Shown: in pieces, positions 1 to 52,467 of the stretch
Layout of the letters: every line of letters begins with the position of its first letter
Numbering within the stretch: the first letter of the stretch is position 1
NCBI RefSeq assembly: GCF_039536245.1
Contig: NZ_BAAAYN010000048.1
Span: 1-52,467 of the forward strand
Source of the DNA: Cryptosporangium minutisporangium
Lineage (GTDB): Bacteria > Actinomycetota > Actinomycetes > Mycobacteriales > Cryptosporangiaceae
Direction: 5' to 3'
DNA: 52,467 nucleotides
Position numbers and translations under genes: made by a program
The notes under the pieces: generated by a model
Told to the model about the DNA's origin: nothing
The model's input: the letters and a program-made list of their open reading frames with translations, nothing else
Database searches by the model: none

Positions 1-23
1 ACGTTGGTCTCGTAGTCGCTCAT
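1..23 (-). CDS. Start of an unidentified protein (5' end only)
   Basis: An ATG on the minus strand at 23 opens a frame reading MSDYETNV before the window ends. A purine-rich GGAAGGA lies about 11 nt upstream, a reasonable ribosome binding site. Eight codons are not enough to recognise a family. The gene would be divergent from the FUSC gene at 547. Confidence 0.4.
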
Positions 24-400
24 CGGGTTTCGCGTCCTTCCGCGTCTGGTGGGGCCGTGCTCTGCGCGGGCCGCCGCTGATGGAGTCAACGTTAGGGAGC
101 GGCGGCCGCGCCGGTATCCCCAGAATGTGCCAGCCCAGTGGACTTTCCGCGGGCAAATGTCAGCTGGCCGACGCTCGGTACCCCTGCTTTCGCCGTCCCG
201 GTGACAGCCGTTCGTCGTGCCGTCGGATCGAAGGCACCTCCGGCCACCGGAAGGTGAACCTGCGGTTACACCCCGCTTCTGTATTCGAAAGCACGAATCC
301 CTTGCCTTCGGTTCGGCCGGAGGGTACAAATTCCTCTGCGGGCCCCGCCTCTCGACAACGCCGCAACGCGGCGGAGAGAACAGGGCCCGTCCAAACTTTC

Positions 401-430
401 CGGCGCCCCGCGGTTCTCCGCGGGGCGCCG
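401..430. other. Perfect GC-rich hairpin in an otherwise empty 520-bp gap
   Basis: Thirteen bases (CGGCGCCCCGCGG) are followed by a TTCT loop and their exact complement. There is no T-run, so a Rho-independent terminator is not clear. The rest of 24-546 holds no frame with a start, ribosome site or recognisable protein; the frames there look like chance GC-rich ORFs. The gap is probably the divergent promoter region of the flanking genes. Confidence 0.5.
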
Positions 431-546
431 CCGTGTGTGCCGAACGGCGTACACCCGCGCGTCGCGGGCCGCCGTGCGAGTCGCCCGTTAAGGTCGTAAC
501 CCGGCCCGAGGAGCGGGTCGGCGATCACGCGGCATCCGGGGCGGTC

Positions 547-2646
547 ATGGGGCGAACGTTGCGCGCCGCCCTCAGCGGCCTGGTGACAGTCCCCCGGGCG
601 AAGCTCAGTCCCCGGGTCGCCGCCCGCGGGACGCTCGCGGTCGCGTTGCCCCTGCTGATCGGGGGCCTCGCCGGCGCCGTCCTGCCGGCGGTCGCGGCCA
701 CGCTCGGGGCGTACTTCACCGGCTTCGCGGACCTGTCGGGTCCCTACCGCCGTCGGTTGCGGCTCGGCTTCGCGCTCGCCGTCTGTGGCGCGCTGTCGGT
801 GCTGCTCGGAGCGCTAGCCCAGCCGCACACGGTGCTCGCGGTCCTACTGGTGGCGCTCTGGGGTTTCCTCGCCGGTCTGCTCACCGCATTGGGTCCGGCC
901 GGCACCCGCGTGGGCATCACCGGCTTGATCGTCCTGATCGTGCTCGGCGAGCAGCCACAGGAACTCAGCCAAGCCCTGCTCGCCGCAGTCGCGGTGTTCG
1001 TCGGCGCGGGCCTCCAGACGCTGCTGGCGATCGCGCCCTGGCCGGTCCGCGGCTACGCGCCCGAGCGGGCCGCGATCGCCGCCGCGTACCGCCAGCTGAC
1101 CGAGGTCGACCCCAGCGGAGACGGCCCGGCCTACCCGGTGGTGCTGGAGGCGCACGCCGCGCTACAAGGCCTCGATCCCCAGCGCAACCGGACCGTCGCC
1201 GGTCTGCGCATCCTGCTCGACGAGGTGGAGCGCGCGCGGGGCGAGGTGGTCGCGCTGGCCGGGCTCCGCGCCCGGCTCGAGGACATGGGCCAGGACGACG
1301 CGGCCGCCGAGGTGGGCGCGGTGCTGGACGCTGCGGCCGCGGTGGGCGCCGCGATCGCGGAGCGGCTCGGCGACGAGCCCGACGCGCTGCACCCCGACGT
1401 CCCACCGGCGCTCGACGACGCGCTGAAGCGAGCCGTCGCCGCGGTCCGGGCGCGCGCCGACGGGCAAGGCCGGGCGCCACTCACCCGACGCGGTGCCGCG
1501 ACCCGCTCGGCGGCGCTGGCCGGGCAGCTCCGGGCCGCGCGGCGGATCGTCGAGTCGACCGCCCCCGAAGTGCCCACGGAGGTCCACGGCGGCGGTCCGA
1601 TCTTCGTCATGCCGGCCGACGAGCCGCTGACCGTACTGCGGGCCAACCTGCGACCCTCGTCAGCCGCGTTCCGGCACGCGCTGCGGCTGGCTTTCACGCT
1701 CGCCGCGGTGGCCGCGGCGCTGGCGGTGCTCGGACTGCCGCGCGGCTACTGGCTGCTGCTCACGGTCGCGGTGGCGATCCGGCCGGACTTCTCCGCGACC
1801 GTCAAGCAGGTCGTCGACCGGGTGGCCGGGACCCTGCTCGGCATGCTGGTGGTCTCCGCGCTGCTGGAGTGGGTGGTCTCGGAGACCTGGCAGAAGATGG
1901 CGCTGGTCCCGGTCTTCTACTTCCTCCTGCGGACCGTGCTGACCGCGAACTTCGCCCTCGGCGCCGCGGCGATGGCCGGTAACGCGGTGCTGATCGCCGA
2001 CCTGCTCGGCGCCTCCGCCGGGTCGCTCATCCCGGAGCGGCTCACCTACACCGTCGCAGCGGGAGCCATCGCGCTCGCCGCCTACCTGGCCTGGCCCACT
2101 TGGGAGCGGGCGACGGCGCGGGAGACGCTCGCGGAGAGTATCGAGCGGGCACGCGGCTACCTGCGAACGGCCGCCGACCCGGACGCGTCCGACACCGACG
2201 TGGACGCCGCCCGCACGGTGGCCAGGGTCGCGCTGAGCAACGCCCGGGACTCGGCCAAGCGGCTCGCCGACGAGCCGGGGACGCCGCCAGGGCTGGTCGA
2301 CCTCGCCCACGGCGTCACCGTGCACGCGAGTCGGCTGGTCCAGGGCGGGATGGCGCTGGAGGCCGCTCGGGACGCGCACGCCGACGGCCTCACTCGTCCC
2401 GAGGCCCGCGCGTTCGCCTCCCACGTCGATGCCGCACTCGCGATCGTGGCCACCGCACTCCGCACGGGAGAACGTCCCCGGTCGCTGCCGTCGCTCCGGG
2501 CGGATGTCGACCAACTCATCGCAGTGGCCCCGAATGCCCGACTAGCCACTTTCGCCACCGCCGCCGACCGGCTGACCGACGGAATTGGAACGTTGAACCA
2601 CCTGCTCCGGCAGGACGCTAAGGCAACTGACGCGCACCCCGGATAA
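547..2646 (+). CDS. FUSC family membrane protein (aromatic acid exporter-like)
   Basis: About 699 aa. Two hydrophobic blocks are seen: the N-terminal one (about residues 15-170) carries four to six helices, and the second starts near residue 375 with FRHALRLAF and the PRGYWLLLTVAV segment. A soluble, Ala/Arg-rich helical region lies between them and another forms the C-terminus. This duplicated layout (membrane block, cytosolic block, repeated) is typical of the fusaric acid resistance/YccC/AaeB superfamily, which exports aromatic acids or is of unknown substrate. The frame is open back to 217, but upstream residues look non-coding; ATG 547 precedes the first hydrophobic stretch closely. The stop codon TAA doubles as the start of a putative -10 box for the next gene. 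Confidence 0.8.
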   Translation: MGRTLRAALSGLVTVPRAKLSPRVAARGTLAVALPLLIGGLAGAVLPAVAATLGAYFTGFADLSGPYRRRLRLGFALAVCGALSVLLGALAQPHTVLAVLLVALWGFLAGLLTALGPAGTRVGITGLIVLIVLGEQPQELSQALLAAVAVFVGAGLQTLLAIAPWPVRGYAPERAAIAAAYRQLTEVDPSGDGPAYPVVLEAHAALQGLDPQRNRTVAGLRILLDEVERARGEVVALAGLRARLEDMGQDDAAAEVGAVLDAAAAVGAAIAERLGDEPDALHPDVPPALDDALKRAVAAVRARADGQGRAPLTRRGAATRSAALAGQLRAARRIVESTAPEVPTEVHGGGPIFVMPADEPLTVLRANLRPSSAAFRHALRLAFTLAAVAAALAVLGLPRGYWLLLTVAVAIRPDFSATVKQVVDRVAGTLLGMLVVSALLEWVVSETWQKMALVPVFYFLLRTVLTANFALGAAAMAGNAVLIADLLGASAGSLIPERLTYTVAAGAIALAAYLAWPTWERATARETLAESIERARGYLRTAADPDASDTDVDAARTVARVALSNARDSAKRLADEPGTPPGLVDLAHGVTVHASRLVQGGMALEAARDAHADGLTRPEARAFASHVDAALAIVATALRTGERPRSLPSLRADVDQLIAVAPNARLATFATAADRLTDGIGTLNHLLRQDAKATDAHPG

Positions 2647-2649
2647 GCT
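2644..2649 (+). promoter_or_regulatory. -10 box (TAAGCT) for a leaderless prsW transcript
   Basis: TAAGCT starts on the FUSC stop codon and ends 7 nt before the ATG at 2657. There is no Shine-Dalgarno in that gap. This spacing is what is expected when transcription starts at the ATG itself. Inferred from sequence only. Confidence 0.4.
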
Positions 2650-2656
2650 GCGATCC

Positions 2657-4096
2657 ATGGTTCACCCTCCCGCGGCACCGGGTCTGCCCGGGCAGCCGGG
2701 CGTTCCCCACCCGTCGGAGGGGATGGCCAAGGCAGCTCCGATGGTGCCCTGGCACAAACGTCGCTGGGTCGGCATCGCGATCGCCGTCCTGGCGGTCGGC
2801 ATCATCGGTCTGGCCGGTCTCGGGATCTACGGCATCCTCGGCTACAGCCTCGGGCCGGTTGCGCTGATCCTGGCGCTCGGCACCGCGGTGCTGCCGGTCC
2901 CGATCCTGCTGGCGTTCTTCTGGTGGCTCGACCGGTACGAACCGGAGCCACGCCGCTACCTGGCGTTCGCGTTCGGCTGGGGCGCGTGCGTCGCGACGTT
3001 CGCCGCGCTGATCATCAACTCGTTCGGTGGTCGGGTGATCACCGGCGCGGGCGGGTCGGAGTCGACGACGGCCGTGCTGGTGGCGCCGCCCACCGAAGAG
3101 TTCTTCAAGGCCGTTCCGCTGTTCGTCCTGCTCGGCCTCGCGCTGACCGGGCGGCGGCAGATCAACGGCGTGGTCGACGGCATCGTCTACGCCGGGATGT
3201 CAGCGGTCGGCTTCGCGTTCACCGAGAACGTTCTCTACTTCGGCTCGGCCTACCTCGGCGACGAGGAGAAGGACATGCCGGGCGGCATCACCGCCCTCAT
3301 CGTCACGTTCGTTCTCCGAGGCATCTTCTCCCCGTTCGCGCACCCGCTCTTCACTGCGATGACCGGGGTGGGGATCGGGCTCGCGGTCCGCAGCAGGCAG
3401 ACCTGGGTCCGGATCGTCGCGCCGATCGGCGGCCTGGTGCTGGCGATCCTGCTGCACGGCACCTGGAACCTGCTCGCCTCCAGCCAGGACTTCGGCATCA
3501 TCCTGACCGGCTACGTGGTGATCATGCTGCCGATCCTGGCGGTGATGGTCACGGTGGCGATCGTGCTGCGTGGCCGGGAGGCGAAGGTCGTCGGCCGGGT
3601 CTTGCCGGTCTACGCCGAGGCCGGCTGGTTCACGCCGCAGGAGATCGCCGCGCTCGCCACCATGCAGACGCGCCGGGCCGGGCGGCAGTGGGCACGGCAG
3701 ATCGCCGGCGGTATCGGCGCGAAGGCGATGTCCGACTACCAGTTCGCCGCGACCAAACTGGCGATCGCACGCGACTCGCTGGCTCGGGGCATGAGCAACG
3801 AGGAGTTCGCCGACGAAGAGCGGCAGCTGCTCGCGACGGTGGATGCCCGCAGGCAGTACATCCTGCAGCACGCCCGCCCCGGCTCCTCCATGCCGTGGGC
3901 CACCGCGCCGGTGTCCCTGTACCCCGGCGGGCACAACCCGAACTACGTCAGCGGCAGCTACCCGGGCCCGGGCCCGGGCCCGAGCCAGAACGGCGGCGGC
4001 GTGCCGAATCACACGTACGGCCCGACCTACTACGGCGGCGGTCACCACACCGGTTACCAGCCGCAGCACGCGCCGGGCTCAGAACCTCACAGGTAG
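2657..4096 (+). CDS. PrsW family intramembrane metalloprotease
   Basis: 479 aa multipass membrane protein. The family's metal-binding motifs are visible: EExxK at E147-E148-K151 (EEFFK), a conserved Glu in FTEN at E190, FxxxH-type FAHPLF at H229, and H267 in LLHGTWN. About eight hydrophobic helices lie between residues 30 and 305. The C-terminal third (about 310-479) is a cytosolic helical region followed by a Gly/Pro/Tyr-rich tail. PrsW proteases cleave membrane anti-sigma factors in Bacillus; the substrate here is unknown. The 3' end overlaps the convergent GroES-like gene by 10 bp. Confidence 0.88.
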   Translation: MVHPPAAPGLPGQPGVPHPSEGMAKAAPMVPWHKRRWVGIAIAVLAVGIIGLAGLGIYGILGYSLGPVALILALGTAVLPVPILLAFFWWLDRYEPEPRRYLAFAFGWGACVATFAALIINSFGGRVITGAGGSESTTAVLVAPPTEEFFKAVPLFVLLGLALTGRRQINGVVDGIVYAGMSAVGFAFTENVLYFGSAYLGDEEKDMPGGITALIVTFVLRGIFSPFAHPLFTAMTGVGIGLAVRSRQTWVRIVAPIGGLVLAILLHGTWNLLASSQDFGIILTGYVVIMLPILAVMVTVAIVLRGREAKVVGRVLPVYAEAGWFTPQEIAALATMQTRRAGRQWARQIAGGIGAKAMSDYQFAATKLAIARDSLARGMSNEEFADEERQLLATVDARRQYILQHARPGSSMPWATAPVSLYPGGHNPNYVSGSYPGPGPGPSQNGGGVPNHTYGPTYYGGGHHTGYQPQHAPGSEPHR

Positions 4097-4437
4097 AGGC
4101 CGGTGCCTTCCGAATCGACGCGGGAGGCGGCCACCGCGTGCACGTCGCGCTCGCGCATCAGCACGTAGTCGGTGCCCTGCAGCTCGACCTCCGACTTCTC
4201 GTCGGGATCGAACAGCACCCGGTCACCGACCTCCACCGAGCGGACGTGCGGTCCGACGGCCACCGCCGTCGCCCACGCCAGCCGACGGCCCATCACCGCG
4301 GTCGCCGGGATGACGATGCCCGCGCTCGACTTCCGTTCGCCGAGCGCGCCCTCCAGTTTCACCAGAACCCGGTCGTGGAGGAGATGGATCGGCAGTCCGC
4401 CGCTCGCGGAGTTGACCAGGCCGGGTTCGGTACTCAC
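4087..4437 (-). CDS. GroES-like co-chaperonin (Cpn10 family, divergent extra copy)
   Basis: 116 aa. The Cpn10 beta-barrel is recognisable: HDRVLVKLEG near the N-terminus, a mobile-loop region with ERKSSAGIVIP, then VEVGDRVLFDPD and the C-terminal DYVLMRERDVHAV. It is longer than typical GroES (about 100 aa), with extra residues at both ends. No groEL is next to it, so it is probably a second, specialised copy rather than the housekeeping groES. The start is GTG 4437, with TACCGT 8 nt upstream suggesting a leaderless message. Confidence 0.82.
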   Translation of the reverse strand: MSTEPGLVNSASGGLPIHLLHDRVLVKLEGALGERKSSAGIVIPATAVMGRRLAWATAVAVGPHVRSVEVGDRVLFDPDEKSEVELQGTDYVLMRERDVHAVAASRVDSEGTGLYL

Positions 4438-4533
4438 AGCACCACACGGTAGCGCCGAGTGTGCGCCACCCGTGGGGTGGGTAGGAGCGCGCCGGTACCG
4501 TGCGCATGTCGAACCGGGCGAGGGGGTACGCGA

Positions 4534-5913
4534 GTGAGTTGGCTGTTGCGGGTGCGCGACGAGGCGCGCGAGAGGCTCGCGGCCGCGAGGGAGAGCGAAG
4601 ACCTGCCTCCTGAGCGTCCCGATTCGCCCGGCGTCGTGCTGCTGCCGGCCGGCGAGCCGGACAACGAGAGCGTGCCGGTCGCGCTGCGGGTCGCGGCGGC
4701 CTGGGCCTGGCGTCTGGTCATCGTCGCGGTGGTGCTCTACGGGCTGTTCCACATCATCTCGATGCTGCGCTTCGTCGTGATCCCGTTGATGGTCGCGCTG
4801 CTGCTCGCGGCGCTGCTGGAGCCGGCCGCGGGGTGGCTGCGCAAGCGCGGCGCGCCCAACGCCCTGGCCGCGACCACGATCTTGGTGTTCGGGCTCGTGT
4901 GCGTCTTCGGCACGCTGTACCTCGTCATCCAGGCGTTCATCAACGGTCTGCAGGACCTGACCGACCAGGTGAACCAGGCGCTGAACGAGGGCCGCGACTG
5001 GCTGCTCTCCGGGCCGCTGCACATCTCCCAGGACCAGATCGACCAGTACGTCGACCGGGCCCAGACCTGGCTGTCGGAGAACAGCTCTTCGCTGACGTCC
5101 GGCGCGGTCAGCACCGCGACGACGCTCGGTGAGGTCGTCACCGGCTTCTTCCTGGTCCTCTTCACGCTGTTCTTCTTCTTGAAGGACGGCAGCCGGATCT
5201 GGCGGTTCCTCACCCGGCTGCTCCCGCGGGCGGCGCGCCCGGCCGTCCGCCAGGCCGGTCAGTACTCCTGGCACACGCTGACCTCCTACGTCCGCGCGAC
5301 CGTGTTCGTCGCGTTCGTCGACGCGGTCGGCATCGGCATCGGGTTGGCGGTGCTCAAGGTGCCGCTGACGCTGCCGTTGGCCGCGCTGGTGTTCCTCGGC
5401 GCGTTCATCCCGGTGATCGGTGCGACGCTCTCCGGAGCGGTGGCGGTCGCGGTCGCGCTGGTCACCCAGGGCCCGGTCTCCGCGCTGATCATTCTGGCCG
5501 TGGTCATCGGCGTGCAGCAGCTGGAAGGCCACGTGCTGCAGCCGTTGATCATGGGACGCGCGGTCTCGCTCCATCCGCTGGCGGTCATCCTCGCGATCGC
5601 GATCGGTATCACCGTCGCCGGCATCGTCGGTGGTCTGGTCGCGGTACCGATCCTCGCGGTGCTGAACACCGCGATCCGCTACCTGGTGGTGCGGCCGGAG
5701 GGCGGACCAGCGCCGGCCGGTCCACAGGCTCCACCGGGCACGGTGCCGACCGACGACGACCAAGCCGCGGCGGAGGAGAAGCGGGCCGAGTTGGTGGAGA
5801 ACGGTGGTGCCGGAGCGGCCGGACGCGCCGAGACGCCGGTTCCGGTGCAGGCCGCACCGCCGTCGACACCCGCCCCGACGGGTGAGCCCCCAGGCCCGGT
5901 GGCCACCGGCTGA
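4534..5913 (+). CDS. AI-2E family transporter (UPF0118)
   Basis: 459 aa. The segment from about residue 60 has the family layout: a pair of N-terminal helices (LFHIISMLRFVVIPLMVALL), a long amphipathic region (about 130-210) with the phrase GPLHISQDQIDQYV, then FFLVLFTLFFFLKDG and a bundle of C-terminal helices including FLGAFIPVIGATLSG and VIGVQQLEGHVLQP. Members are permeases for varied substrates; only some act on autoinducer 2, so the substrate is unknown. A Pro/Ala-rich cytosolic tail ends the protein. GTG 4534 is chosen because GAGGGGGT lies just upstream; the frame is open to 4459. Confidence 0.87.
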   Translation: MSWLLRVRDEARERLAAARESEDLPPERPDSPGVVLLPAGEPDNESVPVALRVAAAWAWRLVIVAVVLYGLFHIISMLRFVVIPLMVALLLAALLEPAAGWLRKRGAPNALAATTILVFGLVCVFGTLYLVIQAFINGLQDLTDQVNQALNEGRDWLLSGPLHISQDQIDQYVDRAQTWLSENSSSLTSGAVSTATTLGEVVTGFFLVLFTLFFFLKDGSRIWRFLTRLLPRAARPAVRQAGQYSWHTLTSYVRATVFVAFVDAVGIGIGLAVLKVPLTLPLAALVFLGAFIPVIGATLSGAVAVAVALVTQGPVSALIILAVVIGVQQLEGHVLQPLIMGRAVSLHPLAVILAIAIGITVAGIVGGLVAVPILAVLNTAIRYLVVRPEGGPAPAGPQAPPGTVPTDDDQAAAEEKRAELVENGGAGAAGRAETPVPVQAAPPSTPAPTGEPPGPVATG

Positions 5914-5920
5914 GGACCAC

Positions 5921-5949
5921 AGCGCCCCGCGTCTGCGACGCGGGGCGCT
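5921..5949. terminator. Bidirectional terminator hairpin between convergent genes
   Basis: AGCGCCCCGCGT, a CTGCG loop, then the exact complement. It sits 7 bp after the permease stop and 14 bp before the helicase stop, so it can serve both strands. The T-tract is weak. Confidence 0.65.
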
Positions 5950-5962
5950 GTTGCGTTGCGGG

Positions 5963-8038
5963 TCAGACGCGGGCGGACGCCGTCTCGCTGAGCCGGGTGA
6001 GCGCACCCCGGACGACGTCCGGCGACGTGGTGTACCAGAACGGCGGCAGCGTCCGGCGGATGAACTCGCCGTAGCGGGCGTTGTGCAGCCGCGGATCGAG
6101 CACCGCGACGACGCCACGGTCACCGGCCGCCCGGATCAGCCGCCCGGCGCCCTGCGCGAGCCGAATCGCGGCGGCGGGCACCGACACCGCCATGAACCCC
6201 GACCCGCCCGCGTCGTCCACGGCCTTGGACCGGGCGGCGGTCAGCGGCTCGTCGGGCCGCGGAAACGGCAACCGGTCGATCACCACCAGCTGGCACGCAT
6301 CGCCGGGTACGTCGACGCCCTGCCACAGCGACGCGACGCCCAGCAGGCACGTCTGCGGCTCCTCGCGGAACCGCCGCACCAGCAGGTGGATCGAGTCGTC
6401 GCCCTGGAGGAGCACCGGGAGGTCGGTGGCGGCCCGGAGCGCCTCGGCGGCCGCCGTCGCGGCCTTCCGGGACGAGAACAGCCCGAGCGTGCGCCCGCCC
6501 GCGGCCGTGACCAGCTCGACGAGTTCCCGCTGGGCGCCGTCGGAGAGCCCGGACATGCCGGGCTTCGGCAGCCGCGCGGCGACGTAGAGGATGCCCTGCT
6601 TCGGGTAGTCGAACGGCGAGCCGACGTCCAGCGCCCGCCAGCGCGGCGGCGGCTGGTCGTCGGAATCGTCGTCGGGCTCCGGCGGCTCGACCGGCCGGAC
6701 GTCGCCGGTGTCGGGCGTGCGGCCGTACTCGACGTCCAGGCCGAGCGAACGGGCCACCGTGTCGAAGCGCCCGCCGAGCGCCAGCGTCGCCGAGGCGGCC
6801 ACCACCACCCGGTTGCGGAACAGGCCGCTGCCCAGGGCCGCGGAGACCGAGAGCGGGGCGACGTGCAACGTGGGCGGACGCCGGTCTTCGCGGGACAACC
6901 ACGCGACGTCGTGCGTGGACTGGGCGAGCAGACGCTCGACGATGTCGACCAGCGTGGTCAGGCCTTGCTTGGCCTGGTTCCGCTTGACGGCGTCCGCCTC
7001 TTCCGGGCCGACCTCACCGCCGAGGGCGTCCAACGCGGCCCTGGCGGACGAGTCAACCAGGAACAGCGCGTCGTAGAGCGGTTCCGGCAGCCGCTCCAGC
7101 CGGCCGGTCGGCATTCCGTCCAGCAAGCGTTCGAGCAGGTCGGCGGAGCCCTCCACGTCGTCGCGCAGCTTCTCGTCGACGAACGCGCGTAGGCGGCGGC
7201 CGACTCGGCTGATCAGCTCGGCGGTCAACTCCGCCTGCGCGGCGCTGGTGACCCGATCGGTGAGCTCGTGTGCCTCGTCGACGACGAGCAGCGCGTGCTC
7301 GGGAACGATGTGGCGTCCGGAGAGCAGATCGACCGCGAGCAGGCTGTGGTTGGTGACGACGATGTCGGCTTGCCGGGCCTTGGCGCGCGCCGCCTCGGCG
7401 AAGCAGTCGTCACCGAACGGGCACCGCGCCGCACCGACGCACTCGCGGGCCGGCATGCTCACCTGCCGCCAGGCGTTGTCGTCGACGCCGGGGTCGAGGT
7501 CGGCGCGGTCGCCGGTGTCGCTCTCCTCGGCCCATTCCCGGACCCGGGTGACCTGCTGGACGAGCTTGCCCGCCGCGCCGAGCCACTGGGTGTCGGTGTC
7601 GAACAGGCCGTCGTCGTCGTCCGCGGCACCGGGCTCGAGCCGGGCCAGGCACGCGTAGTGGTGCCGGCCCTTGAGCAGCGCGAACGTCGGCGTACGACCG
7701 AGGACCGGGGCGACGGCCTCCACCAGACGCGGCAAGTCGTGGTTGACCAGCTGCGCCTGCAGCGCGAGCGTCGCGGTCGTGACGACGACGCGCTTGCCGG
7801 TGGCGAGGGCCGGTACCAGGTAGGCCAGCGACTTCCCGGTTCCGGTGCCCGCCTGCACCAAGAGGTGTTCGTCGCTGTGCACCGCCTCGGTGACCGCGTG
7901 CGCCATCGTCCGCTGCCCGGGGCGATCCATTCCGCCGGGTACGGCGCCGATCGCGGCAGCGAGCAGCTCATCGGTCTGGCGTTGGTCAGCCTCGCTCCGC
8001 GCCGGGGGTGCTTCAGTCGCTTCGGTCACTGGGGCCAC
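5963..8038 (-). CDS. dinG: ATP-dependent DNA helicase, DinG/XPD-like with Fe-S cluster
   Basis: About 691 aa superfamily 2 helicase. Walker A GTGTGKS is at about residues 64-70 and the DEAH box (VVDEAHE) at about 254-257. Four cysteines at about C130, C200, C206 and C212 (YAC... ECVGAARCPFGDDC) match the 4Fe-4S site of XPD/DinG enzymes. C-terminal motifs include TLGLFSSRKAA, SLWQGVDVPGD and AQGAGRLIRAAGD (motif VI). DinG unwinds R-loops, D-loops and forked DNA. The start is uncertain: GTG 8038, GTG 8029 or TTG 8047 are all possible, the last having GGGGG at good spacing. It lies only 22 bp or so after the ECF sigma gene and may be co-transcribed with it. Confidence 0.88.
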   Translation of the reverse strand: MAPVTEATEAPPARSEADQRQTDELLAAAIGAVPGGMDRPGQRTMAHAVTEAVHSDEHLLVQAGTGTGKSLAYLVPALATGKRVVVTTATLALQAQLVNHDLPRLVEAVAPVLGRTPTFALLKGRHHYACLARLEPGAADDDDGLFDTDTQWLGAAGKLVQQVTRVREWAEESDTGDRADLDPGVDDNAWRQVSMPARECVGAARCPFGDDCFAEAARAKARQADIVVTNHSLLAVDLLSGRHIVPEHALLVVDEAHELTDRVTSAAQAELTAELISRVGRRLRAFVDEKLRDDVEGSADLLERLLDGMPTGRLERLPEPLYDALFLVDSSARAALDALGGEVGPEEADAVKRNQAKQGLTTLVDIVERLLAQSTHDVAWLSREDRRPPTLHVAPLSVSAALGSGLFRNRVVVAASATLALGGRFDTVARSLGLDVEYGRTPDTGDVRPVEPPEPDDDSDDQPPPRWRALDVGSPFDYPKQGILYVAARLPKPGMSGLSDGAQRELVELVTAAGGRTLGLFSSRKAATAAAEALRAATDLPVLLQGDDSIHLLVRRFREEPQTCLLGVASLWQGVDVPGDACQLVVIDRLPFPRPDEPLTAARSKAVDDAGGSGFMAVSVPAAAIRLAQGAGRLIRAAGDRGVVAVLDPRLHNARYGEFIRRTLPPFWYTTSPDVVRGALTRLSETASARV

Positions 8039-8060
8039 GGGCGGCAACGGTACCCGCCCC

Positions 8061-9032
8061 CTACGACACCCCGCTCCCGTCGTCCACAGGTGGCAGGTGA
8101 CGAAGCTTTTCGGGATTGACGACGAACGAGATGCGCGAGATGCGGCCGTCGGCGGACACGTCCGGCACCACCACACCGAGGGTCTCGCGGCCGGCCACCC
8201 AGGCGCGGTACTCGGCGTCGGCCGAGTAGTTGGGCCGGAGCCGGAGCACGACGCCGTACTGGCCGTTGACCAGGGCCGGCTCCGGCACCACCGCGTTTCC
8301 GGCCTGCTCGAGGATGCCGAGCAGGAACCGGATGACCTTCTCGATACCGACGATCGGGCGCAGTGCGGCCCGCACCTTGCCGCCACCGTCCGAGTGGAAC
8401 TCGACGTCCGGCGCCAGCAGCGAGGTCAGCCGCGCCAGGTCGCCGCCCTGACAGGCCTCGAAGAACGCCTCCACGGTCGCGCGTTGCTCCGGCAGGGGTG
8501 CCAGCGGCGGTGGCGCACTGCTGTGCAGGAGGCGCCGGGCCCGGGAAGCGAGCTGGCGCGCGGTGTCGACCTTCGTGCCGAGCGCGGACGCGATGCCGTC
8601 GAACGGGATGCCGAACACGTCGTGCAGGACGAACGCCACCCGCTGCTCCGGCGTCAGCCGCTCCAGGAGGTGCAGCAGCGCGATCCGGACGGTGTCGTCC
8701 AGCACCGCGATGTCGGCCGGGTCGGCGCCCGCACCGGATGCGGACGCCGACTCCGCGGGGAGCCGCTCGACGAGTGGCTCCGGCAACCACGGACCGACGT
8801 AAGCCTCGCGGGTGACCCGGGCCGACCGCAGGACGTCGAGGCAGATCCGGCCGGTCACCCGCGTCAGCCACGCCCGGGGATCGACGATGTCCGAGCGGTC
8901 GGCGCGCTGCCAGCGCAACCACGCCTCCTGGACGGCGTCCTCCGCGTCGGCCAGGCTGCCCAGCATGCGGTAGGCGACGCGTACCAGGTGTTCGCGATGG
9001 GGTGTGAATTCGTCGACCTCGACCGTGCCCAT
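8061..9032 (-). CDS. ECF41-type sigma factor with C-terminal SnoaL-like domain
   Basis: 323 aa. Region sigma-2 has VRVAYRMLGSLADAEDAVQE and the sigma-4 helix-turn-helix has LTPEQRVAFVLHDVFG. The C-terminal half is an NTF2/SnoaL-like domain with the ECF41 hallmarks DGGGKV and NPEKL near the end, plus a WLPEPL linker motif. In ECF41 sigmas the C-terminal domain modulates activity in place of a separate anti-sigma factor. The usual partner gene (carboxymuconolactone decarboxylase, oxidoreductase or epimerase) is absent here; a DinG helicase follows instead. ATG 9032 is the first good start. A structured repeat lies upstream. Confidence 0.88.
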   Translation of the reverse strand: MGTVEVDEFTPHREHLVRVAYRMLGSLADAEDAVQEAWLRWQRADRSDIVDPRAWLTRVTGRICLDVLRSARVTREAYVGPWLPEPLVERLPAESASASGAGADPADIAVLDDTVRIALLHLLERLTPEQRVAFVLHDVFGIPFDGIASALGTKVDTARQLASRARRLLHSSAPPPLAPLPEQRATVEAFFEACQGGDLARLTSLLAPDVEFHSDGGGKVRAALRPIVGIEKVIRFLLGILEQAGNAVVPEPALVNGQYGVVLRLRPNYSADAEYRAWVAGRETLGVVVPDVSADGRISRISFVVNPEKLRHLPPVDDGSGVS

Positions 9033-9104
9033 CGCCCTGCCCCTTGTCGCCGGATGCACTTCACTACAGACGAGTCGGCCCCGCGGAACGTGACCCGGCC
9101 CGCC

Positions 9105-9305
9105 CAGCATGAAACTGGACGGGCCCAGGCCGTGCTTCAAAGGCCAGCAGCCCACCGTGGCCGCGGCCCAGACGACGACCGGCCGCGTTGTCGGCCCGTC
9201 CGGATACAACAGCGGTATCCGGACGAACCTCCGCCTTGCCGGACCGCCGCCTGGACCACGCCCACGGCGGCCTGAACCTTTGAAACACGGCCGAGGGGCC
9301 GCACT
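9105..9305. repeat. Nested inverted-repeat element between hbhA-like and ECF sigma genes
   Basis: An outer pair of imperfect arms of about 38 nt is seen: 9110-9155 read on the minus strand contains CCTTTGAAGCACGGCC, and 9265-9302 on the plus strand contains CCTTTGAAACACGGCC. Inside is a perfect hairpin GTCCGGATA (9198-9206) / TATCCGGAC (9216-9224) with a 9-nt loop. No coding frame is convincing in 9033-9316. It also must hold the promoter of the sigma gene. Confidence 0.5.
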
Positions 9306-9316
9306 CAATTGTCGCG

Positions 9317-9733
9317 TCAGCTCTCCGCGGGCTGGTTGACGGCCTGCTCGCCGCGCTGGACGAGGTCGCGGTAGACGTCCTGGGCGCGGCTCTGTGCGCT
9401 CGCGACGTTCCGCTTCACCGTCTCGCTGTCCAGGTCGCGAGCGCGGGTCTGCAGCCCAACCGCGTACGAGGGCAGGTCGGACGCGAGCGTCCGCAGCTCG
9501 TTGGGGAGGCTGCGCAGGTCGTCCGGGAGCGTCGCGGCGTTCCGCTGGAACTGCGCCGAGATCTCCGGCGCATTGGCCAGGAACCGGCGGATCTGCTCGG
9601 CGAGCAGGTCGCCGACGCCGGCCACGGCGTACAGGGGCTCGGGCCACGGCTTGGTTCCGGTGCTGCTGCCCGTGCCCGGGCCGAGCTCGGCAGGCCCCGT
9701 GGGCTCCGGCCCAGACCCCGTAGTAGTAGACAT
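9317..9733 (-). CDS. HbhA-like heparin-binding hemagglutinin homologue
   Basis: 138 aa, predicted to be mostly coiled-coil helix. After a short Pro/Gly/Thr-rich N-terminus comes LYAVAGVGDLLAEQIRR, then LPDDLRSLPNELRTLAS and a C-terminal helix ending YRDLVQRGEQAVNQ. That ending resembles the YNELVERGEAAL segment of mycobacterial HbhA. The lysine-rich heparin-binding tail of pathogenic mycobacteria is missing; the protein ends NQPAES. So an adhesin role is not implied; homologues bind membranes or lipid bodies. ATG 9733 has GAGAGGA upstream. Confidence 0.6.
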   Translation of the reverse strand: MSTTTGSGPEPTGPAELGPGTGSSTGTKPWPEPLYAVAGVGDLLAEQIRRFLANAPEISAQFQRNAATLPDDLRSLPNELRTLASDLPSYAVGLQTRARDLDSETVKRNVASAQSRAQDVYRDLVQRGEQAVNQPAES

Positions 9734-9847
9734 GTCGGTCCTCTCGCTGACGACGTCCGTGTCTCCACCGTAGGTCGCCAGCGCTAACACCTGCAAGCGC
9801 TCAGCTAGCACTTCAGGGTGCGTTCAGGGGTCCGACCCTGAGGAGGC

Positions 9848-10459
9848 TCAGGGGCGACGATTCGCGCCGAGGGTGCCGGTCACGTGCTCGTCCGGTGGGA
9901 CCGTTTCCGGGTTCTCCGCCGGGCTGGTGCCCCGGGGGGCCACCCGGCGTCGCCCCAGGTCGTCACCGCACTGGTCGACGACGCCGCGCACCCGACCGGA
10001 CACGTCGGTGACCTGACGTCGCTCGTGCCGGAACGTGCGGAGCACCCGGGCCAGCTCGTCGTCGGTCCGCCGGGCGACGTCGGCGAGATCGACGTCGGCC
10101 ACCAGCCGTTCCACCCGTCGTCGTCGCCGATGGGTCGGCGGGCTGTCCGGGTCCGTGCGGAGGCGGAACACGCGCGCCAGTCGACCCGCGGGTGAGTGCT
10201 CCTCGGAGGGCGGAAGGTTCGGCGCGGGGACGGGGGCGCCGTCGAACACGATCGCGGCTCGCCGCCGCTGCTCGGCGGTGACCATCGCGATCCGTTCGTC
10301 CAGCATGTGCCCGAGGCGGTTGAGTTCGGCCAGTTCGGCGAGCGCTTCGTCACGGCGGTGGCGTACGTCCGGTGTCTGCAGGCAGGTGAGGTCCCGCAGG
10401 TAACCGGGGTCGAGCACGCGGTCGATCCGCCGTCTCCCTCCTGGTACGACATCCGTCAT
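9848..10459 (-). CDS. RsiG-like (AmfC-type) helical protein
   Basis: 203 aa. The N-terminal part (RRIDRVLDPGYLRDLTCL, then a helix LAELNRLGHMLDERIAMV) resembles RsiG, the c-di-GMP-dependent anti-sigma factor for WhiG in Streptomyces, formerly annotated as aerial mycelium formation protein. A second predicted helix at about 145-185 (DDELARVLRTFRHERRQV) would pair with it as a helical hairpin. At the positions I align with the known c-di-GMP motif E(x3)S(x2)R(x3)Q(x3)D the residues are not conserved, so ligand binding may be lost. The assignment rests on short similarity. ATG 10459 is chosen over an upstream in-frame start at 10477. Confidence 0.55.
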   Translation of the reverse strand: MTDVVPGGRRRIDRVLDPGYLRDLTCLQTPDVRHRRDEALAELAELNRLGHMLDERIAMVTAEQRRRAAIVFDGAPVPAPNLPPSEEHSPAGRLARVFRLRTDPDSPPTHRRRRRVERLVADVDLADVARRTDDELARVLRTFRHERRQVTDVSGRVRGVVDQCGDDLGRRRVAPRGTSPAENPETVPPDEHVTGTLGANRRP

Positions 10460-10498
10460 GCCTCTGCTCCTTCGCACGGCGCGGATTCGCAGGCCGGT

Positions 10499-10566
10499 GA
10501 ACCCTTTTCAACCTCCGGCCTTTTCCCAGGTCAACCGAGCTCAGTGGGCACCGGTCGAAAGGGTTC
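10499..10566 (+). repeat. R1 palindromic repeat, copy 1
   Basis: 68 bp starting GAACCCTTTTCAACCTCCGG and ending CCGGTCGAAAGGGTTC, so the two ends form an imperfect inverted repeat. Its first 24 bases are identical to copy 2 at 14987. The surrounding gap 10460-10878 carries this element, R2 copy A, and nothing else I can support. Confidence 0.7.
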
Positions 10567-10738
10567 AGTCGGTGTGCGGTTGCCCACCGCGTTTGGAGCA
10601 TCCTGGCATGCGGGAGCCGATCCGGCGCGGGTTGAGCCAGCTTTTGGCACGGATGCAATGCCTAAACAGTCACATTCCGGCGACAAACTCCTACGGCCAA
10701 CCCGCTATATGAGACAACTTCTCACGTTTCGGATTGCG

Positions 10739-10850
10739 GCCCGCCCAGAATGACGCTGACAGGCGAGCGCGAGGCCTTGAGACCACAGTTAAAGGTCGAG
10801 GCGGCCTCGCGCTCGACTGCCAGCGCCGCCCTGGACGGGCTCCAGGTTCG
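10739..10850 (-). repeat. R2 long palindromic repeat, copy A
   Basis: About 112 bp. Read on the minus strand it aligns almost end to end with copy C at 49516: both start with AACCTGGAGCCCG and share GGCAGTCGAGCGCGAGG and GGCCTCGCGCTCGCCTG. The outer about 30 nt of each side are inverted complements, so a transcript would fold into one long stem. Confidence 0.75.
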
Positions 10851-10878
10851 TTCGAGCAACTGTGGACGCGTTAGCGCG

Positions 10879-11907
10879 TCAGGCTGTCTCTAGCGCTGGG
10901 TCTACGGCGGCCTTGGTTTCGCCTATCCAGAGGTCGGCGTCGTCCGGGGTGGAGCGCTTGACCAGCCCTAGCGCGATGTGACCCAGCTCGTGGTGGCGGA
11001 CGGCGGTGCCGACGAAGCCGACCGCGCGGCCGTCGCGCCCCGCGGTGATCGGCGTGCCCTGCGCGGGCAGTTCCTCGCTCACCCCGTCCAGGTGCAGCAG
11101 CACCAAACGACGGGGTGGCCGACCGAGGTTGTGTACCCGGGCCACCGTCTCCTGACCCCGGTAGCAGCCCTTCTCCAGGTGCACCGCGGTCGGGATCCAC
11201 TCCGGTTCCTGGACGATCGTCCGGTGGTCGGTCTCGAAGCCCAGCCGCGGACGACGATCGGCGACCCGCAGCGCCTCGTACGCCCAGGTACCCGCCAGCG
11301 GAGCGCCCAACCGGTCGACGGTGGCCTCCAACGCGTCGCGCGGCACCAGCAGGTCGGCGGCCACCTCACCGGGCCAGGGCATGCGGCGGACCAGTCCACC
11401 GTCGGGCAGCGACGCCAAGCGGTACGGCTCGGCCGGCAGCGCCACCCCCAGTTGCGCGAGCGCCTCACCGGTCTTCGGCCCGATCACCGACAGCACCGCC
11501 CAGTCGGCGGACACGTCGGCCGGCTCGACCCGCATGAAGAAGACCATCTTCTGCAGGTACCCGAGCAGGTCGCCGATGGTTCCCGGCTCCACGTCCAGCC
11601 AGGTCGTGCCCCCGTCGTCGCCGACCAGCAGGTGGTGCTCGACGTGCCCGTGCGGCGAGAGCACCAGCGCTTCGGTGCCGTGCCCGGCCGGGAGCGCGGA
11701 CAGGTGCTGGGACGTGAGGCTGTGCAGCCAGGCCAGCCGGTCGGCGCCGGGAACCGCGATGACGCCGCGGTTGCTCCGATCGACGACACCCACGTCCTCG
11801 GTGAGGCGCCGCTGTTCGCGGAACGGGTCGCCGTAGTGAGCCGCGACGCCGGCGTCGACACCCTCGGCGAGTACCGCGCCGGGGCGCAGGCTGAGCGGGC
11901 TCGTCAC
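10879..11907 (-). CDS. ygfZ: YgfZ/GcvT-like folate-binding protein
   Basis: 342 aa. It has the YgfZ signature KGCYRGQE near residue 245 and the N-terminal segment VDRSNRGVIAVPGADRLAWLHSL typical of the family. YgfZ proteins bind folate and support assembly or repair of certain Fe-S enzymes. It matches the position of Rv0811c beside the PabC-like gene in M. tuberculosis (from memory). The GTG start at 11907 overlaps the TGA of the Fur-family gene (GTGA), so the two are translationally coupled. Confidence 0.87.
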   Translation of the reverse strand: MTSPLSLRPGAVLAEGVDAGVAAHYGDPFREQRRLTEDVGVVDRSNRGVIAVPGADRLAWLHSLTSQHLSALPAGHGTEALVLSPHGHVEHHLLVGDDGGTTWLDVEPGTIGDLLGYLQKMVFFMRVEPADVSADWAVLSVIGPKTGEALAQLGVALPAEPYRLASLPDGGLVRRMPWPGEVAADLLVPRDALEATVDRLGAPLAGTWAYEALRVADRRPRLGFETDHRTIVQEPEWIPTAVHLEKGCYRGQETVARVHNLGRPPRRLVLLHLDGVSEELPAQGTPITAGRDGRAVGFVGTAVRHHELGHIALGLVKRSTPDDADLWIGETKAAVDPALETA

Positions 11908-12386
11908 GACAAGACCTCCGGAGCTTCGGCAGTGCTTCCGGAGTGTGCAGCGGCGTCGGGCTCGCAGGTATTTCCGTCACTGCAGTTCCCGCAGACGCCG
12001 AACAGTGCGACGTGCCCGACGTCCATGCTGAACCCGCGCTCGTCGGCCAGCCGGCCTGCGAGCTCGGCGAGCATCCCGGTGGGCGCCTCCGAGACCGTGC
12101 GGCACATCCGGCACACCAGGTGGAAGTGCTGGTCAGCGGCGAGGTGGTAGGTCGTCGCCGTATCGATGAGGTGGGTGTGCCGGACCAGGCCGATCTGCTC
12201 GAGCAGCTCCAGCGTCCGGTAGACGGTGGTCAAGTTGATCCCCGCCGCGGTCTGCGTCACCTCGGCGTGCACTTGCTCGGGGGTGGCGTGGCCCAGCCGC
12301 TCGACGGCTTCCATGACGAGCTGCCGCTGGACGGTCATCCGGAGCCCACGGGACCGTAGCGCGTCGGTCAGTGACGGGAGCGCCAT
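11904..12386 (-). CDS. Fur family metalloregulator, Nur-like
   Basis: 160 aa. The winged-helix part has LRSRGLRMTVQRQLVMEAV and TVYRTLELLEQIGLV. The C-terminal metal-binding half has HFHLVCRMC and a second CxxC (CGNC), a structural zinc site. The sequence around LGHATPEQV and the AAGINLTTVYRTLELLE stretch is closer to Streptomyces Nur (nickel-responsive) than to Fur or Zur as I remember them, but metal specificity cannot be settled by eye. It is coupled to ygfZ downstream, which suggests a link between metal status and Fe-S repair. The start is ATG 12386. Confidence 0.82.
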   Translation of the reverse strand: MALPSLTDALRSRGLRMTVQRQLVMEAVERLGHATPEQVHAEVTQTAAGINLTTVYRTLELLEQIGLVRHTHLIDTATTYHLAADQHFHLVCRMCRTVSEAPTGMLAELAGRLADERGFSMDVGHVALFGVCGNCSDGNTCEPDAAAHSGSTAEAPEVLS

Positions 12387-12398
12387 GACCCCATCGTA

Positions 12399-12407
12399 TT
12401 CACTGAA
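12399..12407. promoter_or_regulatory. Possible autoregulatory operator upstream of the Fur-family gene
   Basis: A 9-bp palindrome TTCACTGAA lies 13 nt before the Fur-family ATG in the short divergent region shared with the pabC-like gene. Fur-family proteins commonly autoregulate at AT-rich dyads. This is short enough to be chance. Confidence 0.25.
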
Positions 12408-12496
12408 GATTTTTCCGGCTCGGTTCGCCCCTTCGCTGTTCAGCCCGCAGATCCGCGAAGACGAACCGCGGGGCGCCGGACCGGGAACAACTTCAC

Positions 12497-12502
12497 TACG
12501 GT
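12497..12502 (+). promoter_or_regulatory. -10 box (TACGGT) for a leaderless pabC-like transcript
   Basis: TACGGT ends 7 nt before ATG 12510 and there is no Shine-Dalgarno between. This predicts that transcription starts at the A of the ATG. Confidence 0.4.
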
Positions 12503-12509
12503 TTCCCGC

Positions 12510-13358
12510 ATGGCTACCCGTGCGCTCGCCGTCCTCGGCCGGGGTCTCCTTCCGGTCGACACCCCCATCGCCCGCGCCGACGACGCTGGTCTGACCCGCG
12601 GCGACGGCGTCTTCGAGACCGTCCACGTCCGCTACGGCAAACCCTGGCAGCTCGACGAGCACCTGGTCCGGATGGCGGGTTCGGCGCGGATCCTCGGGAT
12701 CGCACTGCCGCCGGTCGAGGAGCTGGCGGCTCTCGTCGAGTCCGTCCTGGTGGACGCACACGGCGACGAGGAGGTCGGCGTCAAGATCGTCTGCACCCGG
12801 GGACCGGAGACCGGACAGCCCGAGCCGCCGACCGTGTTCGCGACGATGTTCGACGTGCCGCCCGCCGCGCAGCGTGGCCGTCGGGAGGGCGTGTCCGTGG
12901 TGACCGTCTCGCTCGGTGTGCCGGCCGACGTCCGGTCCGGGGCCCCGTGGCTGCTCGGCGGCGCGAAGACGCTCTCCTACGCGGTGAACATGGCCGCGCT
13001 GCGATACGCAGCGGAAACAGGCGCGGACGACGCGCTGATGCTGTCGACCGAGGGCACGGTGCTGGAGGCGCCGACCGCAACCGTGGTGTGGGCCGCCGGC
13101 GGGGCGCTGCGGACGGTGCCGGTGGACACCGGAATCCTCGCCGGTACCACCGTGAACTATCTGCTCGACCACGCGGACGAGCTGGGACTGCGGGCCGAGC
13201 GCACCCGGGCGCACCTGGACGACCTGTTCGCGGCGGACGAGGCGTGGCTGTGCTCCAGCGTCCGTGGAGCCGCGCGGATCAAAGCTCTCGACGGCAAGCC
13301 GATCGGGGAGCGGGGCCTCACCGCGGGGGTGCAACGAATCCTTGGATTTCCGGTCTGA
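12510..13358 (+). CDS. pabC: Class IV aminotransferase, aminodeoxychorismate lyase-like
   Basis: 282 aa fold-type IV PLP enzyme. The catalytic lysine lies in GGAKTLSYAVN, and the family motifs GLTRGDGVFET (near residue 27) and the C-terminal VRGAARIKALDG are visible. PabC splits aminodeoxychorismate to p-aminobenzoate plus pyruvate in folate synthesis; branched-chain or D-amino acid transaminases share the fold, so PabC is the likely but not certain function. A folate-binding YgfZ protein is encoded nearby. It occupies the place of Rv0812 in the M. tuberculosis-like order. Confidence 0.8.
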   Translation: MATRALAVLGRGLLPVDTPIARADDAGLTRGDGVFETVHVRYGKPWQLDEHLVRMAGSARILGIALPPVEELAALVESVLVDAHGDEEVGVKIVCTRGPETGQPEPPTVFATMFDVPPAAQRGRREGVSVVTVSLGVPADVRSGAPWLLGGAKTLSYAVNMAALRYAAETGADDALMLSTEGTVLEAPTATVVWAAGGALRTVPVDTGILAGTTVNYLLDHADELGLRAERTRAHLDDLFAADEAWLCSSVRGAARIKALDGKPIGERGLTAGVQRILGFPV

Positions 13359-13389
13359 GTTCGCTCTCGACGAACACCGAAAAATAGCG

Positions 13390-13418
13390 TTGCCGACCTC
13401 CGCGGACCGACGTAGATT
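13390..13418 (+). promoter_or_regulatory. Sigma-70 type promoter of the small RNA
   Basis: TTGCCG at 13390-13395 and TAGATT at 13413-13418 are separated by exactly 17 nt. The predicted start is near 13425. It is downstream of the pabC-like stop codon and faces no protein gene except the mini-ORF. Confidence 0.55.
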
Positions 13419-13449
13419 CGAGGTACACGAGAGGGGAGGTGGTCCAAAG

Positions 13450-13488
13450 TTGAATACTTATCGGACTCGTGAGGTGGCTACTTCCTAG
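13450..13488 (+). CDS. 12-residue TTG-initiated peptide (leader-peptide-like)
   Basis: TTG 13450 opens (M)NTYRTREVATS followed by TAG. GGAGGT lies 9 nt upstream, one of the best ribosome sites in the window. The peptide has no run of a single amino acid that would explain classical attenuation, but has two Arg and three Thr codons. It probably serves the RNA that carries it, or is a real micropeptide. Confidence 0.5.
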   Translation: MNTYRTREVATS

Positions 13489-13619
13489 CCGCCCATCGGA
13501 CTCCGGTCCGAACCGTCGCCTTGTGAGACGTAGCGGCGGTAAGGCAAACCAAGGTAACCACCGACCCCTCGGGCTGCTGGACTCGTCCGACCAGCCCCGC
13601 GAGCAATCGCGGGAGTCAT

Positions 13620-13662
13620 AGCCCGGGGGGCTTTTAAATGCCGCGCTACGCGCGGCATTTTT
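13620..13662 (+). terminator. Tandem Rho-independent terminators of the small RNA
   Basis: First AGCCCGGGGGGCT followed by TTT, then TGCCGCG, a CTACG loop, CGCGGCA and TTTTT. These are the only textbook T-run terminators I noticed in the window. Confidence 0.8.
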
Positions 13663-13680
13663 GCTTTTGTCTGTACAACG

Positions 13681-13846
13681 GCGCTGGAGCCCGTCCAGGG
13701 CGGGGCTGACAGTCGAGCGAGTCCCCAAGCTCAGTCGTGACCGGTCGCGGGCATGCTCGCACGCGAGGCCTGTCCCCGTTGCGTCGTGACATCAGGGGGC
13801 CGTCATAAGAGGCTCGCTCGCCTGTCCGCGTCGTTCTGGACGGGCC
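13681..13846 (+). repeat. R2 long palindromic repeat, copy B (expanded)
   Basis: About 166 bp. It shares the left arm (CTGGAGCCCGTCCAGGGCGG) and right arm (CTCGCTCGCCTGTCCGCGTC) with copies A and C but has a longer, unrelated middle. The ends GCCCGTCCAG and CTGGACGGGC are exact complements. It fills the gap between the small RNA terminator and the convergent nitrobindin stop at 13848. Confidence 0.7.
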
Positions 13847-13847
13847 G

Positions 13848-14384
13848 TCAGCCCGCTATTCGCTTGAGGCGGGCGGAGAGATGCGGCGTCAAATCGCGGC
13901 CCATCGCCGCCATGTCGACCGCGTAGAGCAGATCACCCTCGACGATGCCGTACAGGCGGTGGTTCGCCGAGACTTCCTTGGCGCTCGCCGTCCGCACTAC
14001 CGCGTCCGTGCTCAGCTCCACCTTCAGCCCGTCGATCTCGCCGACGTACACCTCGACGTAGCCCGTCGGGTGCGCGAGCAGCACCTCGATCGAGTCGTCC
14101 GGCTGCGGACGCCACCAGCCGACCTCGCGGGCCGCCGGGCGGACCGGGCGTCCCTCGGCGTCGATGATCCAGGCCCGCGACTCGTACGCGAGGAACGGTC
14201 GGCCGTCGTGGCTGAGCCGCACTTCCTGCGCGTAGTCGAAGTCCTCGGTGCCGGGGTACCCGCCCTTGCCGGTGCCGCGCCAGACCCCGACGAACGGGAG
14301 CAGGCCGAGCAGCGACTCGTGCAGGTTCGGCCCGGACCGGAGGTCGTGGGTCTCCTCGTACGGGTAGCCGGCGGGGTCCGTCAC
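13848..14384 (-). CDS. Nitrobindin / FABP-like heme beta-barrel protein
   Basis: 178 aa. The motif GVWRGTGKGGYPG (GxWxGxG) in the first beta-strand and a C-terminal DLTPHLSARLKR with the proximal-type histidine match the nitrobindin family, which binds ferric heme and reacts with NO and peroxynitrite. This corresponds to Rv0813c. GTG 14384 starts just 2 nt after the stop of the 33-residue membrane ORF, so re-initiation or coupling is likely; there is no strong Shine-Dalgarno of its own. Confidence 0.8.
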   Translation of the reverse strand: MTDPAGYPYEETHDLRSGPNLHESLLGLLPFVGVWRGTGKGGYPGTEDFDYAQEVRLSHDGRPFLAYESRAWIIDAEGRPVRPAAREVGWWRPQPDDSIEVLLAHPTGYVEVYVGEIDGLKVELSTDAVVRTASAKEVSANHRLYGIVEGDLLYAVDMAAMGRDLTPHLSARLKRIAG

Positions 14385-14386
14385 GG

Positions 14387-14488
14387 TCAGCGCTGGCCCT
14401 GGTAGAGCCGGTACACGACGTAGACGCCGAACCACGTGATGAGGGCGAAGGCCGCGATCAGCAGCACCAAGAAGAAGGTCTCGAGCAC
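14387..14488 (-). CDS. 33-residue single-helix membrane peptide
   Basis: GTG 14488 opens a short frame with ETFFLVLLIAAFALITWF as one transmembrane helix and a basic tail ending RLYQGQR. It stops immediately before the nitrobindin GTG. TAGACT (14495-14500 on the minus strand) lies 6 nt before the start, so the message is probably leaderless and covers both genes. No family recognised. Confidence 0.55.
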   Translation of the reverse strand: MLETFFLVLLIAAFALITWFGVYVVYRLYQGQR

Positions 14489-14605
14489 GTGTCGAGTCTA
14501 GGGTGAGTGCCCCGCCTACGTGCGGGTGGCCTTCCGCACAGCGGTCGGCAGCGCCGCGCCCGTCGCTACGAGCGTGCCGGGGCGCCGACGACGGTGCCCG
14601 CCCCC

Positions 14606-14611
14606 TAAGGT
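14606..14611 (+). promoter_or_regulatory. -10 box (TAAGGT) for a leaderless DsrE-like transcript
   Basis: TAAGGT lies 6 nt before ATG 14618, with no Shine-Dalgarno in between. Confidence 0.4.
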
Positions 14612-14617
14612 CTGCTC

Positions 14618-14980
14618 ATGAGCCGCTCACTGGTCGTCAAGGTGACAGCTGGCGCGGACGCTCCCGAGCGCTGTGCCCAGGCGTTCACGGTCGCCGCCAC
14701 CGCGCTCGCCTCCGGCGCGGACGTCTCGCTCTGGCTCACCGGCGAATCGTCGTGGTTCGCGCTGCCCGGCCGGGCAGCGGAGTTCGACCTCCCGCACTCC
14801 GCGCCGCTGTCCGAGCTACTCTCTGCCCTGCTGGCGGCGGGTCAGGTCACGCTCTGCACCCAGTGCGCCGCCCGTCGGTCGATCGGGGAGAGCGACGTGC
14901 TGCCAGGCGTCCGGATCGCCGGCGCTGCCGTGTTCGTCGAAGAGGTCCTCACCGACGGCACTCAGGCGCTCGTTTATTGA
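14618..14980 (+). CDS. DsrE/DsrF-like family protein
   Basis: 120 aa alpha/beta protein. Features seen are VVKVTAGADAPERCAQAFTVA at the N-terminus, GADVSLWLTGESSW, and a cysteine pair in LCTQCAARR at about residues 82-85. DsrE-like folds carry sulfur or simply bind small ligands; the CxxC here could be a sulfur carrier or redox site. Its position among sulfurtransferase genes supports a sulfur role, but this is inference. Confidence 0.75.
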   Translation: MSRSLVVKVTAGADAPERCAQAFTVAATALASGADVSLWLTGESSWFALPGRAAEFDLPHSAPLSELLSALLAAGQVTLCTQCAARRSIGESDVLPGVRIAGAAVFVEEVLTDGTQALVY

Positions 14981-14986
14981 CGTGTC

Positions 14987-15055
14987 GAACCCTTTTCAAC
15001 CTCCGGCCTTCGTCGAGGTCAAGCGATCTCAGCAGGCTCCGGTCGAAAAGAGTTC
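14987..15055 (+). repeat. R1 palindromic repeat, copy 2
   Basis: 69 bp with the same ends as copy 1 (GAACCCTTTTCAACCTCCGG ... CCGGTCGAAAAGAGTTC). It fills the gap between the convergent DsrE-like gene (stop at 14980) and the membrane protein gene (stop at 15060), where it could act as a transcription terminator for both strands. Confidence 0.7.
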
Positions 15056-15059
15056 ATTG

Positions 15060-16394
15060 TCAGCCGCACGTGCGGGTGATGAAGCGGACGATGGCCAGCA
15101 CCGCGTTGGCGTCCAGAACGATCGGCACCCGCACTGATTCGCCGCGCTCCACCAGCTGGATCGTCGCCGAGATGCCCACCTCCGCGTAGACGATGACCCT
15201 GGCCTTCGCGCAGTCGGCGATCGACCAGCGCAACGTCGTCGCGGGCGTGACCTCCTGCTCGAAGCCGATCGGAAGCGGCGCGGCCACCACCGACAGCCCC
15301 GGCGTGGGGGTGCGGATCTCCCGGACTGCCAGCGCCCGTTCGTCCAGCTGGCGGATGCGGATCGGCGTTGCCAGTTCGGTGTCCAGGTCGGCCGGTTCGC
15401 CCTCTAGTTCGGCCGTGATCCACATGTCGTTCGCCGAGTTCTGGCACTTCTGCCGGGCGGTGTCGACGAGCAGCATGGTGTCGTCGGCGAGCCGGACCCG
15501 GACGTCCCGCTCGGGGCGACCGTCGGGCGTGATCGTCAGCATGATCGCGTACGGCGCGGTCATCGGCCGACTGACCGAACAGGAATTCGTGACGTCCACC
15601 GAGATCCAGGTTTCCTGACCGGCCCGCACCCGCACATCGCGGCTCACCGTCCGGAGCTTCGACCGCAGGTACTTGTCGTCGAGTCGGGCGGCCCCGATCC
15701 GGACGTCCGTCGGTCCGCTGTTCGTCAGGACGACGCGGAGCGTCCAGGGCTGCCGGTCGCCGGTCCAGTTGGCGCTGCTGGCAGCGTCCTCGGCCACGCG
15801 GGCGCTGAGCTGGACGGTGTCCCGGCGCCGCGCCTCGGCCTGCTGGGTGTCCCACTCGTGCACAGCGACGCCACCCAGGACGGTCCCGGCGACGAACGCG
15901 GCGATCCAGAGCAGGCGGGCCCGGTGGGGTCGCGCCCACCGCTCGACGCGCTCGACGACGACCGGACGTCGCCGCGCCGGCGCTTCCTCCGCGAGCGCGT
16001 CGGTGACCAGCGCCTCGCTCGTCGGCGCGTCCGGGTGAGGCGACGACTCCGTCGGCTCGGACAACGGTTCCGGCTCGGGCATCGGGTCCGGTGGCGGTTC
16101 CGGGTCCAGCCCGGGTAACTCCTCCGCTCCGGGCCGACGAGGTGCGGAGATCAGCTGCTCCTGCGCCGACCACCGCGGCGCCGCCGACGCGTCCCAGCCT
16201 CCGGCACTGAGCACGTCAGGGCCCGGGACGGGCGTCGCGCCGGAGTCGTCCAGGTCGTCCCAGTAAGCGGGCGCTCGGCTGTGGTGGCGCGAGGAGTCGC
16301 GAGCCGTCTCGTCCGAGCGGTCTGTGGGAGCTACGGGGGCGAAGTCGTCCGGGTGGGCACCGTCCCGGGGCGCGTCACCGGGCCGCCGGGGCAT
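15060..16394 (-). CDS. Membrane-anchored protein of unknown function
   Basis: 444 aa. A long disordered, Pro/Asp/Glu-rich cytosolic N-terminus (about 1-165) is followed by basic residues and one transmembrane helix (RARLLWIAAFVAGTVLGGVA). An extracellular C-terminal region of about 245 residues has repeated beta-rich segments of the form WTLRVVLTNSGPTDVRIGAA and LVDTARQKC. Four or so cysteines outside the membrane may form disulfides (NSCSVS, RQKC, IADC, TRTCG). No enzyme motif is recognised. ATG 16394 is the best start; the frame is open upstream to 16499. Confidence 0.75.
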   Translation of the reverse strand: MPRRPGDAPRDGAHPDDFAPVAPTDRSDETARDSSRHHSRAPAYWDDLDDSGATPVPGPDVLSAGGWDASAAPRWSAQEQLISAPRRPGAEELPGLDPEPPPDPMPEPEPLSEPTESSPHPDAPTSEALVTDALAEEAPARRRPVVVERVERWARPHRARLLWIAAFVAGTVLGGVAVHEWDTQQAEARRRDTVQLSARVAEDAASSANWTGDRQPWTLRVVLTNSGPTDVRIGAARLDDKYLRSKLRTVSRDVRVRAGQETWISVDVTNSCSVSRPMTAPYAIMLTITPDGRPERDVRVRLADDTMLLVDTARQKCQNSANDMWITAELEGEPADLDTELATPIRIRQLDERALAVREIRTPTPGLSVVAAPLPIGFEQEVTPATTLRWSIADCAKARVIVYAEVGISATIQLVERGESVRVPIVLDANAVLAIVRFITRTCG

Positions 16395-16481
16395 GGGAAC
16401 AGGGTAGAAGCTCGCTGACCGTCGAACCAGGATTCGTGGCGACCGGCCTGACGCGAGCGCGCGCGAGGCGAGCGCGTACGA

Positions 16482-16515
16482 CGAAGGCCCGTCCGGCACG
16501 CCGGACGGGCCTTCG
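16482..16515. terminator. Perfect 15-bp hairpin after the sulfur operon
   Basis: CGAAGGCCCGTCCGG, CACG loop, exact complement. It lies 13 bp beyond the DUF1416 stop codon on the minus strand and would end that operon. No T-run follows. Confidence 0.7.
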
Positions 16516-16527
16516 GTGTGGCAGCGA

Positions 16528-16830
16528 TCAGGCGAGGACCAAGCTGGCCTGGTTCACGCCCTTGTCGGCGGAGACGGCGGCCTGCCCGGTGCCGTTCGCG
16601 TGCAGCGCACGGACCGTCCACTCACCCGGCGCCGCGAAGAACCGGAACTGACCGGTCGCCGACGACACCACCTCGGCGGTGAACTCGCCGCTCGAGTCGA
16701 GCAGCCGGACGAACGCGCTCGGCACCGGCGAACCGTCACCGGCGGTCACGATGCCCTGGATCACCGTTTCCTTGGTGGTGTCGATGCCCTGGGTGCTCAG
16801 GTCGGTGCCCTGCTCAGGTGCTCCGCACAT
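16528..16830 (-). CDS. sseC: DUF1416 family protein (SseC-like)
   Basis: 100 aa, a beta-sandwich with the carboxypeptidase regulatory/transthyretin-like pattern: IQGIVTAGDGSPVPSAFVRLLDS then GQFRFFAAPGEWTVRALH. It begins MCGAPEQG. The gene starts 2 bp after the sulfurtransferase stop, the conserved sseC-cysA2 arrangement of actinobacteria. Function is unknown but always tied to rhodanese genes. Confidence 0.88.
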   Translation of the reverse strand: MCGAPEQGTDLSTQGIDTTKETVIQGIVTAGDGSPVPSAFVRLLDSSGEFTAEVVSSATGQFRFFAAPGEWTVRALHANGTGQAAVSADKGVNQASLVLA

Positions 16831-16832
16831 GC

Positions 16833-17666
16833 TCAGGCGCCCTTCTCGATCGGAACGCCGATCAGCGAACCGTATTCGGTCCACGAACCGTCGTAGTTCT
16901 TCACGTTGTCGTGGCCGAGCAGCTCACGCAGCACGAACCAAGTGTGGCTCGACCGCTCGCCGATCCGGCAGTACGCGATCGTGTCCTTGCTGTCGTCGAG
17001 GCCGGCCTCGCCGTAGATCTTACGGAGGTCGTCGTCGGACTTGAACGTTCCGTCCTCGTTCGCGGCCTTGCTCCACGGCACGTTGACCGCGGTCGGGATG
17101 TGGCCGCCGCGCTGCGACTGCTCCTGCGGGAGGTGCGCCGGGGCGAGCAGCTTGCCGGAGAACTCGTCGGGGGAGCGGACGTCGACCAGGTTCTGGACGC
17201 CGATCGCGGCGACGACCTCGTCGCGGAAGGCGCGGATCGAGGTGTCCTGCTCCTTGGCGGTGTAGGAGGTGGCGGCCCGCTCGGGCACGTCCTTGACGAG
17301 CTCACGCCCGTCCAGCTCCCACTTCTTGCGGCCGCCGTCGATCAGTTTCACGGCGTCGTGACCGTAGAGCTTGAAGTACCAGTAGGCGTACGCGGCGAAC
17401 CAGTTGTTGTTGCCGCCGTAGAGGACGACCGTGTCGTCGTTGCTGATGCCCTTGCGCGAGAGCAGGGCTTCGAACTGCTCTTTGTTGACGAAGTCGCGGC
17501 GCACCGGGTCCTGGAGTTCGCTCTTCCAGTCGAGCTTGACGGCGCCGGGGATGTGCCCGTTGTCGTACGCCGAGACGTCTTCGTCGACCTCGACGAAGAC
17601 AGTGTTCTCGGCGTTCAGGTTCTTCTCGGCCCAGTCGGTCGAGACGAGCGCGGACTCGCGGCTCAT
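16833..17666 (-). CDS. Thiosulfate sulfurtransferase (rhodanese, CysA2/SseA-like)
   Basis: 277 aa with two rhodanese domains: N-terminal about 10-130 ([39 protein letters not shown]) and C-terminal about 145-275. The active cysteine is in the [12 protein letters not shown] loop near residue 233. It moves sulfane sulfur from thiosulfate to cyanide or a thiol acceptor. It lies in the operon DUF4395-sulfurtransferase-DUF1416, controlled by the Cys-rich leader at 18290. ATG 17666 is preceded by GAAGGAG at good spacing. Confidence 0.92.
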
Positions 17667-17739
17667 GCAGACACTCCTTCGTGTGTGTGGGGGTCAGCCG
17701 GGATGGTGAAAGGTGGGAGCACGCGTGCTCGGCGGGGCG

Positions 17740-18195
17740 TCATGCCGCGCGAGCCCGGGTGATACGGGAAAGAAGCAGTCGCCCGCGAAGGTACGCGAGG
17801 CAGCCGAGGCAGAGCCCGAACGCCGCGTTGAGAAACGCCGCGACCAGGGCCGCCGCCGTGGCGACGAGCCCGACGAGCGGTGCGTCGGCGAGGTAGCCCA
17901 CGGCGCCGACCAATGCGAACACGAAGCCGACCCCCTGTGCGAAGCGCACCGGGGCGGCGTCCTCGCGTTCGGTGGGCGGCGCGAGGCGCGGTGCGACCAG
18001 GACGCGGTAGAGCACCGCGTACGGGGCGGCGCCCAGGCCGACGAACGCGCCGAGCGCGAACACCACCGTCTGGGCGGCGAGCAGCCAGCCGCTGCCGGTG
18101 AGCAGGACGACTGCGAGGACGACGGTGGTCACCCAGGCGGCGAATCGAGGTCCGCGCGGGTCGACCTGGGCCGGTCGTAACGAAAAAGAGGGCAT
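17740..18195 (-). CDS. DUF4395 family membrane protein
   Basis: 151 aa with four hydrophobic helices (AAWVTTVVLAVVLLTGSGWL; VFALGAFVGLG; GVGFVFALVGAVGYLA; ATAAALVAAFLNAAFGLCLG). It starts SLRPAQVDPRGPRFAAWV, a DUF4395 N-terminal pattern, and has two cysteines in the last helix/loop region (GLCLGCLAY) that could be a redox or thiol site. It is first in the sulfur operon, with AGGAG just before ATG 18195. Likely an electron or sulfur transfer partner for the rhodanese and thioredoxin neighbours. Confidence 0.85.
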   Translation of the reverse strand: MPSFSLRPAQVDPRGPRFAAWVTTVVLAVVLLTGSGWLLAAQTVVFALGAFVGLGAAPYAVLYRVLVAPRLAPPTEREDAAPVRFAQGVGFVFALVGAVGYLADAPLVGLVATAAALVAAFLNAAFGLCLGCLAYLRGRLLLSRITRARAA

Positions 18196-18289
18196 GGATC
18201 TCCTGACATCCAGAGCGCTGGCAGGTTCTGGGGTTTGTCAGGCGACGGTCACGCGGTCAGCGGAGCTGCTCAGCGCGCATCGCCCGGCG

Positions 18290-18364
18290 TCAGGCCGGGG
18301 GACACAGGCAGCTACCGACACGGCAGAGGTCTACCGCGCGGCGCTTCGTGAGCAGGGAGCTCAT
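18290..18364 (-). CDS. Cys-rich leader peptide (Ms5788A-like), attenuator ORF
   Basis: 24-residue ORF starting MSSLLTKRRAVDLC with Cys at 14, 19 and 21 and stop TGA. The RRAVDLCRV core is the pattern of actinobacterial leader peptides before sulfur genes. Mycobacterial Ms5788A, before cysA2, is known to be a leaderless Cys-rich ORF that attenuates the operon when cysteine is plentiful. The same genes follow here 95 bp downstream. TACGCT (18372-18377) is 7 nt before the ATG, so transcription starts on the ATG. Low cysteinyl-tRNA should stall ribosomes on the Cys codons and raise downstream expression. Confidence 0.85.
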   Translation of the reverse strand: MSSLLTKRRAVDLCRVGSCLCPPA

Positions 18365-18371
18365 GGGCGCC

Positions 18372-18402
18372 AGCGTAGCAAACGCCTCGGGAAACGCTTC
18401 CC
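18372..18402 (-). promoter_or_regulatory. Leaderless promoter of the sulfur operon with overlapping dyad
   Basis: The -10 box TACGCT is 18372-18377 read on the minus strand. A 14-bp near-palindrome (GGGAAACGCTTCCC on the plus strand, 18389-18402) covers the expected -35 position. A repressor or activator could bind there in addition to the leader-peptide control. Confidence 0.5.
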
Positions 18403-18477
18403 GAAATGCGGGACGTCACTCCTGGTGTACGGGATGAGGATGGGCCTGGCGAGGATTTCCTACCCGTAAAGAAGGAT

Positions 18478-19083
18478 TTATGTGTCCGGAGATAGATACG
18501 GTCCGACTGCGGCGAGGACGTCGTTGCGGCGTGGTTGGCCCACGGCGCGACCGGTGATTCGCCCGGCCCGGTCGACCAGCAGCGTTGTCGGTGTACTCCG
18601 GACGTCGAGCGCGCGGACGGCGTCCAGGTGTGATTCGGCGTCGATCTCCACATGGACGACGTCCGGTAGCCGACTGGCCACGTCATCCAAGATTCGGCGG
18701 GTGGCGCGGCACGGCGCACAGAACGCCGAGGAGAACTGCACCAGCGTGACGGCGGCGCTCGCCGGCTCGATTCCGAGCTCCGCCCACACCCCGGCGGCGT
18801 CCGCCGAACCCGCGGCGTCCGGCCGGGCCGCACGGTCGCCGTGGCCGGCCGCAGGGGCCGGATCCGCCGCAGCGGCGGCGTTGTCCCCGGAGCCCGTGTC
18901 CCGCTCGGCGGGAGCGGTGGCGGGGGCCGGACCGACGTCGACCACCGGACCGACGTCTACCACCGGACCGACGTCGCGCACCGGGCGGACGCGGCCGGTC
19001 CGCGCGCGCCAGACCAGTCCGGCAGCGGTGGCCACCACCAGCACCCCGACCAAGATCAAGGCACGCAGCCCGGCGTCGTCCAT
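18478..19083 (-). CDS. Membrane-anchored thioredoxin-like protein (ThiX-like)
   Basis: 201 aa. An N-terminal helix (LRALILVGVLVVATAAGLVW) is followed by a disordered Ala/Asp/Pro-rich linker (about 30-100) containing three DVGP repeats coded by an 18-bp tandem unit (about 18930-18985). The C-terminal thioredoxin domain (about 105-200) has the redox site FCAPC and the cis-proline loop RSTPTTLLVD. It probably faces outside the membrane and works with the DUF4395 and rhodanese proteins, as ThiX does in mycobacteria. The gene ends 113 bp before the leader peptide start, so the downstream operon has its own promoter. Confidence 0.85.
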   Translation of the reverse strand: MDDAGLRALILVGVLVVATAAGLVWRARTGRVRPVRDVGPVVDVGPVVDVGPAPATAPAERDTGSGDNAAAAADPAPAAGHGDRAARPDAAGSADAAGVWAELGIEPASAAVTLVQFSSAFCAPCRATRRILDDVASRLPDVVHVEIDAESHLDAVRALDVRSTPTTLLVDRAGRITGRAVGQPRRNDVLAAVGPYLSPDT

Positions 19084-19123
19084 GACCGGCCCAACACCTA
19101 CCGCCGCCGGAGACTTCCCGGCC

Positions 19124-19861
19124 TCACTGCACCAGCGGAACGTTCGTCGCGCTCCCGGTCACGGTCAGAGAGCCGTTGCTCGCGGTCACCTTGTCGAGCT
19201 TCACCTCGAACGGCAGCGCCAGCGTGACCGGCTGGGCGAACTGATCGGTGACCTGGTCGACGATCACGGGCGGCACCTCGATCCCCTCCGCGGTGACCGA
19301 GCCGACGTCGAACGTCAGCGTGTCGCCTTCCAGCCGCGGCGTCACGTCCGCCCGGACGTCGACCACGCCGACGACCGGTACCTCCACCGGCAGGGTGGCC
19401 CGCAGCGCCGACCCGGCGCTCTCCAGCTTCAGGCCCTCCAGCCCCAGCCGCCGAGAGACCTCCGCGACGCTCAGCCGCCCGGTGCCGGTGATGCTGTCCG
19501 CGGTGACGTCGTGCAGTGCGCCGCCGCGCAGGACGTCCTGCGGGATCGAGACGTCCCGAAGCTTCAGATCGACCCGGTCGACCTTGCCGTCCGGCGTCGT
19601 GACGTTGGTCAGACGGACGTCGGCACCGTCGAAGTTCCCCGAGATCAACTGGGTGATGAACGGGAAGCCGACGGTCTCGACGTCGGTGCTCGCTGCCGGG
19701 GTCCCGTTGTCGCGCAGGTTCTGGGCGACGGCGTCGGTCAACCGGTTCTCGGCGGCAGCGGCGACGGCACGATCGACCGCTACGGCACCACCGCACACCA
19801 CGACGAGCAGGACCACAATCAGCACGAGACAGCCGGTGCCTCGCCGCTTTCCGGCTGCCAT
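19124..19861 (-). CDS. lmeA: DUF2993 family lipid-binding protein, LmeA-like
   Basis: 245 aa. It has an N-terminal signal/anchor (GCLVLIVVLLVVVCGGAVAV), then the DUF2993 beta-rich domain: [57 protein letters not shown]. LmeA in mycobacteria is a periplasmic phospholipid-binding protein needed for lipomannan elongation, and maps to the same place (Rv0817c). The function here is inferred from family and position. Confidence 0.8.
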   Translation of the reverse strand: MAAGKRRGTGCLVLIVVLLVVVCGGAVAVDRAVAAAAENRLTDAVAQNLRDNGTPAASTDVETVGFPFITQLISGNFDGADVRLTNVTTPDGKVDRVDLKLRDVSIPQDVLRGGALHDVTADSITGTGRLSVAEVSRRLGLEGLKLESAGSALRATLPVEVPVVGVVDVRADVTPRLEGDTLTFDVGSVTAEGIEVPPVIVDQVTDQFAQPVTLALPFEVKLDKVTASNGSLTVTGSATNVPLVQ

Positions 19862-19923
19862 TGCCCATCCTCCACCAGTCGATGTCCGACGCCGTGTTTA
19901 CCAGGCGGGTGCTACCGCCCGCG

Positions 19924-20838
19924 TCAGAGCGTCAGACCGACCAGGTATCCGATCGGCGCCGCAACAGCGAGAGCCACCAGCGGGCCCAGGGCGGCGCCGG
20001 CGAGCCCTCCGGTCGGCCGGCCGCCGGCCGCGAGCCGGCCCGCGCGGGCGAAGTCGACGCTGAGGTCCGCGAGCACCGCCGCGGTTCCGACCAGCCAGCC
20101 GACGAGTGTCGCCGGGCCGAGCGGCAGGTCCAGCCCGAGCCCGACGCCGAGCGCCGACGCTCCGGCGGCCACCGCACTCCCCAGCGCCGGCCCGATGACA
20201 CCGCGGGGGACGTCCCGGTGCGCGGTCGGCCGCGGCAGCACCAGATCGGTCGCCCGGGCGACCACCATCGCCACCGCGGCCGCGACGACGATCAGCGTGA
20301 CGAGGTCCGGGTTGTCGGCCCGGCGCAGCGCGACCGTCGTGGCGAGCGCGACGACGGCGACCGCCACCGTCAGCGTCGACCCGAACGACTCGGTGACGTT
20401 GCGCCGCTTCACGCCGCGGGCCAGCTGGGTGAACGTTGTCGCGCCGAAAGCGCACGCCAGCACCGCGACCAGTCCGCCGGCCCCGCGTTCGCCGGTGGCC
20501 AGTGCGACCGCGTCGGCGGCGATCGCGGTGAGCACCCCGACGACGGCCGCGCCGAGCGTCCCCGGCGGGCGGGTCACCACGCACCAGGTACCGACCAGCG
20601 CGAGCTGGGCGACGAGGATCGCGATCGCGTACGGCAGCGGGCCCGCGAACGCGGCACCGCCCAGAACCGCTCCGCCGACCAGCGCAGTGACGCCGGCGGT
20701 GGCAGCCGTACCGGCCACGGGGCGGGTGCCGCCGGCGACCAACGCGTCGCCGAGCGGCTCCGAGCCCAGCGGTTCAGAAGGGGGACGCGGCTGCACGCCC
20801 CGATCGTGCCAGACGGGGTTGACGTCCTCGGTGGTCAC
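19924..20838 (-). CDS. Multipass membrane protein of unknown function
   Basis: 304 aa with about nine to ten hydrophobic helices, and a central loop FTQLARGVKRRNVTESFGST. No motif for a known transporter or enzyme class is recognised. GTG 20838 overlaps the stop of the upstream hydrolase (GTGA), so the two are translationally coupled. The C-terminus is LVGLTL. Confidence 0.75.
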   Translation of the reverse strand: MTTEDVNPVWHDRGVQPRPPSEPLGSEPLGDALVAGGTRPVAGTAATAGVTALVGGAVLGGAAFAGPLPYAIAILVAQLALVGTWCVVTRPPGTLGAAVVGVLTAIAADAVALATGERGAGGLVAVLACAFGATTFTQLARGVKRRNVTESFGSTLTVAVAVVALATTVALRRADNPDLVTLIVVAAAVAMVVARATDLVLPRPTAHRDVPRGVIGPALGSAVAAGASALGVGLGLDLPLGPATLVGWLVGTAAVLADLSVDFARAGRLAAGGRPTGGLAGAALGPLVALAVAAPIGYLVGLTL

Positions 20839-21656
20839 GGGTGTACCCGAGGCGGTTCCGCTGCGGCGGCCTGCACCAGCCATCGTCCGAGCCGATCGGC
20901 GAGCGGCACCGGCAGTCGGTTCTCCGCGTGCGCGAACCCGGTTTCGAGCCAGACGGTGGCGTGACCGTCGGCCGCCGCTGCGAGGGCCAAGGGGTGCTCG
21001 ACGGGGAAGTAGTGGTCGTCCAAACCGTGCACCAGCAACACCGGCGTCGGTGCGAGCGCCGACATCAACTCCAGGGGTGCGGGTGGGAGCGTTTCGGTCG
21101 GTGGGGCGAGCCGCACCTTGAAGACCGTGCGCGCCACCAGACGCCCCGGCAGTGTCTCGACCAGGACGTGCAGCGCCCGCATGACCGGGGTGTCCCGGAC
21201 GAACGACCGCGACGGCGTGCTCACCGCTGCGACCGCGTCCACCCGCTCGTCGGGGCCGCGTCGCAGCGCGGCGTGGCACAGCGCCACCGCTGCACCGAAC
21301 GAGAAGCCGACGGTCGCCACCCGGGCGTAACCCTGTCGGCGCGCCCACTCCACGGCCGCCGCGACGTCGGCGACCTCATGGGCGCCCATCGACGACACAC
21401 CGGCGCTACGTCCGTGTCCGCGCAGTTCGACGACGAATACGTCCGCACGGCGTCGCAGCCGGACAACGAGCCGACGCACTGCCGCAACCCGCGCGTGGCC
21501 GGTGAAGCCGGGGATGAAGATGATCAAAGTGTCGGAATTGCGCCCGGGTCGGCCGTTGACCGCCGGCTCATCGGCTACCGGTGTGGCTGGCCACCAGGAA
21601 CCGAAAAGCTGAATTTGGTCCTCTGTGAGAAGGAGCACCGGCTCTCCGCTGTCCAC
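20835..21656 (-). CDS. Alpha/beta hydrolase
   Basis: 273 aa. The fold is visible as [13 protein letters not shown] (oxyanion strand and loop), the nucleophile elbow [10 protein letters not shown] with Ser, [14 protein letters not shown] carrying the acid residue, and a terminal HAENRLP with a candidate catalytic His. It is likely a carboxylesterase, lipase or acyltransferase of unknown substrate. GTG 21656 is chosen; the longer frame to 22100 runs antisense into the GlnR-like gene and is not coding. It is divergent from that regulator over 94 bp. Confidence 0.8.
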
Positions 21657-21750
21657 TGTTGTTATCCTGCCCGTAACGCTCCGGACCGCACGCGTCGGGG
21701 CGGGACCTGGGCAGCGCCGCCCGCCGGATCGATTCACCCGGAGGTGGCCC

Positions 21751-22464
21751 ATGGAAATCCTCCTCATGACGGCTGGCGAAGCGGAAGCTGCGACCGTCCT
21801 CCCTGCCCTGGATCTTCTTGGACACACCGTCCGGACCGCGCCGCGCGACTTGAAGGCGCTGCTCGGCGGGCCGACCCCCGACGCGGTCATGGTGGACGCC
21901 CGTAGCGACCTCGCCGGCGCCCGCTCGACCTGCCGGCTGCTCCGTACGACCGGCCTCACCGTTCCGCTGTTCGCCGTGCTCACCGAGGGTGGTCTGGTCG
22001 CCCTCAACGCCGAGTGGGGCGTCGACGACATCCTGCTCACCACGGCCGGTCCGGCCGAGGTCGAAGCCCGTCTGCGCCTGGCCACCGGCAAGAACGGCAA
22101 CGAGGCCGCCGACGACGAGCCGGGCGTCGTCCGCGCCGGCGAGCTGGTGATCGACCCACAGACCTACTCGGCCCGGATCAAGGGCCGCCCGCTCGACCTC
22201 ACCTACAAGGAGTTCGAGCTGCTCCGCTTCCTCGCCCAGCACCCGGGGCGCGTGTTCACGCGTGACCAGCTGCTCCGCGAGGTCTGGGGTTACGACTACT
22301 TCGGTGGCACCCGCACCGTCGACGTCCACGTCCGTCGGCTGCGGGCGAAGCTCGGCAGCGAGCACGAGGCGCTGATCGGTACCGTGCGTCAGGTCGGCTA
22401 CAAGTTCGTCACCCCGCCGCCGCGCACGCTGCCCGAGGTCGACCCCGTGCTGAGCGTCGTCTGA
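21751..22464 (+). CDS. GlnR-like orphan OmpR-family response regulator
   Basis: 237 aa. It has an N-terminal receiver domain of about 115 residues with a conserved Asp in DAVMVDAR (about D50) and a winged-helix output domain from about residue 130 ([41 protein letters not shown]). There is no histidine kinase nearby. It matches actinobacterial GlnR, which controls nitrogen assimilation genes, and sits directly before mshD as Rv0818 does. GGAGGTGG precedes ATG 21751; an in-frame start at 21625 lies in the divergent promoter. Confidence 0.85.
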
Positions 22465-22477
22465 CCCACGTCCCTTG

Positions 22478-22511
22478 AACCGGGAGTCGCCCGCGCCGGG
22501 CGGCCCCGGTT
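22478..22511 (+). terminator. Nested hairpin between GlnR-like gene and mshD
   Basis: The outer stem AACCGGG/CCCGGTT encloses an inner CGCCCG-CGC-CGGGCG hairpin, beginning 13 bp after the regulator stop. Confidence 0.55.
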
Positions 22512-22531
22512 TAGTGGTGCGGAGTCCGGCC

Positions 22532-22537
22532 TAAAGT
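22532..22537 (+). promoter_or_regulatory. -10 box (TAAAGT) for mshD
   Basis: TAAAGT lies 8 nt before GTG 22546, with no ribosome site between. This suggests a leaderless or near-leaderless message. Confidence 0.35.
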
Positions 22538-22545
22538 TCCAAGTC

Positions 22546-23460
22546 GTGGCGACTGACGAACGTGCGATTCCGGGTCTCGACGACATCGAAGCCGTACTGG
22601 CCCTGGCAGCGGCGGCGACCGCGACCGACGGCGTCGGCCCGCTCTCCGAGCAGACCCTGCTGGCGCTGCGGAACCCCGCGGACTATCCGGACGTCGTTCA
22701 TCTCTTCGCGCGCGAGTCGGACGGGGTAGTCGGCTACGCACAGGTCGCGAAGGACGCCGGGAACGCGTCAGGCGAAGTCGTGGTCCATCCCGCGTTCCGC
22801 GGCAAAGGTCTCGGCCGGCGTCTGGTGGAGTCGGCGCTCGCGGCGGCGCGCGACGCCGGTGTGCCGCTCGCGATCTGGGCGCACGGCGAGCACCCGGCGG
22901 CCCTCGCACTGGCCCGTTCGCTCGGTCTCGTCCGCTCCCGGGTGCTGTTCAAGATGTGCCGGCCGCTGGAGCGTCCGCTGCCGCCCGTTCGGTTGCCGGA
23001 CGACGTCCGACTGCGACCGTTCGTGGTCGGCGCCGACGACGCGGCCTGGCTGCGGGTCAACGCACGGGCGTTCGCGACCCACCCGGAGCAGGGCAAGTGG
23101 ACGCGGCACGACTTGGAGCTGCGGCAGCGCGAACCCTGGTTCGACCCCGCGGGTTTCCTGCTCGCGGTGCCGGCGGACGAGCCCACCACGTTGCTCGGCT
23201 TCCACTGGACGAAGCGGGAGCTCACCGCGGACGGCGCTCCCGGCCCGGAGGGCGAGGTGTACGTCGTCGGGGTCGATCCGGACGCGCAGGGGCTCCGGCT
23301 CGGGACCGCGCTGACTCTCGCCGGGCTCGACCACCTCAAGAACACCGGCGCGACCGAGGCCGCCCTGTACGTCGACGAGTCCAACGCGCGCGCCGTCCGG
23401 ATGTACGCCGGTCTGGGCTTCGAGGTCTGCGAGACGCACGTGATGTACGGGACGGGTTGA
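22546..23460 (+). CDS. mshD: Mycothiol synthase (double GNAT acetyltransferase)
   Basis: 304 aa with two GNAT domains. The first (about 1-145) contains GEVVVHPAFRGKGLGRRLVE, and the second (about 150-304) contains VYVVGVDPDAQGLRLG and ESNARAVRMYAGLGFEVCE. MshD transfers acetyl from acetyl-CoA to Cys-GlcN-inositol, the last step of mycothiol synthesis. mshA is found later in the same window. The order GlnR-like regulator, mshD, phosphate genes mirrors Rv0818-Rv0821. Confidence 0.92.
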   Translation: MATDERAIPGLDDIEAVLALAAAATATDGVGPLSEQTLLALRNPADYPDVVHLFARESDGVVGYAQVAKDAGNASGEVVVHPAFRGKGLGRRLVESALAAARDAGVPLAIWAHGEHPAALALARSLGLVRSRVLFKMCRPLERPLPPVRLPDDVRLRPFVVGADDAAWLRVNARAFATHPEQGKWTRHDLELRQREPWFDPAGFLLAVPADEPTTLLGFHWTKRELTADGAPGPEGEVYVVGVDPDAQGLRLGTALTLAGLDHLKNTGATEAALYVDESNARAVRMYAGLGFEVCETHVMYGTG

Positions 23461-23533
23461 TCCGGTTCTGCACCCGAACTGCACCCGAGGGGCGCCTTAA
23501 CACCCGTATTGGGGCATTCGTACCTTTGTAGGT

Positions 23534-25582
23534 ATGCATACCGTCTCCGTGGACCTGGCCGGTGTCGATGGGACGGGGCTGGGCGGTGTCGTCCTACTCA
23601 TCCTCGGCGCGGGCTGCGTCTGGGGCGGTCGAGGGCTGACGCTGCCGCTTCTCCGCATCCGGACCACGGCCGGTGCCGGCCGTCGCTCGCCGCGGATGCG
23701 GTCTCGGGCCCGGACGACCGGGCTTCGAGCGGTGTTGCTCGTGGCCGTGTGTGCCGTGCCGCTCGTACTGGCCCCTGGCGCGACCCCGGCGAGCGCGCAC
23801 ACCCGACTGGTCGAGTCGGCCGGCGAGGCGTCGGCGCGGGTCCTGCGCGTCGAGCTCGCCGCTGCGGAGGTGCGGGCGGCGGACGTGAGCTTCGCCGAGC
23901 TCTCCAGCGACGGTGTCACGGCCGACGCGCCCTCCGCGGGCGGCGAGAGCGCGGTGACCGGCGTACCGATCAAGGTCGACGCGGGCAGCCTGGTCACGGA
24001 TGGCGTCGTCACCGCCGACGCAGCGCGGAACACGTCCGGATCGAGCGCCTCCGCAGCACTCGGCCGGTTCACGCTCACGGCTTTCGGCACTCGCGTGCTG
24101 ACCGCCGACCGCATCGGCGCCCAGGTGAGCTGCCCGCCGCGCGGCTCGGCCGAGCCGACCACGGCCACGGCCGTCGCCGGGCTCCGGATCGCCGGACGGC
24201 CCGCGGAGTTCACGGATCGGGTCGTCACGCTGTCCGGCACGGCCACGGTGCCCACCGTCGGCGGCCTGCGGGTCCGCGTCGACCTGCACCGAACCGCCAA
24301 CGTGGACGCCAAGGGCGCGCACGCCGAGGTCGAGGCCCGGATCTTCGCGACGGTGAGGGACGAGGCACCGGTCGATCTCGGCACGCTGCGGCTGGCCGCC
24401 GCCGGCTGCGTACCCGCCGCCACCGGCTCGGACACCCCACCTGCGGTGGGCCGTGACGTGGGGCCTGGCCGTGACGTGGGGCCTGGCCGTGACGTGGGGC
24501 CTGGCCGTGACGTGGGGCCTGGCCGTGACGTGGGGCCCGGCCGCCCGGACGGCGCCCAGTCTGCCCGTCGCCCGGACAGTGCCGAGCCTGCCGGGACGGG
24601 CCGGATCGGCGTCACCACCACCGCGCCTACCGCCAACCGACCCGGAAGCACCACTCCTGCCGCGGGCACCCCGGCGGCCGCCGCGCCCAGCGGCGCGACG
24701 CGGCCGGCAACGAGCGGTCGGGCGCCGACCAGCGCCCCCGGCACGGCTCCGGGTTCGGTTCGGGAGGCGGCGCCGCCCGCGGCGGGCGCTCCGGCGGCTC
24801 CGGCGGCGGCCTCGGGTGGGAAGGCGGCGGATCGCGTGCGCGCGGGCGCCGGCCGGAGCGGCACCCCCGCCCGCGAAGAGCAGGTCGCCGCGAACCCGCT
24901 GCTGATCGGCCCGCCCGCGGCACCCGTGGACCGACTCCCGCAGAGCCTCACCGCCGCCGCGCCGCCGCTCACCTTCGCCCGCCCCCCAGCGAGCGGCCTC
25001 CGGCCCCCGTCCCTGCCGACGGTCGGCGCGCCAGCGCCGGGTGCGCCCGCGCCGGGGACCCCGACCCCGCTCGCGCCGGGCGCGACCGCGATCGCCGGCC
25101 CGACGATCGCACGCCTGATGCCCGCCCGCGGCCCGGTCGACGGCGGCGCGGCGATCACGGTGACCGGCACCAACCTCGGCGGGGCCGAGACCGCGGTCGT
25201 GGTCTGCGGCGCGCAGGTACCGACCGGCGCGGTCGAGGTGAGCGGCGACGGGACGTCGCTGACGTTCACCGCACCGGCGTGCCGTCCGGGGAGCAGCACG
25301 GTGCGGGTAGTCACCAAGGCCGGGGTCGCCACCGGCCAGTTCATCTACGTCGGCACGGCCGGCGCCGTCTCCGACAGCACGCAACGGGTCGCCGCGGCCA
25401 CCGGCGCCGGCCTGATCGGGGCGTTGCTCCTGGTGGCCGTCCTGATGGTCTGGGAACCGGCCAGACGGGTGTCGGCGACGGGCCGCCCCCGGCGCCCGGC
25501 GACAGCGCATTCGGAGCCGGCCACGCTCGGACTCGGCTCCTACCCGGACTTCGACCGAGCCTTCCGCCGCCTCCTCGTGTGA
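23534..25582 (+). CDS. Exported surface protein with IPT/TIG domain
   Basis: Up to 682 aa. A signal sequence is at about residues 54-88 (TTGLRAVLLVAVCAVPLVLA... ASA), so translation may begin at ATG 23696 rather than ATG 23534. A beta-rich region of the choice-of-anchor type follows (about 90-300), then a GRDVGP hexapeptide repeat, a long Ala/Pro/Gly-rich linker (about 325-510), an IPT/TIG domain (about 525-612; RGPVDGGAAITVTGTNLGGA), and one transmembrane helix (GAGLIGALLLVAVLMVW) near the C-terminus. A cell-surface, membrane-tethered protein; function unknown. Confidence 0.75.
   Translation: MHTVSVDLAGVDGTGLGGVVLLILGAGCVWGGRGLTLPLLRIRTTAGAGRRSPRMRSRARTTGLRAVLLVAVCAVPLVLAPGATPASAHTRLVESAGEASARVLRVELAAAEVRAADVSFAELSSDGVTADAPSAGGESAVTGVPIKVDAGSLVTDGVVTADAARNTSGSSASAALGRFTLTAFGTRVLTADRIGAQVSCPPRGSAEPTTATAVAGLRIAGRPAEFTDRVVTLSGTATVPTVGGLRVRVDLHRTANVDAKGAHAEVEARIFATVRDEAPVDLGTLRLAAAGCVPAATGSDTPPAVGRDVGPGRDVGPGRDVGPGRDVGPGRDVGPGRPDGAQSARRPDSAEPAGTGRIGVTTTAPTANRPGSTTPAAGTPAAAAPSGATRPATSGRAPTSAPGTAPGSVREAAPPAAGAPAAPAAASGGKAADRVRAGAGRSGTPAREEQVAANPLLIGPPAAPVDRLPQSLTAAAPPLTFARPPASGLRPPSLPTVGAPAPGAPAPGTPTPLAPGATAIAGPTIARLMPARGPVDGGAAITVTGTNLGGAETAVVVCGAQVPTGAVEVSGDGTSLTFTAPACRPGSSTVRVVTKAGVATGQFIYVGTAGAVSDSTQRVAAATGAGLIGALLLVAVLMVWEPARRVSATGRPRRPATAHSEPATLGLGSYPDFDRAFRRLLV
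24451..24540 (+). repeat. Five tandem copies of an 18-bp unit inside the surface protein gene
   Basis: The unit CCGTGACGTGGGGCCTGG is repeated five times, nearly identical, coding (GRDVGP)5. Such near-perfect coding repeats change copy number easily by slippage. Confidence 0.9.
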
Positions 25583-25702
25583 CGGTCCGGGCGTTGGGGC
25601 ATTCGACGCATCCGGGCGTGAACCTCCGTTACGGGGGCGAGCCCGTGCCGGCCGGGGCACGATGCTTCTCCGAGGACGGTCGTCTGCGCTGGGGAGGCCC
25701 CC

Positions 25703-27484
25703 GTGGCGAAGAAGCGTCGGCTCCTGGGTGTTCTGTCCGGAGGCGCGGTGACGGCGTTAGCCCTGGTCGTCGCTGGCCCCGCGACCGCAGCCGCCCCACC
25801 GAAGGCAAGCCCGACCGCAGTCGGACACGGCGGGGCGGTGTCGTCCGTCGACCCGGACGCGACCGCGATCGGCATCGAGGTCCTGCGCCGCGGCGGCAAC
25901 GCGGTCGACGCCGCCGTCGCCACGGCCGCGGCGCTCGGCGTCACCGAGCCGTACTCCGCCGGCATCGGGGGCGGCGGCTTCTTCGTCTTCTACGACGCCA
26001 AGCGCAAGAAGATCAGCACGATCGACGGCCGCGAGACCGCGCCGGCGAGCTTCACGTCGACCGTGTTCACCGAGAACGGCACCCCGATCCCGTTCGCCGA
26101 GGCGGTCACCAGCGGCCTCTCCGTCGGTGTCCCCGGTACGCCGCGGACATGGGACCGTGCGCTCGACGCGTGGGGCACCCGATCGCTGTCCCGGTTACTC
26201 GGGCCCGCGACCGCACTGGCGAGGAAGGGCTTCGTCGTCGACGCGACGTTCCGCGACCAGACCGCCGCCAACGCGGCCCGCTTCGCCGACTTCCCGGCTA
26301 CCCGGAGGTTGTTCCTCCCGGGTGGGCAGCCTCCGGCGGTGGGCACCACGCTGCGCAACCCCGACTTGGCGCGCACGTACGAGCAGCTGGCCCGCGGGGG
26401 CGTGCAGCAGATGTACACCGGCCCGATCGGCGCGGACGTCGTCCGGACCGCGCAGAACCCCCCGGTCGACCCGGCGGCTACCCGGATCGTCCGTAAGGGC
26501 CAGCTGACCATGGCCGACCTGGCCAGGTACACGGCGCCGTTCCGGGCACCGACCCGCACCGGATACCGCGGCCTCGACGTCTACAGCATGGCGCCACCGT
26601 CCTCCGGCGGCACCACCGTCGGCGAGGCGCTCAACATCCTCGAACGGATCGGTCTCCAGGGCGTCGACCCGACGCAGTACCTGCACCGTTACCTGACCGC
26701 CACGACGCTTGCCTTCGCCGATCGCAACCGTTGGGTGGGTGACCCGGCAGCGGTGGACGTGCCGGTCCGGGAGCTGCTCTCCGACCGGTTCGCCGCCACT
26801 CGTGCTTGCCTGTTCGACCCGGCGAGGGCGTTGACCACCCCACAGCCGCCGGGTGATCCGCGCGCGGCCGGCGCGGAGTGCCCGATCCCGGCTGGGGCGC
26901 CGGTCGGCGCGGGTGAGGAGGGACCGTCGACGACGCACCTCACGGTCGCGGACAAGTGGGGGAACGTCGTCGCCTACACGCTCACGATCGAGCAGACCGG
27001 TGGGTCGGGGATCACCGTTCCCGGGCGGGGCTTCCTGCTCAACAACGAGCTCACCGACTTCAACTTCACGCCGGTGACGCCGGGCGTCCCGGACCCCAAC
27101 CTGCCAGGCCCGGGCAAGCGTCCGCGTAGCTCGATGTCGCCCACGATCGTGCTCGACCACGGGAAGCCGCTGCTCGCGCTCGGATCGCCGGGCGGCGCCA
27201 CGATCATCACGACGGTGCTACAGGTGCTGCTCGGTCGGCTGGATCGCGGGTTGACGCTGCCGGCGGCGATCGCGGCTCCCCGCGCGTCCGGACGCAACGG
27301 GGCCGCGGTGGACGCGGAGCCCGGCTTCGACACCACGGCGCTGACCGCGCTCGGGTGGCGGTTCGCGTCGGTGGCGGAGATCGGCGCGGTTGCCGCGGTC
27401 GAGTTCCTGCCCGACGGCCGCGTGCTCGCGGCGGCCGAGCCCACCCGCCGAGGTGGTGGGTCCGCAGCGGTGGTTCGCCGGTAG
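25703..27484 (+). CDS. ggt: Gamma-glutamyltransferase (exported)
   Basis: 593 aa Ntn-hydrolase precursor. An Ala-rich signal peptide is at about residues 1-31. Large-subunit motifs are GGNAVDAAVATAAALGVTEP and GIGGGGFFVFYD. The self-processing and nucleophilic Thr lies in PSTTHLTVADKWGNVV near residue 415, and the small subunit has RPRSSMSPTIV and LGSPGGATIITTVLQ. It cleaves gamma-glutamyl bonds of glutathione-like compounds. In a mycothiol producer the natural substrate may be gamma-glutamyl peptides rather than glutathione. GTG start. Confidence 0.92.
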   Translation: MAKKRRLLGVLSGGAVTALALVVAGPATAAAPPKASPTAVGHGGAVSSVDPDATAIGIEVLRRGGNAVDAAVATAAALGVTEPYSAGIGGGGFFVFYDAKRKKISTIDGRETAPASFTSTVFTENGTPIPFAEAVTSGLSVGVPGTPRTWDRALDAWGTRSLSRLLGPATALARKGFVVDATFRDQTAANAARFADFPATRRLFLPGGQPPAVGTTLRNPDLARTYEQLARGGVQQMYTGPIGADVVRTAQNPPVDPAATRIVRKGQLTMADLARYTAPFRAPTRTGYRGLDVYSMAPPSSGGTTVGEALNILERIGLQGVDPTQYLHRYLTATTLAFADRNRWVGDPAAVDVPVRELLSDRFAATRACLFDPARALTTPQPPGDPRAAGAECPIPAGAPVGAGEEGPSTTHLTVADKWGNVVAYTLTIEQTGGSGITVPGRGFLLNNELTDFNFTPVTPGVPDPNLPGPGKRPRSSMSPTIVLDHGKPLLALGSPGGATIITTVLQVLLGRLDRGLTLPAAIAAPRASGRNGAAVDAEPGFDTTALTALGWRFASVAEIGAVAAVEFLPDGRVLAAAEPTRRGGGSAAVVRR

Positions 27485-27719
27485 TCTCCAGGCGCCCGCC
27501 CTCGCTGTGGTGCTGGTAACTCCCCGCGACGCGACCGCTGTTCACCGTCCATTGACGGCGTTCGCTGCCGTGATCGGCGCCCCTAGTGCAAATTCGGCAT
27601 TCGGTGGGTAACCTGCGGCGCTGCCACCGCCATCTGAGCGAAAGATCCGTTTTGACGGTAATCACTCAGAGTAAAGGCCGGTCGGGCGATACTGGATCGT
27701 GATCGCGGGGCGTGATCTC

Positions 27720-27796
27720 GTTCACCTAATAGCCACTGAGCTGTGCAGAGACGGTTAATTCCGCAACGAACGGAGTTCACCGTGCGTTCATTTAGG
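27720..27796 (+). promoter_or_regulatory. PHO-box direct repeats upstream of pstS
   Basis: Two adjacent 11-nt units, GTTCACCGTGC (27775-27785) and GTTCATTTAGG (27786-27796), match the PhoP direct-repeat unit of Streptomyces. A further unit GTTCACCTAAT is at 27720 and a weaker GTTCACCGTCC at 27540. The region 27485-27896 is otherwise non-coding and relatively AT-rich. It likely makes the pst operon phosphate-regulated. Confidence 0.7.
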
Positions 27797-27896
27797 CCCG
27801 GGGAGCGCGTCACCTTCGCTACCTAGCGTTCCGAACGACCGGCGACAGAAGCCGGCCCCAGAGGTCTGGGCAGTAACCCCTCGGAGGGACCTGAAC

Positions 27897-28991
27897 GTGA
27901 AGCTGCACCGCACTGGCGCCATCGCCGGGATTGCGCTTGCCAGCCTGCTCGCCATTTCCGCCTGTGGTTCCGACAACGTCGACACCGCGAGCTCTGACTC
28001 CAGCGCGAGCAGCAACCCGAACTGTGCCGAGGGCCAGATCTCGGCCTCCGGCTCGTCCGCGCAGAAGACCGCGATGAACGCGTGGACGACCGCGTACGCC
28101 AAGGACTGTGGCGCGCAGATCAACTACGCCGCCACCGGTTCCGGCGCGGGCGTCAAGGAGTTCACCGCCGGCAAGGTCGCGTTCGCCGGCTCGGACTCGG
28201 CGCTGAAGGACGACGAGCAGACCGCGGCCGACGCGCGCTGCAAGACCGGTAAGGCCATCAACATCCCCGGTGTGGCCACCGCGGTCGGGATCGTTTTCAA
28301 CGTCAAGGGCATCGACAAGCTGACGCTCGACCCGGCCACGATCTCGAAGATCTTCCAGGGCCAGATCAAGACCTGGAACGACCCGGCGATCGCCAAGACG
28401 AACTCCGGCGTGACGCTGCCTGCGACCGCGATCTCGGTCGTCTTCCGGTCGAAGGACTCCGGCACCACCGACAACTTCACCAAGTTCCTCGAGGCGCAGA
28501 CCCCGGAGACCTGGAAGCTCGGCACCGGTAAGGGCTGGAAGGGCACCGTCGGCACCGGCGCGCCCGACTCGGCGGGCATCGTCTCCGCGGTGACCGGCAA
28601 GGACGGCTCGGTCTCCTACGTCGACGCCCCCGACGCCAAGAAGAACAGCCTGAAGACCGCCGCGATCGACACCGGCGCCGGCGCCGTCGAGATCTCCGAC
28701 GAGACCGTCGGTAAGGCGATCGCCGCCGCCGAGCAGGACTTCGACGGCAACAACCTGAAGCTCAAGCTCAACTACGGGCTGAAGGAGGCCGGTGCCTACC
28801 CGGCCGTGCTGGTGACCTACCAGATCACCTGCGAGAAGGGCCTCACCGCAGACGAGGCGAAGCTGGCCAAGGGCTTCCTCAGCTACGTGGTCAGCGACGC
28901 CGGGCAGGCCGCCGCGGCGGACGCCGGTTACTCCAAGCTGCCGGCTGAGCTGCTGACCAAGGCTCAGACCGCCGCCGCCGCCATCGCCTGA
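27897..28991 (+). CDS. pstS: Phosphate ABC transporter substrate-binding lipoprotein
   Basis: 364 aa. Signal peptide with lipobox LAISAC (Cys about 24), then a Ser/Asp-rich linker. Phosphate-binding loops are recognisable: ISASGSSAQ, YAATGSGAGVKEF, FAGSDSALK and RSKDSGTTDNF. It captures phosphate outside the membrane and delivers it to PstCA. GTG 27897 has GGAGGGA upstream. PHO-box repeats precede it and a stem-loop follows, which usually lowers expression of the downstream permease genes relative to PstS. Confidence 0.95.
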   Translation: MKLHRTGAIAGIALASLLAISACGSDNVDTASSDSSASSNPNCAEGQISASGSSAQKTAMNAWTTAYAKDCGAQINYAATGSGAGVKEFTAGKVAFAGSDSALKDDEQTAADARCKTGKAINIPGVATAVGIVFNVKGIDKLTLDPATISKIFQGQIKTWNDPAIAKTNSGVTLPATAISVVFRSKDSGTTDNFTKFLEAQTPETWKLGTGKGWKGTVGTGAPDSAGIVSAVTGKDGSVSYVDAPDAKKNSLKTAAIDTGAGAVEISDETVGKAIAAAEQDFDGNNLKLKLNYGLKEAGAYPAVLVTYQITCEKGLTADEAKLAKGFLSYVVSDAGQAAAADAGYSKLPAELLTKAQTAAAAIA

Positions 28992-29022
28992 CAAGTTTTG
29001 CCTGAGTTGTCCGTCGGCCTGG

Positions 29023-29054
29023 GCCGGGTGAGGACCACAGCGTCCTCGCCCGGC
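29023..29054 (+). terminator. Attenuating stem-loop between pstS and pstC
   Basis: GCCGGGTGAGGAC, CACAGC, GTCCTCGCCCGGC; 13 pairs with one G-T wobble. It probably acts as a partial terminator or mRNA stabiliser of the pstS segment. Confidence 0.65.
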
Positions 29055-29121
29055 TCGGGCGTGTGCAGGCCGTCTCTTGCCCCCAGGCCCCCGGGCCGCT
29101 GAAGTCCAGAGGAAGTACGTC

Positions 29122-30156
29122 ATGGCTGACCCCTCCACGAAACCAGCCACCACCACCGTCCCCGCGCCGCCTGAGCGTCGGGCGCCCGCACCGGATAAGT
29201 CCGGTGGCGGCCTCGGTGGGCAGAAGTCGACCCGCGGCGGCGACGCCATCTTCAAGTTCATCTCGACCGGCGCCGGGGCCGTGCTGCTCGCGATCATGGG
29301 TGCGATCGCCGCGTTCCTGATCTACAAGTCGATCGATGCGTTCACGTCGAACGACGGCAACTTCTTCACCGAGAAGACGTGGGCGCCGGACGCGTCCGAG
29401 CCGGGTGGTCCGTCGATATTCGGAATTGCGGCGCTCACGTACCACACGGTCGTCACCGGCATCATCGCGATGGTCATCGCGGTGCCGGTCGCGATCGGCA
29501 TCGCGCTGTTCATCACGTTCTACGCTCCGCGGCGGCTGTCGCAGGGCCTGGCCTACCTGGTCGACCTGCTCGCCGCGGTGCCGTCGGTCGTCTACGGCCT
29601 GTGGGGTCTGTTCTTCCTCGTGCCGAACATGACCGGCCTGACGCTCTTCCTCGACCAGTACCTCGGCTGGATCCCGCTCTTCGACTACCGGCCGGACGAC
29701 ATCCCCGGTAACCGCTCGGACTTCACCGTCGGCGTCGTGCTCGCGGTGATGATCCTGCCGATCGTCGCTGCGATCACGCGCGAGGTGTTCCGCCAGGTCC
29801 CGCCGGCCCACGTGGAGGGGGCGCTGGCGCTGGGGGCCACCCGCTGGGAAATGATCCGGCTCTCGGTACTGCCGTTCGGCCGCGCAGGCATGGTCTCCGC
29901 CGCGATCCTCGGCCTCGGCCGCGCGCTCGGTGAGACGCTCGCCGTCACGATCATCCTGGCCAGCGCCTACAACGTGAGCATCCACATCACCGAGAACGGC
30001 GGCGTCACGTTCGCGTCGAACATCGCGAACAAGTACGACGAGGCCGGCGAGATCGGCACCAGCGCGCTCATCGCGTCCGGTCTCTGCCTGTTCGTCATCA
30101 CGCTGATCGTCAACTCGCTGTCGCAGCTCATCGTGCGTCGCAAGAAGGAGGCCTGA
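29122..30156 (+). CDS. pstC: Phosphate ABC transporter permease PstC
   Basis: 344 aa. A Pro/Lys-rich N-terminal tail is followed by six membrane helices. The ABC permease EAA-type loop is VEGALALGATRWEMIRLSVLP, followed by GLGRALGETLAVT. It forms the membrane channel with PstA. ATG 29122 is preceded by AGAGGAAG. It ends 2 bp before the pstA start, so translation is coupled. Confidence 0.94.
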   Translation: MADPSTKPATTTVPAPPERRAPAPDKSGGGLGGQKSTRGGDAIFKFISTGAGAVLLAIMGAIAAFLIYKSIDAFTSNDGNFFTEKTWAPDASEPGGPSIFGIAALTYHTVVTGIIAMVIAVPVAIGIALFITFYAPRRLSQGLAYLVDLLAAVPSVVYGLWGLFFLVPNMTGLTLFLDQYLGWIPLFDYRPDDIPGNRSDFTVGVVLAVMILPIVAAITREVFRQVPPAHVEGALALGATRWEMIRLSVLPFGRAGMVSAAILGLGRALGETLAVTIILASAYNVSIHITENGGVTFASNIANKYDEAGEIGTSALIASGLCLFVITLIVNSLSQLIVRRKKEA

Positions 30157-30158
30157 TC

Positions 30159-31235
30159 ATGGCTACTCTCCAGGCTTCCCCGTCCGAACTCCGCGAGAGC
30201 AACCTGCGCGGCCAGAAGCTTCCGAACTGGACGCCGTGGGCGATCGGCGCGGGCGCCATCGTGGTCAGCGCGCTGATCTTCGCGGTGACCGGTGACAGCT
30301 TCAACAGGGCCCGGTTCGCGGTGCTGGCCGCGTTGCTGTTCGTCGTCGCGCTGACCGCCGCCAGCTTCGCGGTCGAGGGCCGGCGGCAGGCGACCGACCG
30401 CCTGTTCACGACGTTCGTGTACTCGGCGTTCGTCCTCGCGATCGCCCCGTTGATCTCGATCATCTACTACACGCTGTCCAAGGGCCTGAGCGTCATCGAC
30501 GGCGGGTTCCTGACCCACTCGATGTTCACGATCAGCGAGGACAGCTTCGGCGGTGGCGCGTACCACGCGATCATCGGCACGCTGATCGTCACCGGGATCG
30601 CGACCGTCTTCGCGGTGCCGATCGGGGTACTGACCGCGGTTTACCTGGTCGAGTACGGCGAGGGAAAGAAGTTCGCTCGCCTGGTCAGCTTCTTCGTCGA
30701 CGTGATGACCGGTATCCCGTCGATCGTCGCCGGTCTGTTCATCTTCACGTTCTGGCTGCTCACGCTCGGCTTCCAGAAGTCCGGTTTCGCCGGGGCGCTC
30801 TCGCTGGTCATCCTCATGCTGCCGGTCATCGTCCGGTCCACCGAGGAGATCCTCCGCCTGGTGCCGCACGAACTGCGGGAGGCGTCGTACGCGCTCGGTG
30901 TGCCGAAGTGGAAGACGATCGTTCGGGTCGTGCTGCCGACCGCGTTCAGCGGCATCGTCACCGGCGTCATGCTGGCGATCGCCCGCGCGATGGGTGAGAC
31001 CGCGCCGCTGCTGCTGCTCGTCGGTACCCAGGCGAAGATCAACTTCGACCCGACCTCGGACGCGATGTCGACGCTGCCGACGTTCATCTACTCGCAGCTC
31101 GGCAGCGCGGCCGGTAACGCGGACGCCCCGGGCACGGCCCGTGCGTGGGGTGCGGCGGTCACGCTGATCGCGATCATCATGGTCTTCAACCTGCTCGCCC
31201 GGTTCGTCGGGCGGTTCACCAAGGCCCGCGGCTGA
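30159..31235 (+). CDS. pstA: Phosphate ABC transporter permease PstA
   Basis: 358 aa. There are two extra N-terminal helices (about 25-100) before the six-helix core. The EAA loop is [22 protein letters not shown], followed by [15 protein letters not shown]. It pairs with PstC. A cytosolic N-terminal segment of about 20 residues precedes the first helix. Part of pstSCAB. Confidence 0.94.
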
Positions 31236-31285
31236 GTCTCGCCGCCGAGCCAACCCCCGGACGTAACCCGAAAGAGGCACCCGCC

Positions 31286-32062
31286 ATGTCCAAGGCGATC
31301 GAAGTCAAAGACGTCAACATCTACTACGGCAACTTCCTGGCGGTCGAGGGGGTGTCGATGTCGATCGAGCCGCGCTCGGTCACCGCGTTCATCGGCCCGT
31401 CCGGCTGCGGCAAGTCCACCGTGCTCCGCACGCTCAACCGGATGCACGAGGTCATCCCGGGTGCGCGCGTCGAGGGCAAGGTGCTCCTGCAGGGCGAGGA
31501 CATCTACGGCTCCTCGGTCGACCCGGTGAACGTCCGCCGCACGATCGGCATGGTGTTCCAGCGTCCGAACCCGTTCCCGACGATGTCGATCTACGACAAC
31601 GTCATCGCTGGGCTGAAGCTCCAGGGCCGGCAGAAGAAGGGTGCCCTGGACGACACGGTGGAGAAGTCGCTCAAGGGCGCGAACCTCTGGAACGAGGTGA
31701 AGGACCGGCTGAAGAAGCCCGGTGCCGGCCTCTCCGGCGGGCAGCAGCAGCGGCTCTGCATCGCCCGGGCGATCGCGGTCGAGCCGGAGGTCCTACTGAT
31801 GGACGAGCCGTGCTCGGCGCTGGACCCGATCTCGACGCTCGCGATCGAGGACCTGATCCAGCAGCTCAAGACCGACTACACGATCGTCATCGTCACCCAC
31901 AACATGCAGCAGGCCGCGCGGGTCAGCGAGCGGACCGGGTTCTTCAACCTCTCCGCCGTCGGCAAGCCCGGCAAGTTGGTGGAGATGGACGACACCCAGA
32001 AGATCTTCACCAACCCCACTGACAAGCGCACCGAGGACTACATCACTGGTCGCTTCGGCTGA
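31286..32062 (+). CDS. pstB: Phosphate ABC transporter ATPase PstB
   Basis: 258 aa. Walker [11 protein letters not shown]-loop [10 protein letters not shown], signature LSGGQQQRL, Walker [14 protein letters not shown] and switch His in IVTHNMQQA are all present. It energises phosphate uptake. ATG 31286 has AAAGAGG upstream. It ends the transporter operon; a hairpin-rich gap separates it from phoU. Confidence 0.96.
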
Positions 32063-32260
32063 CCGGCCTTGCGGTCGCCCCGATACGTCGGGCGACGCGC
32101 GACGGGTCCGGTCCCCGCGCGGGGGCGGGGATCGGGACCCGGCCGGCCGCTACGAGCGGCCTTCCGCCCGACGCAACGGCGGTCGGGCGATCGCACAGTC
32201 GTACCCCGGCGGGACGGACCTCCCGGGGCAGCAGGACATGTTCTGCGAGGAGACATTCCC
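32063..32260 (+). other. Hairpin-rich spacer between pstB and phoU
   Basis: Several inverted repeats are stacked: GTCGCCC...GGGCGAC just after pstB, an imperfect GGTCC-type stem around CCCCGC/GCGGGG, and CGCCCGAC...GTCGGGCG before the phoU start. They probably terminate or attenuate pst transcription. No gene seen. Confidence 0.5.
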
Positions 32261-32914
32261 GTGCGTGAGGAATTCCGCCGCAATCTCGCGGCGGCCGAGG
32301 ACACCCTGGCCGGACTGGCCGAAACTGCGGCCGCGGCGATCGAGCAGGCCACCGTCGCACTCCTGGAAGCCGACCTGGCCGCGGCCGAGCGGTCCCAGGA
32401 GTCCAACCGGGCGTTACGGCAGCGCCTGACCGAGTTGGAGAGCACGGCGTACGACCTGCTCGCGCTGCAGGCGCCGGTGGCATCGGACCTGCGGGTCCTG
32501 GTGACCGTCGTCCGGTTGGGCGCCAACATCGAGCGGATGGGATCGCTGGCCGCGCACATCGCCGAGACCGCCGAGCGGCGCCACCCGGCAGTCGTCATCC
32601 CAGATCTGCTGGTTCCGGTGTTCCGGCAGATGGGCGAGGTGGCACAGCAGATGGCGGTGGACGCCGCGGCGGCGCTGCGGTCGCGGGATACCGCCGACGC
32701 GGCCCGCCTCGAGGCCGAGGACGACACCGTCGACCGCCTGCGCCTGGAGCTGTTCCGCCAGATCGCCGGCGATTGGCCGCACGGCGCCGAAGCGGCGGCC
32801 GACGCAGCGCTGCTGGGTCGCTACTACGAGCGGTTCGCCGACCACGCGGTCGCGATCGCCGACGCGGTGCTGTACCTGGTCACCGGCGTGGCCGTCGAGG
32901 TTGCCGCCGAGTAA
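32261..32914 (+). CDS. phoU: PhoU family phosphate regulator (first paralogue)
   Basis: 217 aa, all-helical with two PhoU repeats. The metal-site motif is seen in the first repeat as APVASDLRVLVTVVRLGANIERMGS and in the second as LLGRYYERFADHAVAIADAVLY. PhoU couples the Pst transporter to phosphate signalling. GTG 32261 has GAGGAGA upstream. A paralogue of the same length follows 125 bp later. Confidence 0.9.
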   Translation: MREEFRRNLAAAEDTLAGLAETAAAAIEQATVALLEADLAAAERSQESNRALRQRLTELESTAYDLLALQAPVASDLRVLVTVVRLGANIERMGSLAAHIAETAERRHPAVVIPDLLVPVFRQMGEVAQQMAVDAAAALRSRDTADAARLEAEDDTVDRLRLELFRQIAGDWPHGAEAAADAALLGRYYERFADHAVAIADAVLYLVTGVAVEVAAE

Positions 32915-32935
32915 TTCCGACCGGTGACGCGTCAT

Positions 32936-32984
32936 TACCCGCGCCCGGTCCGCCATCTTCGGTTCGGCGGACCGGGCGCGGGTA
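32936..32984. terminator. Perfect 19-bp hairpin between the two phoU genes
   Basis: TACCCGCGCCCGGTCCGCC, an 11-nt loop, then the exact complement. It begins 21 bp after the first phoU stop. No T-run, but very stable. Confidence 0.8.
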
Positions 32985-33039
32985 TGTTCGCGGAACCTGT
33001 CGTCCGATACCGGCGTCGGGGCCGGTCGAAGGGTGCCAC

Positions 33040-33702
33040 GTGCGCGAGGGGTTTCACGGTCAGCTGGATGCGATCCGGGGAGCGTTGGCCGACATGACGG
33101 ACACGGCGGCGACCGCGATGGAGCGGGCGACCGTCGCGTTGCTCGGCGCGGACTTGGCCGTCGCCGAGGCGGTCGCCGAGCAGGCGACCCGGTTGGACGC
33201 TGCGCGGCGCGCCGTGGAGGACCAGACGTACGAGGTCCTGGCGTTGCAGCAGCCGGTCGCCAGCGACCTGCGGACGATGGTGATGGCGATCAAGGTCGGT
33301 GGGGACATCCATCGGATGGGGTCGCTCGCCCACCACGTCGCAAAGGTCGCGGTGCGGCGCCATCCCGCCTCTGCGGTGCCGGACCCACTGTTCCCGCTGA
33401 TCCGCCGGATGGGCGAGGTGGCCACCCGGATGGCACAGAGCGCCGGTGCGGTGCTGCACTCCACCGATGCCGCCGACGCCGGGCGGCTCGCGATCGACGA
33501 CGACGCCATGGACGGCCTGCGTCGGACGCTGTTCCGCATGCTGCTGGACAGCTGGCCGTACGGCGTCGAGTCGGCGATCGACGTGGCGTTGCTCGGGCGG
33601 TACTACGAGCGCTTCGCCGATCACGCGGTCTCGATCGCCGACGGTGTCGTTTACCTCGTCACCGGCGAGATGCCCCGCGAACGCGACGAAAAGCTCAGCT
33701 AG
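33040..33702 (+). CDS. PhoU family phosphate regulator (second paralogue)
   Basis: 220 aa with the same architecture as the first: QQPVASDLRTMVMAIKVGGDIHRMGS and LLGRYYERFADHAVSIADGVVY. It is clearly a tandem duplicate that has diverged in the first helices. GTG 33040 has GAAGGGTG upstream. Two PhoU proteins may serve different sensors, as PhoY1/PhoY2 do in mycobacteria, though those are not adjacent. Confidence 0.9.
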   Translation: MREGFHGQLDAIRGALADMTDTAATAMERATVALLGADLAVAEAVAEQATRLDAARRAVEDQTYEVLALQQPVASDLRTMVMAIKVGGDIHRMGSLAHHVAKVAVRRHPASAVPDPLFPLIRRMGEVATRMAQSAGAVLHSTDAADAGRLAIDDDAMDGLRRTLFRMLLDSWPYGVESAIDVALLGRYYERFADHAVSIADGVVYLVTGEMPRERDEKLS

Positions 33703-33828
33703 TACCGCTTGTATTTGGACCGCTCCATCGATGACCTCGACCCGGGAGCCTTCGGGGAGGCGTTCGACATCGCGCAGGGTCCAGACACCGGACGGCGGCT
33801 GGTGCCAGTCATACGGCAGCGCGATCAT
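33703..33828 (-). pseudogene. Truncated N-terminus of a Uma2 (DUF820) endonuclease-like gene
   Basis: ATG 33828 with a good GGAGGA ribosome site begins MIALPYDWHQPPSGVWTL, followed by RDVERLPEGSRVEVIDG. That is the conserved start of Uma2-family proteins, whose EVIDG strand is usually followed by the catalytic domain. Here the similarity stops at about codon 42 and the frame continues only as antisense of phoU2. The remnant suggests a deletion or insertion that joined phoU2 to this gene. Confidence 0.6.
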
Positions 33829-33900
33829 GTCGACTCCTCCTCGCGCCCACGATAACCACGGCGACGCCAATTCAGCGCAACTCGTTGGAATGAGTGGGGT

Positions 33901-34896
33901 TCAGAAGAACAGCGGATGGAGGACGGACTCGAGAGCCGCGGCAACCAGCGCAGCGGCCGGGATCGTGAGAACCCACGCCGTCACGATGTTCGTCGCCACG
34001 CCCCACCGCACCGCCGACAGCCGCTTCGTCGCCCCGACACCCATCACCGACGACGTGATCGTGTGCGTCGTCGAGATCGGCACGTGGAACACGTACGCGG
34101 TCGTGTAGAGCACCGCCGCGGCGGCCGTCTCGGCGGCGAAGCCGCGAGGCGGGTCGAGGTGAATGATCCGGCGGCCGAGCGTCCGCATGATCCGCCACCC
34201 ACCGGCGTAGGTTCCGGCCGCGAGCGCCAACGCGACGATGGTGACCACCCAGAGCGGCACCTCGAAAGTCGTCTGGTAGCCACCGACGACCAGCGCCAGG
34301 ACGATCACACCCATCGTCTTCTGGGCGTCCTGCAGGCCGTGCCCGAGCGCCATCGCACCGGCCGAGACGGTCTGGGCGTACCGGAAGCCCCGGCTCATCT
34401 TCGCCGGGTGTGCCCGCCGGAACGCCCAGAGGATCGCGAGCATCAGCAGGTACCCGAGGCCGAAGCCGACCAGCGGCGAGAAGATCATCGGGACGACGAC
34501 CTTGTCGAAGACGCCGGCCCACTTGACGATCGCGTCGGACGACAGCGCCGCACCGACCAGGCCGCCGATCAACGCGTGCGAGGACGACGAGGGCAGCCCG
34601 AAGTACCAGGTGATGAGGTTCCAGACGATCGCGCCGAAGAGCGCGCTGAACACCAGCAGCAGGCCTTCGCCGCCGGTCGGGGCCGAGACGATGCCCTCGC
34701 CGACGGTCTTGGCGACGTCGGTGCCGAGCAACGCGCCGGCGAAGTTGGCCACCGCGGCCATGATCAGCGCGGCCCTCGGTGTGAGCGCGCGGGTGGAGAC
34801 CGACGTCGCGATCGCGTTCGCTGCGTCGTGGAAACCGTTGGTGTAGTCGAACGCCAGCGCGATGATGATGATCGCGAGGACCGGGAGGATCTCCAC
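33901..34896 (-). CDS. pit: Inorganic phosphate transporter, Pit family
   Basis: 331 aa with about ten helices. Both signature repeats are present: FDYTNGFHDAANAIATSVST near the N-terminus and STTHTITSSVMGVGATKRLS near residue 280, plus GLPSSSSHALIGGL. A low-affinity, proton- or cation-coupled phosphate permease. GTG 34896 lies 4 bp after the DUF47 stop, so the two are one operon, transcribed towards pst. Confidence 0.93.
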   Translation of the reverse strand: MEILPVLAIIIIALAFDYTNGFHDAANAIATSVSTRALTPRAALIMAAVANFAGALLGTDVAKTVGEGIVSAPTGGEGLLLVFSALFGAIVWNLITWYFGLPSSSSHALIGGLVGAALSSDAIVKWAGVFDKVVVPMIFSPLVGFGLGYLLMLAILWAFRRAHPAKMSRGFRYAQTVSAGAMALGHGLQDAQKTMGVIVLALVVGGYQTTFEVPLWVVTIVALALAAGTYAGGWRIMRTLGRRIIHLDPPRGFAAETAAAAVLYTTAYVFHVPISTTHTITSSVMGVGATKRLSAVRWGVATNIVTAWVLTIPAAALVAAALESVLHPLFF

Positions 34897-34900
34897 CGGG

Positions 34901-35527
34901 TCAGGACTCCTTGACCGCGATCGTCTCGACCGTGTTCGCAACGTGCTCGAAGGCGTCGGCGGCCGCCTCCAGCTCGTCCGCCACCTCCTTGAGCTTCATC
35001 ACGGTCAAGGCGTCGTACTCCCCGCTGAACAGGCGGACGAGCAGCATGCGGTAGGCGTGGTCGCCCTCGTTCTCGATCCGGTTGGCCTCGATCCAGTACG
35101 ACTCGAGGTCCTTGAGCGACCGCAGACGGGGCATCGCGGACGCGGTCAGCTGGGCCGCGCGGCCGAGCGTCTCGATCAGGTCGTGCATCTCCCGCGGCAG
35201 TGCCGGCAGCTGCGACAACCCGTAGAGGTAGACCAGGTTGCCCGCGCCCTCCATGTGGTCCATGACGTCGTCGAGCAGCGAGCCCAGCTGGTAGATGTCC
35301 TCGCGGTCGAACGGCGTCACGAACGTCGAGTTCAGCTTGCGCAGCAGCTCGTGCGTAACCTCGTCATTGGCGTGCTCGATGTCCCGCATCCGGTCGGAGA
35401 TCGACTGGAAGTCCGGATCCGGGAGGCTCAGCTCGCCCAGGATGTCCGCGCCCTTCACCAGGTTGTCCGCGGCCTGGCTGAAGAAGTCGTAGAAGGCGGT
35501 CTCGGTGGGGCGGAGCCGGAAACGCAC
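34901..35527 (-). CDS. DUF47 (PhoU-like) partner of the Pit transporter
   Basis: 208 aa helical protein starting MRFRLRPTETAFYDFFSQAA. PhoU-like pattern in DREDIYQLGSLLDDVMDHME and ESYWIEANRIENEGDHAYR. DUF47 proteins are regularly fused or adjacent to Pit genes and are thought to regulate them. GTG 35527 is itself part of a PHO-box-like GTTCACGTGCG, and TAGCAT upstream could be a -10 box. Confidence 0.88.
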   Translation of the reverse strand: MRFRLRPTETAFYDFFSQAADNLVKGADILGELSLPDPDFQSISDRMRDIEHANDEVTHELLRKLNSTFVTPFDREDIYQLGSLLDDVMDHMEGAGNLVYLYGLSQLPALPREMHDLIETLGRAAQLTASAMPRLRSLKDLESYWIEANRIENEGDHAYRMLLVRLFSGEYDALTVMKLKEVADELEAAADAFEHVANTVETIAVKES

Positions 35528-35678
35528 GTGAACCCCTGATGGCGTCGAGGTGGCAGGAAGGTGTTCTGCGTGGTGATGCTAGGTAAAGCTGTCGGGACCC
35601 GTTGCAGCGGGCGACTGCAGTGCCCTGAGTCACCGGTGGTGTGCTCTGCGCGTTCATGAGGGCGGCCAGCCAGGTGGT

Positions 35679-36020
35679 GTGCGCCGGAGGTTCGGAACGC
35701 GGTCCTGGCAAGCGTCCTTCGGTGTCGTCGTCATTGTCAGTTTCTTTGTTCTTTTCCTACCCAATGATGATGTTCCATCCGGCTTTCCGCCCGGAACCGA
35801 CAAGCTCGTTCACGGCGCGTTGTTCGCCGCGCTGGCGTTGACCGGCCGGCGCGCCGGTGTGCCGACCGCCTGGTTGCTCCCGACGTTGACCCTCTACGCG
35901 ATCGCCTCCGAGGTCGTCCAGGCGGTGCCGGCGCTCGGCCGCTCGGCCAGCGTGTGGGACGCCCTGGCCGACGTGGTCGGCATCGCGCTGGGCTGGCTGC
36001 TGGCGCGCCTCGTTCGGTGA
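35679..36020 (+). CDS. VanZ-like family protein
   Basis: 113 aa, three to four helices: SFGVVVIVSFFVLFLP, then KLVHGALFAALALTGRRA, and VQAVPALGRSASVWDALADVVG. The pattern DKxxH...F and the RSxSxxDxxxNxxG-like block (RSASVWDALADVVG) are typical of small VanZ-like proteins. VanZ gives low-level teicoplanin resistance in enterococci; here the role is unknown. The start is GTG 35679. Confidence 0.7.
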   Translation: MRRRFGTRSWQASFGVVVIVSFFVLFLPNDDVPSGFPPGTDKLVHGALFAALALTGRRAGVPTAWLLPTLTLYAIASEVVQAVPALGRSASVWDALADVVGIALGWLLARLVR

Positions 36021-36146
36021 CTGGCCAGTACCCGGAAGTGACGCGGACAATCGGCGGCGTCGTCCGGGTGAACGGCGGTCGGATGCGGGATTAACGCTGG
36101 TCAGCGGGTATGGCTGTGGCCGCGGTGACGACTGAATACTGATCGC

Positions 36147-37835
36147 GTGGGGGAATCGACTCAACATTTCGACGCGCCGGTCGCCGGGGCGGACATCGGT
36201 TATCAGCCCGTGGTCGACCTCTTCAGCGGCCGGGTACCGGCCCACGAGGTCTTCCCAGGTAGGCACGGCTCCCGGCCCGGCTCCGACCCCGGGCCTCTCC
36301 GCGTGCTGGACCTGGCCGCCGGGCTACCGACACCGGTCCACCTCCCGCTGCACCCGGACGCGCTGCTGCAGGACCCCGGGTTACCCGACCGGCTCGCGGA
36401 ACGCTGCGCCGCGACCCGCCGCGCACCCGACACAGTCACCGTTCAGCTCGCCGAACGGCACTGCATGAGCGACGTGGTGAGCCTGCGTCGCCGATGTGCG
36501 GCACTCCGCAGGCACGGGTTCGCGATCGGCGTCGACGACGTCGGTGCGTTCCACGGCTCGCTCTCCGTGCTGGCCGCCATCCACCCGCAGGTGATCAAGG
36601 TCCACCGGACGGTCGTCTCCGCGCTCGGTGAGTACCCGGAGGCGTCCGCGGTGATCGAGGCGACCGTGCTGTTCGCCCGCAAGCTCGGGGCGACGCTGAT
36701 GGCGACCGGCGTCGACACCGCGGCCACGGTCTCGACGCTGCGATCGATCGGAGTGGGCTACGGGCAAGGCGCCTACTTCGGCGGCCCGGAAAGCCAGTGG
36801 AGCGACGTCGTCGCCGTACCGCCGCTCGCCGACGACCTGCCCGCGGCGGCCGCGACCGACCCGGCCACCGGCGGCGAGGCGTTCGAGGGGCAGACGCTCC
36901 GCGAGCTCCTGCGCCGGGCGATGTCGGCGTCGGTCGACGCGTCCGGCGACGAGATCCGCGACCTGTTCGGCCTGGACGAGGACCTGCTGACCGTCGTCCT
37001 GATCGACGAGGCGGGTCAGATCGCAGGCGTCATCCCTCGGGGAACGTTCATGCTCGCGGCCAGCGGCCCGTTCGGGCACGCGCTGCACGCCCGGCGCAGT
37101 GTCCTGCAGCACGCGGTGAAGCCCCGGCTGGTCGCGCCCGACACCCCGGTCGCCGAGGCGATCCGTCTGGTCACCTCCCGGTCGCGCAGCCGTGTCTACG
37201 ACGACCTGGTGGTCGCGGACCGCGACGGGCGGTGCGTCGGCATCGTGCGCGTCGCCGACCTGCTGACCGCCTCCCAGCGCAACCAGGTGGACGTCGCGAT
37301 CTCGCTGGACCCGCTCACCGAACTCCCCAGCGGCAAGGTCATCGAGGAGACCGTGCGGCGCCGAGTTCGCGAGGCGTCCGGCGTGGCGATCAGCTGGGTG
37401 GAGGTCGACCGCGAGGCGGTGATCGAGGCCGAGGGGTTCCTCGCGGGCAACGCGCTCGTCGTCGAGTCCGCGGCCGTGCTGCGTCGGGTCGCCGCGTCGA
37501 TGGGCGGCGGCAGCTGGCTGGGGCACTTCGGTGCCGGGGCGTTCGTGCTGCTGACCGATCGGTCCGCGGTGGACCGGACGATCCGTTCGTTGCTCGACGT
37601 CCGCCCCGAGGACCGGTACGGACGTGCGGTCGACGTCACGGTCGGCACGCTGGACTGCCCACCGTCCGCCGCGACCGACCCGTCCGGCCTCTCGGTACGG
37701 CTCGCCGAGCTGATGCGTTACGCCCGCCAACTGGGCGGCACCGCGTGGGTGGCCGCGAACTACGCCGACCCGGGCGTCCGAGTGCAGTACGCCAGCCGAC
37801 CCGTCCTCAGCGCGACCCACGAGCGCCAGGCTTAA
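36147..37835 (+). CDS. EAL-CBS-GGDEF protein with degenerate catalytic motifs
   Basis: 562 aa. The EAL domain spans about 15-225: YQPVVDLFSGRVPAHEV replaces the usual EAL with HEV, ELTE becomes QLAE, GVDDVGAFHGSL keeps the Asp pair, and ATGVDTAATV replaces EGVET. A CBS-like pair follows (about 245-385; PDTPVAEAIRLVTSRSRSRVYDDLVVADRDG). A GGDEF-like domain lies at about 390-550, where the signature is FGAGAF. It is probably enzymatically inactive and could sense c-di-GMP or nucleotides. It likely starts at GTG 36147. Confidence 0.75.
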   Translation: MGESTQHFDAPVAGADIGYQPVVDLFSGRVPAHEVFPGRHGSRPGSDPGPLRVLDLAAGLPTPVHLPLHPDALLQDPGLPDRLAERCAATRRAPDTVTVQLAERHCMSDVVSLRRRCAALRRHGFAIGVDDVGAFHGSLSVLAAIHPQVIKVHRTVVSALGEYPEASAVIEATVLFARKLGATLMATGVDTAATVSTLRSIGVGYGQGAYFGGPESQWSDVVAVPPLADDLPAAAATDPATGGEAFEGQTLRELLRRAMSASVDASGDEIRDLFGLDEDLLTVVLIDEAGQIAGVIPRGTFMLAASGPFGHALHARRSVLQHAVKPRLVAPDTPVAEAIRLVTSRSRSRVYDDLVVADRDGRCVGIVRVADLLTASQRNQVDVAISLDPLTELPSGKVIEETVRRRVREASGVAISWVEVDREAVIEAEGFLAGNALVVESAAVLRRVAASMGGGSWLGHFGAGAFVLLTDRSAVDRTIRSLLDVRPEDRYGRAVDVTVGTLDCPPSAATDPSGLSVRLAELMRYARQLGGTAWVAANYADPGVRVQYASRPVLSATHERQA

Positions 37836-37922
37836 GGCATCCTGAAGCCGCTCCGAGCGGGATCGGCGGCGTGGTTGGATGCTGCGGTCACGTGTGGACG
37901 TCGGACTCTGGAGTTTTTCGCA

Positions 37923-38600
37923 ATGGCACAGCCTGAGGCGCCCGGCTACTACTCCGGCTACGGGACGCCTCCGCCGCCGGAGCAACCGAAACGTTCGGTC
38001 GGTCTGATCGTCGGCGCGATCATCGCGGTCGCGGTGCTGATCATGATCGCCGGAGGGGTGATCGCCGCGGTCTACGTCTCCAACCGCGGCTCGTCCGACG
38101 ACCCGGCCGTGGCCAGCAGCTCCGACCCGGCGGCCGCAGACCCGGCCAGCAGCAGCGATCCCGGCGCCGACTCCACCGCGCCCACCAGCGGGCGGGGCGT
38201 CATCGGCAAGCCGGTCCGCCAGGGTGACCTGCTGATCACCGTGACCAGCGCACCTCGCTGTGGCACCAAGACGGTCGGCAGTGGCTACGGAGCCTATGAG
38301 AGCGAGAAGGGGCACTTCTGCCTGATCGACCTCAAGTTCGAGAACACCGGCGCCAAAGCGGTCAAGCCGAAGGACTTCGGTACCAAGCTGATCGACGAGA
38401 ACGGTGGCGAGGCCCTCGTCGAGTGGCAGTCGTACAAGGCCAACCCGGACGACAAGCTGCCGCTGTTCGAGAACATCTACCCGAAGAAGTCCGCGACCGG
38501 CGTGATCGTTTTCGACATCCCGACCGACCAGAAGCCGGCCACGTTGAAGATGAACCCGGTGGGTGACTACGACGACGAGGTCGAGATCTCGCTGAAGTAG
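37923..38600 (+). CDS. DUF4352-domain membrane-anchored protein
   Basis: 225 aa. A short cytosolic Pro/Tyr-rich N-terminus (YYSGYGTPPPPEQPKR), one transmembrane helix (VGAIIAVAVLIMIAGGVIAA), a Ser/Asp/Ala linker, then an extracellular immunoglobulin-like DUF4352 domain (about 100-225) with two cysteines likely paired (PRCG and HFCLIDL). Function unknown; such proteins often accompany secretion or stress systems. ATG 37923. Confidence 0.8.
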   Translation: MAQPEAPGYYSGYGTPPPPEQPKRSVGLIVGAIIAVAVLIMIAGGVIAAVYVSNRGSSDDPAVASSSDPAAADPASSSDPGADSTAPTSGRGVIGKPVRQGDLLITVTSAPRCGTKTVGSGYGAYESEKGHFCLIDLKFENTGAKAVKPKDFGTKLIDENGGEALVEWQSYKANPDDKLPLFENIYPKKSATGVIVFDIPTDQKPATLKMNPVGDYDDEVEISLK

Positions 38601-38646
38601 CGCAAGCCGCTGATCGGGTCAACGCCCCTTACTTCGCGCACTCCCG

Positions 38647-38652
38647 TAGGCT
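38647..38652 (+). promoter_or_regulatory. -10 box (TAGGCT) for a leaderless DUF2516 transcript
   Basis: TAGGCT lies 6 nt before GTG 38659 and no Shine-Dalgarno is present. Confidence 0.4.
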
Positions 38653-38658
38653 GGACAC

Positions 38659-38961
38659 GTGGGTGGATGGGTCGGCCAAGTCATCGGGATCATCAATGTG
38701 GTGGTCCTGGTCGTCAGCCTCGGGCTAGAGGCCTGGGCGTTCGTGCATGCGCTGCTGCAGAAAGCGGAGGCATTCCCGGCGGTGGAGACACTGCAGAAGG
38801 GCGTCTGGCTGGCGCTCATCGGCGGCACGATGCTCGCGTCGCTGCTGTTCTACGCCTTCGGCATGCTGTTCGCGATGATCGCTCTGATCGCGGCGCTGGT
38901 GTACCTGCTCGACGTCCGGCCGCGGATCCGGGAGATCAGCGGCGGTGGCAGCCGCTGGTAG
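38659..38961 (+). CDS. DUF2516 family membrane protein
   Basis: 100 aa with three helices (GIINVVVLVVSLGLEAWAFV; GVWLALIGGTMLASLLFYA; FAMIALIAALVYLLD) and the conserved ending DVRPRIREI. Widespread in actinobacteria, function unknown. The end overlaps the next gene by 17 bp, indicating an operon. Confidence 0.85.
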   Translation: MGGWVGQVIGIINVVVLVVSLGLEAWAFVHALLQKAEAFPAVETLQKGVWLALIGGTMLASLLFYAFGMLFAMIALIAALVYLLDVRPRIREISGGGSRW

Positions 38962-39751
38962 GCACGGCCTGACCGCGTCCCGGCTCGCCGGTCGCGTCGG
39001 TGACGTCGACTGGCTGGCCACCGGCGGCGGCGACCCGATCACCGTCTTCGCGCACGGCTTCGGCGGCGGCATCGCCGACACCCGTCCGCTCGGCTCCGGG
39101 GTGGGCGGCACCCGAGTCTTCCTCGCGTTCCGCGGGCACGGCGGTTCCGCGCCACTGCCGGCGGACTGGACCTACGACACCCTCGCCGACGATCTGCGCC
39201 GTGTAGCGGACACTCACGACGCCACCCACGCGGTCGGGGTCAGCCTCGGCGCCGGCGCGCTCACCCGGCTCGTCGCCGACTCTCCCAGCCGCTTCGATCG
39301 GCTGGTGTTCTTCCTGCCCGCCGTGCTCGATCGGCCCCGCCCGCCGGACGCCCGAAGTCGGTTCGCCGCACTGGCGGACGCGCTGGAGAGCCAGGACGAC
39401 GAGCAGCTGGCCGCCGTCGTCGCGCTCGAGGTGCCGCCGGGCTTCGCCGGGAGCGCGGCCGCCCGGACCTACGTCCGGCAGCGGGTGGCCGCGCTCCGAG
39501 CACCCGGCATGGTGGAGGCCCTGCGCCGTCTGCCCACGTTGACCGCCGTGCCCGCAGCCGACGCGCTGTGCGCGGTGCGGGCCCCGGCGCTGGTGATCGG
39601 CTGTGTGGGCGATCCGCTCCACCCCACCGGCGTCGCCGAGGAGCTCGCGGACGCGCTGCCGAACGCGGAGCTCCACGTGTACGACGAGCCGGGCGTGCTC
39701 TGGAACCAGCGCGCCGATCTTCGGTCGAGACTCGCCCACTTCCTCCGCTGA
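38945..39751 (+). CDS. Alpha/beta hydrolase
   Basis: 268 aa. VFAHGFGGGIAD (oxyanion loop), FRGHGGSAPLP, the nucleophile elbow GVSLGAGALTR with Ser, and VIGCVGDPLHPTG with the acid residue. A catalytic His near the C-terminus is not evident: the expected place reads VYDEPGVLWNQ. It starts at GTG 38945 inside the DUF2516 gene. Substrate unknown. Confidence 0.78.
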   Translation: MAAAGRHGLTASRLAGRVGDVDWLATGGGDPITVFAHGFGGGIADTRPLGSGVGGTRVFLAFRGHGGSAPLPADWTYDTLADDLRRVADTHDATHAVGVSLGAGALTRLVADSPSRFDRLVFFLPAVLDRPRPPDARSRFAALADALESQDDEQLAAVVALEVPPGFAGSAAARTYVRQRVAALRAPGMVEALRRLPTLTAVPAADALCAVRAPALVIGCVGDPLHPTGVAEELADALPNAELHVYDEPGVLWNQRADLRSRLAHFLR

Positions 39752-39787
39752 GCCGCTCGCGCGCGTGCTCGTCTCTCGTTCGGGGGT

Positions 39788-39898
39788 GGGGGGCGCTTTT
39801 CCCGGAAGTCAACGTGTCCGCGTGGTGGGCGGGGTGGTTTTCCCGAAAGGCCACCTCTGGGCGCGCTGTGAGGTGGTCTTCCCGAAAATCCGCCCGCG
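39788..39898. repeat. R3 repeat cluster (three units) at convergent gene ends
   Basis: Units: CTTTTCCCGGAAG near 39796, TTTTCCCGAAAGGCCACC near 39838, and TCTTCCCGAAAATCCGCC at 39877. The last, read in reverse complement, matches the unit at 45446 over more than 20 bases. It occupies the gap between the hydrolase (plus) and the dehydrogenase (minus). Confidence 0.6.
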
Positions 39899-39918
39899 TC
39901 GGTGCCCCGGCCTCGGCG

Positions 39919-40983
39919 TTACGAGTGGGTGGCTTGGGTCAGTTTGGCGGCGACCAGTGCCTCGGCGGCGGTAGCGGGAGCCACCCCCGACTCGGCAGCC
40001 ATCCGGTAAACCTCCGTCAGCGTCTCGCCGATCCGCTCGATCCGCGCGGCGACGACGTACTCGGGCTCCCGGTAGAGCTCGACCGCGACCGCGTGGACGA
40101 TGCCGCCTGCGCTGGCCACGTAGTCCGGCGCCCACAGGATGCCCCGGTCGTGCAGCAGTCCAGCGACGTCCGGGGAGGCGAGCTGGTTGTTCGCCGGACC
40201 CACCACGGCGCGGCACCGCAGCTGCGGCACGAGCGCAGGCGTCAGCACCCCGCCCAGTGCAGCCGGCACCAGCACGTCGACCTCGGCGGTGAGCGCCTCC
40301 TCCGGCGCGACCCACTCGGCGCCCAACTCGTCGGCGAGTGCCTTGGCGTCCGGCCGGACGTCGGAGACGACCAGCCGCGCGCCGGCGACCGCGAGTCGGC
40401 GGGCGACGTCCGCGCCGACCGATCCGAGACCGACCACCGCGAACGAACTCTTCTCGACCGGCGCCTGCGGAGAGTGCTCAGCCGGATCGGCGGGTCCGGA
40501 GAGGTGGGCGACCGTCGCCCGCAGCGCCGCGACAACCCCGGCCGCGGTGCCGGGTGACGAGCTGCCGCTGCCCCCGTGCGACGCGGGACGGCAGAACACG
40601 TGGTCGGTGCGCTCGCCGATCGTCACCATGTCGTCGACCCCGGTACCCACGTCCGGCCCGGTGCCGTATCGGCCGCCGAATGCCTCGATGGCGTCCCCGA
40701 CGTCGTGCAGCACCGCGCGCCGGTCGTCGACGTCGAGGTGCGTGCCGGGCGGGAGCGCGACGACGGTCTTGCCGCCGCCGTTGGCCAGCCCCGCCAACGC
40801 GGTCTTGGCGGTCATCGCGGACGACAGGCGCAGGGCGTCCTCGATCCCGTCCCGCCAGTCGGGGTACGTCCAGAGTCGGCAGCCGCCGAGTGCCGGGCCC
40901 AGCGCGGTGGAGTGCACGGCGATCGCGATCGGCAATCCGGATCGCCGTCCGGTGGTGACGTGGACCTCTTCATGAGTGAACAT
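39919..40983 (-). CDS. Leucine/valine dehydrogenase family (Glu/Leu/Phe/Val dehydrogenase)
   Basis: 354 aa. The catalytic Lys is in ANGGGKTVVALP, a second conserved block is TGPDVGTGVDDM, and the Rossmann motif is VVGLGSVGADV. PANNQL and DYVASAGGI are also typical. The enzyme deaminates branched-chain amino acids to the 2-oxo acids with NAD. An unusual insert PAEHSPQAPVEKSS before the Rossmann fold is encoded by DNA resembling repeat R1. The gene is divergent from an Lrp/AsnC regulator, its likely controller. ATG 40983. Confidence 0.88.
   Translation of the reverse strand: MFTHEEVHVTTGRRSGLPIAIAVHSTALGPALGGCRLWTYPDWRDGIEDALRLSSAMTAKTALAGLANGGGKTVVALPPGTHLDVDDRRAVLHDVGDAIEAFGGRYGTGPDVGTGVDDMVTIGERTDHVFCRPASHGGSGSSSPGTAAGVVAALRATVAHLSGPADPAEHSPQAPVEKSSFAVVGLGSVGADVARRLAVAGARLVVSDVRPDAKALADELGAEWVAPEEALTAEVDVLVPAALGGVLTPALVPQLRCRAVVGPANNQLASPDVAGLLHDRGILWAPDYVASAGGIVHAVAVELYREPEYVVAARIERIGETLTEVYRMAAESGVAPATAAEALVAAKLTQATHS
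40445..40480 (-). repeat. R1-like half-element inside the dehydrogenase gene
   Basis: On the plus strand GAACTCTTCTCGACCGGCGC and following bases match the right arm of R1 copy 2 (reverse complement) at about 27 of the first 29 positions. It encodes the insert before the Rossmann fold. Confidence 0.45.
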
Positions 40984-41049
40984 GGCGCTCCCTAGAACAC
41001 GGCGAAGTGCCTCGAAGCTAGGCGTCCGTATGGAGCTTTGGACCTGATG

Positions 41050-41079
41050 CCGAATGAAATTCGGCTCCTGCGGCATAAT
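41050..41079 (+). promoter_or_regulatory. Leaderless lrp promoter with operator-like palindrome
   Basis: The perfect dyad CCGAAT-GAA-ATTCGG (41050-41064) lies at the -35 region and CATAAT (41074-41079) is the -10 box, 7 nt before GTG 41087. The dyad is a candidate autoregulatory or shared operator for the divergent dehydrogenase gene. Confidence 0.55.
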
Positions 41080-41086
41080 CCCGGTC

Positions 41087-41542
41087 GTGGACGAACTGGA
41101 TTCGGCGATCCTGGCCCACCTGCAGCGCGACGCACGGCAGACCAACCGGCAGCTGGCCGCAGCGGTGGGGATCGCGCCCTCGACGTGTCTGGAACGGGTC
41201 CGAGCATTGCGGGCCGCCGGGGTGCTGACCGGGTTCCATGCCGGCGTCGATCTGGCCGCGCTCAACCGGCGGGTGCAGGCACTCATCTCGGTGCAGGTCC
41301 GGCCGCTCAACCGCGAGGTGATCGAGGGCTTCAAGGGCTACGCGGCGGCGCTACCCGAGGTGCTCTCGGTCTACGTCGTGGCCGGTCGGGACGACTTCTT
41401 GCTGCACGTCGCCGTGCCGGACGTGGACGCGATGCACAACTTCCTGATGGACCGGCTGAGCGGGCGGCGCGAGGTCGTCGGCTTCAACAGTTCGGTGATC
41501 TACCAGCACACGCGTAACCCGGTGATCACGCCGCTACCGTGA
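41087..41542 (+). CDS. Lrp/AsnC family transcriptional regulator
   Basis: 151 aa. N-terminal helix-turn-helix (LDSAILAHLQRDARQTNRQL, then GIAPSTCLERVRALRAAGVL) and the C-terminal RAM effector domain (about 65-145). GTG 41087 gives the normal start just before VDELD; ATG 41054 would add residues encoded inside the promoter. It likely senses branched-chain amino acids and controls the divergent dehydrogenase. Confidence 0.88.
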   Translation: MDELDSAILAHLQRDARQTNRQLAAAVGIAPSTCLERVRALRAAGVLTGFHAGVDLAALNRRVQALISVQVRPLNREVIEGFKGYAAALPEVLSVYVVAGRDDFLLHVAVPDVDAMHNFLMDRLSGRREVVGFNSSVIYQHTRNPVITPLP

Positions 41543-42270
41543 CGGTCATGCCGCATACCCACCGACTCGACCTTCTCGACCCGACGTTGCGCGAGTGGGA
41601 CGCCGTCGTCCTGCACGTCGACCGGGAGCAGGGCATCGTCCTCGACCGCTCGGCGTTCTACCCCGGCGGTGGGGGGCAGCCGCCGGACCACGGCACCCTG
41701 CTCTGGGGCGGCACCCAGACCCGGATCGCCGGCACCCGCAAGGGCGACGATCTCTACCTGATCCCGGCCGAGGGCGACCCGCTCCCTCCGGTCGGGACGG
41801 CCGTCCGCGGTGCGCTCGACGACGAGCGCCGCACGCTCCTGATGCGGACGCACTCCGGCCTGCACGTCCTCTGCGGCGTGGTCTTCCGGGACTTCGGCGC
41901 ACTGGTGACCGGCGGCAACATGGAGCCGGGCGAGGCGCGGATGGACTTCAACCTGACCGAGGTACCGGCCGGGTTCAAGCAGACGCTGGAGGAATCAGTC
42001 AACGTCGAGGTCGCCGCCGACCGGCCGGTCGAGGTGAAGGTGCTCCCGCGCGAGGAAGCGTTCGCGATCCCGGACATCATCCGGACCGCGACGAACCTGC
42101 TGCCGCCGGACCTGGCCGAGGTGCGGGTCGTCGACATCATCGGGCTGGACGCGCAGGCCGACGGGGGAACCCACGTGGCGTCGACGAAGCAGATCGGCCG
42201 GATCACGGTGGCGAAGATCGAGAACAAGGGGCGGGGCTTCCGCCGAGTTCGGCTACGCCTGGCCGACTGA
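41539..42270 (+). CDS. Alanyl-tRNA editing protein (AlaX type)
   Basis: 243 aa (or 240 from ATG 41548). N-terminal motif SAFYPGGGGQPPDHGTL; zinc ligands in HSGLH and in DGGTHVAST near the C-terminal third; FNLTEVP between. It trans-edits Ser or Gly mischarged on tRNA-Ala, like the editing domain of AlaRS. GTG 41539 overlaps the lrp stop codon (GTGA), so the genes are coupled. Confidence 0.88.
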   Translation: MTVMPHTHRLDLLDPTLREWDAVVLHVDREQGIVLDRSAFYPGGGGQPPDHGTLLWGGTQTRIAGTRKGDDLYLIPAEGDPLPPVGTAVRGALDDERRTLLMRTHSGLHVLCGVVFRDFGALVTGGNMEPGEARMDFNLTEVPAGFKQTLEESVNVEVAADRPVEVKVLPREEAFAIPDIIRTATNLLPPDLAEVRVVDIIGLDAQADGGTHVASTKQIGRITVAKIENKGRGFRRVRLRLAD

Positions 42271-42339
42271 CGCCCGAGCTGCCCGGCCGGTGGCGACGTA
42301 CGATCCGAGGCTCCGGGCGGGTTGAGGAGGGCGAACGTC

Positions 42340-42711
42340 GTGGGCGCTTGGGTCTGGTTGGCGTCGGCCATCGTGGCGGAGGTGATCGCCACGAGCGCCC
42401 TCAAAGCGTCGCAGGGGTTCACCGTGCTCTGGGCGAGCATCGTCGTCGTGCTCGGCTACGGCTTCTCGTTCGTGGGACTTTCCCAGGCGCTGAAGGCCGG
42501 GCTCGGTCTCGGTACCGCCTACGCGGTCTGGGCCGGGGTGGGCACCGGGCTGATCGCGATCATCGGCTGGGTGGTGTTCGGTGACAAGCTGGGGGTTGCG
42601 GCGATCACCGGGATATTGCTGATCGTCGCGGGCGTCGTCCTGGTGAACCTCAGCGGCGCCAGCCACAGCGAGGCCGCGCCACCACCGGCGGTCAGCCCGT
42701 CAGACCGGTGA
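42340..42711 (+). CDS. Small multidrug resistance (SMR) family transporter
   Basis: 123 aa with four helices. The essential membrane Glu is at about residue 14 (ASAIVAEVIATSALK), and LGYGFSFVGLSQALK and AYAVWAGVGTGLIA are family motifs. It may export quaternary cations or guanidinium, depending on subclass. GAGGAGGG precedes GTG 42340. Its 3' end overlaps the convergent gene by 20 bp. Confidence 0.88.
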   Translation: MGAWVWLASAIVAEVIATSALKASQGFTVLWASIVVVLGYGFSFVGLSQALKAGLGLGTAYAVWAGVGTGLIAIIGWVVFGDKLGVAAITGILLIVAGVVLVNLSGASHSEAAPPPAVSPSDR

Positions 42712-43336
42712 GGATCGCGCGGCCGGTCGGGCCCTGGGCGAGGTAGGCCAGGGCGGAGTGCGGTGGTGCGCCGTTGTCCACATATTCATCGGTTATCCCG
42801 GGGCCGAGGTCGGCGAGCCCTTCTCCACCGGTGCGGAGGTCCTCCGGGTCGAGCACGTTGATCCATCGGACGCCGTCCGGCGCGGTCAGCGGCTCCGGAA
42901 CGTTCAGCGCCCGGCGAACCGCCTCCAGGCTCAGCGGCGATCCCAGCGTCACCAGCCCGCGGATCCCCTTGGTCCGCGCCCGACGCAGGACGTCGAAGGC
43001 CACCACCGCGCCGAATCCGTGGCCGACCAGCACCGCGGTGTCCGGCTCCAGAGCGGCGGTCACCCGCTCGATCGTGGCCGACGCGTTCCCGGTGAGGTAG
43101 CCGTGCAGGGAGCGGGCCAGCTCCACCAGCAGCGGGTCGGTGCTGCCCAACGCGTCCAGTAGGCGTCGGACAGCAGTGTCGTCGGGGTCCGGCAGTGGCT
43201 GGTCCCCGACGGCGACGATCGACAGGGCAGGCAACGTCCCCACCGTGCCCGCGGCCGCCACACCGCGGGAGAGCGCGGCCGACCACTCGTCCCGCTCCGG
43301 GCTGCCCGAACCAGCGACCCCCACCACCGCGGCCAT
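42692..43336 (-). CDS. Alpha/beta hydrolase-like protein lacking the nucleophile Ser
   Basis: 214 aa. The fold shows in AVVGVAGSG at the start and in VLVGHGFGAVVAF, where the usual GHSxG elbow reads GHGFG; the Ser is Gly. GLVTLGSPLSLEA, typical of lipase-like proteins, follows, and PHSALAYL near the end could carry the His. Probably catalytically inactive or using another residue. It starts 6 bp after the MDMPI-type gene, so the two form an operon. Confidence 0.65.
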   Translation of the reverse strand: MAAVVGVAGSGSPERDEWSAALSRGVAAAGTVGTLPALSIVAVGDQPLPDPDDTAVRRLLDALGSTDPLLVELARSLHGYLTGNASATIERVTAALEPDTAVLVGHGFGAVVAFDVLRRARTKGIRGLVTLGSPLSLEAVRRALNVPEPLTAPDGVRWINVLDPEDLRTGGEGLADLGPGITDEYVDNGAPPHSALAYLAQGPTGRAILTGLTG

Positions 43337-43342
43337 CGGGTC

Positions 43343-44101
43343 TCAGCCGATCAGCAGTGCTTTGGGCAGCTCAGGGTTGCCCTCCACGGTCAGCACCGAG
43401 AGCGGCACCCGGCTCCAGAGCGCGAGGATGAGGTCGCTGGCCGTGCCGCTCATCGCGGTTTGGGCGTGCGGCGGGTCGTCGAACACCGTCCCGGTGTCGA
43501 GTAGCGACATGCCGGCGCCGCGCAGCCGTACCGCCCAGTGCGCGTCCGCGTCGGTGCTGCGCAGCGTCACGACCCCGCGGAGGTTCTCCGGCCCGGCGCG
43601 GTGTCCGGCCGGGAGAAAGGTGTCGAGCGCCTCGTCGACGCCGTCCACCGCCAGCCGTGTCTCGATCGGTTCGGTCAGCGCCGCACCTGCCGCCAGCTCG
43701 GCGTCCCAGCGGTGCACCGCGGTTTCGTGTGCCATCCGGCGGAACCAGAACTTCGCGACCGGTTCCTGGATGGACCAGTTCCACGCCGGGGCGGCCGGGT
43801 CCGTGGACTCCAACGCGGCGACGATCGTTCGGAACGACTCGTCCCACCACTCGATCACGGCGGGGCCGGTCGGCGCTGCCGGCTCGTCTTCGTCCGGCGG
43901 GGTGGACACGCCGCGAACGAGGTGGGCAGCGTGGAACCGGTAGACCTCGCCGACGTGGGCGACGAGCTGCTCCACGTTCCACTCCGGACAGGAGGGCACC
44001 GGTGCGGCGAGCGTCTCGGGCGTCACCGCCGCGCGGAAAGCGGCGCCCTCGCGCCGCAGACTGTCCAGCCAGAACTCCGCCGTCAAGCGGTGCTCGCTCA
44101 T
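43343..44101 (-). CDS. Maleylpyruvate isomerase-like mycothiol-dependent enzyme (DinB fold)
   Basis: 252 aa. The N-terminal metal-binding helix bundle has SCPEWNVEQLVAHVGE and FRRMAHETAVHRWDAELAAG, giving the three-His type metal site. The C-terminal SCP2-like part has SDLILALWSRVP. Such proteins use mycothiol as cofactor or transferase substrate, consistent with mshA and mshD here. Substrate unknown. ATG 44101. Confidence 0.85.
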   Translation of the reverse strand: MSEHRLTAEFWLDSLRREGAAFRAAVTPETLAAPVPSCPEWNVEQLVAHVGEVYRFHAAHLVRGVSTPPDEDEPAAPTGPAVIEWWDESFRTIVAALESTDPAAPAWNWSIQEPVAKFWFRRMAHETAVHRWDAELAAGAALTEPIETRLAVDGVDEALDTFLPAGHRAGPENLRGVVTLRSTDADAHWAVRLRGAGMSLLDTGTVFDDPPHAQTAMSGTASDLILALWSRVPLSVLTVEGNPELPKALLIG

Positions 44102-44318
44102 GGGTCGCGTCCTGTCGTGGTGGGGGCCGACGGCCCCGCGATCGATCAACGTCGCCGGGTACACCCGCGGTGCTCGTCCACCAGCCTATGGGGTCCGACG
44201 CTCGGCGGCGCGCGGACGGTCCCCGACGGGTGACGACGTCGGCACGGAGAGCGGTGTACGGCACGTGGGCACCGCTCCGATACCCCGGGCGGGCCGTCGG
44301 CAACCCGGCGTCGCGCCG

Positions 44319-44324
44319 TATCGT
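44319..44324 (+). promoter_or_regulatory. -10 box (TATCGT) for a leaderless murB transcript
   Basis: TATCGT is 7 nt before GTG 44332, with no Shine-Dalgarno between them. Confidence 0.4.
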
Positions 44325-44331
44325 TCGCTGC

Positions 44332-45381
44332 GTGAGCGACGCTTCCCTGGCGCCCCTGACCACGCTCGGTCTCGGCGGTCCGGCGGCCACTCTGGTCACC
44401 GCCGCCGACGCGTCCGAGATCGTCGAGGCGGTGCGATTGGCCGACGCCACCGGCCAGCCGCTCCTGGTGCTGGCCGGCGGCAGCAATGTCGTGGTCGCTG
44501 ACCAGGGTTTCCGGGGCACGGTGGTGCTCGTGCGCTCCGGCGGGGTGGTGGCCTCCCGCCGCGGCGACGCGATCGAAGCCACCGTGCAGGCGGGCCACGA
44601 CTGGGACGCGCTGGTCGCGGAGGCCGTCGCGGAGGGCTGGTCGGGGCTGGAGTGCCTGTCCGGCATCCCGGGCTCCACCGGAGCGACGCCGATCCAGAAC
44701 GTCGGCGCCTACGGGGCCGAGGTCGCCGAGACACTCATCGACGTGACCGTCTACGACCGGGTCGCCGACCAGGTCGTGCAGCTCTCGGCGGCCGAGTGCG
44801 GCTTCGGCTACCGGCACTCGACGTTCAAGGAGACCGACCGGTACGTCGTGCTGTCGGTGCGCTTCCGGCTCACCCCGCAGCGCGAGTCGCAGCCGCTCCG
44901 CTACGGCGAGCTCACCAGGGTGCTGGGAGTGCCCGCGGGCGGTACTGCCCCGCTCGGCGACGTCCGGGACGCGGTGCTGGCGTTGCGTCGGGGCAAGGGC
45001 ATGGTGCTGGACCCGGACGACCCGGACACCCGGAGCGTGGGGTCGTTCTTCACCAACCCGGTGCTCGACCCGGCCGTCTTCGCGGAGCTGGAAGCGCGGC
45101 TTCCGGAGGCGCCGCCGCGGTGGGAGGGCGCCGACGGGCGGGTGAAGACGTCCGCGGCCTGGCTCATCGAGCGCGCCGGCTTCCGCCGCGGATACGGACG
45201 CGACGGGGTAGCGATCTCGACCAAGCACACGCTCGCGCTGACGAACCGTGGCGACGGAACGACGGCGGCGCTGCTGTCGCTCGCCGAGGAGATCGTCGCC
45301 GGGGTGCGGGACGCGTTCGGCGTGACGCTCGTCCCGGAACCCCGCCTGGTAGGCGTGGACTTCTCGTCCGTGCCCGCCTGA
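44332..45381 (+). CDS. murB: UDP-N-acetylenolpyruvoylglucosamine reductase
   Basis: 349 aa flavoenzyme. FAD-binding LVLAGGSNVVVADQGF and LSGIPGSTGATPIQNVGAYG; catalytic residues in GFGYRHSTFK (Arg), SVGSFFTNP (Ser) and the C-terminal acidic residue region near LVPEPRLVG. It makes UDP-MurNAc for peptidoglycan. The frame is open far upstream (43657) but that part is antisense to the isomerase-like gene. Confidence 0.95.
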   Translation: MSDASLAPLTTLGLGGPAATLVTAADASEIVEAVRLADATGQPLLVLAGGSNVVVADQGFRGTVVLVRSGGVVASRRGDAIEATVQAGHDWDALVAEAVAEGWSGLECLSGIPGSTGATPIQNVGAYGAEVAETLIDVTVYDRVADQVVQLSAAECGFGYRHSTFKETDRYVVLSVRFRLTPQRESQPLRYGELTRVLGVPAGGTAPLGDVRDAVLALRRGKGMVLDPDDPDTRSVGSFFTNPVLDPAVFAELEARLPEAPPRWEGADGRVKTSAAWLIERAGFRRGYGRDGVAISTKHTLALTNRGDGTTAALLSLAEEIVAGVRDAFGVTLVPEPRLVGVDFSSVPA

Positions 45382-45397
45382 GCACCGACCGCCCGCC

Positions 45398-45461
45398 GCG
45401 GGGGCGGTTTTTCGGGAAGAGCGCCCGTCCCGCGCCGCCGCGGGGCGGATTTTCGGGAAGA
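45398..45461. repeat. R3 repeat cluster (two units) at convergent gene ends
   Basis: GGGCGGTTTTTCGGGAAGA (to 45420) and GGGGCGGATTTTCGGGAAGA (to 45461). Same family as 39788-39898 but in the opposite orientation. Located between murB (plus) and the methyltransferase gene (minus). Confidence 0.65.
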
Positions 45462-45471
45462 TTGCCAACGC

Positions 45472-45519
45472 GGCGGGCGGCCGGTGTGGCGGGCGGCCGG
45501 TGTGGCGGGCGGCCGTGTG
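45472..45519 (+). repeat. 16-bp tandem repeat, about three units
   Basis: GGCGGGCGGCCGGTGT repeated twice exactly, with a third variant unit. In the gap between convergent genes; no coding function seen. Confidence 0.75.
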
Positions 45520-45579
45520 CGGTGGTGCCCTTCCGGGCGGGTGTCGTGGGAGGCCAGAGGCGGCGCAGGGCGAACCGCG

Positions 45580-46383
45580 TCACCTCGGGGCTACGGCGCC
45601 CCAGGGGAACGTGACCTCGCCCAGGCGCCAGCGGCGGCGGTCACCCAGCACCGGCCAGCCGTCCGCAGCGAGCCGGGACACCGCGTCGACCCAGCGTTGC
45701 CGAGGCCCGAACGGTGCGATCGCGGCGGCGGCGTCCCAGGCCGCGTCGAACGCGGTGAGCAGCTCGTGCACGCGCTCGCCCGGCACGTTCCGGTGGATCA
45801 GCGCCTTCGGTAGCCGCTCGGCGAGCGTCGAGGGGCGGTCCAGCGAGGCCACCCGCACCGCGAACGTCAGCGTCCGTGGACCCTCCGGCCCGAGCGCGAC
45901 CCACCCGCCGATCCGGCCCAGCTCGTCGCAGGTCCCGTCGACGAACAGCCCGTCCGGCGCCAGCCCTCCGCACACCGTCCGCCAGGCGTCGGCCGCGGCG
46001 GCCTCCTCGTACTGCCGGAGCACGTTCGCCGCGCGCACCACCGTCGGGCGCAACCCGGCCAGTTCGAACCCGCCGCGCCGGAACGTCAGCGTGGGCGGAT
46101 CGGCGGCCTCGGCGGCGGCGGCCACTCGCTCGGCGTCCAGCTCGAGCCCGACGACCCGGACGTCCGGACAGACCGACCGGAGCCGGGTGTAGAGCTCCAC
46201 GGTCGTGACCGGCGACGACCCGTACCCGAGGTCGACGACCAGCGGCGAACCCCGCAGCAGGGGAGCCTGCGTCGCGACCAGCCACCGGTCCATCCGGCGC
46301 AGTCGGTTGGGGTTGGTGGTGCCGCGGGTGGGCAACCCGAGCGCGCGAGCCCGGCCCGCGGCAAGCCGCGGCCGGCGCTTCAT
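45580..46383 (-). CDS. SAM-dependent methyltransferase-like protein
   Basis: 267 aa. Class I fold: VVDLGYGSSPVTTVEL (motif I), VVGLELDAERVAAA (motif II), VRAANVLRQYEEAAAADAW, then DGLFVDGTCDELGRIG. Basic N-terminus with TNPNRLRRMDRWL. The substrate cannot be inferred. The ATG overlaps the SDR stop codon (ATGA), so it is translated after the SDR gene. Confidence 0.78.
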   Translation of the reverse strand: MKRRPRLAAGRARALGLPTRGTTNPNRLRRMDRWLVATQAPLLRGSPLVVDLGYGSSPVTTVELYTRLRSVCPDVRVVGLELDAERVAAAAEAADPPTLTFRRGGFELAGLRPTVVRAANVLRQYEEAAAADAWRTVCGGLAPDGLFVDGTCDELGRIGGWVALGPEGPRTLTFAVRVASLDRPSTLAERLPKALIHRNVPGERVHELLTAFDAAWDAAAAIAPFGPRQRWVDAVSRLAADGWPVLGDRRRWRLGEVTFPWGAVAPR

Positions 46384-47138
46384 GTGGTCCGGTGCACCTT
46401 GTGGTTCGCGGCCTGCGCGATCGGTCGGACGACGAGCAGGTCGATGTCGACGTGCGGCGGGCGGGTCACGGTCCAGGCGACGCAGTCCGCGATGTCGTCG
46501 GCGGTCAGCGGCTCGGCCACACCCTCGTAGACCTTCTCGGCGCGGGCCTGGTCACCGTCGAAGCGGACCAGCGCGAACTCGTCGGTCTTCACCATGCCGG
46601 GTGCGATTTCGGTCACCCGGATCGGCCGCCCGTTGAGCTCGAGCCGCAGCGTCTGGGCGAACGCGTTGATCGCGTGCTTGGCGCCGGTGTACCCGGCGCC
46701 CCCCTCGTAGACGCCGTGCCCCGCGGTGGACGACATCAGTACGACGTGCCCGGCGCCCGACGCCTCCAGCGCCGGCAGCAGCGCCCGGGTGACCCGCAGC
46801 GTGCCGAGCACGTTGACCTCGTACATCCACTGCCAGTCGGCGACGTCCGCGAACTCGATCGGGTCCTGGCCCTTCGCCCCGCCAGCGTTGTTGACCAGCA
46901 CGTTCACCGGCCCGGGCAGCGCGGCGACGGCATCTGCGAACGCGGCCACCGACGCGTCGTCGGTCACGTCCAGCGGCAACGGGACGCCGTCGATCTCAGC
47001 AGCCAGCTCGACCAGCCGATCGGTACGACGGGCGCCCAGCGCCACCTGGAATCCCTCGGCGGCCAACCGCCGTGCGCTCGCTGCTCCGATGCCGCTGCTG
47101 GCGCCGGTGACCACTGCGACCGGCCTGGGGGTGTTCAT
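46380..47138 (-). CDS. Short-chain dehydrogenase/reductase
   Basis: 252 aa. Cofactor motif TGASSGIG, NNAG, catalytic Ser in LMSSTAG, and Tyr-x3-Lys in YTGAKHA, followed by APGMVKTDEF. Classical SDR. Between murB and mshA, like Rv0484c. ATG 47138 has AGGA at good distance; GTG 47144 is less well spaced. Confidence 0.9.
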   Translation of the reverse strand: MNTPRPVAVVTGASSGIGAASARRLAAEGFQVALGARRTDRLVELAAEIDGVPLPLDVTDDASVAAFADAVAALPGPVNVLVNNAGGAKGQDPIEFADVADWQWMYEVNVLGTLRVTRALLPALEASGAGHVVLMSSTAGHGVYEGGAGYTGAKHAINAFAQTLRLELNGRPIRVTEIAPGMVKTDEFALVRFDGDQARAEKVYEGVAEPLTADDIADCVAWTVTRPPHVDIDLLVVRPIAQAANHKVHRTT

Positions 47139-47305
47139 GCGCACGATCCTGCCGCATGCCGTGGCTCACTCCGAAGACCGAGTGCCGCTGGTCACGACGG
47201 TGGGCGGAAGATACTTGAAGACGAGAGTGTTACGTAAGGTCGGGTCGCGGGGAAGACCGACGAAGTCTTGCTGCAGAGGTCGTACCTCGTCGAGGGGAGT
47301 CTCGG

Positions 47306-48613
47306 GTGCCGTTCTCCACCCGCCGTCGCCGGCCGGACGGTAGGGAGTTGCCGCGACGAGTCGCGACGATCACGCTCCATACCTCTCCGCTAGATCAGCC
47401 AGGAACGGGCGACGCAGGTGGACTGAACGTCTACGTGGCCGAGGTCTCGCGACGTCTGGCCACGGCCGGCGTCCAGGTCGAGATCTTCACCCGGGCCACG
47501 TCCTCGGAGCTGCCGCCGATCGTCGAGATGGCACCCGGGGTGCTGGTGCGGCACGTGCCCGCAGGCCCGTACGAGGGGTTGGGGCGCGACGAGCTGCCCG
47601 GCCAGCTCTGCACGTTCTCCGGCGCGGTGCTCGAAGCCGAGGCCCACCACGAGCCCGGCTGGTACGACCTCGTGCACTCCCATTACTGGCTCTCCGGTCA
47701 GGTCGGCAGCCTTGCCCGGATGCGCTGGGGCGTGCCGCTGGTGCACTCCGCGCACACGCTCGCGAAGGTGAAGAACGCGGCGCTCGCGGACGGCGACAAG
47801 CCCGAGCCGGCCAGCCGCGTCTTCGGTGAGGAGCAGGTCGTCTCGGACGCCGACCTGCTGGTCGCGAACACGCCGGCCGAGGCCCGTCAGCTGATCGACC
47901 TCTACGGTGCCGACACCGACCGGGTGGCCACCGTGGCGCCCGGCGTCGACCTGGGCCGCTTCCGTCCCGGTGACCAACGCGTCGCCCGGCGTCGCTTCGG
48001 GCTGCCCGAGGACAACACCGTGCTGCTGTTCGTCGGGCGGATCCAGCCGTTGAAAGCACCGGACATCCTGGTGCGGGCCGCGGCCGAGCTGGTCGCGCTC
48101 TACCCGGCGCTGCGGAGCTCGCTGACCGTGGTGGTGTGCGGTGGTGCGAGTGGTAACGGCATGGGGGAGCCCGCGGCGCTGCGTCGGCTGGCGGCTGCGC
48201 TCGGCGTCACCGACCTGGTGCGCTTCCTCGATCCGCTGCCGCCGGACGAACTCGGCCGGCTCTATCGCGCCGCGGACGTGACGGTCGTACCGAGCCACAA
48301 CGAGTCTTTCGGATTGGTGGCGGTGGAGTCGCAGGCGTGCGGCACACCCGTGGTGGCCGCGGCGGTCGGTGGTTTACGAACCGCGGTCGCGGACGGGGTC
48401 TCCGGGGTACTGGTGGACTCGCACGATCCGAGCGACTACGCCCGGGTACTCGGCCGGCTGATCGCCGAGCCGCGGTACCGGGCGGCGCTCGGTCGAGGCG
48501 GGGTGCGGCATGCTGCGCGGTTCTCGTGGCAGCGCACTGCCGACGGACTTCTGGACGGGTACCGTGCCGCAATGCGCCAGCGTCAGGGTGATCTGACCGT
48601 CGCCGGCGTCTGA
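47306..48613 (+). CDS. mshA: D-inositol-3-phosphate glycosyltransferase (mycothiol step 1)
   Basis: 435 aa GT-B, family GT4. [19 protein letters not shown] at the N-terminus, [25 protein letters not shown] and the E-x7-E motif in ESFGLVAVE. It joins GlcNAc from UDP-GlcNAc to inositol 3-phosphate. The upstream 47139-47305 region is the divergent promoter and contains the palindrome TTACGTAA. GAGGGGAG precedes GTG 47306. Confidence 0.94.
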
Positions 48614-48630
48614 TCGTTGGGAGGGGTTTC

Positions 48631-49155
48631 GTGGCGACGAAGGACGAGTTGAGCGCGCTGGCCGAGGAGTTCCTCAAGGAGCGGGACGCCGAGTACGAGC
48701 GGACGCCCGGCGGCGGCTTCGTCGTCACGTTGCCCGGGACGCGGAAGCAGAAGACGCTCGCCAACCTGACGATCGGCGATCACTCGCTGCGGGTCGAGGC
48801 CTTCGTCATGCGGCACCCGGACGAGAACCGGGAAGAGTTGCACGCCTGGATGCTGACTCGGAACGCGCGGATGTACGGGGTGTCGTTCAGCATCGACAAG
48901 GCCGGTGACGTGTACCTCACCGGGCGGCTGCCGCTGTCCTCCGTGACGCCGGACGAACTCGACCGGATCCTCGGCGCGGTGCTCGAGTACTCCGACGGGA
49001 GCTTCAACACGATGCTCGAGATCGGCTTCCCGACGGCGATCCGCCGGGAGTGGGCCTGGCGGGTGAAGCGCGGCGAGTCCCTCGCCAACCTCCAAGCTTT
49101 CGCCGATTGGGCGGGATCCGATGCGCCGGCGGACCGTCCCGCCGCCGAGGACTGA
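48631..49155 (+). CDS. YbjN domain-containing protein
   Basis: 174 aa. Pattern ELSALAEEFLKERD, LRVEAFVMRHPDENREELHAWML, SIDKAGDVYLTGRLP and MLEIGFPTAIRREWAWR. YbjN proteins are thought to be chaperone-like and modulate stress responses; the gene is conserved next to mshA (Rv0487). GTG 48631 with GGGAGGGG. Confidence 0.85.
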   Translation: MATKDELSALAEEFLKERDAEYERTPGGGFVVTLPGTRKQKTLANLTIGDHSLRVEAFVMRHPDENREELHAWMLTRNARMYGVSFSIDKAGDVYLTGRLPLSSVTPDELDRILGAVLEYSDGSFNTMLEIGFPTAIRREWAWRVKRGESLANLQAFADWAGSDAPADRPAAED

Positions 49156-49179
49156 ACGGCGGCGGTAGGTGCGGCCAGT

Positions 49180-49484
49180 GTGGGCGCCCAGATGGTTGTC
49201 GCGCCTTCCGTGCTGGCCTGCGATGGATGCTGCGTTTTCCGTGCCATAGCCCGGACTCGGTGACAACCATTTGCGCCCTCACCCAGAGAGCGCGACAACC
49301 ACGTGCGCCCTCACCCAGAGAGCGCGACAACCATGCGTGCGCTCACCCCGAGAGCGCGACAACCATGTAGGCCCTGGCCCCGAGAAGACGACGGCCGTGT
49401 GCGCGGTCAACCGGAAGCACGGCCACCCCATATGCGGTCACCCGGAGAGCGTGACAGCGACGGGCGCCGCACGGGGGTCCCGTC
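49180..49484 (+). repeat. Degenerate tandem repeat, about seven units of 32 bp, plus one inverted unit
   Basis: Units share GCGCGACAACCATGTGCG and CCTCACCC-type blocks; the GACAACC core recurs at 49262, 49294, 49326, 49358, 49390, about 49421 and 49453. An inverted copy (GATGGTTGTCGCGCC) is at 49191. No spacers and no cas genes. The gap 49156-49797 holds this, R2 copy C and nothing coding. Confidence 0.85.
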
Positions 49485-49515
49485 CCCGGAGCGCCGTCAG
49501 GCGCGTGCTTTGTAT

Positions 49516-49625
49516 GAACCTGGAGCCCGCCGAGGGCGGGGCTGGCAGTCGAGCGCGAGGGCGCCTCGACCTTGGGGTGGTCTAGAGGCCTCGCGCTCGC
49601 CTGCCAGCGTCGTCCTCGGCGGGCC
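49516..49625 (+). repeat. R2 long palindromic repeat, copy C
   Basis: About 110 bp, nearly identical over its length to the reverse complement of copy A. Ends GCCCGCCGAGG and CCTCGGCGGGC are exact complements; compare GTCCAG/CTGGAC at the same place in copy B. Confidence 0.75.
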
Positions 49626-49797
49626 GCGCACTGCATACCCCCAGCAAGGGAGGGTGGGCCGGAACCACGCACGGGCGGGCCGGGGCGTCGCGGCTCGAGG
49701 TCTCGCACGGCGGTTGCGGAAGCGACCGGCGCCCGCCAGGCAGGCGTAGATCAGAAAAGTTGCAGGGCGCAATGATCGAGCAGTAGCGTCCGGAGAC

Positions 49798-51579
49798 GTG
49801 GAGAAAGAGAGCATCCATCGCCGTCGGTGGCTGATTCTCGGCGTGCTGGTGGTCTGCCTGCTCGTCGTGATCCTGGACAACACGATCCTGAACGTGGCCC
49901 TGAAGACCATCCAGGCGGACCTGGGCGCGACCCAGTCGCAGATGGAATGGGCGATCAACTCCTACACGCTGGTCTTCGCCGGGCTGATGTTCAGCGCGGG
50001 CGTCCTCGGTGACCGCTACGGGCGCCGCCGCTTCCTGATCGTCGGCATGATCGTCTTCGGTCTGGCGTCGGTGGCGTCCGCGTTCGCCGAGACTCCCGGC
50101 CAGCTGATCACCACGCGTGCGCTGATGGGCATCGGCGCCGCGCTGGTGCAGCCGCAGACGCTCTCGGTGATCACCAACGTCTTCGACCCGTCCGAACGCG
50201 GCAAGGCGATCGGTATCTGGGCGAGCTTCTCCGGGATCGGCATCGCGATCGGTCCGGTCACCGGCGGGCTGCTGCTGGAGCACTTCTGGTGGGGCTCGGT
50301 CTTCCTGGTCAACGTCCCGTTCGTGCTGGTCGGCGTGGTGGCGATCGCGCTGGTGGTGCCGGAGTCGAAGGACCCGTCGCCCGGCCGGATCGACCCGTTC
50401 GGCGTCCTGCTGTCGATCGCCGGCCTGTCGCTGCTGGTGTACGGCATCATCCACGGCGGCGAGACCACCGAGTGGGGTAGCCCGGCTGTGCTCGTGCCGA
50501 TCGTCGGTGGCATCGCGCTGGTCGGGCTGTTCGTGTTCGTCGAGGCGCGCAGCAGCCATCCGTCGCTGGACGTCAGCCTGTTCAAGAACGCGGCGTTCTC
50601 GGCCGGAGCGGTCAGCATCGGTCTGGTCTTCTTCGCGATGCAAGGCGCCACGTTCTTCCTGGCCTACTTCTGGCAGGCGGTCCGGGACTACTCGCCGCTG
50701 GAAGCCGGGCTGTTGGTCGTGCCGGTCGCGGTCGGGATCGGGCTGGCCGCGCCGCGCTCGGCCGCGATGGCCCAGCGGTTCGGCACGCGGGTCGTCGTGG
50801 CGTTCGGCATGACGCTAGTCGGGCTCGCGCTCGGTGCCTACTCGTTCGTCGGGCGGGACACCCCGATCTGGGCGATCGAGATCATCGTGTTCGCGCTCGG
50901 GTTCGGCATGGGCAACACGATGGCGCCGGCCACCGAGGCGGTCATGTCGGCGGTGCCGAGGGAGAAGGCAGGCGCGGGATCCGCCGTGAACAACACGGTA
51001 CGAATGGTCGGTGGTGCGCTCGGCGTGGCGATCATGGGGTCGCTGCTCTCGGCGTCCTACCGCTCGCACCTCGGCGACGCCGTCGACGTGCTGCCGCCGG
51101 CAGCCCGCGACGACGCGGGGGAGTCGATCGGTGGTGCGCTGGAGGCGGCCGGTCGGTTGGCCGCTTCCGCGCCCTCGTCGGCCGGCGACGCGCTCGCGTT
51201 GGTCGAGGCTGCCAAAGACGCCTTCGTGGACGCCATGCATCTGACCGCCGCCGGCTCGGCAGTGGTGGCGTGGCTCGGGGCGATCGTCGCGATCCTGTTC
51301 CTCCCGAAGCGCCGACGAGTGGTGGCCGGGTCCGCACTGCCCGGTCCCACATCGGGGGCGTCCGCGGCAGGGTCAGGTACCGCGGTGGAGGACGAGAACT
51401 CGACGGTCAGGACGGAGACGGCCGCCGGGGACTCGGAACGTTCGGCGCCGGACGCCGCTGTGGCGGGATCGGAGCCGACCGCCGACTCGGCGGAGGATCC
51501 GGCCGACGATCGGGACGACACCGCTGGGCTGGCAGGCGAGGCCAAAGTTCGAGGTGGGACACCTGGTTCGGTTGCATAA
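49798..51579 (+). CDS. MFS drug efflux transporter, DHA2 (14-helix) type
   Basis: 593 aa. Motif A GVLGDRYGRRRFL, motif C SGIGIAIGPVTGGLL, and N-terminal motif D1 LDNTILNVAL, with fourteen hydrophobic segments. A cytosolic Ala/Asp/Glu/Gly tail of about 80 residues follows the last helix. Exports hydrophobic drugs or metabolites by proton antiport; substrate unknown. GTG 49798, with TAGCGT 8 nt before it. Confidence 0.9.
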   Translation: MEKESIHRRRWLILGVLVVCLLVVILDNTILNVALKTIQADLGATQSQMEWAINSYTLVFAGLMFSAGVLGDRYGRRRFLIVGMIVFGLASVASAFAETPGQLITTRALMGIGAALVQPQTLSVITNVFDPSERGKAIGIWASFSGIGIAIGPVTGGLLLEHFWWGSVFLVNVPFVLVGVVAIALVVPESKDPSPGRIDPFGVLLSIAGLSLLVYGIIHGGETTEWGSPAVLVPIVGGIALVGLFVFVEARSSHPSLDVSLFKNAAFSAGAVSIGLVFFAMQGATFFLAYFWQAVRDYSPLEAGLLVVPVAVGIGLAAPRSAAMAQRFGTRVVVAFGMTLVGLALGAYSFVGRDTPIWAIEIIVFALGFGMGNTMAPATEAVMSAVPREKAGAGSAVNNTVRMVGGALGVAIMGSLLSASYRSHLGDAVDVLPPAARDDAGESIGGALEAAGRLAASAPSSAGDALALVEAAKDAFVDAMHLTAAGSAVVAWLGAIVAILFLPKRRRVVAGSALPGPTSGASAAGSGTAVEDENSTVRTETAAGDSERSAPDAAVAGSEPTADSAEDPADDRDDTAGLAGEAKVRGGTPGSVA

Positions 51580-51804
51580 GATGATGATTTCCGCCTTTTA
51601 GTGGGGATCGAGTGACCGAATCGCGTTCCTGTGAATTCTCTTAAAGGATGCTTAGCTAGTGCCTAAAAGTTTGCTCGGAACACGAGTGATTCGCACTGTT
51701 TTGCGGGCTGGCGGGGCGATTTTGTAGCGGCGCGTGCTGCCTACGATCGCGCTCGACGGGGTAACAGTTGACGGTTGCCCTGTGCCGGTCGAGCAGGGAG
51801 CAGC

Positions 51805-52467
51805 GTGAACGCAGGTGGTCAGTACGGTGCCGGCGGGCCAGGTGGGTGGAACCACAATGGCCAGCCCGACGAGTGGGACGATCGGGCGGCCGGTGCCGCT
51901 TCCGCCCCCCCGCCGCCCCCACCGATGCCGCCGGTGAGTGGCGCGCCAATGCCCCCACGGCAGTACGGCCCGCCGAATACCCCGACCCAGTACGGCGGAA
52001 CCGAGTACGGCGGCTCCGGGTACCGGGGTTCCGAGTACGGGGGTTCCGAGTACGGGGGTTCCCAGTACGGGGGTTCCGAGTACGGCGGTTCCGAGTACCG
52101 CTCGGGTGAGTACGGGGGGCGCTCGAACGAGTACGGCTCGTCGAACCAGGGCGGCGGGTCCGTGTACGGGTCGCCGTCCCAGTACGGCTCCGGGCAGGAC
52201 CAGTACGGCTCCGGGCAGGACCAGTACGGCTCCGGGCAGGACCAGTACCAGTACGGGTCCGGCAAAGACCAGTACCAGTACGGCTCCGGACAGGGCCAAT
52301 ACCAATACGGGTCCGGGCAGGACCAGTACGGCTCGCCGCCCCCGCCACCGCGTGGCGGCCGGTCGTCCGCGCCCACCAGCGGTGCCGCCCCGGTCAGCGG
52401 CGCGCGCCCGGTCAGTGGTGCACGCCCGGTCAGTGGTGCACGGCCGGTGAGTAGTGCGCGCCCGGTG
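51805..52467 (+). CDS. Tyr/Gln/Gly-rich disordered protein (N-terminal part)
   Basis: GTG 51805, with AGGGAG 4 nt upstream, opens a frame that stays open for all 221 codons to the window end. After QYGAGGPGGWNHNGQPDEWD come tandem EYGGS units, then (QYGSGQD)n and QYQYGSG units, a PPPPPRGG hinge, and SGARPV repeats still running at the edge. Entirely low complexity with many aromatic stickers; probably the cytosolic tail of a larger protein whose folded domain lies beyond. The gap 51580-51804 before it is comparatively AT-rich and likely a promoter. Confidence 0.75.
   Translation, partial: MNAGGQYGAGGPGGWNHNGQPDEWDDRAAGAASAPPPPPPMPPVSGAPMPPRQYGPPNTPTQYGGTEYGGSGYRGSEYGGSEYGGSQYGGSEYGGSEYRSGEYGGRSNEYGSSNQGGGSVYGSPSQYGSGQDQYGSGQDQYGSGQDQYQYGSGKDQYQYGSGQGQYQYGSGQDQYGSPPPPPRGGRSSAPTSGAAPVSGARPVSGARPVSGARPVSSARPV

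Follow-up and report, generated by a model that had tools for sequence, protein, structure and literature searches.

The locus examined here raises the question of whether a short stretch on the forward strand of the window (the whole 52,467-nucleotide stretch of Cryptosporangium minutisporangium DNA that was analysed) is an unassigned small RNA, as the initial annotation held, and of what an RNA with its own promoter, mini-ORF and terminator does.

Identity, transcription unit and distribution of the RNA

Search with cmscan placed positions 13425-13638 (+) in the Rfam family RF02471, Ms_IGR-5, at 73.4 bits against a cut-off of 45, the match being full length (model positions 1-184) and above the score that decides membership. 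By this defining score the locus is a member of Ms_IGR-5, and because the score exceeds the RF02471 gathering cut-off it was already catalogued. The initial annotation had called the RNA unassigned and had named a match to a known Rfam family as the result that would make it a described one; RF02471 is that match and covers the locus, and the reading of a novel family was therefore dropped. Further Rfam matches (2dG-I, rnk, isrK and sR23) were weak and far under their cut-offs. RF02471 matches the organism's own assembly (9.2 Mb) once. A phage-borne copy was rejected since the window's own DNA, used as the query, had no match among 50,697 phage records, and ARAGORN returned 0 genes for a tRNA-like part in the 52,467-nt window.

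Ms_IGR-5 is an actinobacterial sRNA that comes from M. smegmatis (Li et al. 2013, as cited in PMC10454040), in which its transcript was detected by RNA-seq (PMC10454040). Transcripts supported by RNA-seq are also reported for the homologues of S. lividans, listed as validated (PMC8079986), and S. avermitilis (PMC8780764). The literature found under the names Ms_IGR-5 and RF02471 names the RNA but, in the portions available, gives no mechanism or function for it, nor, in those portions, a comparative anatomy of the kind drawn here from 233 loci. The Ms_IGR-5 RNA is absent from the titles and abstract openings found on anti-Shine-Dalgarno small RNAs, decoys and non-canonical starts, and from the available part of PMC9094748.

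The features of the locus are the following:

13390-13418 (+), promoter: TTGCCG at 13390-13395, 17 nt, TAGATT at 13413-13418; predicted start at about 13425
13425-13666 (+), the RNA: RF02471 match at 13425-13638, 3' end estimated from the terminator
13426-13429 (+), 5' strand of helix P1a, CACG, pairing with 13468-13471 and covarying in 59 aligned sequences
13430-13446 (+), extended Shine-Dalgarno (SD): 17 nt pairable with the 16S 3' tail (...GGAUCACCUCCUUUCU), G.U allowed
13442-13445 (+), 5' strand of helix P1b, GUCC, pairing with GGAC at 13463-13466
13450-13488 (+), mini-ORF: TTG start, 12 codons, TAG stop at 13486-13488, reading L(M)NTYRTREVATS-stop
13463-13466 (+), 3' strand of helix P1b, GGAC, with a suggestive alternative partner in the GUCC loop at 13585-13588
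13468-13471 (+), 3' strand of helix P1a, CGUG, covarying in the same 59 sequences
13473-13481 (+), putative switch strand D (GGUGGCUAC), immediately 5' of the stop codon
13486-13493 (+), strand E (UAGCCGCC), including the stop codon; local hairpin with 13473-13480, in the MFE fold
13554-13562 (+), strand D' (GUAACCACC), predicted long-range partner of D, with one C.A mismatch in this genome
13576-13595 (+), 3' hairpin with loop ACUCGUCCGA and a conserved GUCC at 13585-13588
13636-13668 (+), intrinsic terminator: 11-pair hairpin and T-run, matched by the scan

The self-contained unit that had been proposed is confirmed in part, with a promoter, SD, ORF, hairpins and a terminator all present at 13390-13668 (+). 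The fold of 13425-13666 has a minimum free energy of -115.5 kcal/mol (z = -5.06), equalled by 0 of 200 shuffles. What had been described as a near-ideal sigma-70 promoter proved overstated, each hexamer matching the consensus at 4 of 6 bases (8/12 in all), under the threshold of 9/12 at which the promoter scan found 0 promoters. Examination of 215 upstream regions showed TANNNT beginning at -13 or -12 relative to the RNA start in 138 of them, against a background of 1-5 per five-position bin between -60 and -21, so that the promoter appears ordinary by consensus, yet conserved in position among relatives. An A-rich patch lies at 13380-13384 in this genome, and across the family A occupies positions -43 and -42 from the RNA start in 83% and 79% of 68 loci; the patch is as conserved as the -10 and is possibly an UP-like element. 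Of the two T-run terminators that had been described, the second was recovered by a scan of 12000-15500 that gave 2 sites, one per strand (1.0 +/- 1.2 expected in shuffles), while the first, the T-run CTTTTAAA 3' of a GC-rich hairpin, was missed by that scan and is read by eye.

The RF02471 model found the RNA in 54 of 61 genomes near that of the window, in 70 of 396 genomes across Actinomycetota (35 of them above the curated cut-off) and in 0 of 14 named control genomes. Model R1, of 69 positions and built from 59 elements, matched 148 of the same 396 genomes (150 matches, 101 of 237 genera), part of these matches being so by construction because 43 of the 59 elements came from loci found in the same genome surveys. 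No R1 match was obtained in 248 of the 396, so that some of the phylum either does without the RNA or has it in a form too diverged to be recognised. In the window's class, five genomes from a single family (f22: G279, G310, G321, G369 and G396), all listed as 100% complete, matched neither RF02471 nor R1; the RNA seems lost or unrecognisable in them, which makes them a natural comparison. A pattern scan of named species gave at least 119 stretches, and among the matches listed were Acidimicrobiia/Acidimicrobiales, Solirubrobacterales, Thermoleophilaceae, Conexibacter, Nitriliruptoraceae, Nonomuraea and Gordonia. By these searches the RNA is spread across Actinomycetota, with gaps.

Records titled Chlamydiae and Acidobacteria (L162, L127 and L156) also carry the RNA among the matches listed. 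The 5' element of L162 is that of L137, an Actinobacteria MAG from the same project, making mislabelling or bin contamination likely.

We compared 233 loci, namely 193 that include 113 RF02471 hits and 80 loci from among the matches listed in the pattern scan, whose SD core is theirs by construction, and 40 later ones, hand-picked from the 148 R1 genomes to add families. The 193 loci reduce to 177 distinct elements and 168 distinct loops, and two of the later loci (L275 and L289) duplicate earlier elements. Shared ancestry makes these loci non-independent, and each set was in part retrieved by sequence; since R1 includes the SD, the 40 later loci that it found are no test of that element. The alignment used for covariation holds 59 of 62 chosen sequences, three (L075, L076 and L172) being left out for an aberrant second motif.

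Complementarity to 16S rRNA and the mini-ORF

The Shine-Dalgarno that the initial annotation had called strong is very strong. Runs of complement to the 16S rRNA 3' tail (G.U allowed) measure 12-20 nt, with a mode of 17 (102 of 177 distinct elements) that is also the length found here, and reach at least 16 nt in 171 of the 177; among the 113 loci found by RF02471 the same length is reached in 107. Positions 1-15 of the complement are pairable in 176-177 of the 177 elements even though seven of these positions vary, the altered bases being A or G opposite U, or C or U opposite G, and pairing thus being kept with three exceptions of one element each. The 16-nt SD pattern occurs once in the 9.2-Mb assembly, at this locus; because about 0.14 chance matches are estimated at even base composition, the point of this count is that the assembly holds no second site this long, not the improbability of a single match. 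The 16S tail was taken from relatives because the 16S 3'-end pattern had 0 matches in the organism's own assembly (G000, listed as 99.64% complete), which probably lacks rRNA operons. A match was obtained in 7 of 8 relatives' genomes, where GGCTGGATCACCTCCTTTCT closes the 16S gene and TAAGGAG or a similar sequence comes next. Mature 16S rRNA ends at UUUCU.

The TTG-started 12-codon ORF was read correctly and lies at 13450-13488. All 193 loci have this frame open, as do all 40 later ones (38 of them new), with 10-15 codons in the former and 10-18 in the latter. Its start lies 13-20 nt past the first base of the RGGAGGTG motif and its stop 13-17 nt past the A of the second AGG motif. Starts in the 193 loci are TTG (78), CTG (47), ATG (33), GTG (14), ATC (9), ATT (5), ACG (4) and ATA (3), the non-canonical ones (CTG, ATC, ATT, ATA and ACG) amounting to 68; 4 of the 193 depend on ACG, including L077, the one locus of 113 that had no frame until ACG was allowed. 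The 40 later loci start with TTG (21), ATG (13), GTG (4) or ATA (2). Stops in the 193 are TAG (148), TGA (30) and TAA (15), and the stop triplets share one position in 203 of 217 loci.

Two comparisons point to the frame being kept. Within the start window, canonical start triplets are distributed 156:14:3 between the ORF frame and the other two, and all 168 distinct loops have an ORF, where 300 loop shuffles kept one in 48 on average (maximum 66); for the 61 loops with no canonical start the figures are 61 observed against 17 (maximum 26) shuffled. The loop is AU-rich (GC 0.42), and its +1 frame holds stops at 7 of 657 codons, against 0 of 657 in the ORF frame, which was chosen as open. That translation matters, as had been suggested, appears so from these counts. 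In M. abscessus and M. smegmatis, Ms_IGR-5 homologues are reported to carry ribosomal reads (PMC4974804), with the caution, in the part of that paper available, that footprints on known non-coding RNAs may stem from co-purified RNPs.

Weak starts occur in 66 of 217 loci, 65 of them at position +14 or +15, whereas canonical starts have a median position of +16 (P ~1e-24 over 217 related, not independent, loci). The three structural types, taken one at a time, show the same direction (P = 2e-12, 5e-6 and 0.03). The closer SD spacing of weak starts looks like compensation, with initiation kept weak. At this locus the 17-nt pairing is combined with TTG, a canonical start, non-canonical starts being a property of those 66 family loci.

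The codons themselves tell a different story for the peptide. The check for synonymous substitution that had been proposed gave no bias for the ORF frame, in which 65 of 326 loop codon differences are synonymous, against 75 of 339 and 43 of 234 in the other frames (shares of 0.20, 0.22 and 0.18). In addition, GGAGGTG, though conserved, is read in a different frame in some lineages, whose ORFs retain both start and stop (L102, L107, L108, L111 and L294-L301). Because of this lack of bias and these other-frame ORFs, selection would seem to act on translation and not on the peptide, and a functional peptide was dropped on the codon evidence.

Helices and alternative pairings around the ORF

The 5' part of the RNA is predicted to fold into an outer helix of four pairs, P1a, and an inner one, P1b, with the SD in the bulge between them. 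In the 59 aligned sequences 90.7% of P1a cells are paired, against 59.8% in shuffles, 77 cells are changed on both sides, against 29.9, and the covariation score is 0.752, against 0.190 when shuffled and at most 0.119 when slid. P1b (GUCC/GGAC) is nearly invariant, with 92.4% of cells paired and zero pairs with changes on both sides. Taken jointly, P1a and P1b score 0.392 against 0.111 in shuffles, and two of five covariation measures are not above shuffles (double-change pairs, 3 against 3.2; further pair types, 12 against 11.2). P1a pairs form in 38-39 of the 40 later loci, pair 4 being C-G in 19, and in 36-37 of 38 once the two duplicates are removed. The first 5' helix of the Rfam model joins the SD to the pre-stop strand; mapped by hand, it has 83.6% of its cells paired in the 59 sequences and a covariation of 0.210 against 0.206 in shuffles. 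This absence of covariation casts doubt on the helix model of RF02471 but leaves the membership of the locus, decided by score, untouched. With such a first helix, and with fewer genomes found than by R1, the RF02471 entry could be rebuilt.

Strand D has two candidate partners. The distant strand was located with a detector blind to D and was found in 213 of 217 loci. Its duplex with D averages -13.8 kcal/mol with the locus's own partner, against -10.6 with partners from loci of different D core (own better in 149 of 189), the swapped mean being -10.8 kcal/mol (sd 0.17). The duplex of D with E averages -13.8 with its own against -12.6 kcal/mol with foreign partners (own better in 144 of 204). 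Reversed-sequence controls gain as well, though by less (-12.3 against -11.8 for D:E and -9.6 against -9.1 for D:D'). These energies suggest that the distant partner D' is well supported and the local partner E more weakly so. At this locus the D:E duplex, at -14.2 kcal/mol, exceeds D:D' (-12.0) in stability, and it is D:E, not D:D', that the minimum free energy fold contains. A pseudoknot of GGAC (13463-13466) with the GUCC loop (13585-13588) would be suggestive only, having few related lineages behind it.

Mode of action and comparison with known systems

Taking the anatomy as a whole, ribosomes are probably what the RNA responds to or acts on, and we lean, on balance, towards the view that the Ms_IGR-5 family, with this locus a member, is a stand-alone RNA gated by the ribosome. 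A ribosome-gated regulatory RNA is most likely the best reading of its mode, with the following steps inferred from that anatomy. The 30S subunit would dock through the long SD-anti-SD helix and open P1, and initiation would be held slow by weak codons or long spacing. The ribosome would then translate about a dozen codons to the stop, masking D and freeing E and D', so that the fold of the RNA would be set by ribosome traffic and the peptide would be a by-product. The output would most likely be altered RNA stability or pairing with other RNAs, that is, action in trans, an output favoured because no neighbouring gene is constant. We hold more tentatively, with somewhat less than even confidence, the broader claim of an Actinomycetota-wide class of stand-alone RNAs with the ribosome as ligand, docked by about 17 bp to the 16S 3' tail, with a throw-away ORF read from a deliberately weak start, a fold following ribosome traffic and a role as sensor or governor of free 30S.

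The neighbouring genes bear on whether the RNA could instead be the leader or attenuator of one of them. The initial annotation was right that no same-strand gene follows, the next gene 3' of the RNA lying convergently on the minus strand and encoding a THAP4-like heme-binding domain, and right also that this is not a simple attenuator, since neighbours differ by lineage. Pfam assignment of one representative of each of 20 neighbour clusters (10 with a match) gave Aminotran_4 upstream and the THAP4-like protein downstream in the window's group, and in other groups gyrase A (gyrA) with HNH, RpiB (rpiB) with an alpha/beta hydrolase, an NAD-dependent ligase (ligA), and PAS with PNPOx; the clusters recur only inside groups of loci. 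Other neighbouring ORFs, at about 11904-12400 (-), 10879-11907 (-) and 16528-17666 (-), resemble in turn a Fur-type regulator, a YgfZ/GcvT-like protein and a rhodanese together with its small partner. The leader-peptide-like ORF, the alternative hairpins and the terminator all fit attenuation, as does the alpha/beta hydrolase ORF that lies downstream on the same strand in one group (a cluster of 25 loci, including L119 from an Ilumatobacter MAG). Against it, the next gene here is convergent and neighbour clusters change by lineage; with no constant downstream partner the RNA would act without a cis effect on one gene. Attenuation was dropped on this variation, and we regard it as very unlikely.

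The remaining alternatives turn on what the ORF is for. A decoy or trap, in which the anti-SD helix holds 30S on a weak start, RNA abundance tunes free 30S, and structure and ORF serve release, would account for an SD far beyond what initiation needs, for the weak starts and for a complement that stops at the 16S end given above; it would require a high copy number, and the open frame with its stop in all 193 loci and the strands D and D' are superfluous for a trap, so that we consider it unlikely, though the least so of these alternatives. A plain structural or pairing sRNA, its ORF a by-product of sequence conserved for other reasons, seems improbable to us: translation is read here from sequence, the loop is AU-rich and the +1 frame is nearly stop-free too, but the ORF spans a variable loop, canonical starts share the stop's frame (156:14:3), the one stop position is occupied by any of three codons and shuffles keep an ORF in 48 of 168 loops. 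The idea of the initial annotation, a dual-function sRNA with a functional dodecapeptide, appears the least probable. An ORF is present in every locus examined, and the C-terminal part is alike (EV..) in most of the first 113 loci, but that part falls on the paired strands P1 and D, the loop is free of synonymous bias, and several lineages read GGAGGTG as GG and not EV.

The ribosome-gated reading concerns a named sRNA family whose range within its phylum exceeds what the Rfam model shows and whose most conserved features point to the ribosome. It is unusual for a frame to stay open as its peptide drifts, and the point lends itself to direct tests. If gating were true, actinobacteria, including antibiotic producers, would own a dedicated RNA reading ribosome availability, and its long SDs with CUG, AUC and AUU starts would offer a natural test system for initiation fidelity.

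Compared with the catalogued family, the locus shares the full-model score of RF02471 and differs in the 5' helix, covariation favouring P1a (0.752 against 0.190) over the pairing of the SD with the pre-stop strand (0.210 against 0.206), and the two models find 148 (R1, some matches being training sequences) and 70 of the same 396 genomes. SgrS/SgrT and RNAIII are dual-function sRNAs with a functional peptide; they resemble Ms_IGR-5 in joining a small RNA to an ORF, and differ in that the Ms_IGR-5 peptide is not conserved. The tmRNA is likewise structured and has a frame about a dozen codons long. In C. glutamicum its tag has 12 residues (PMC4046766); the Ms_IGR-5 frame, of similar length, has its own SD, start and stop, and ARAGORN found no tRNA-like part in the window. 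The leader-peptide attenuators of C. glutamicum (ilvBNC, trpE, leuA and aroF; PMC4046766) have in common with Ms_IGR-5 a short ORF, alternative hairpins, a terminator and the act of translation; unlike them, Ms_IGR-5 has no run of codons for a single amino acid and no constant downstream gene. In S. aureus, infC, cvfC1 and ccpN combine an extended SD with a non-canonical start (AUU, AUA) and a lower initiation efficiency (PMC13009471). Part of the Ms_IGR-5 family loci share this combination of long SD and weak start, with the difference that the S. aureus examples are protein genes, whereas the Ms_IGR-5 RNA is structured, stands alone and encodes about a dozen residues that vary.
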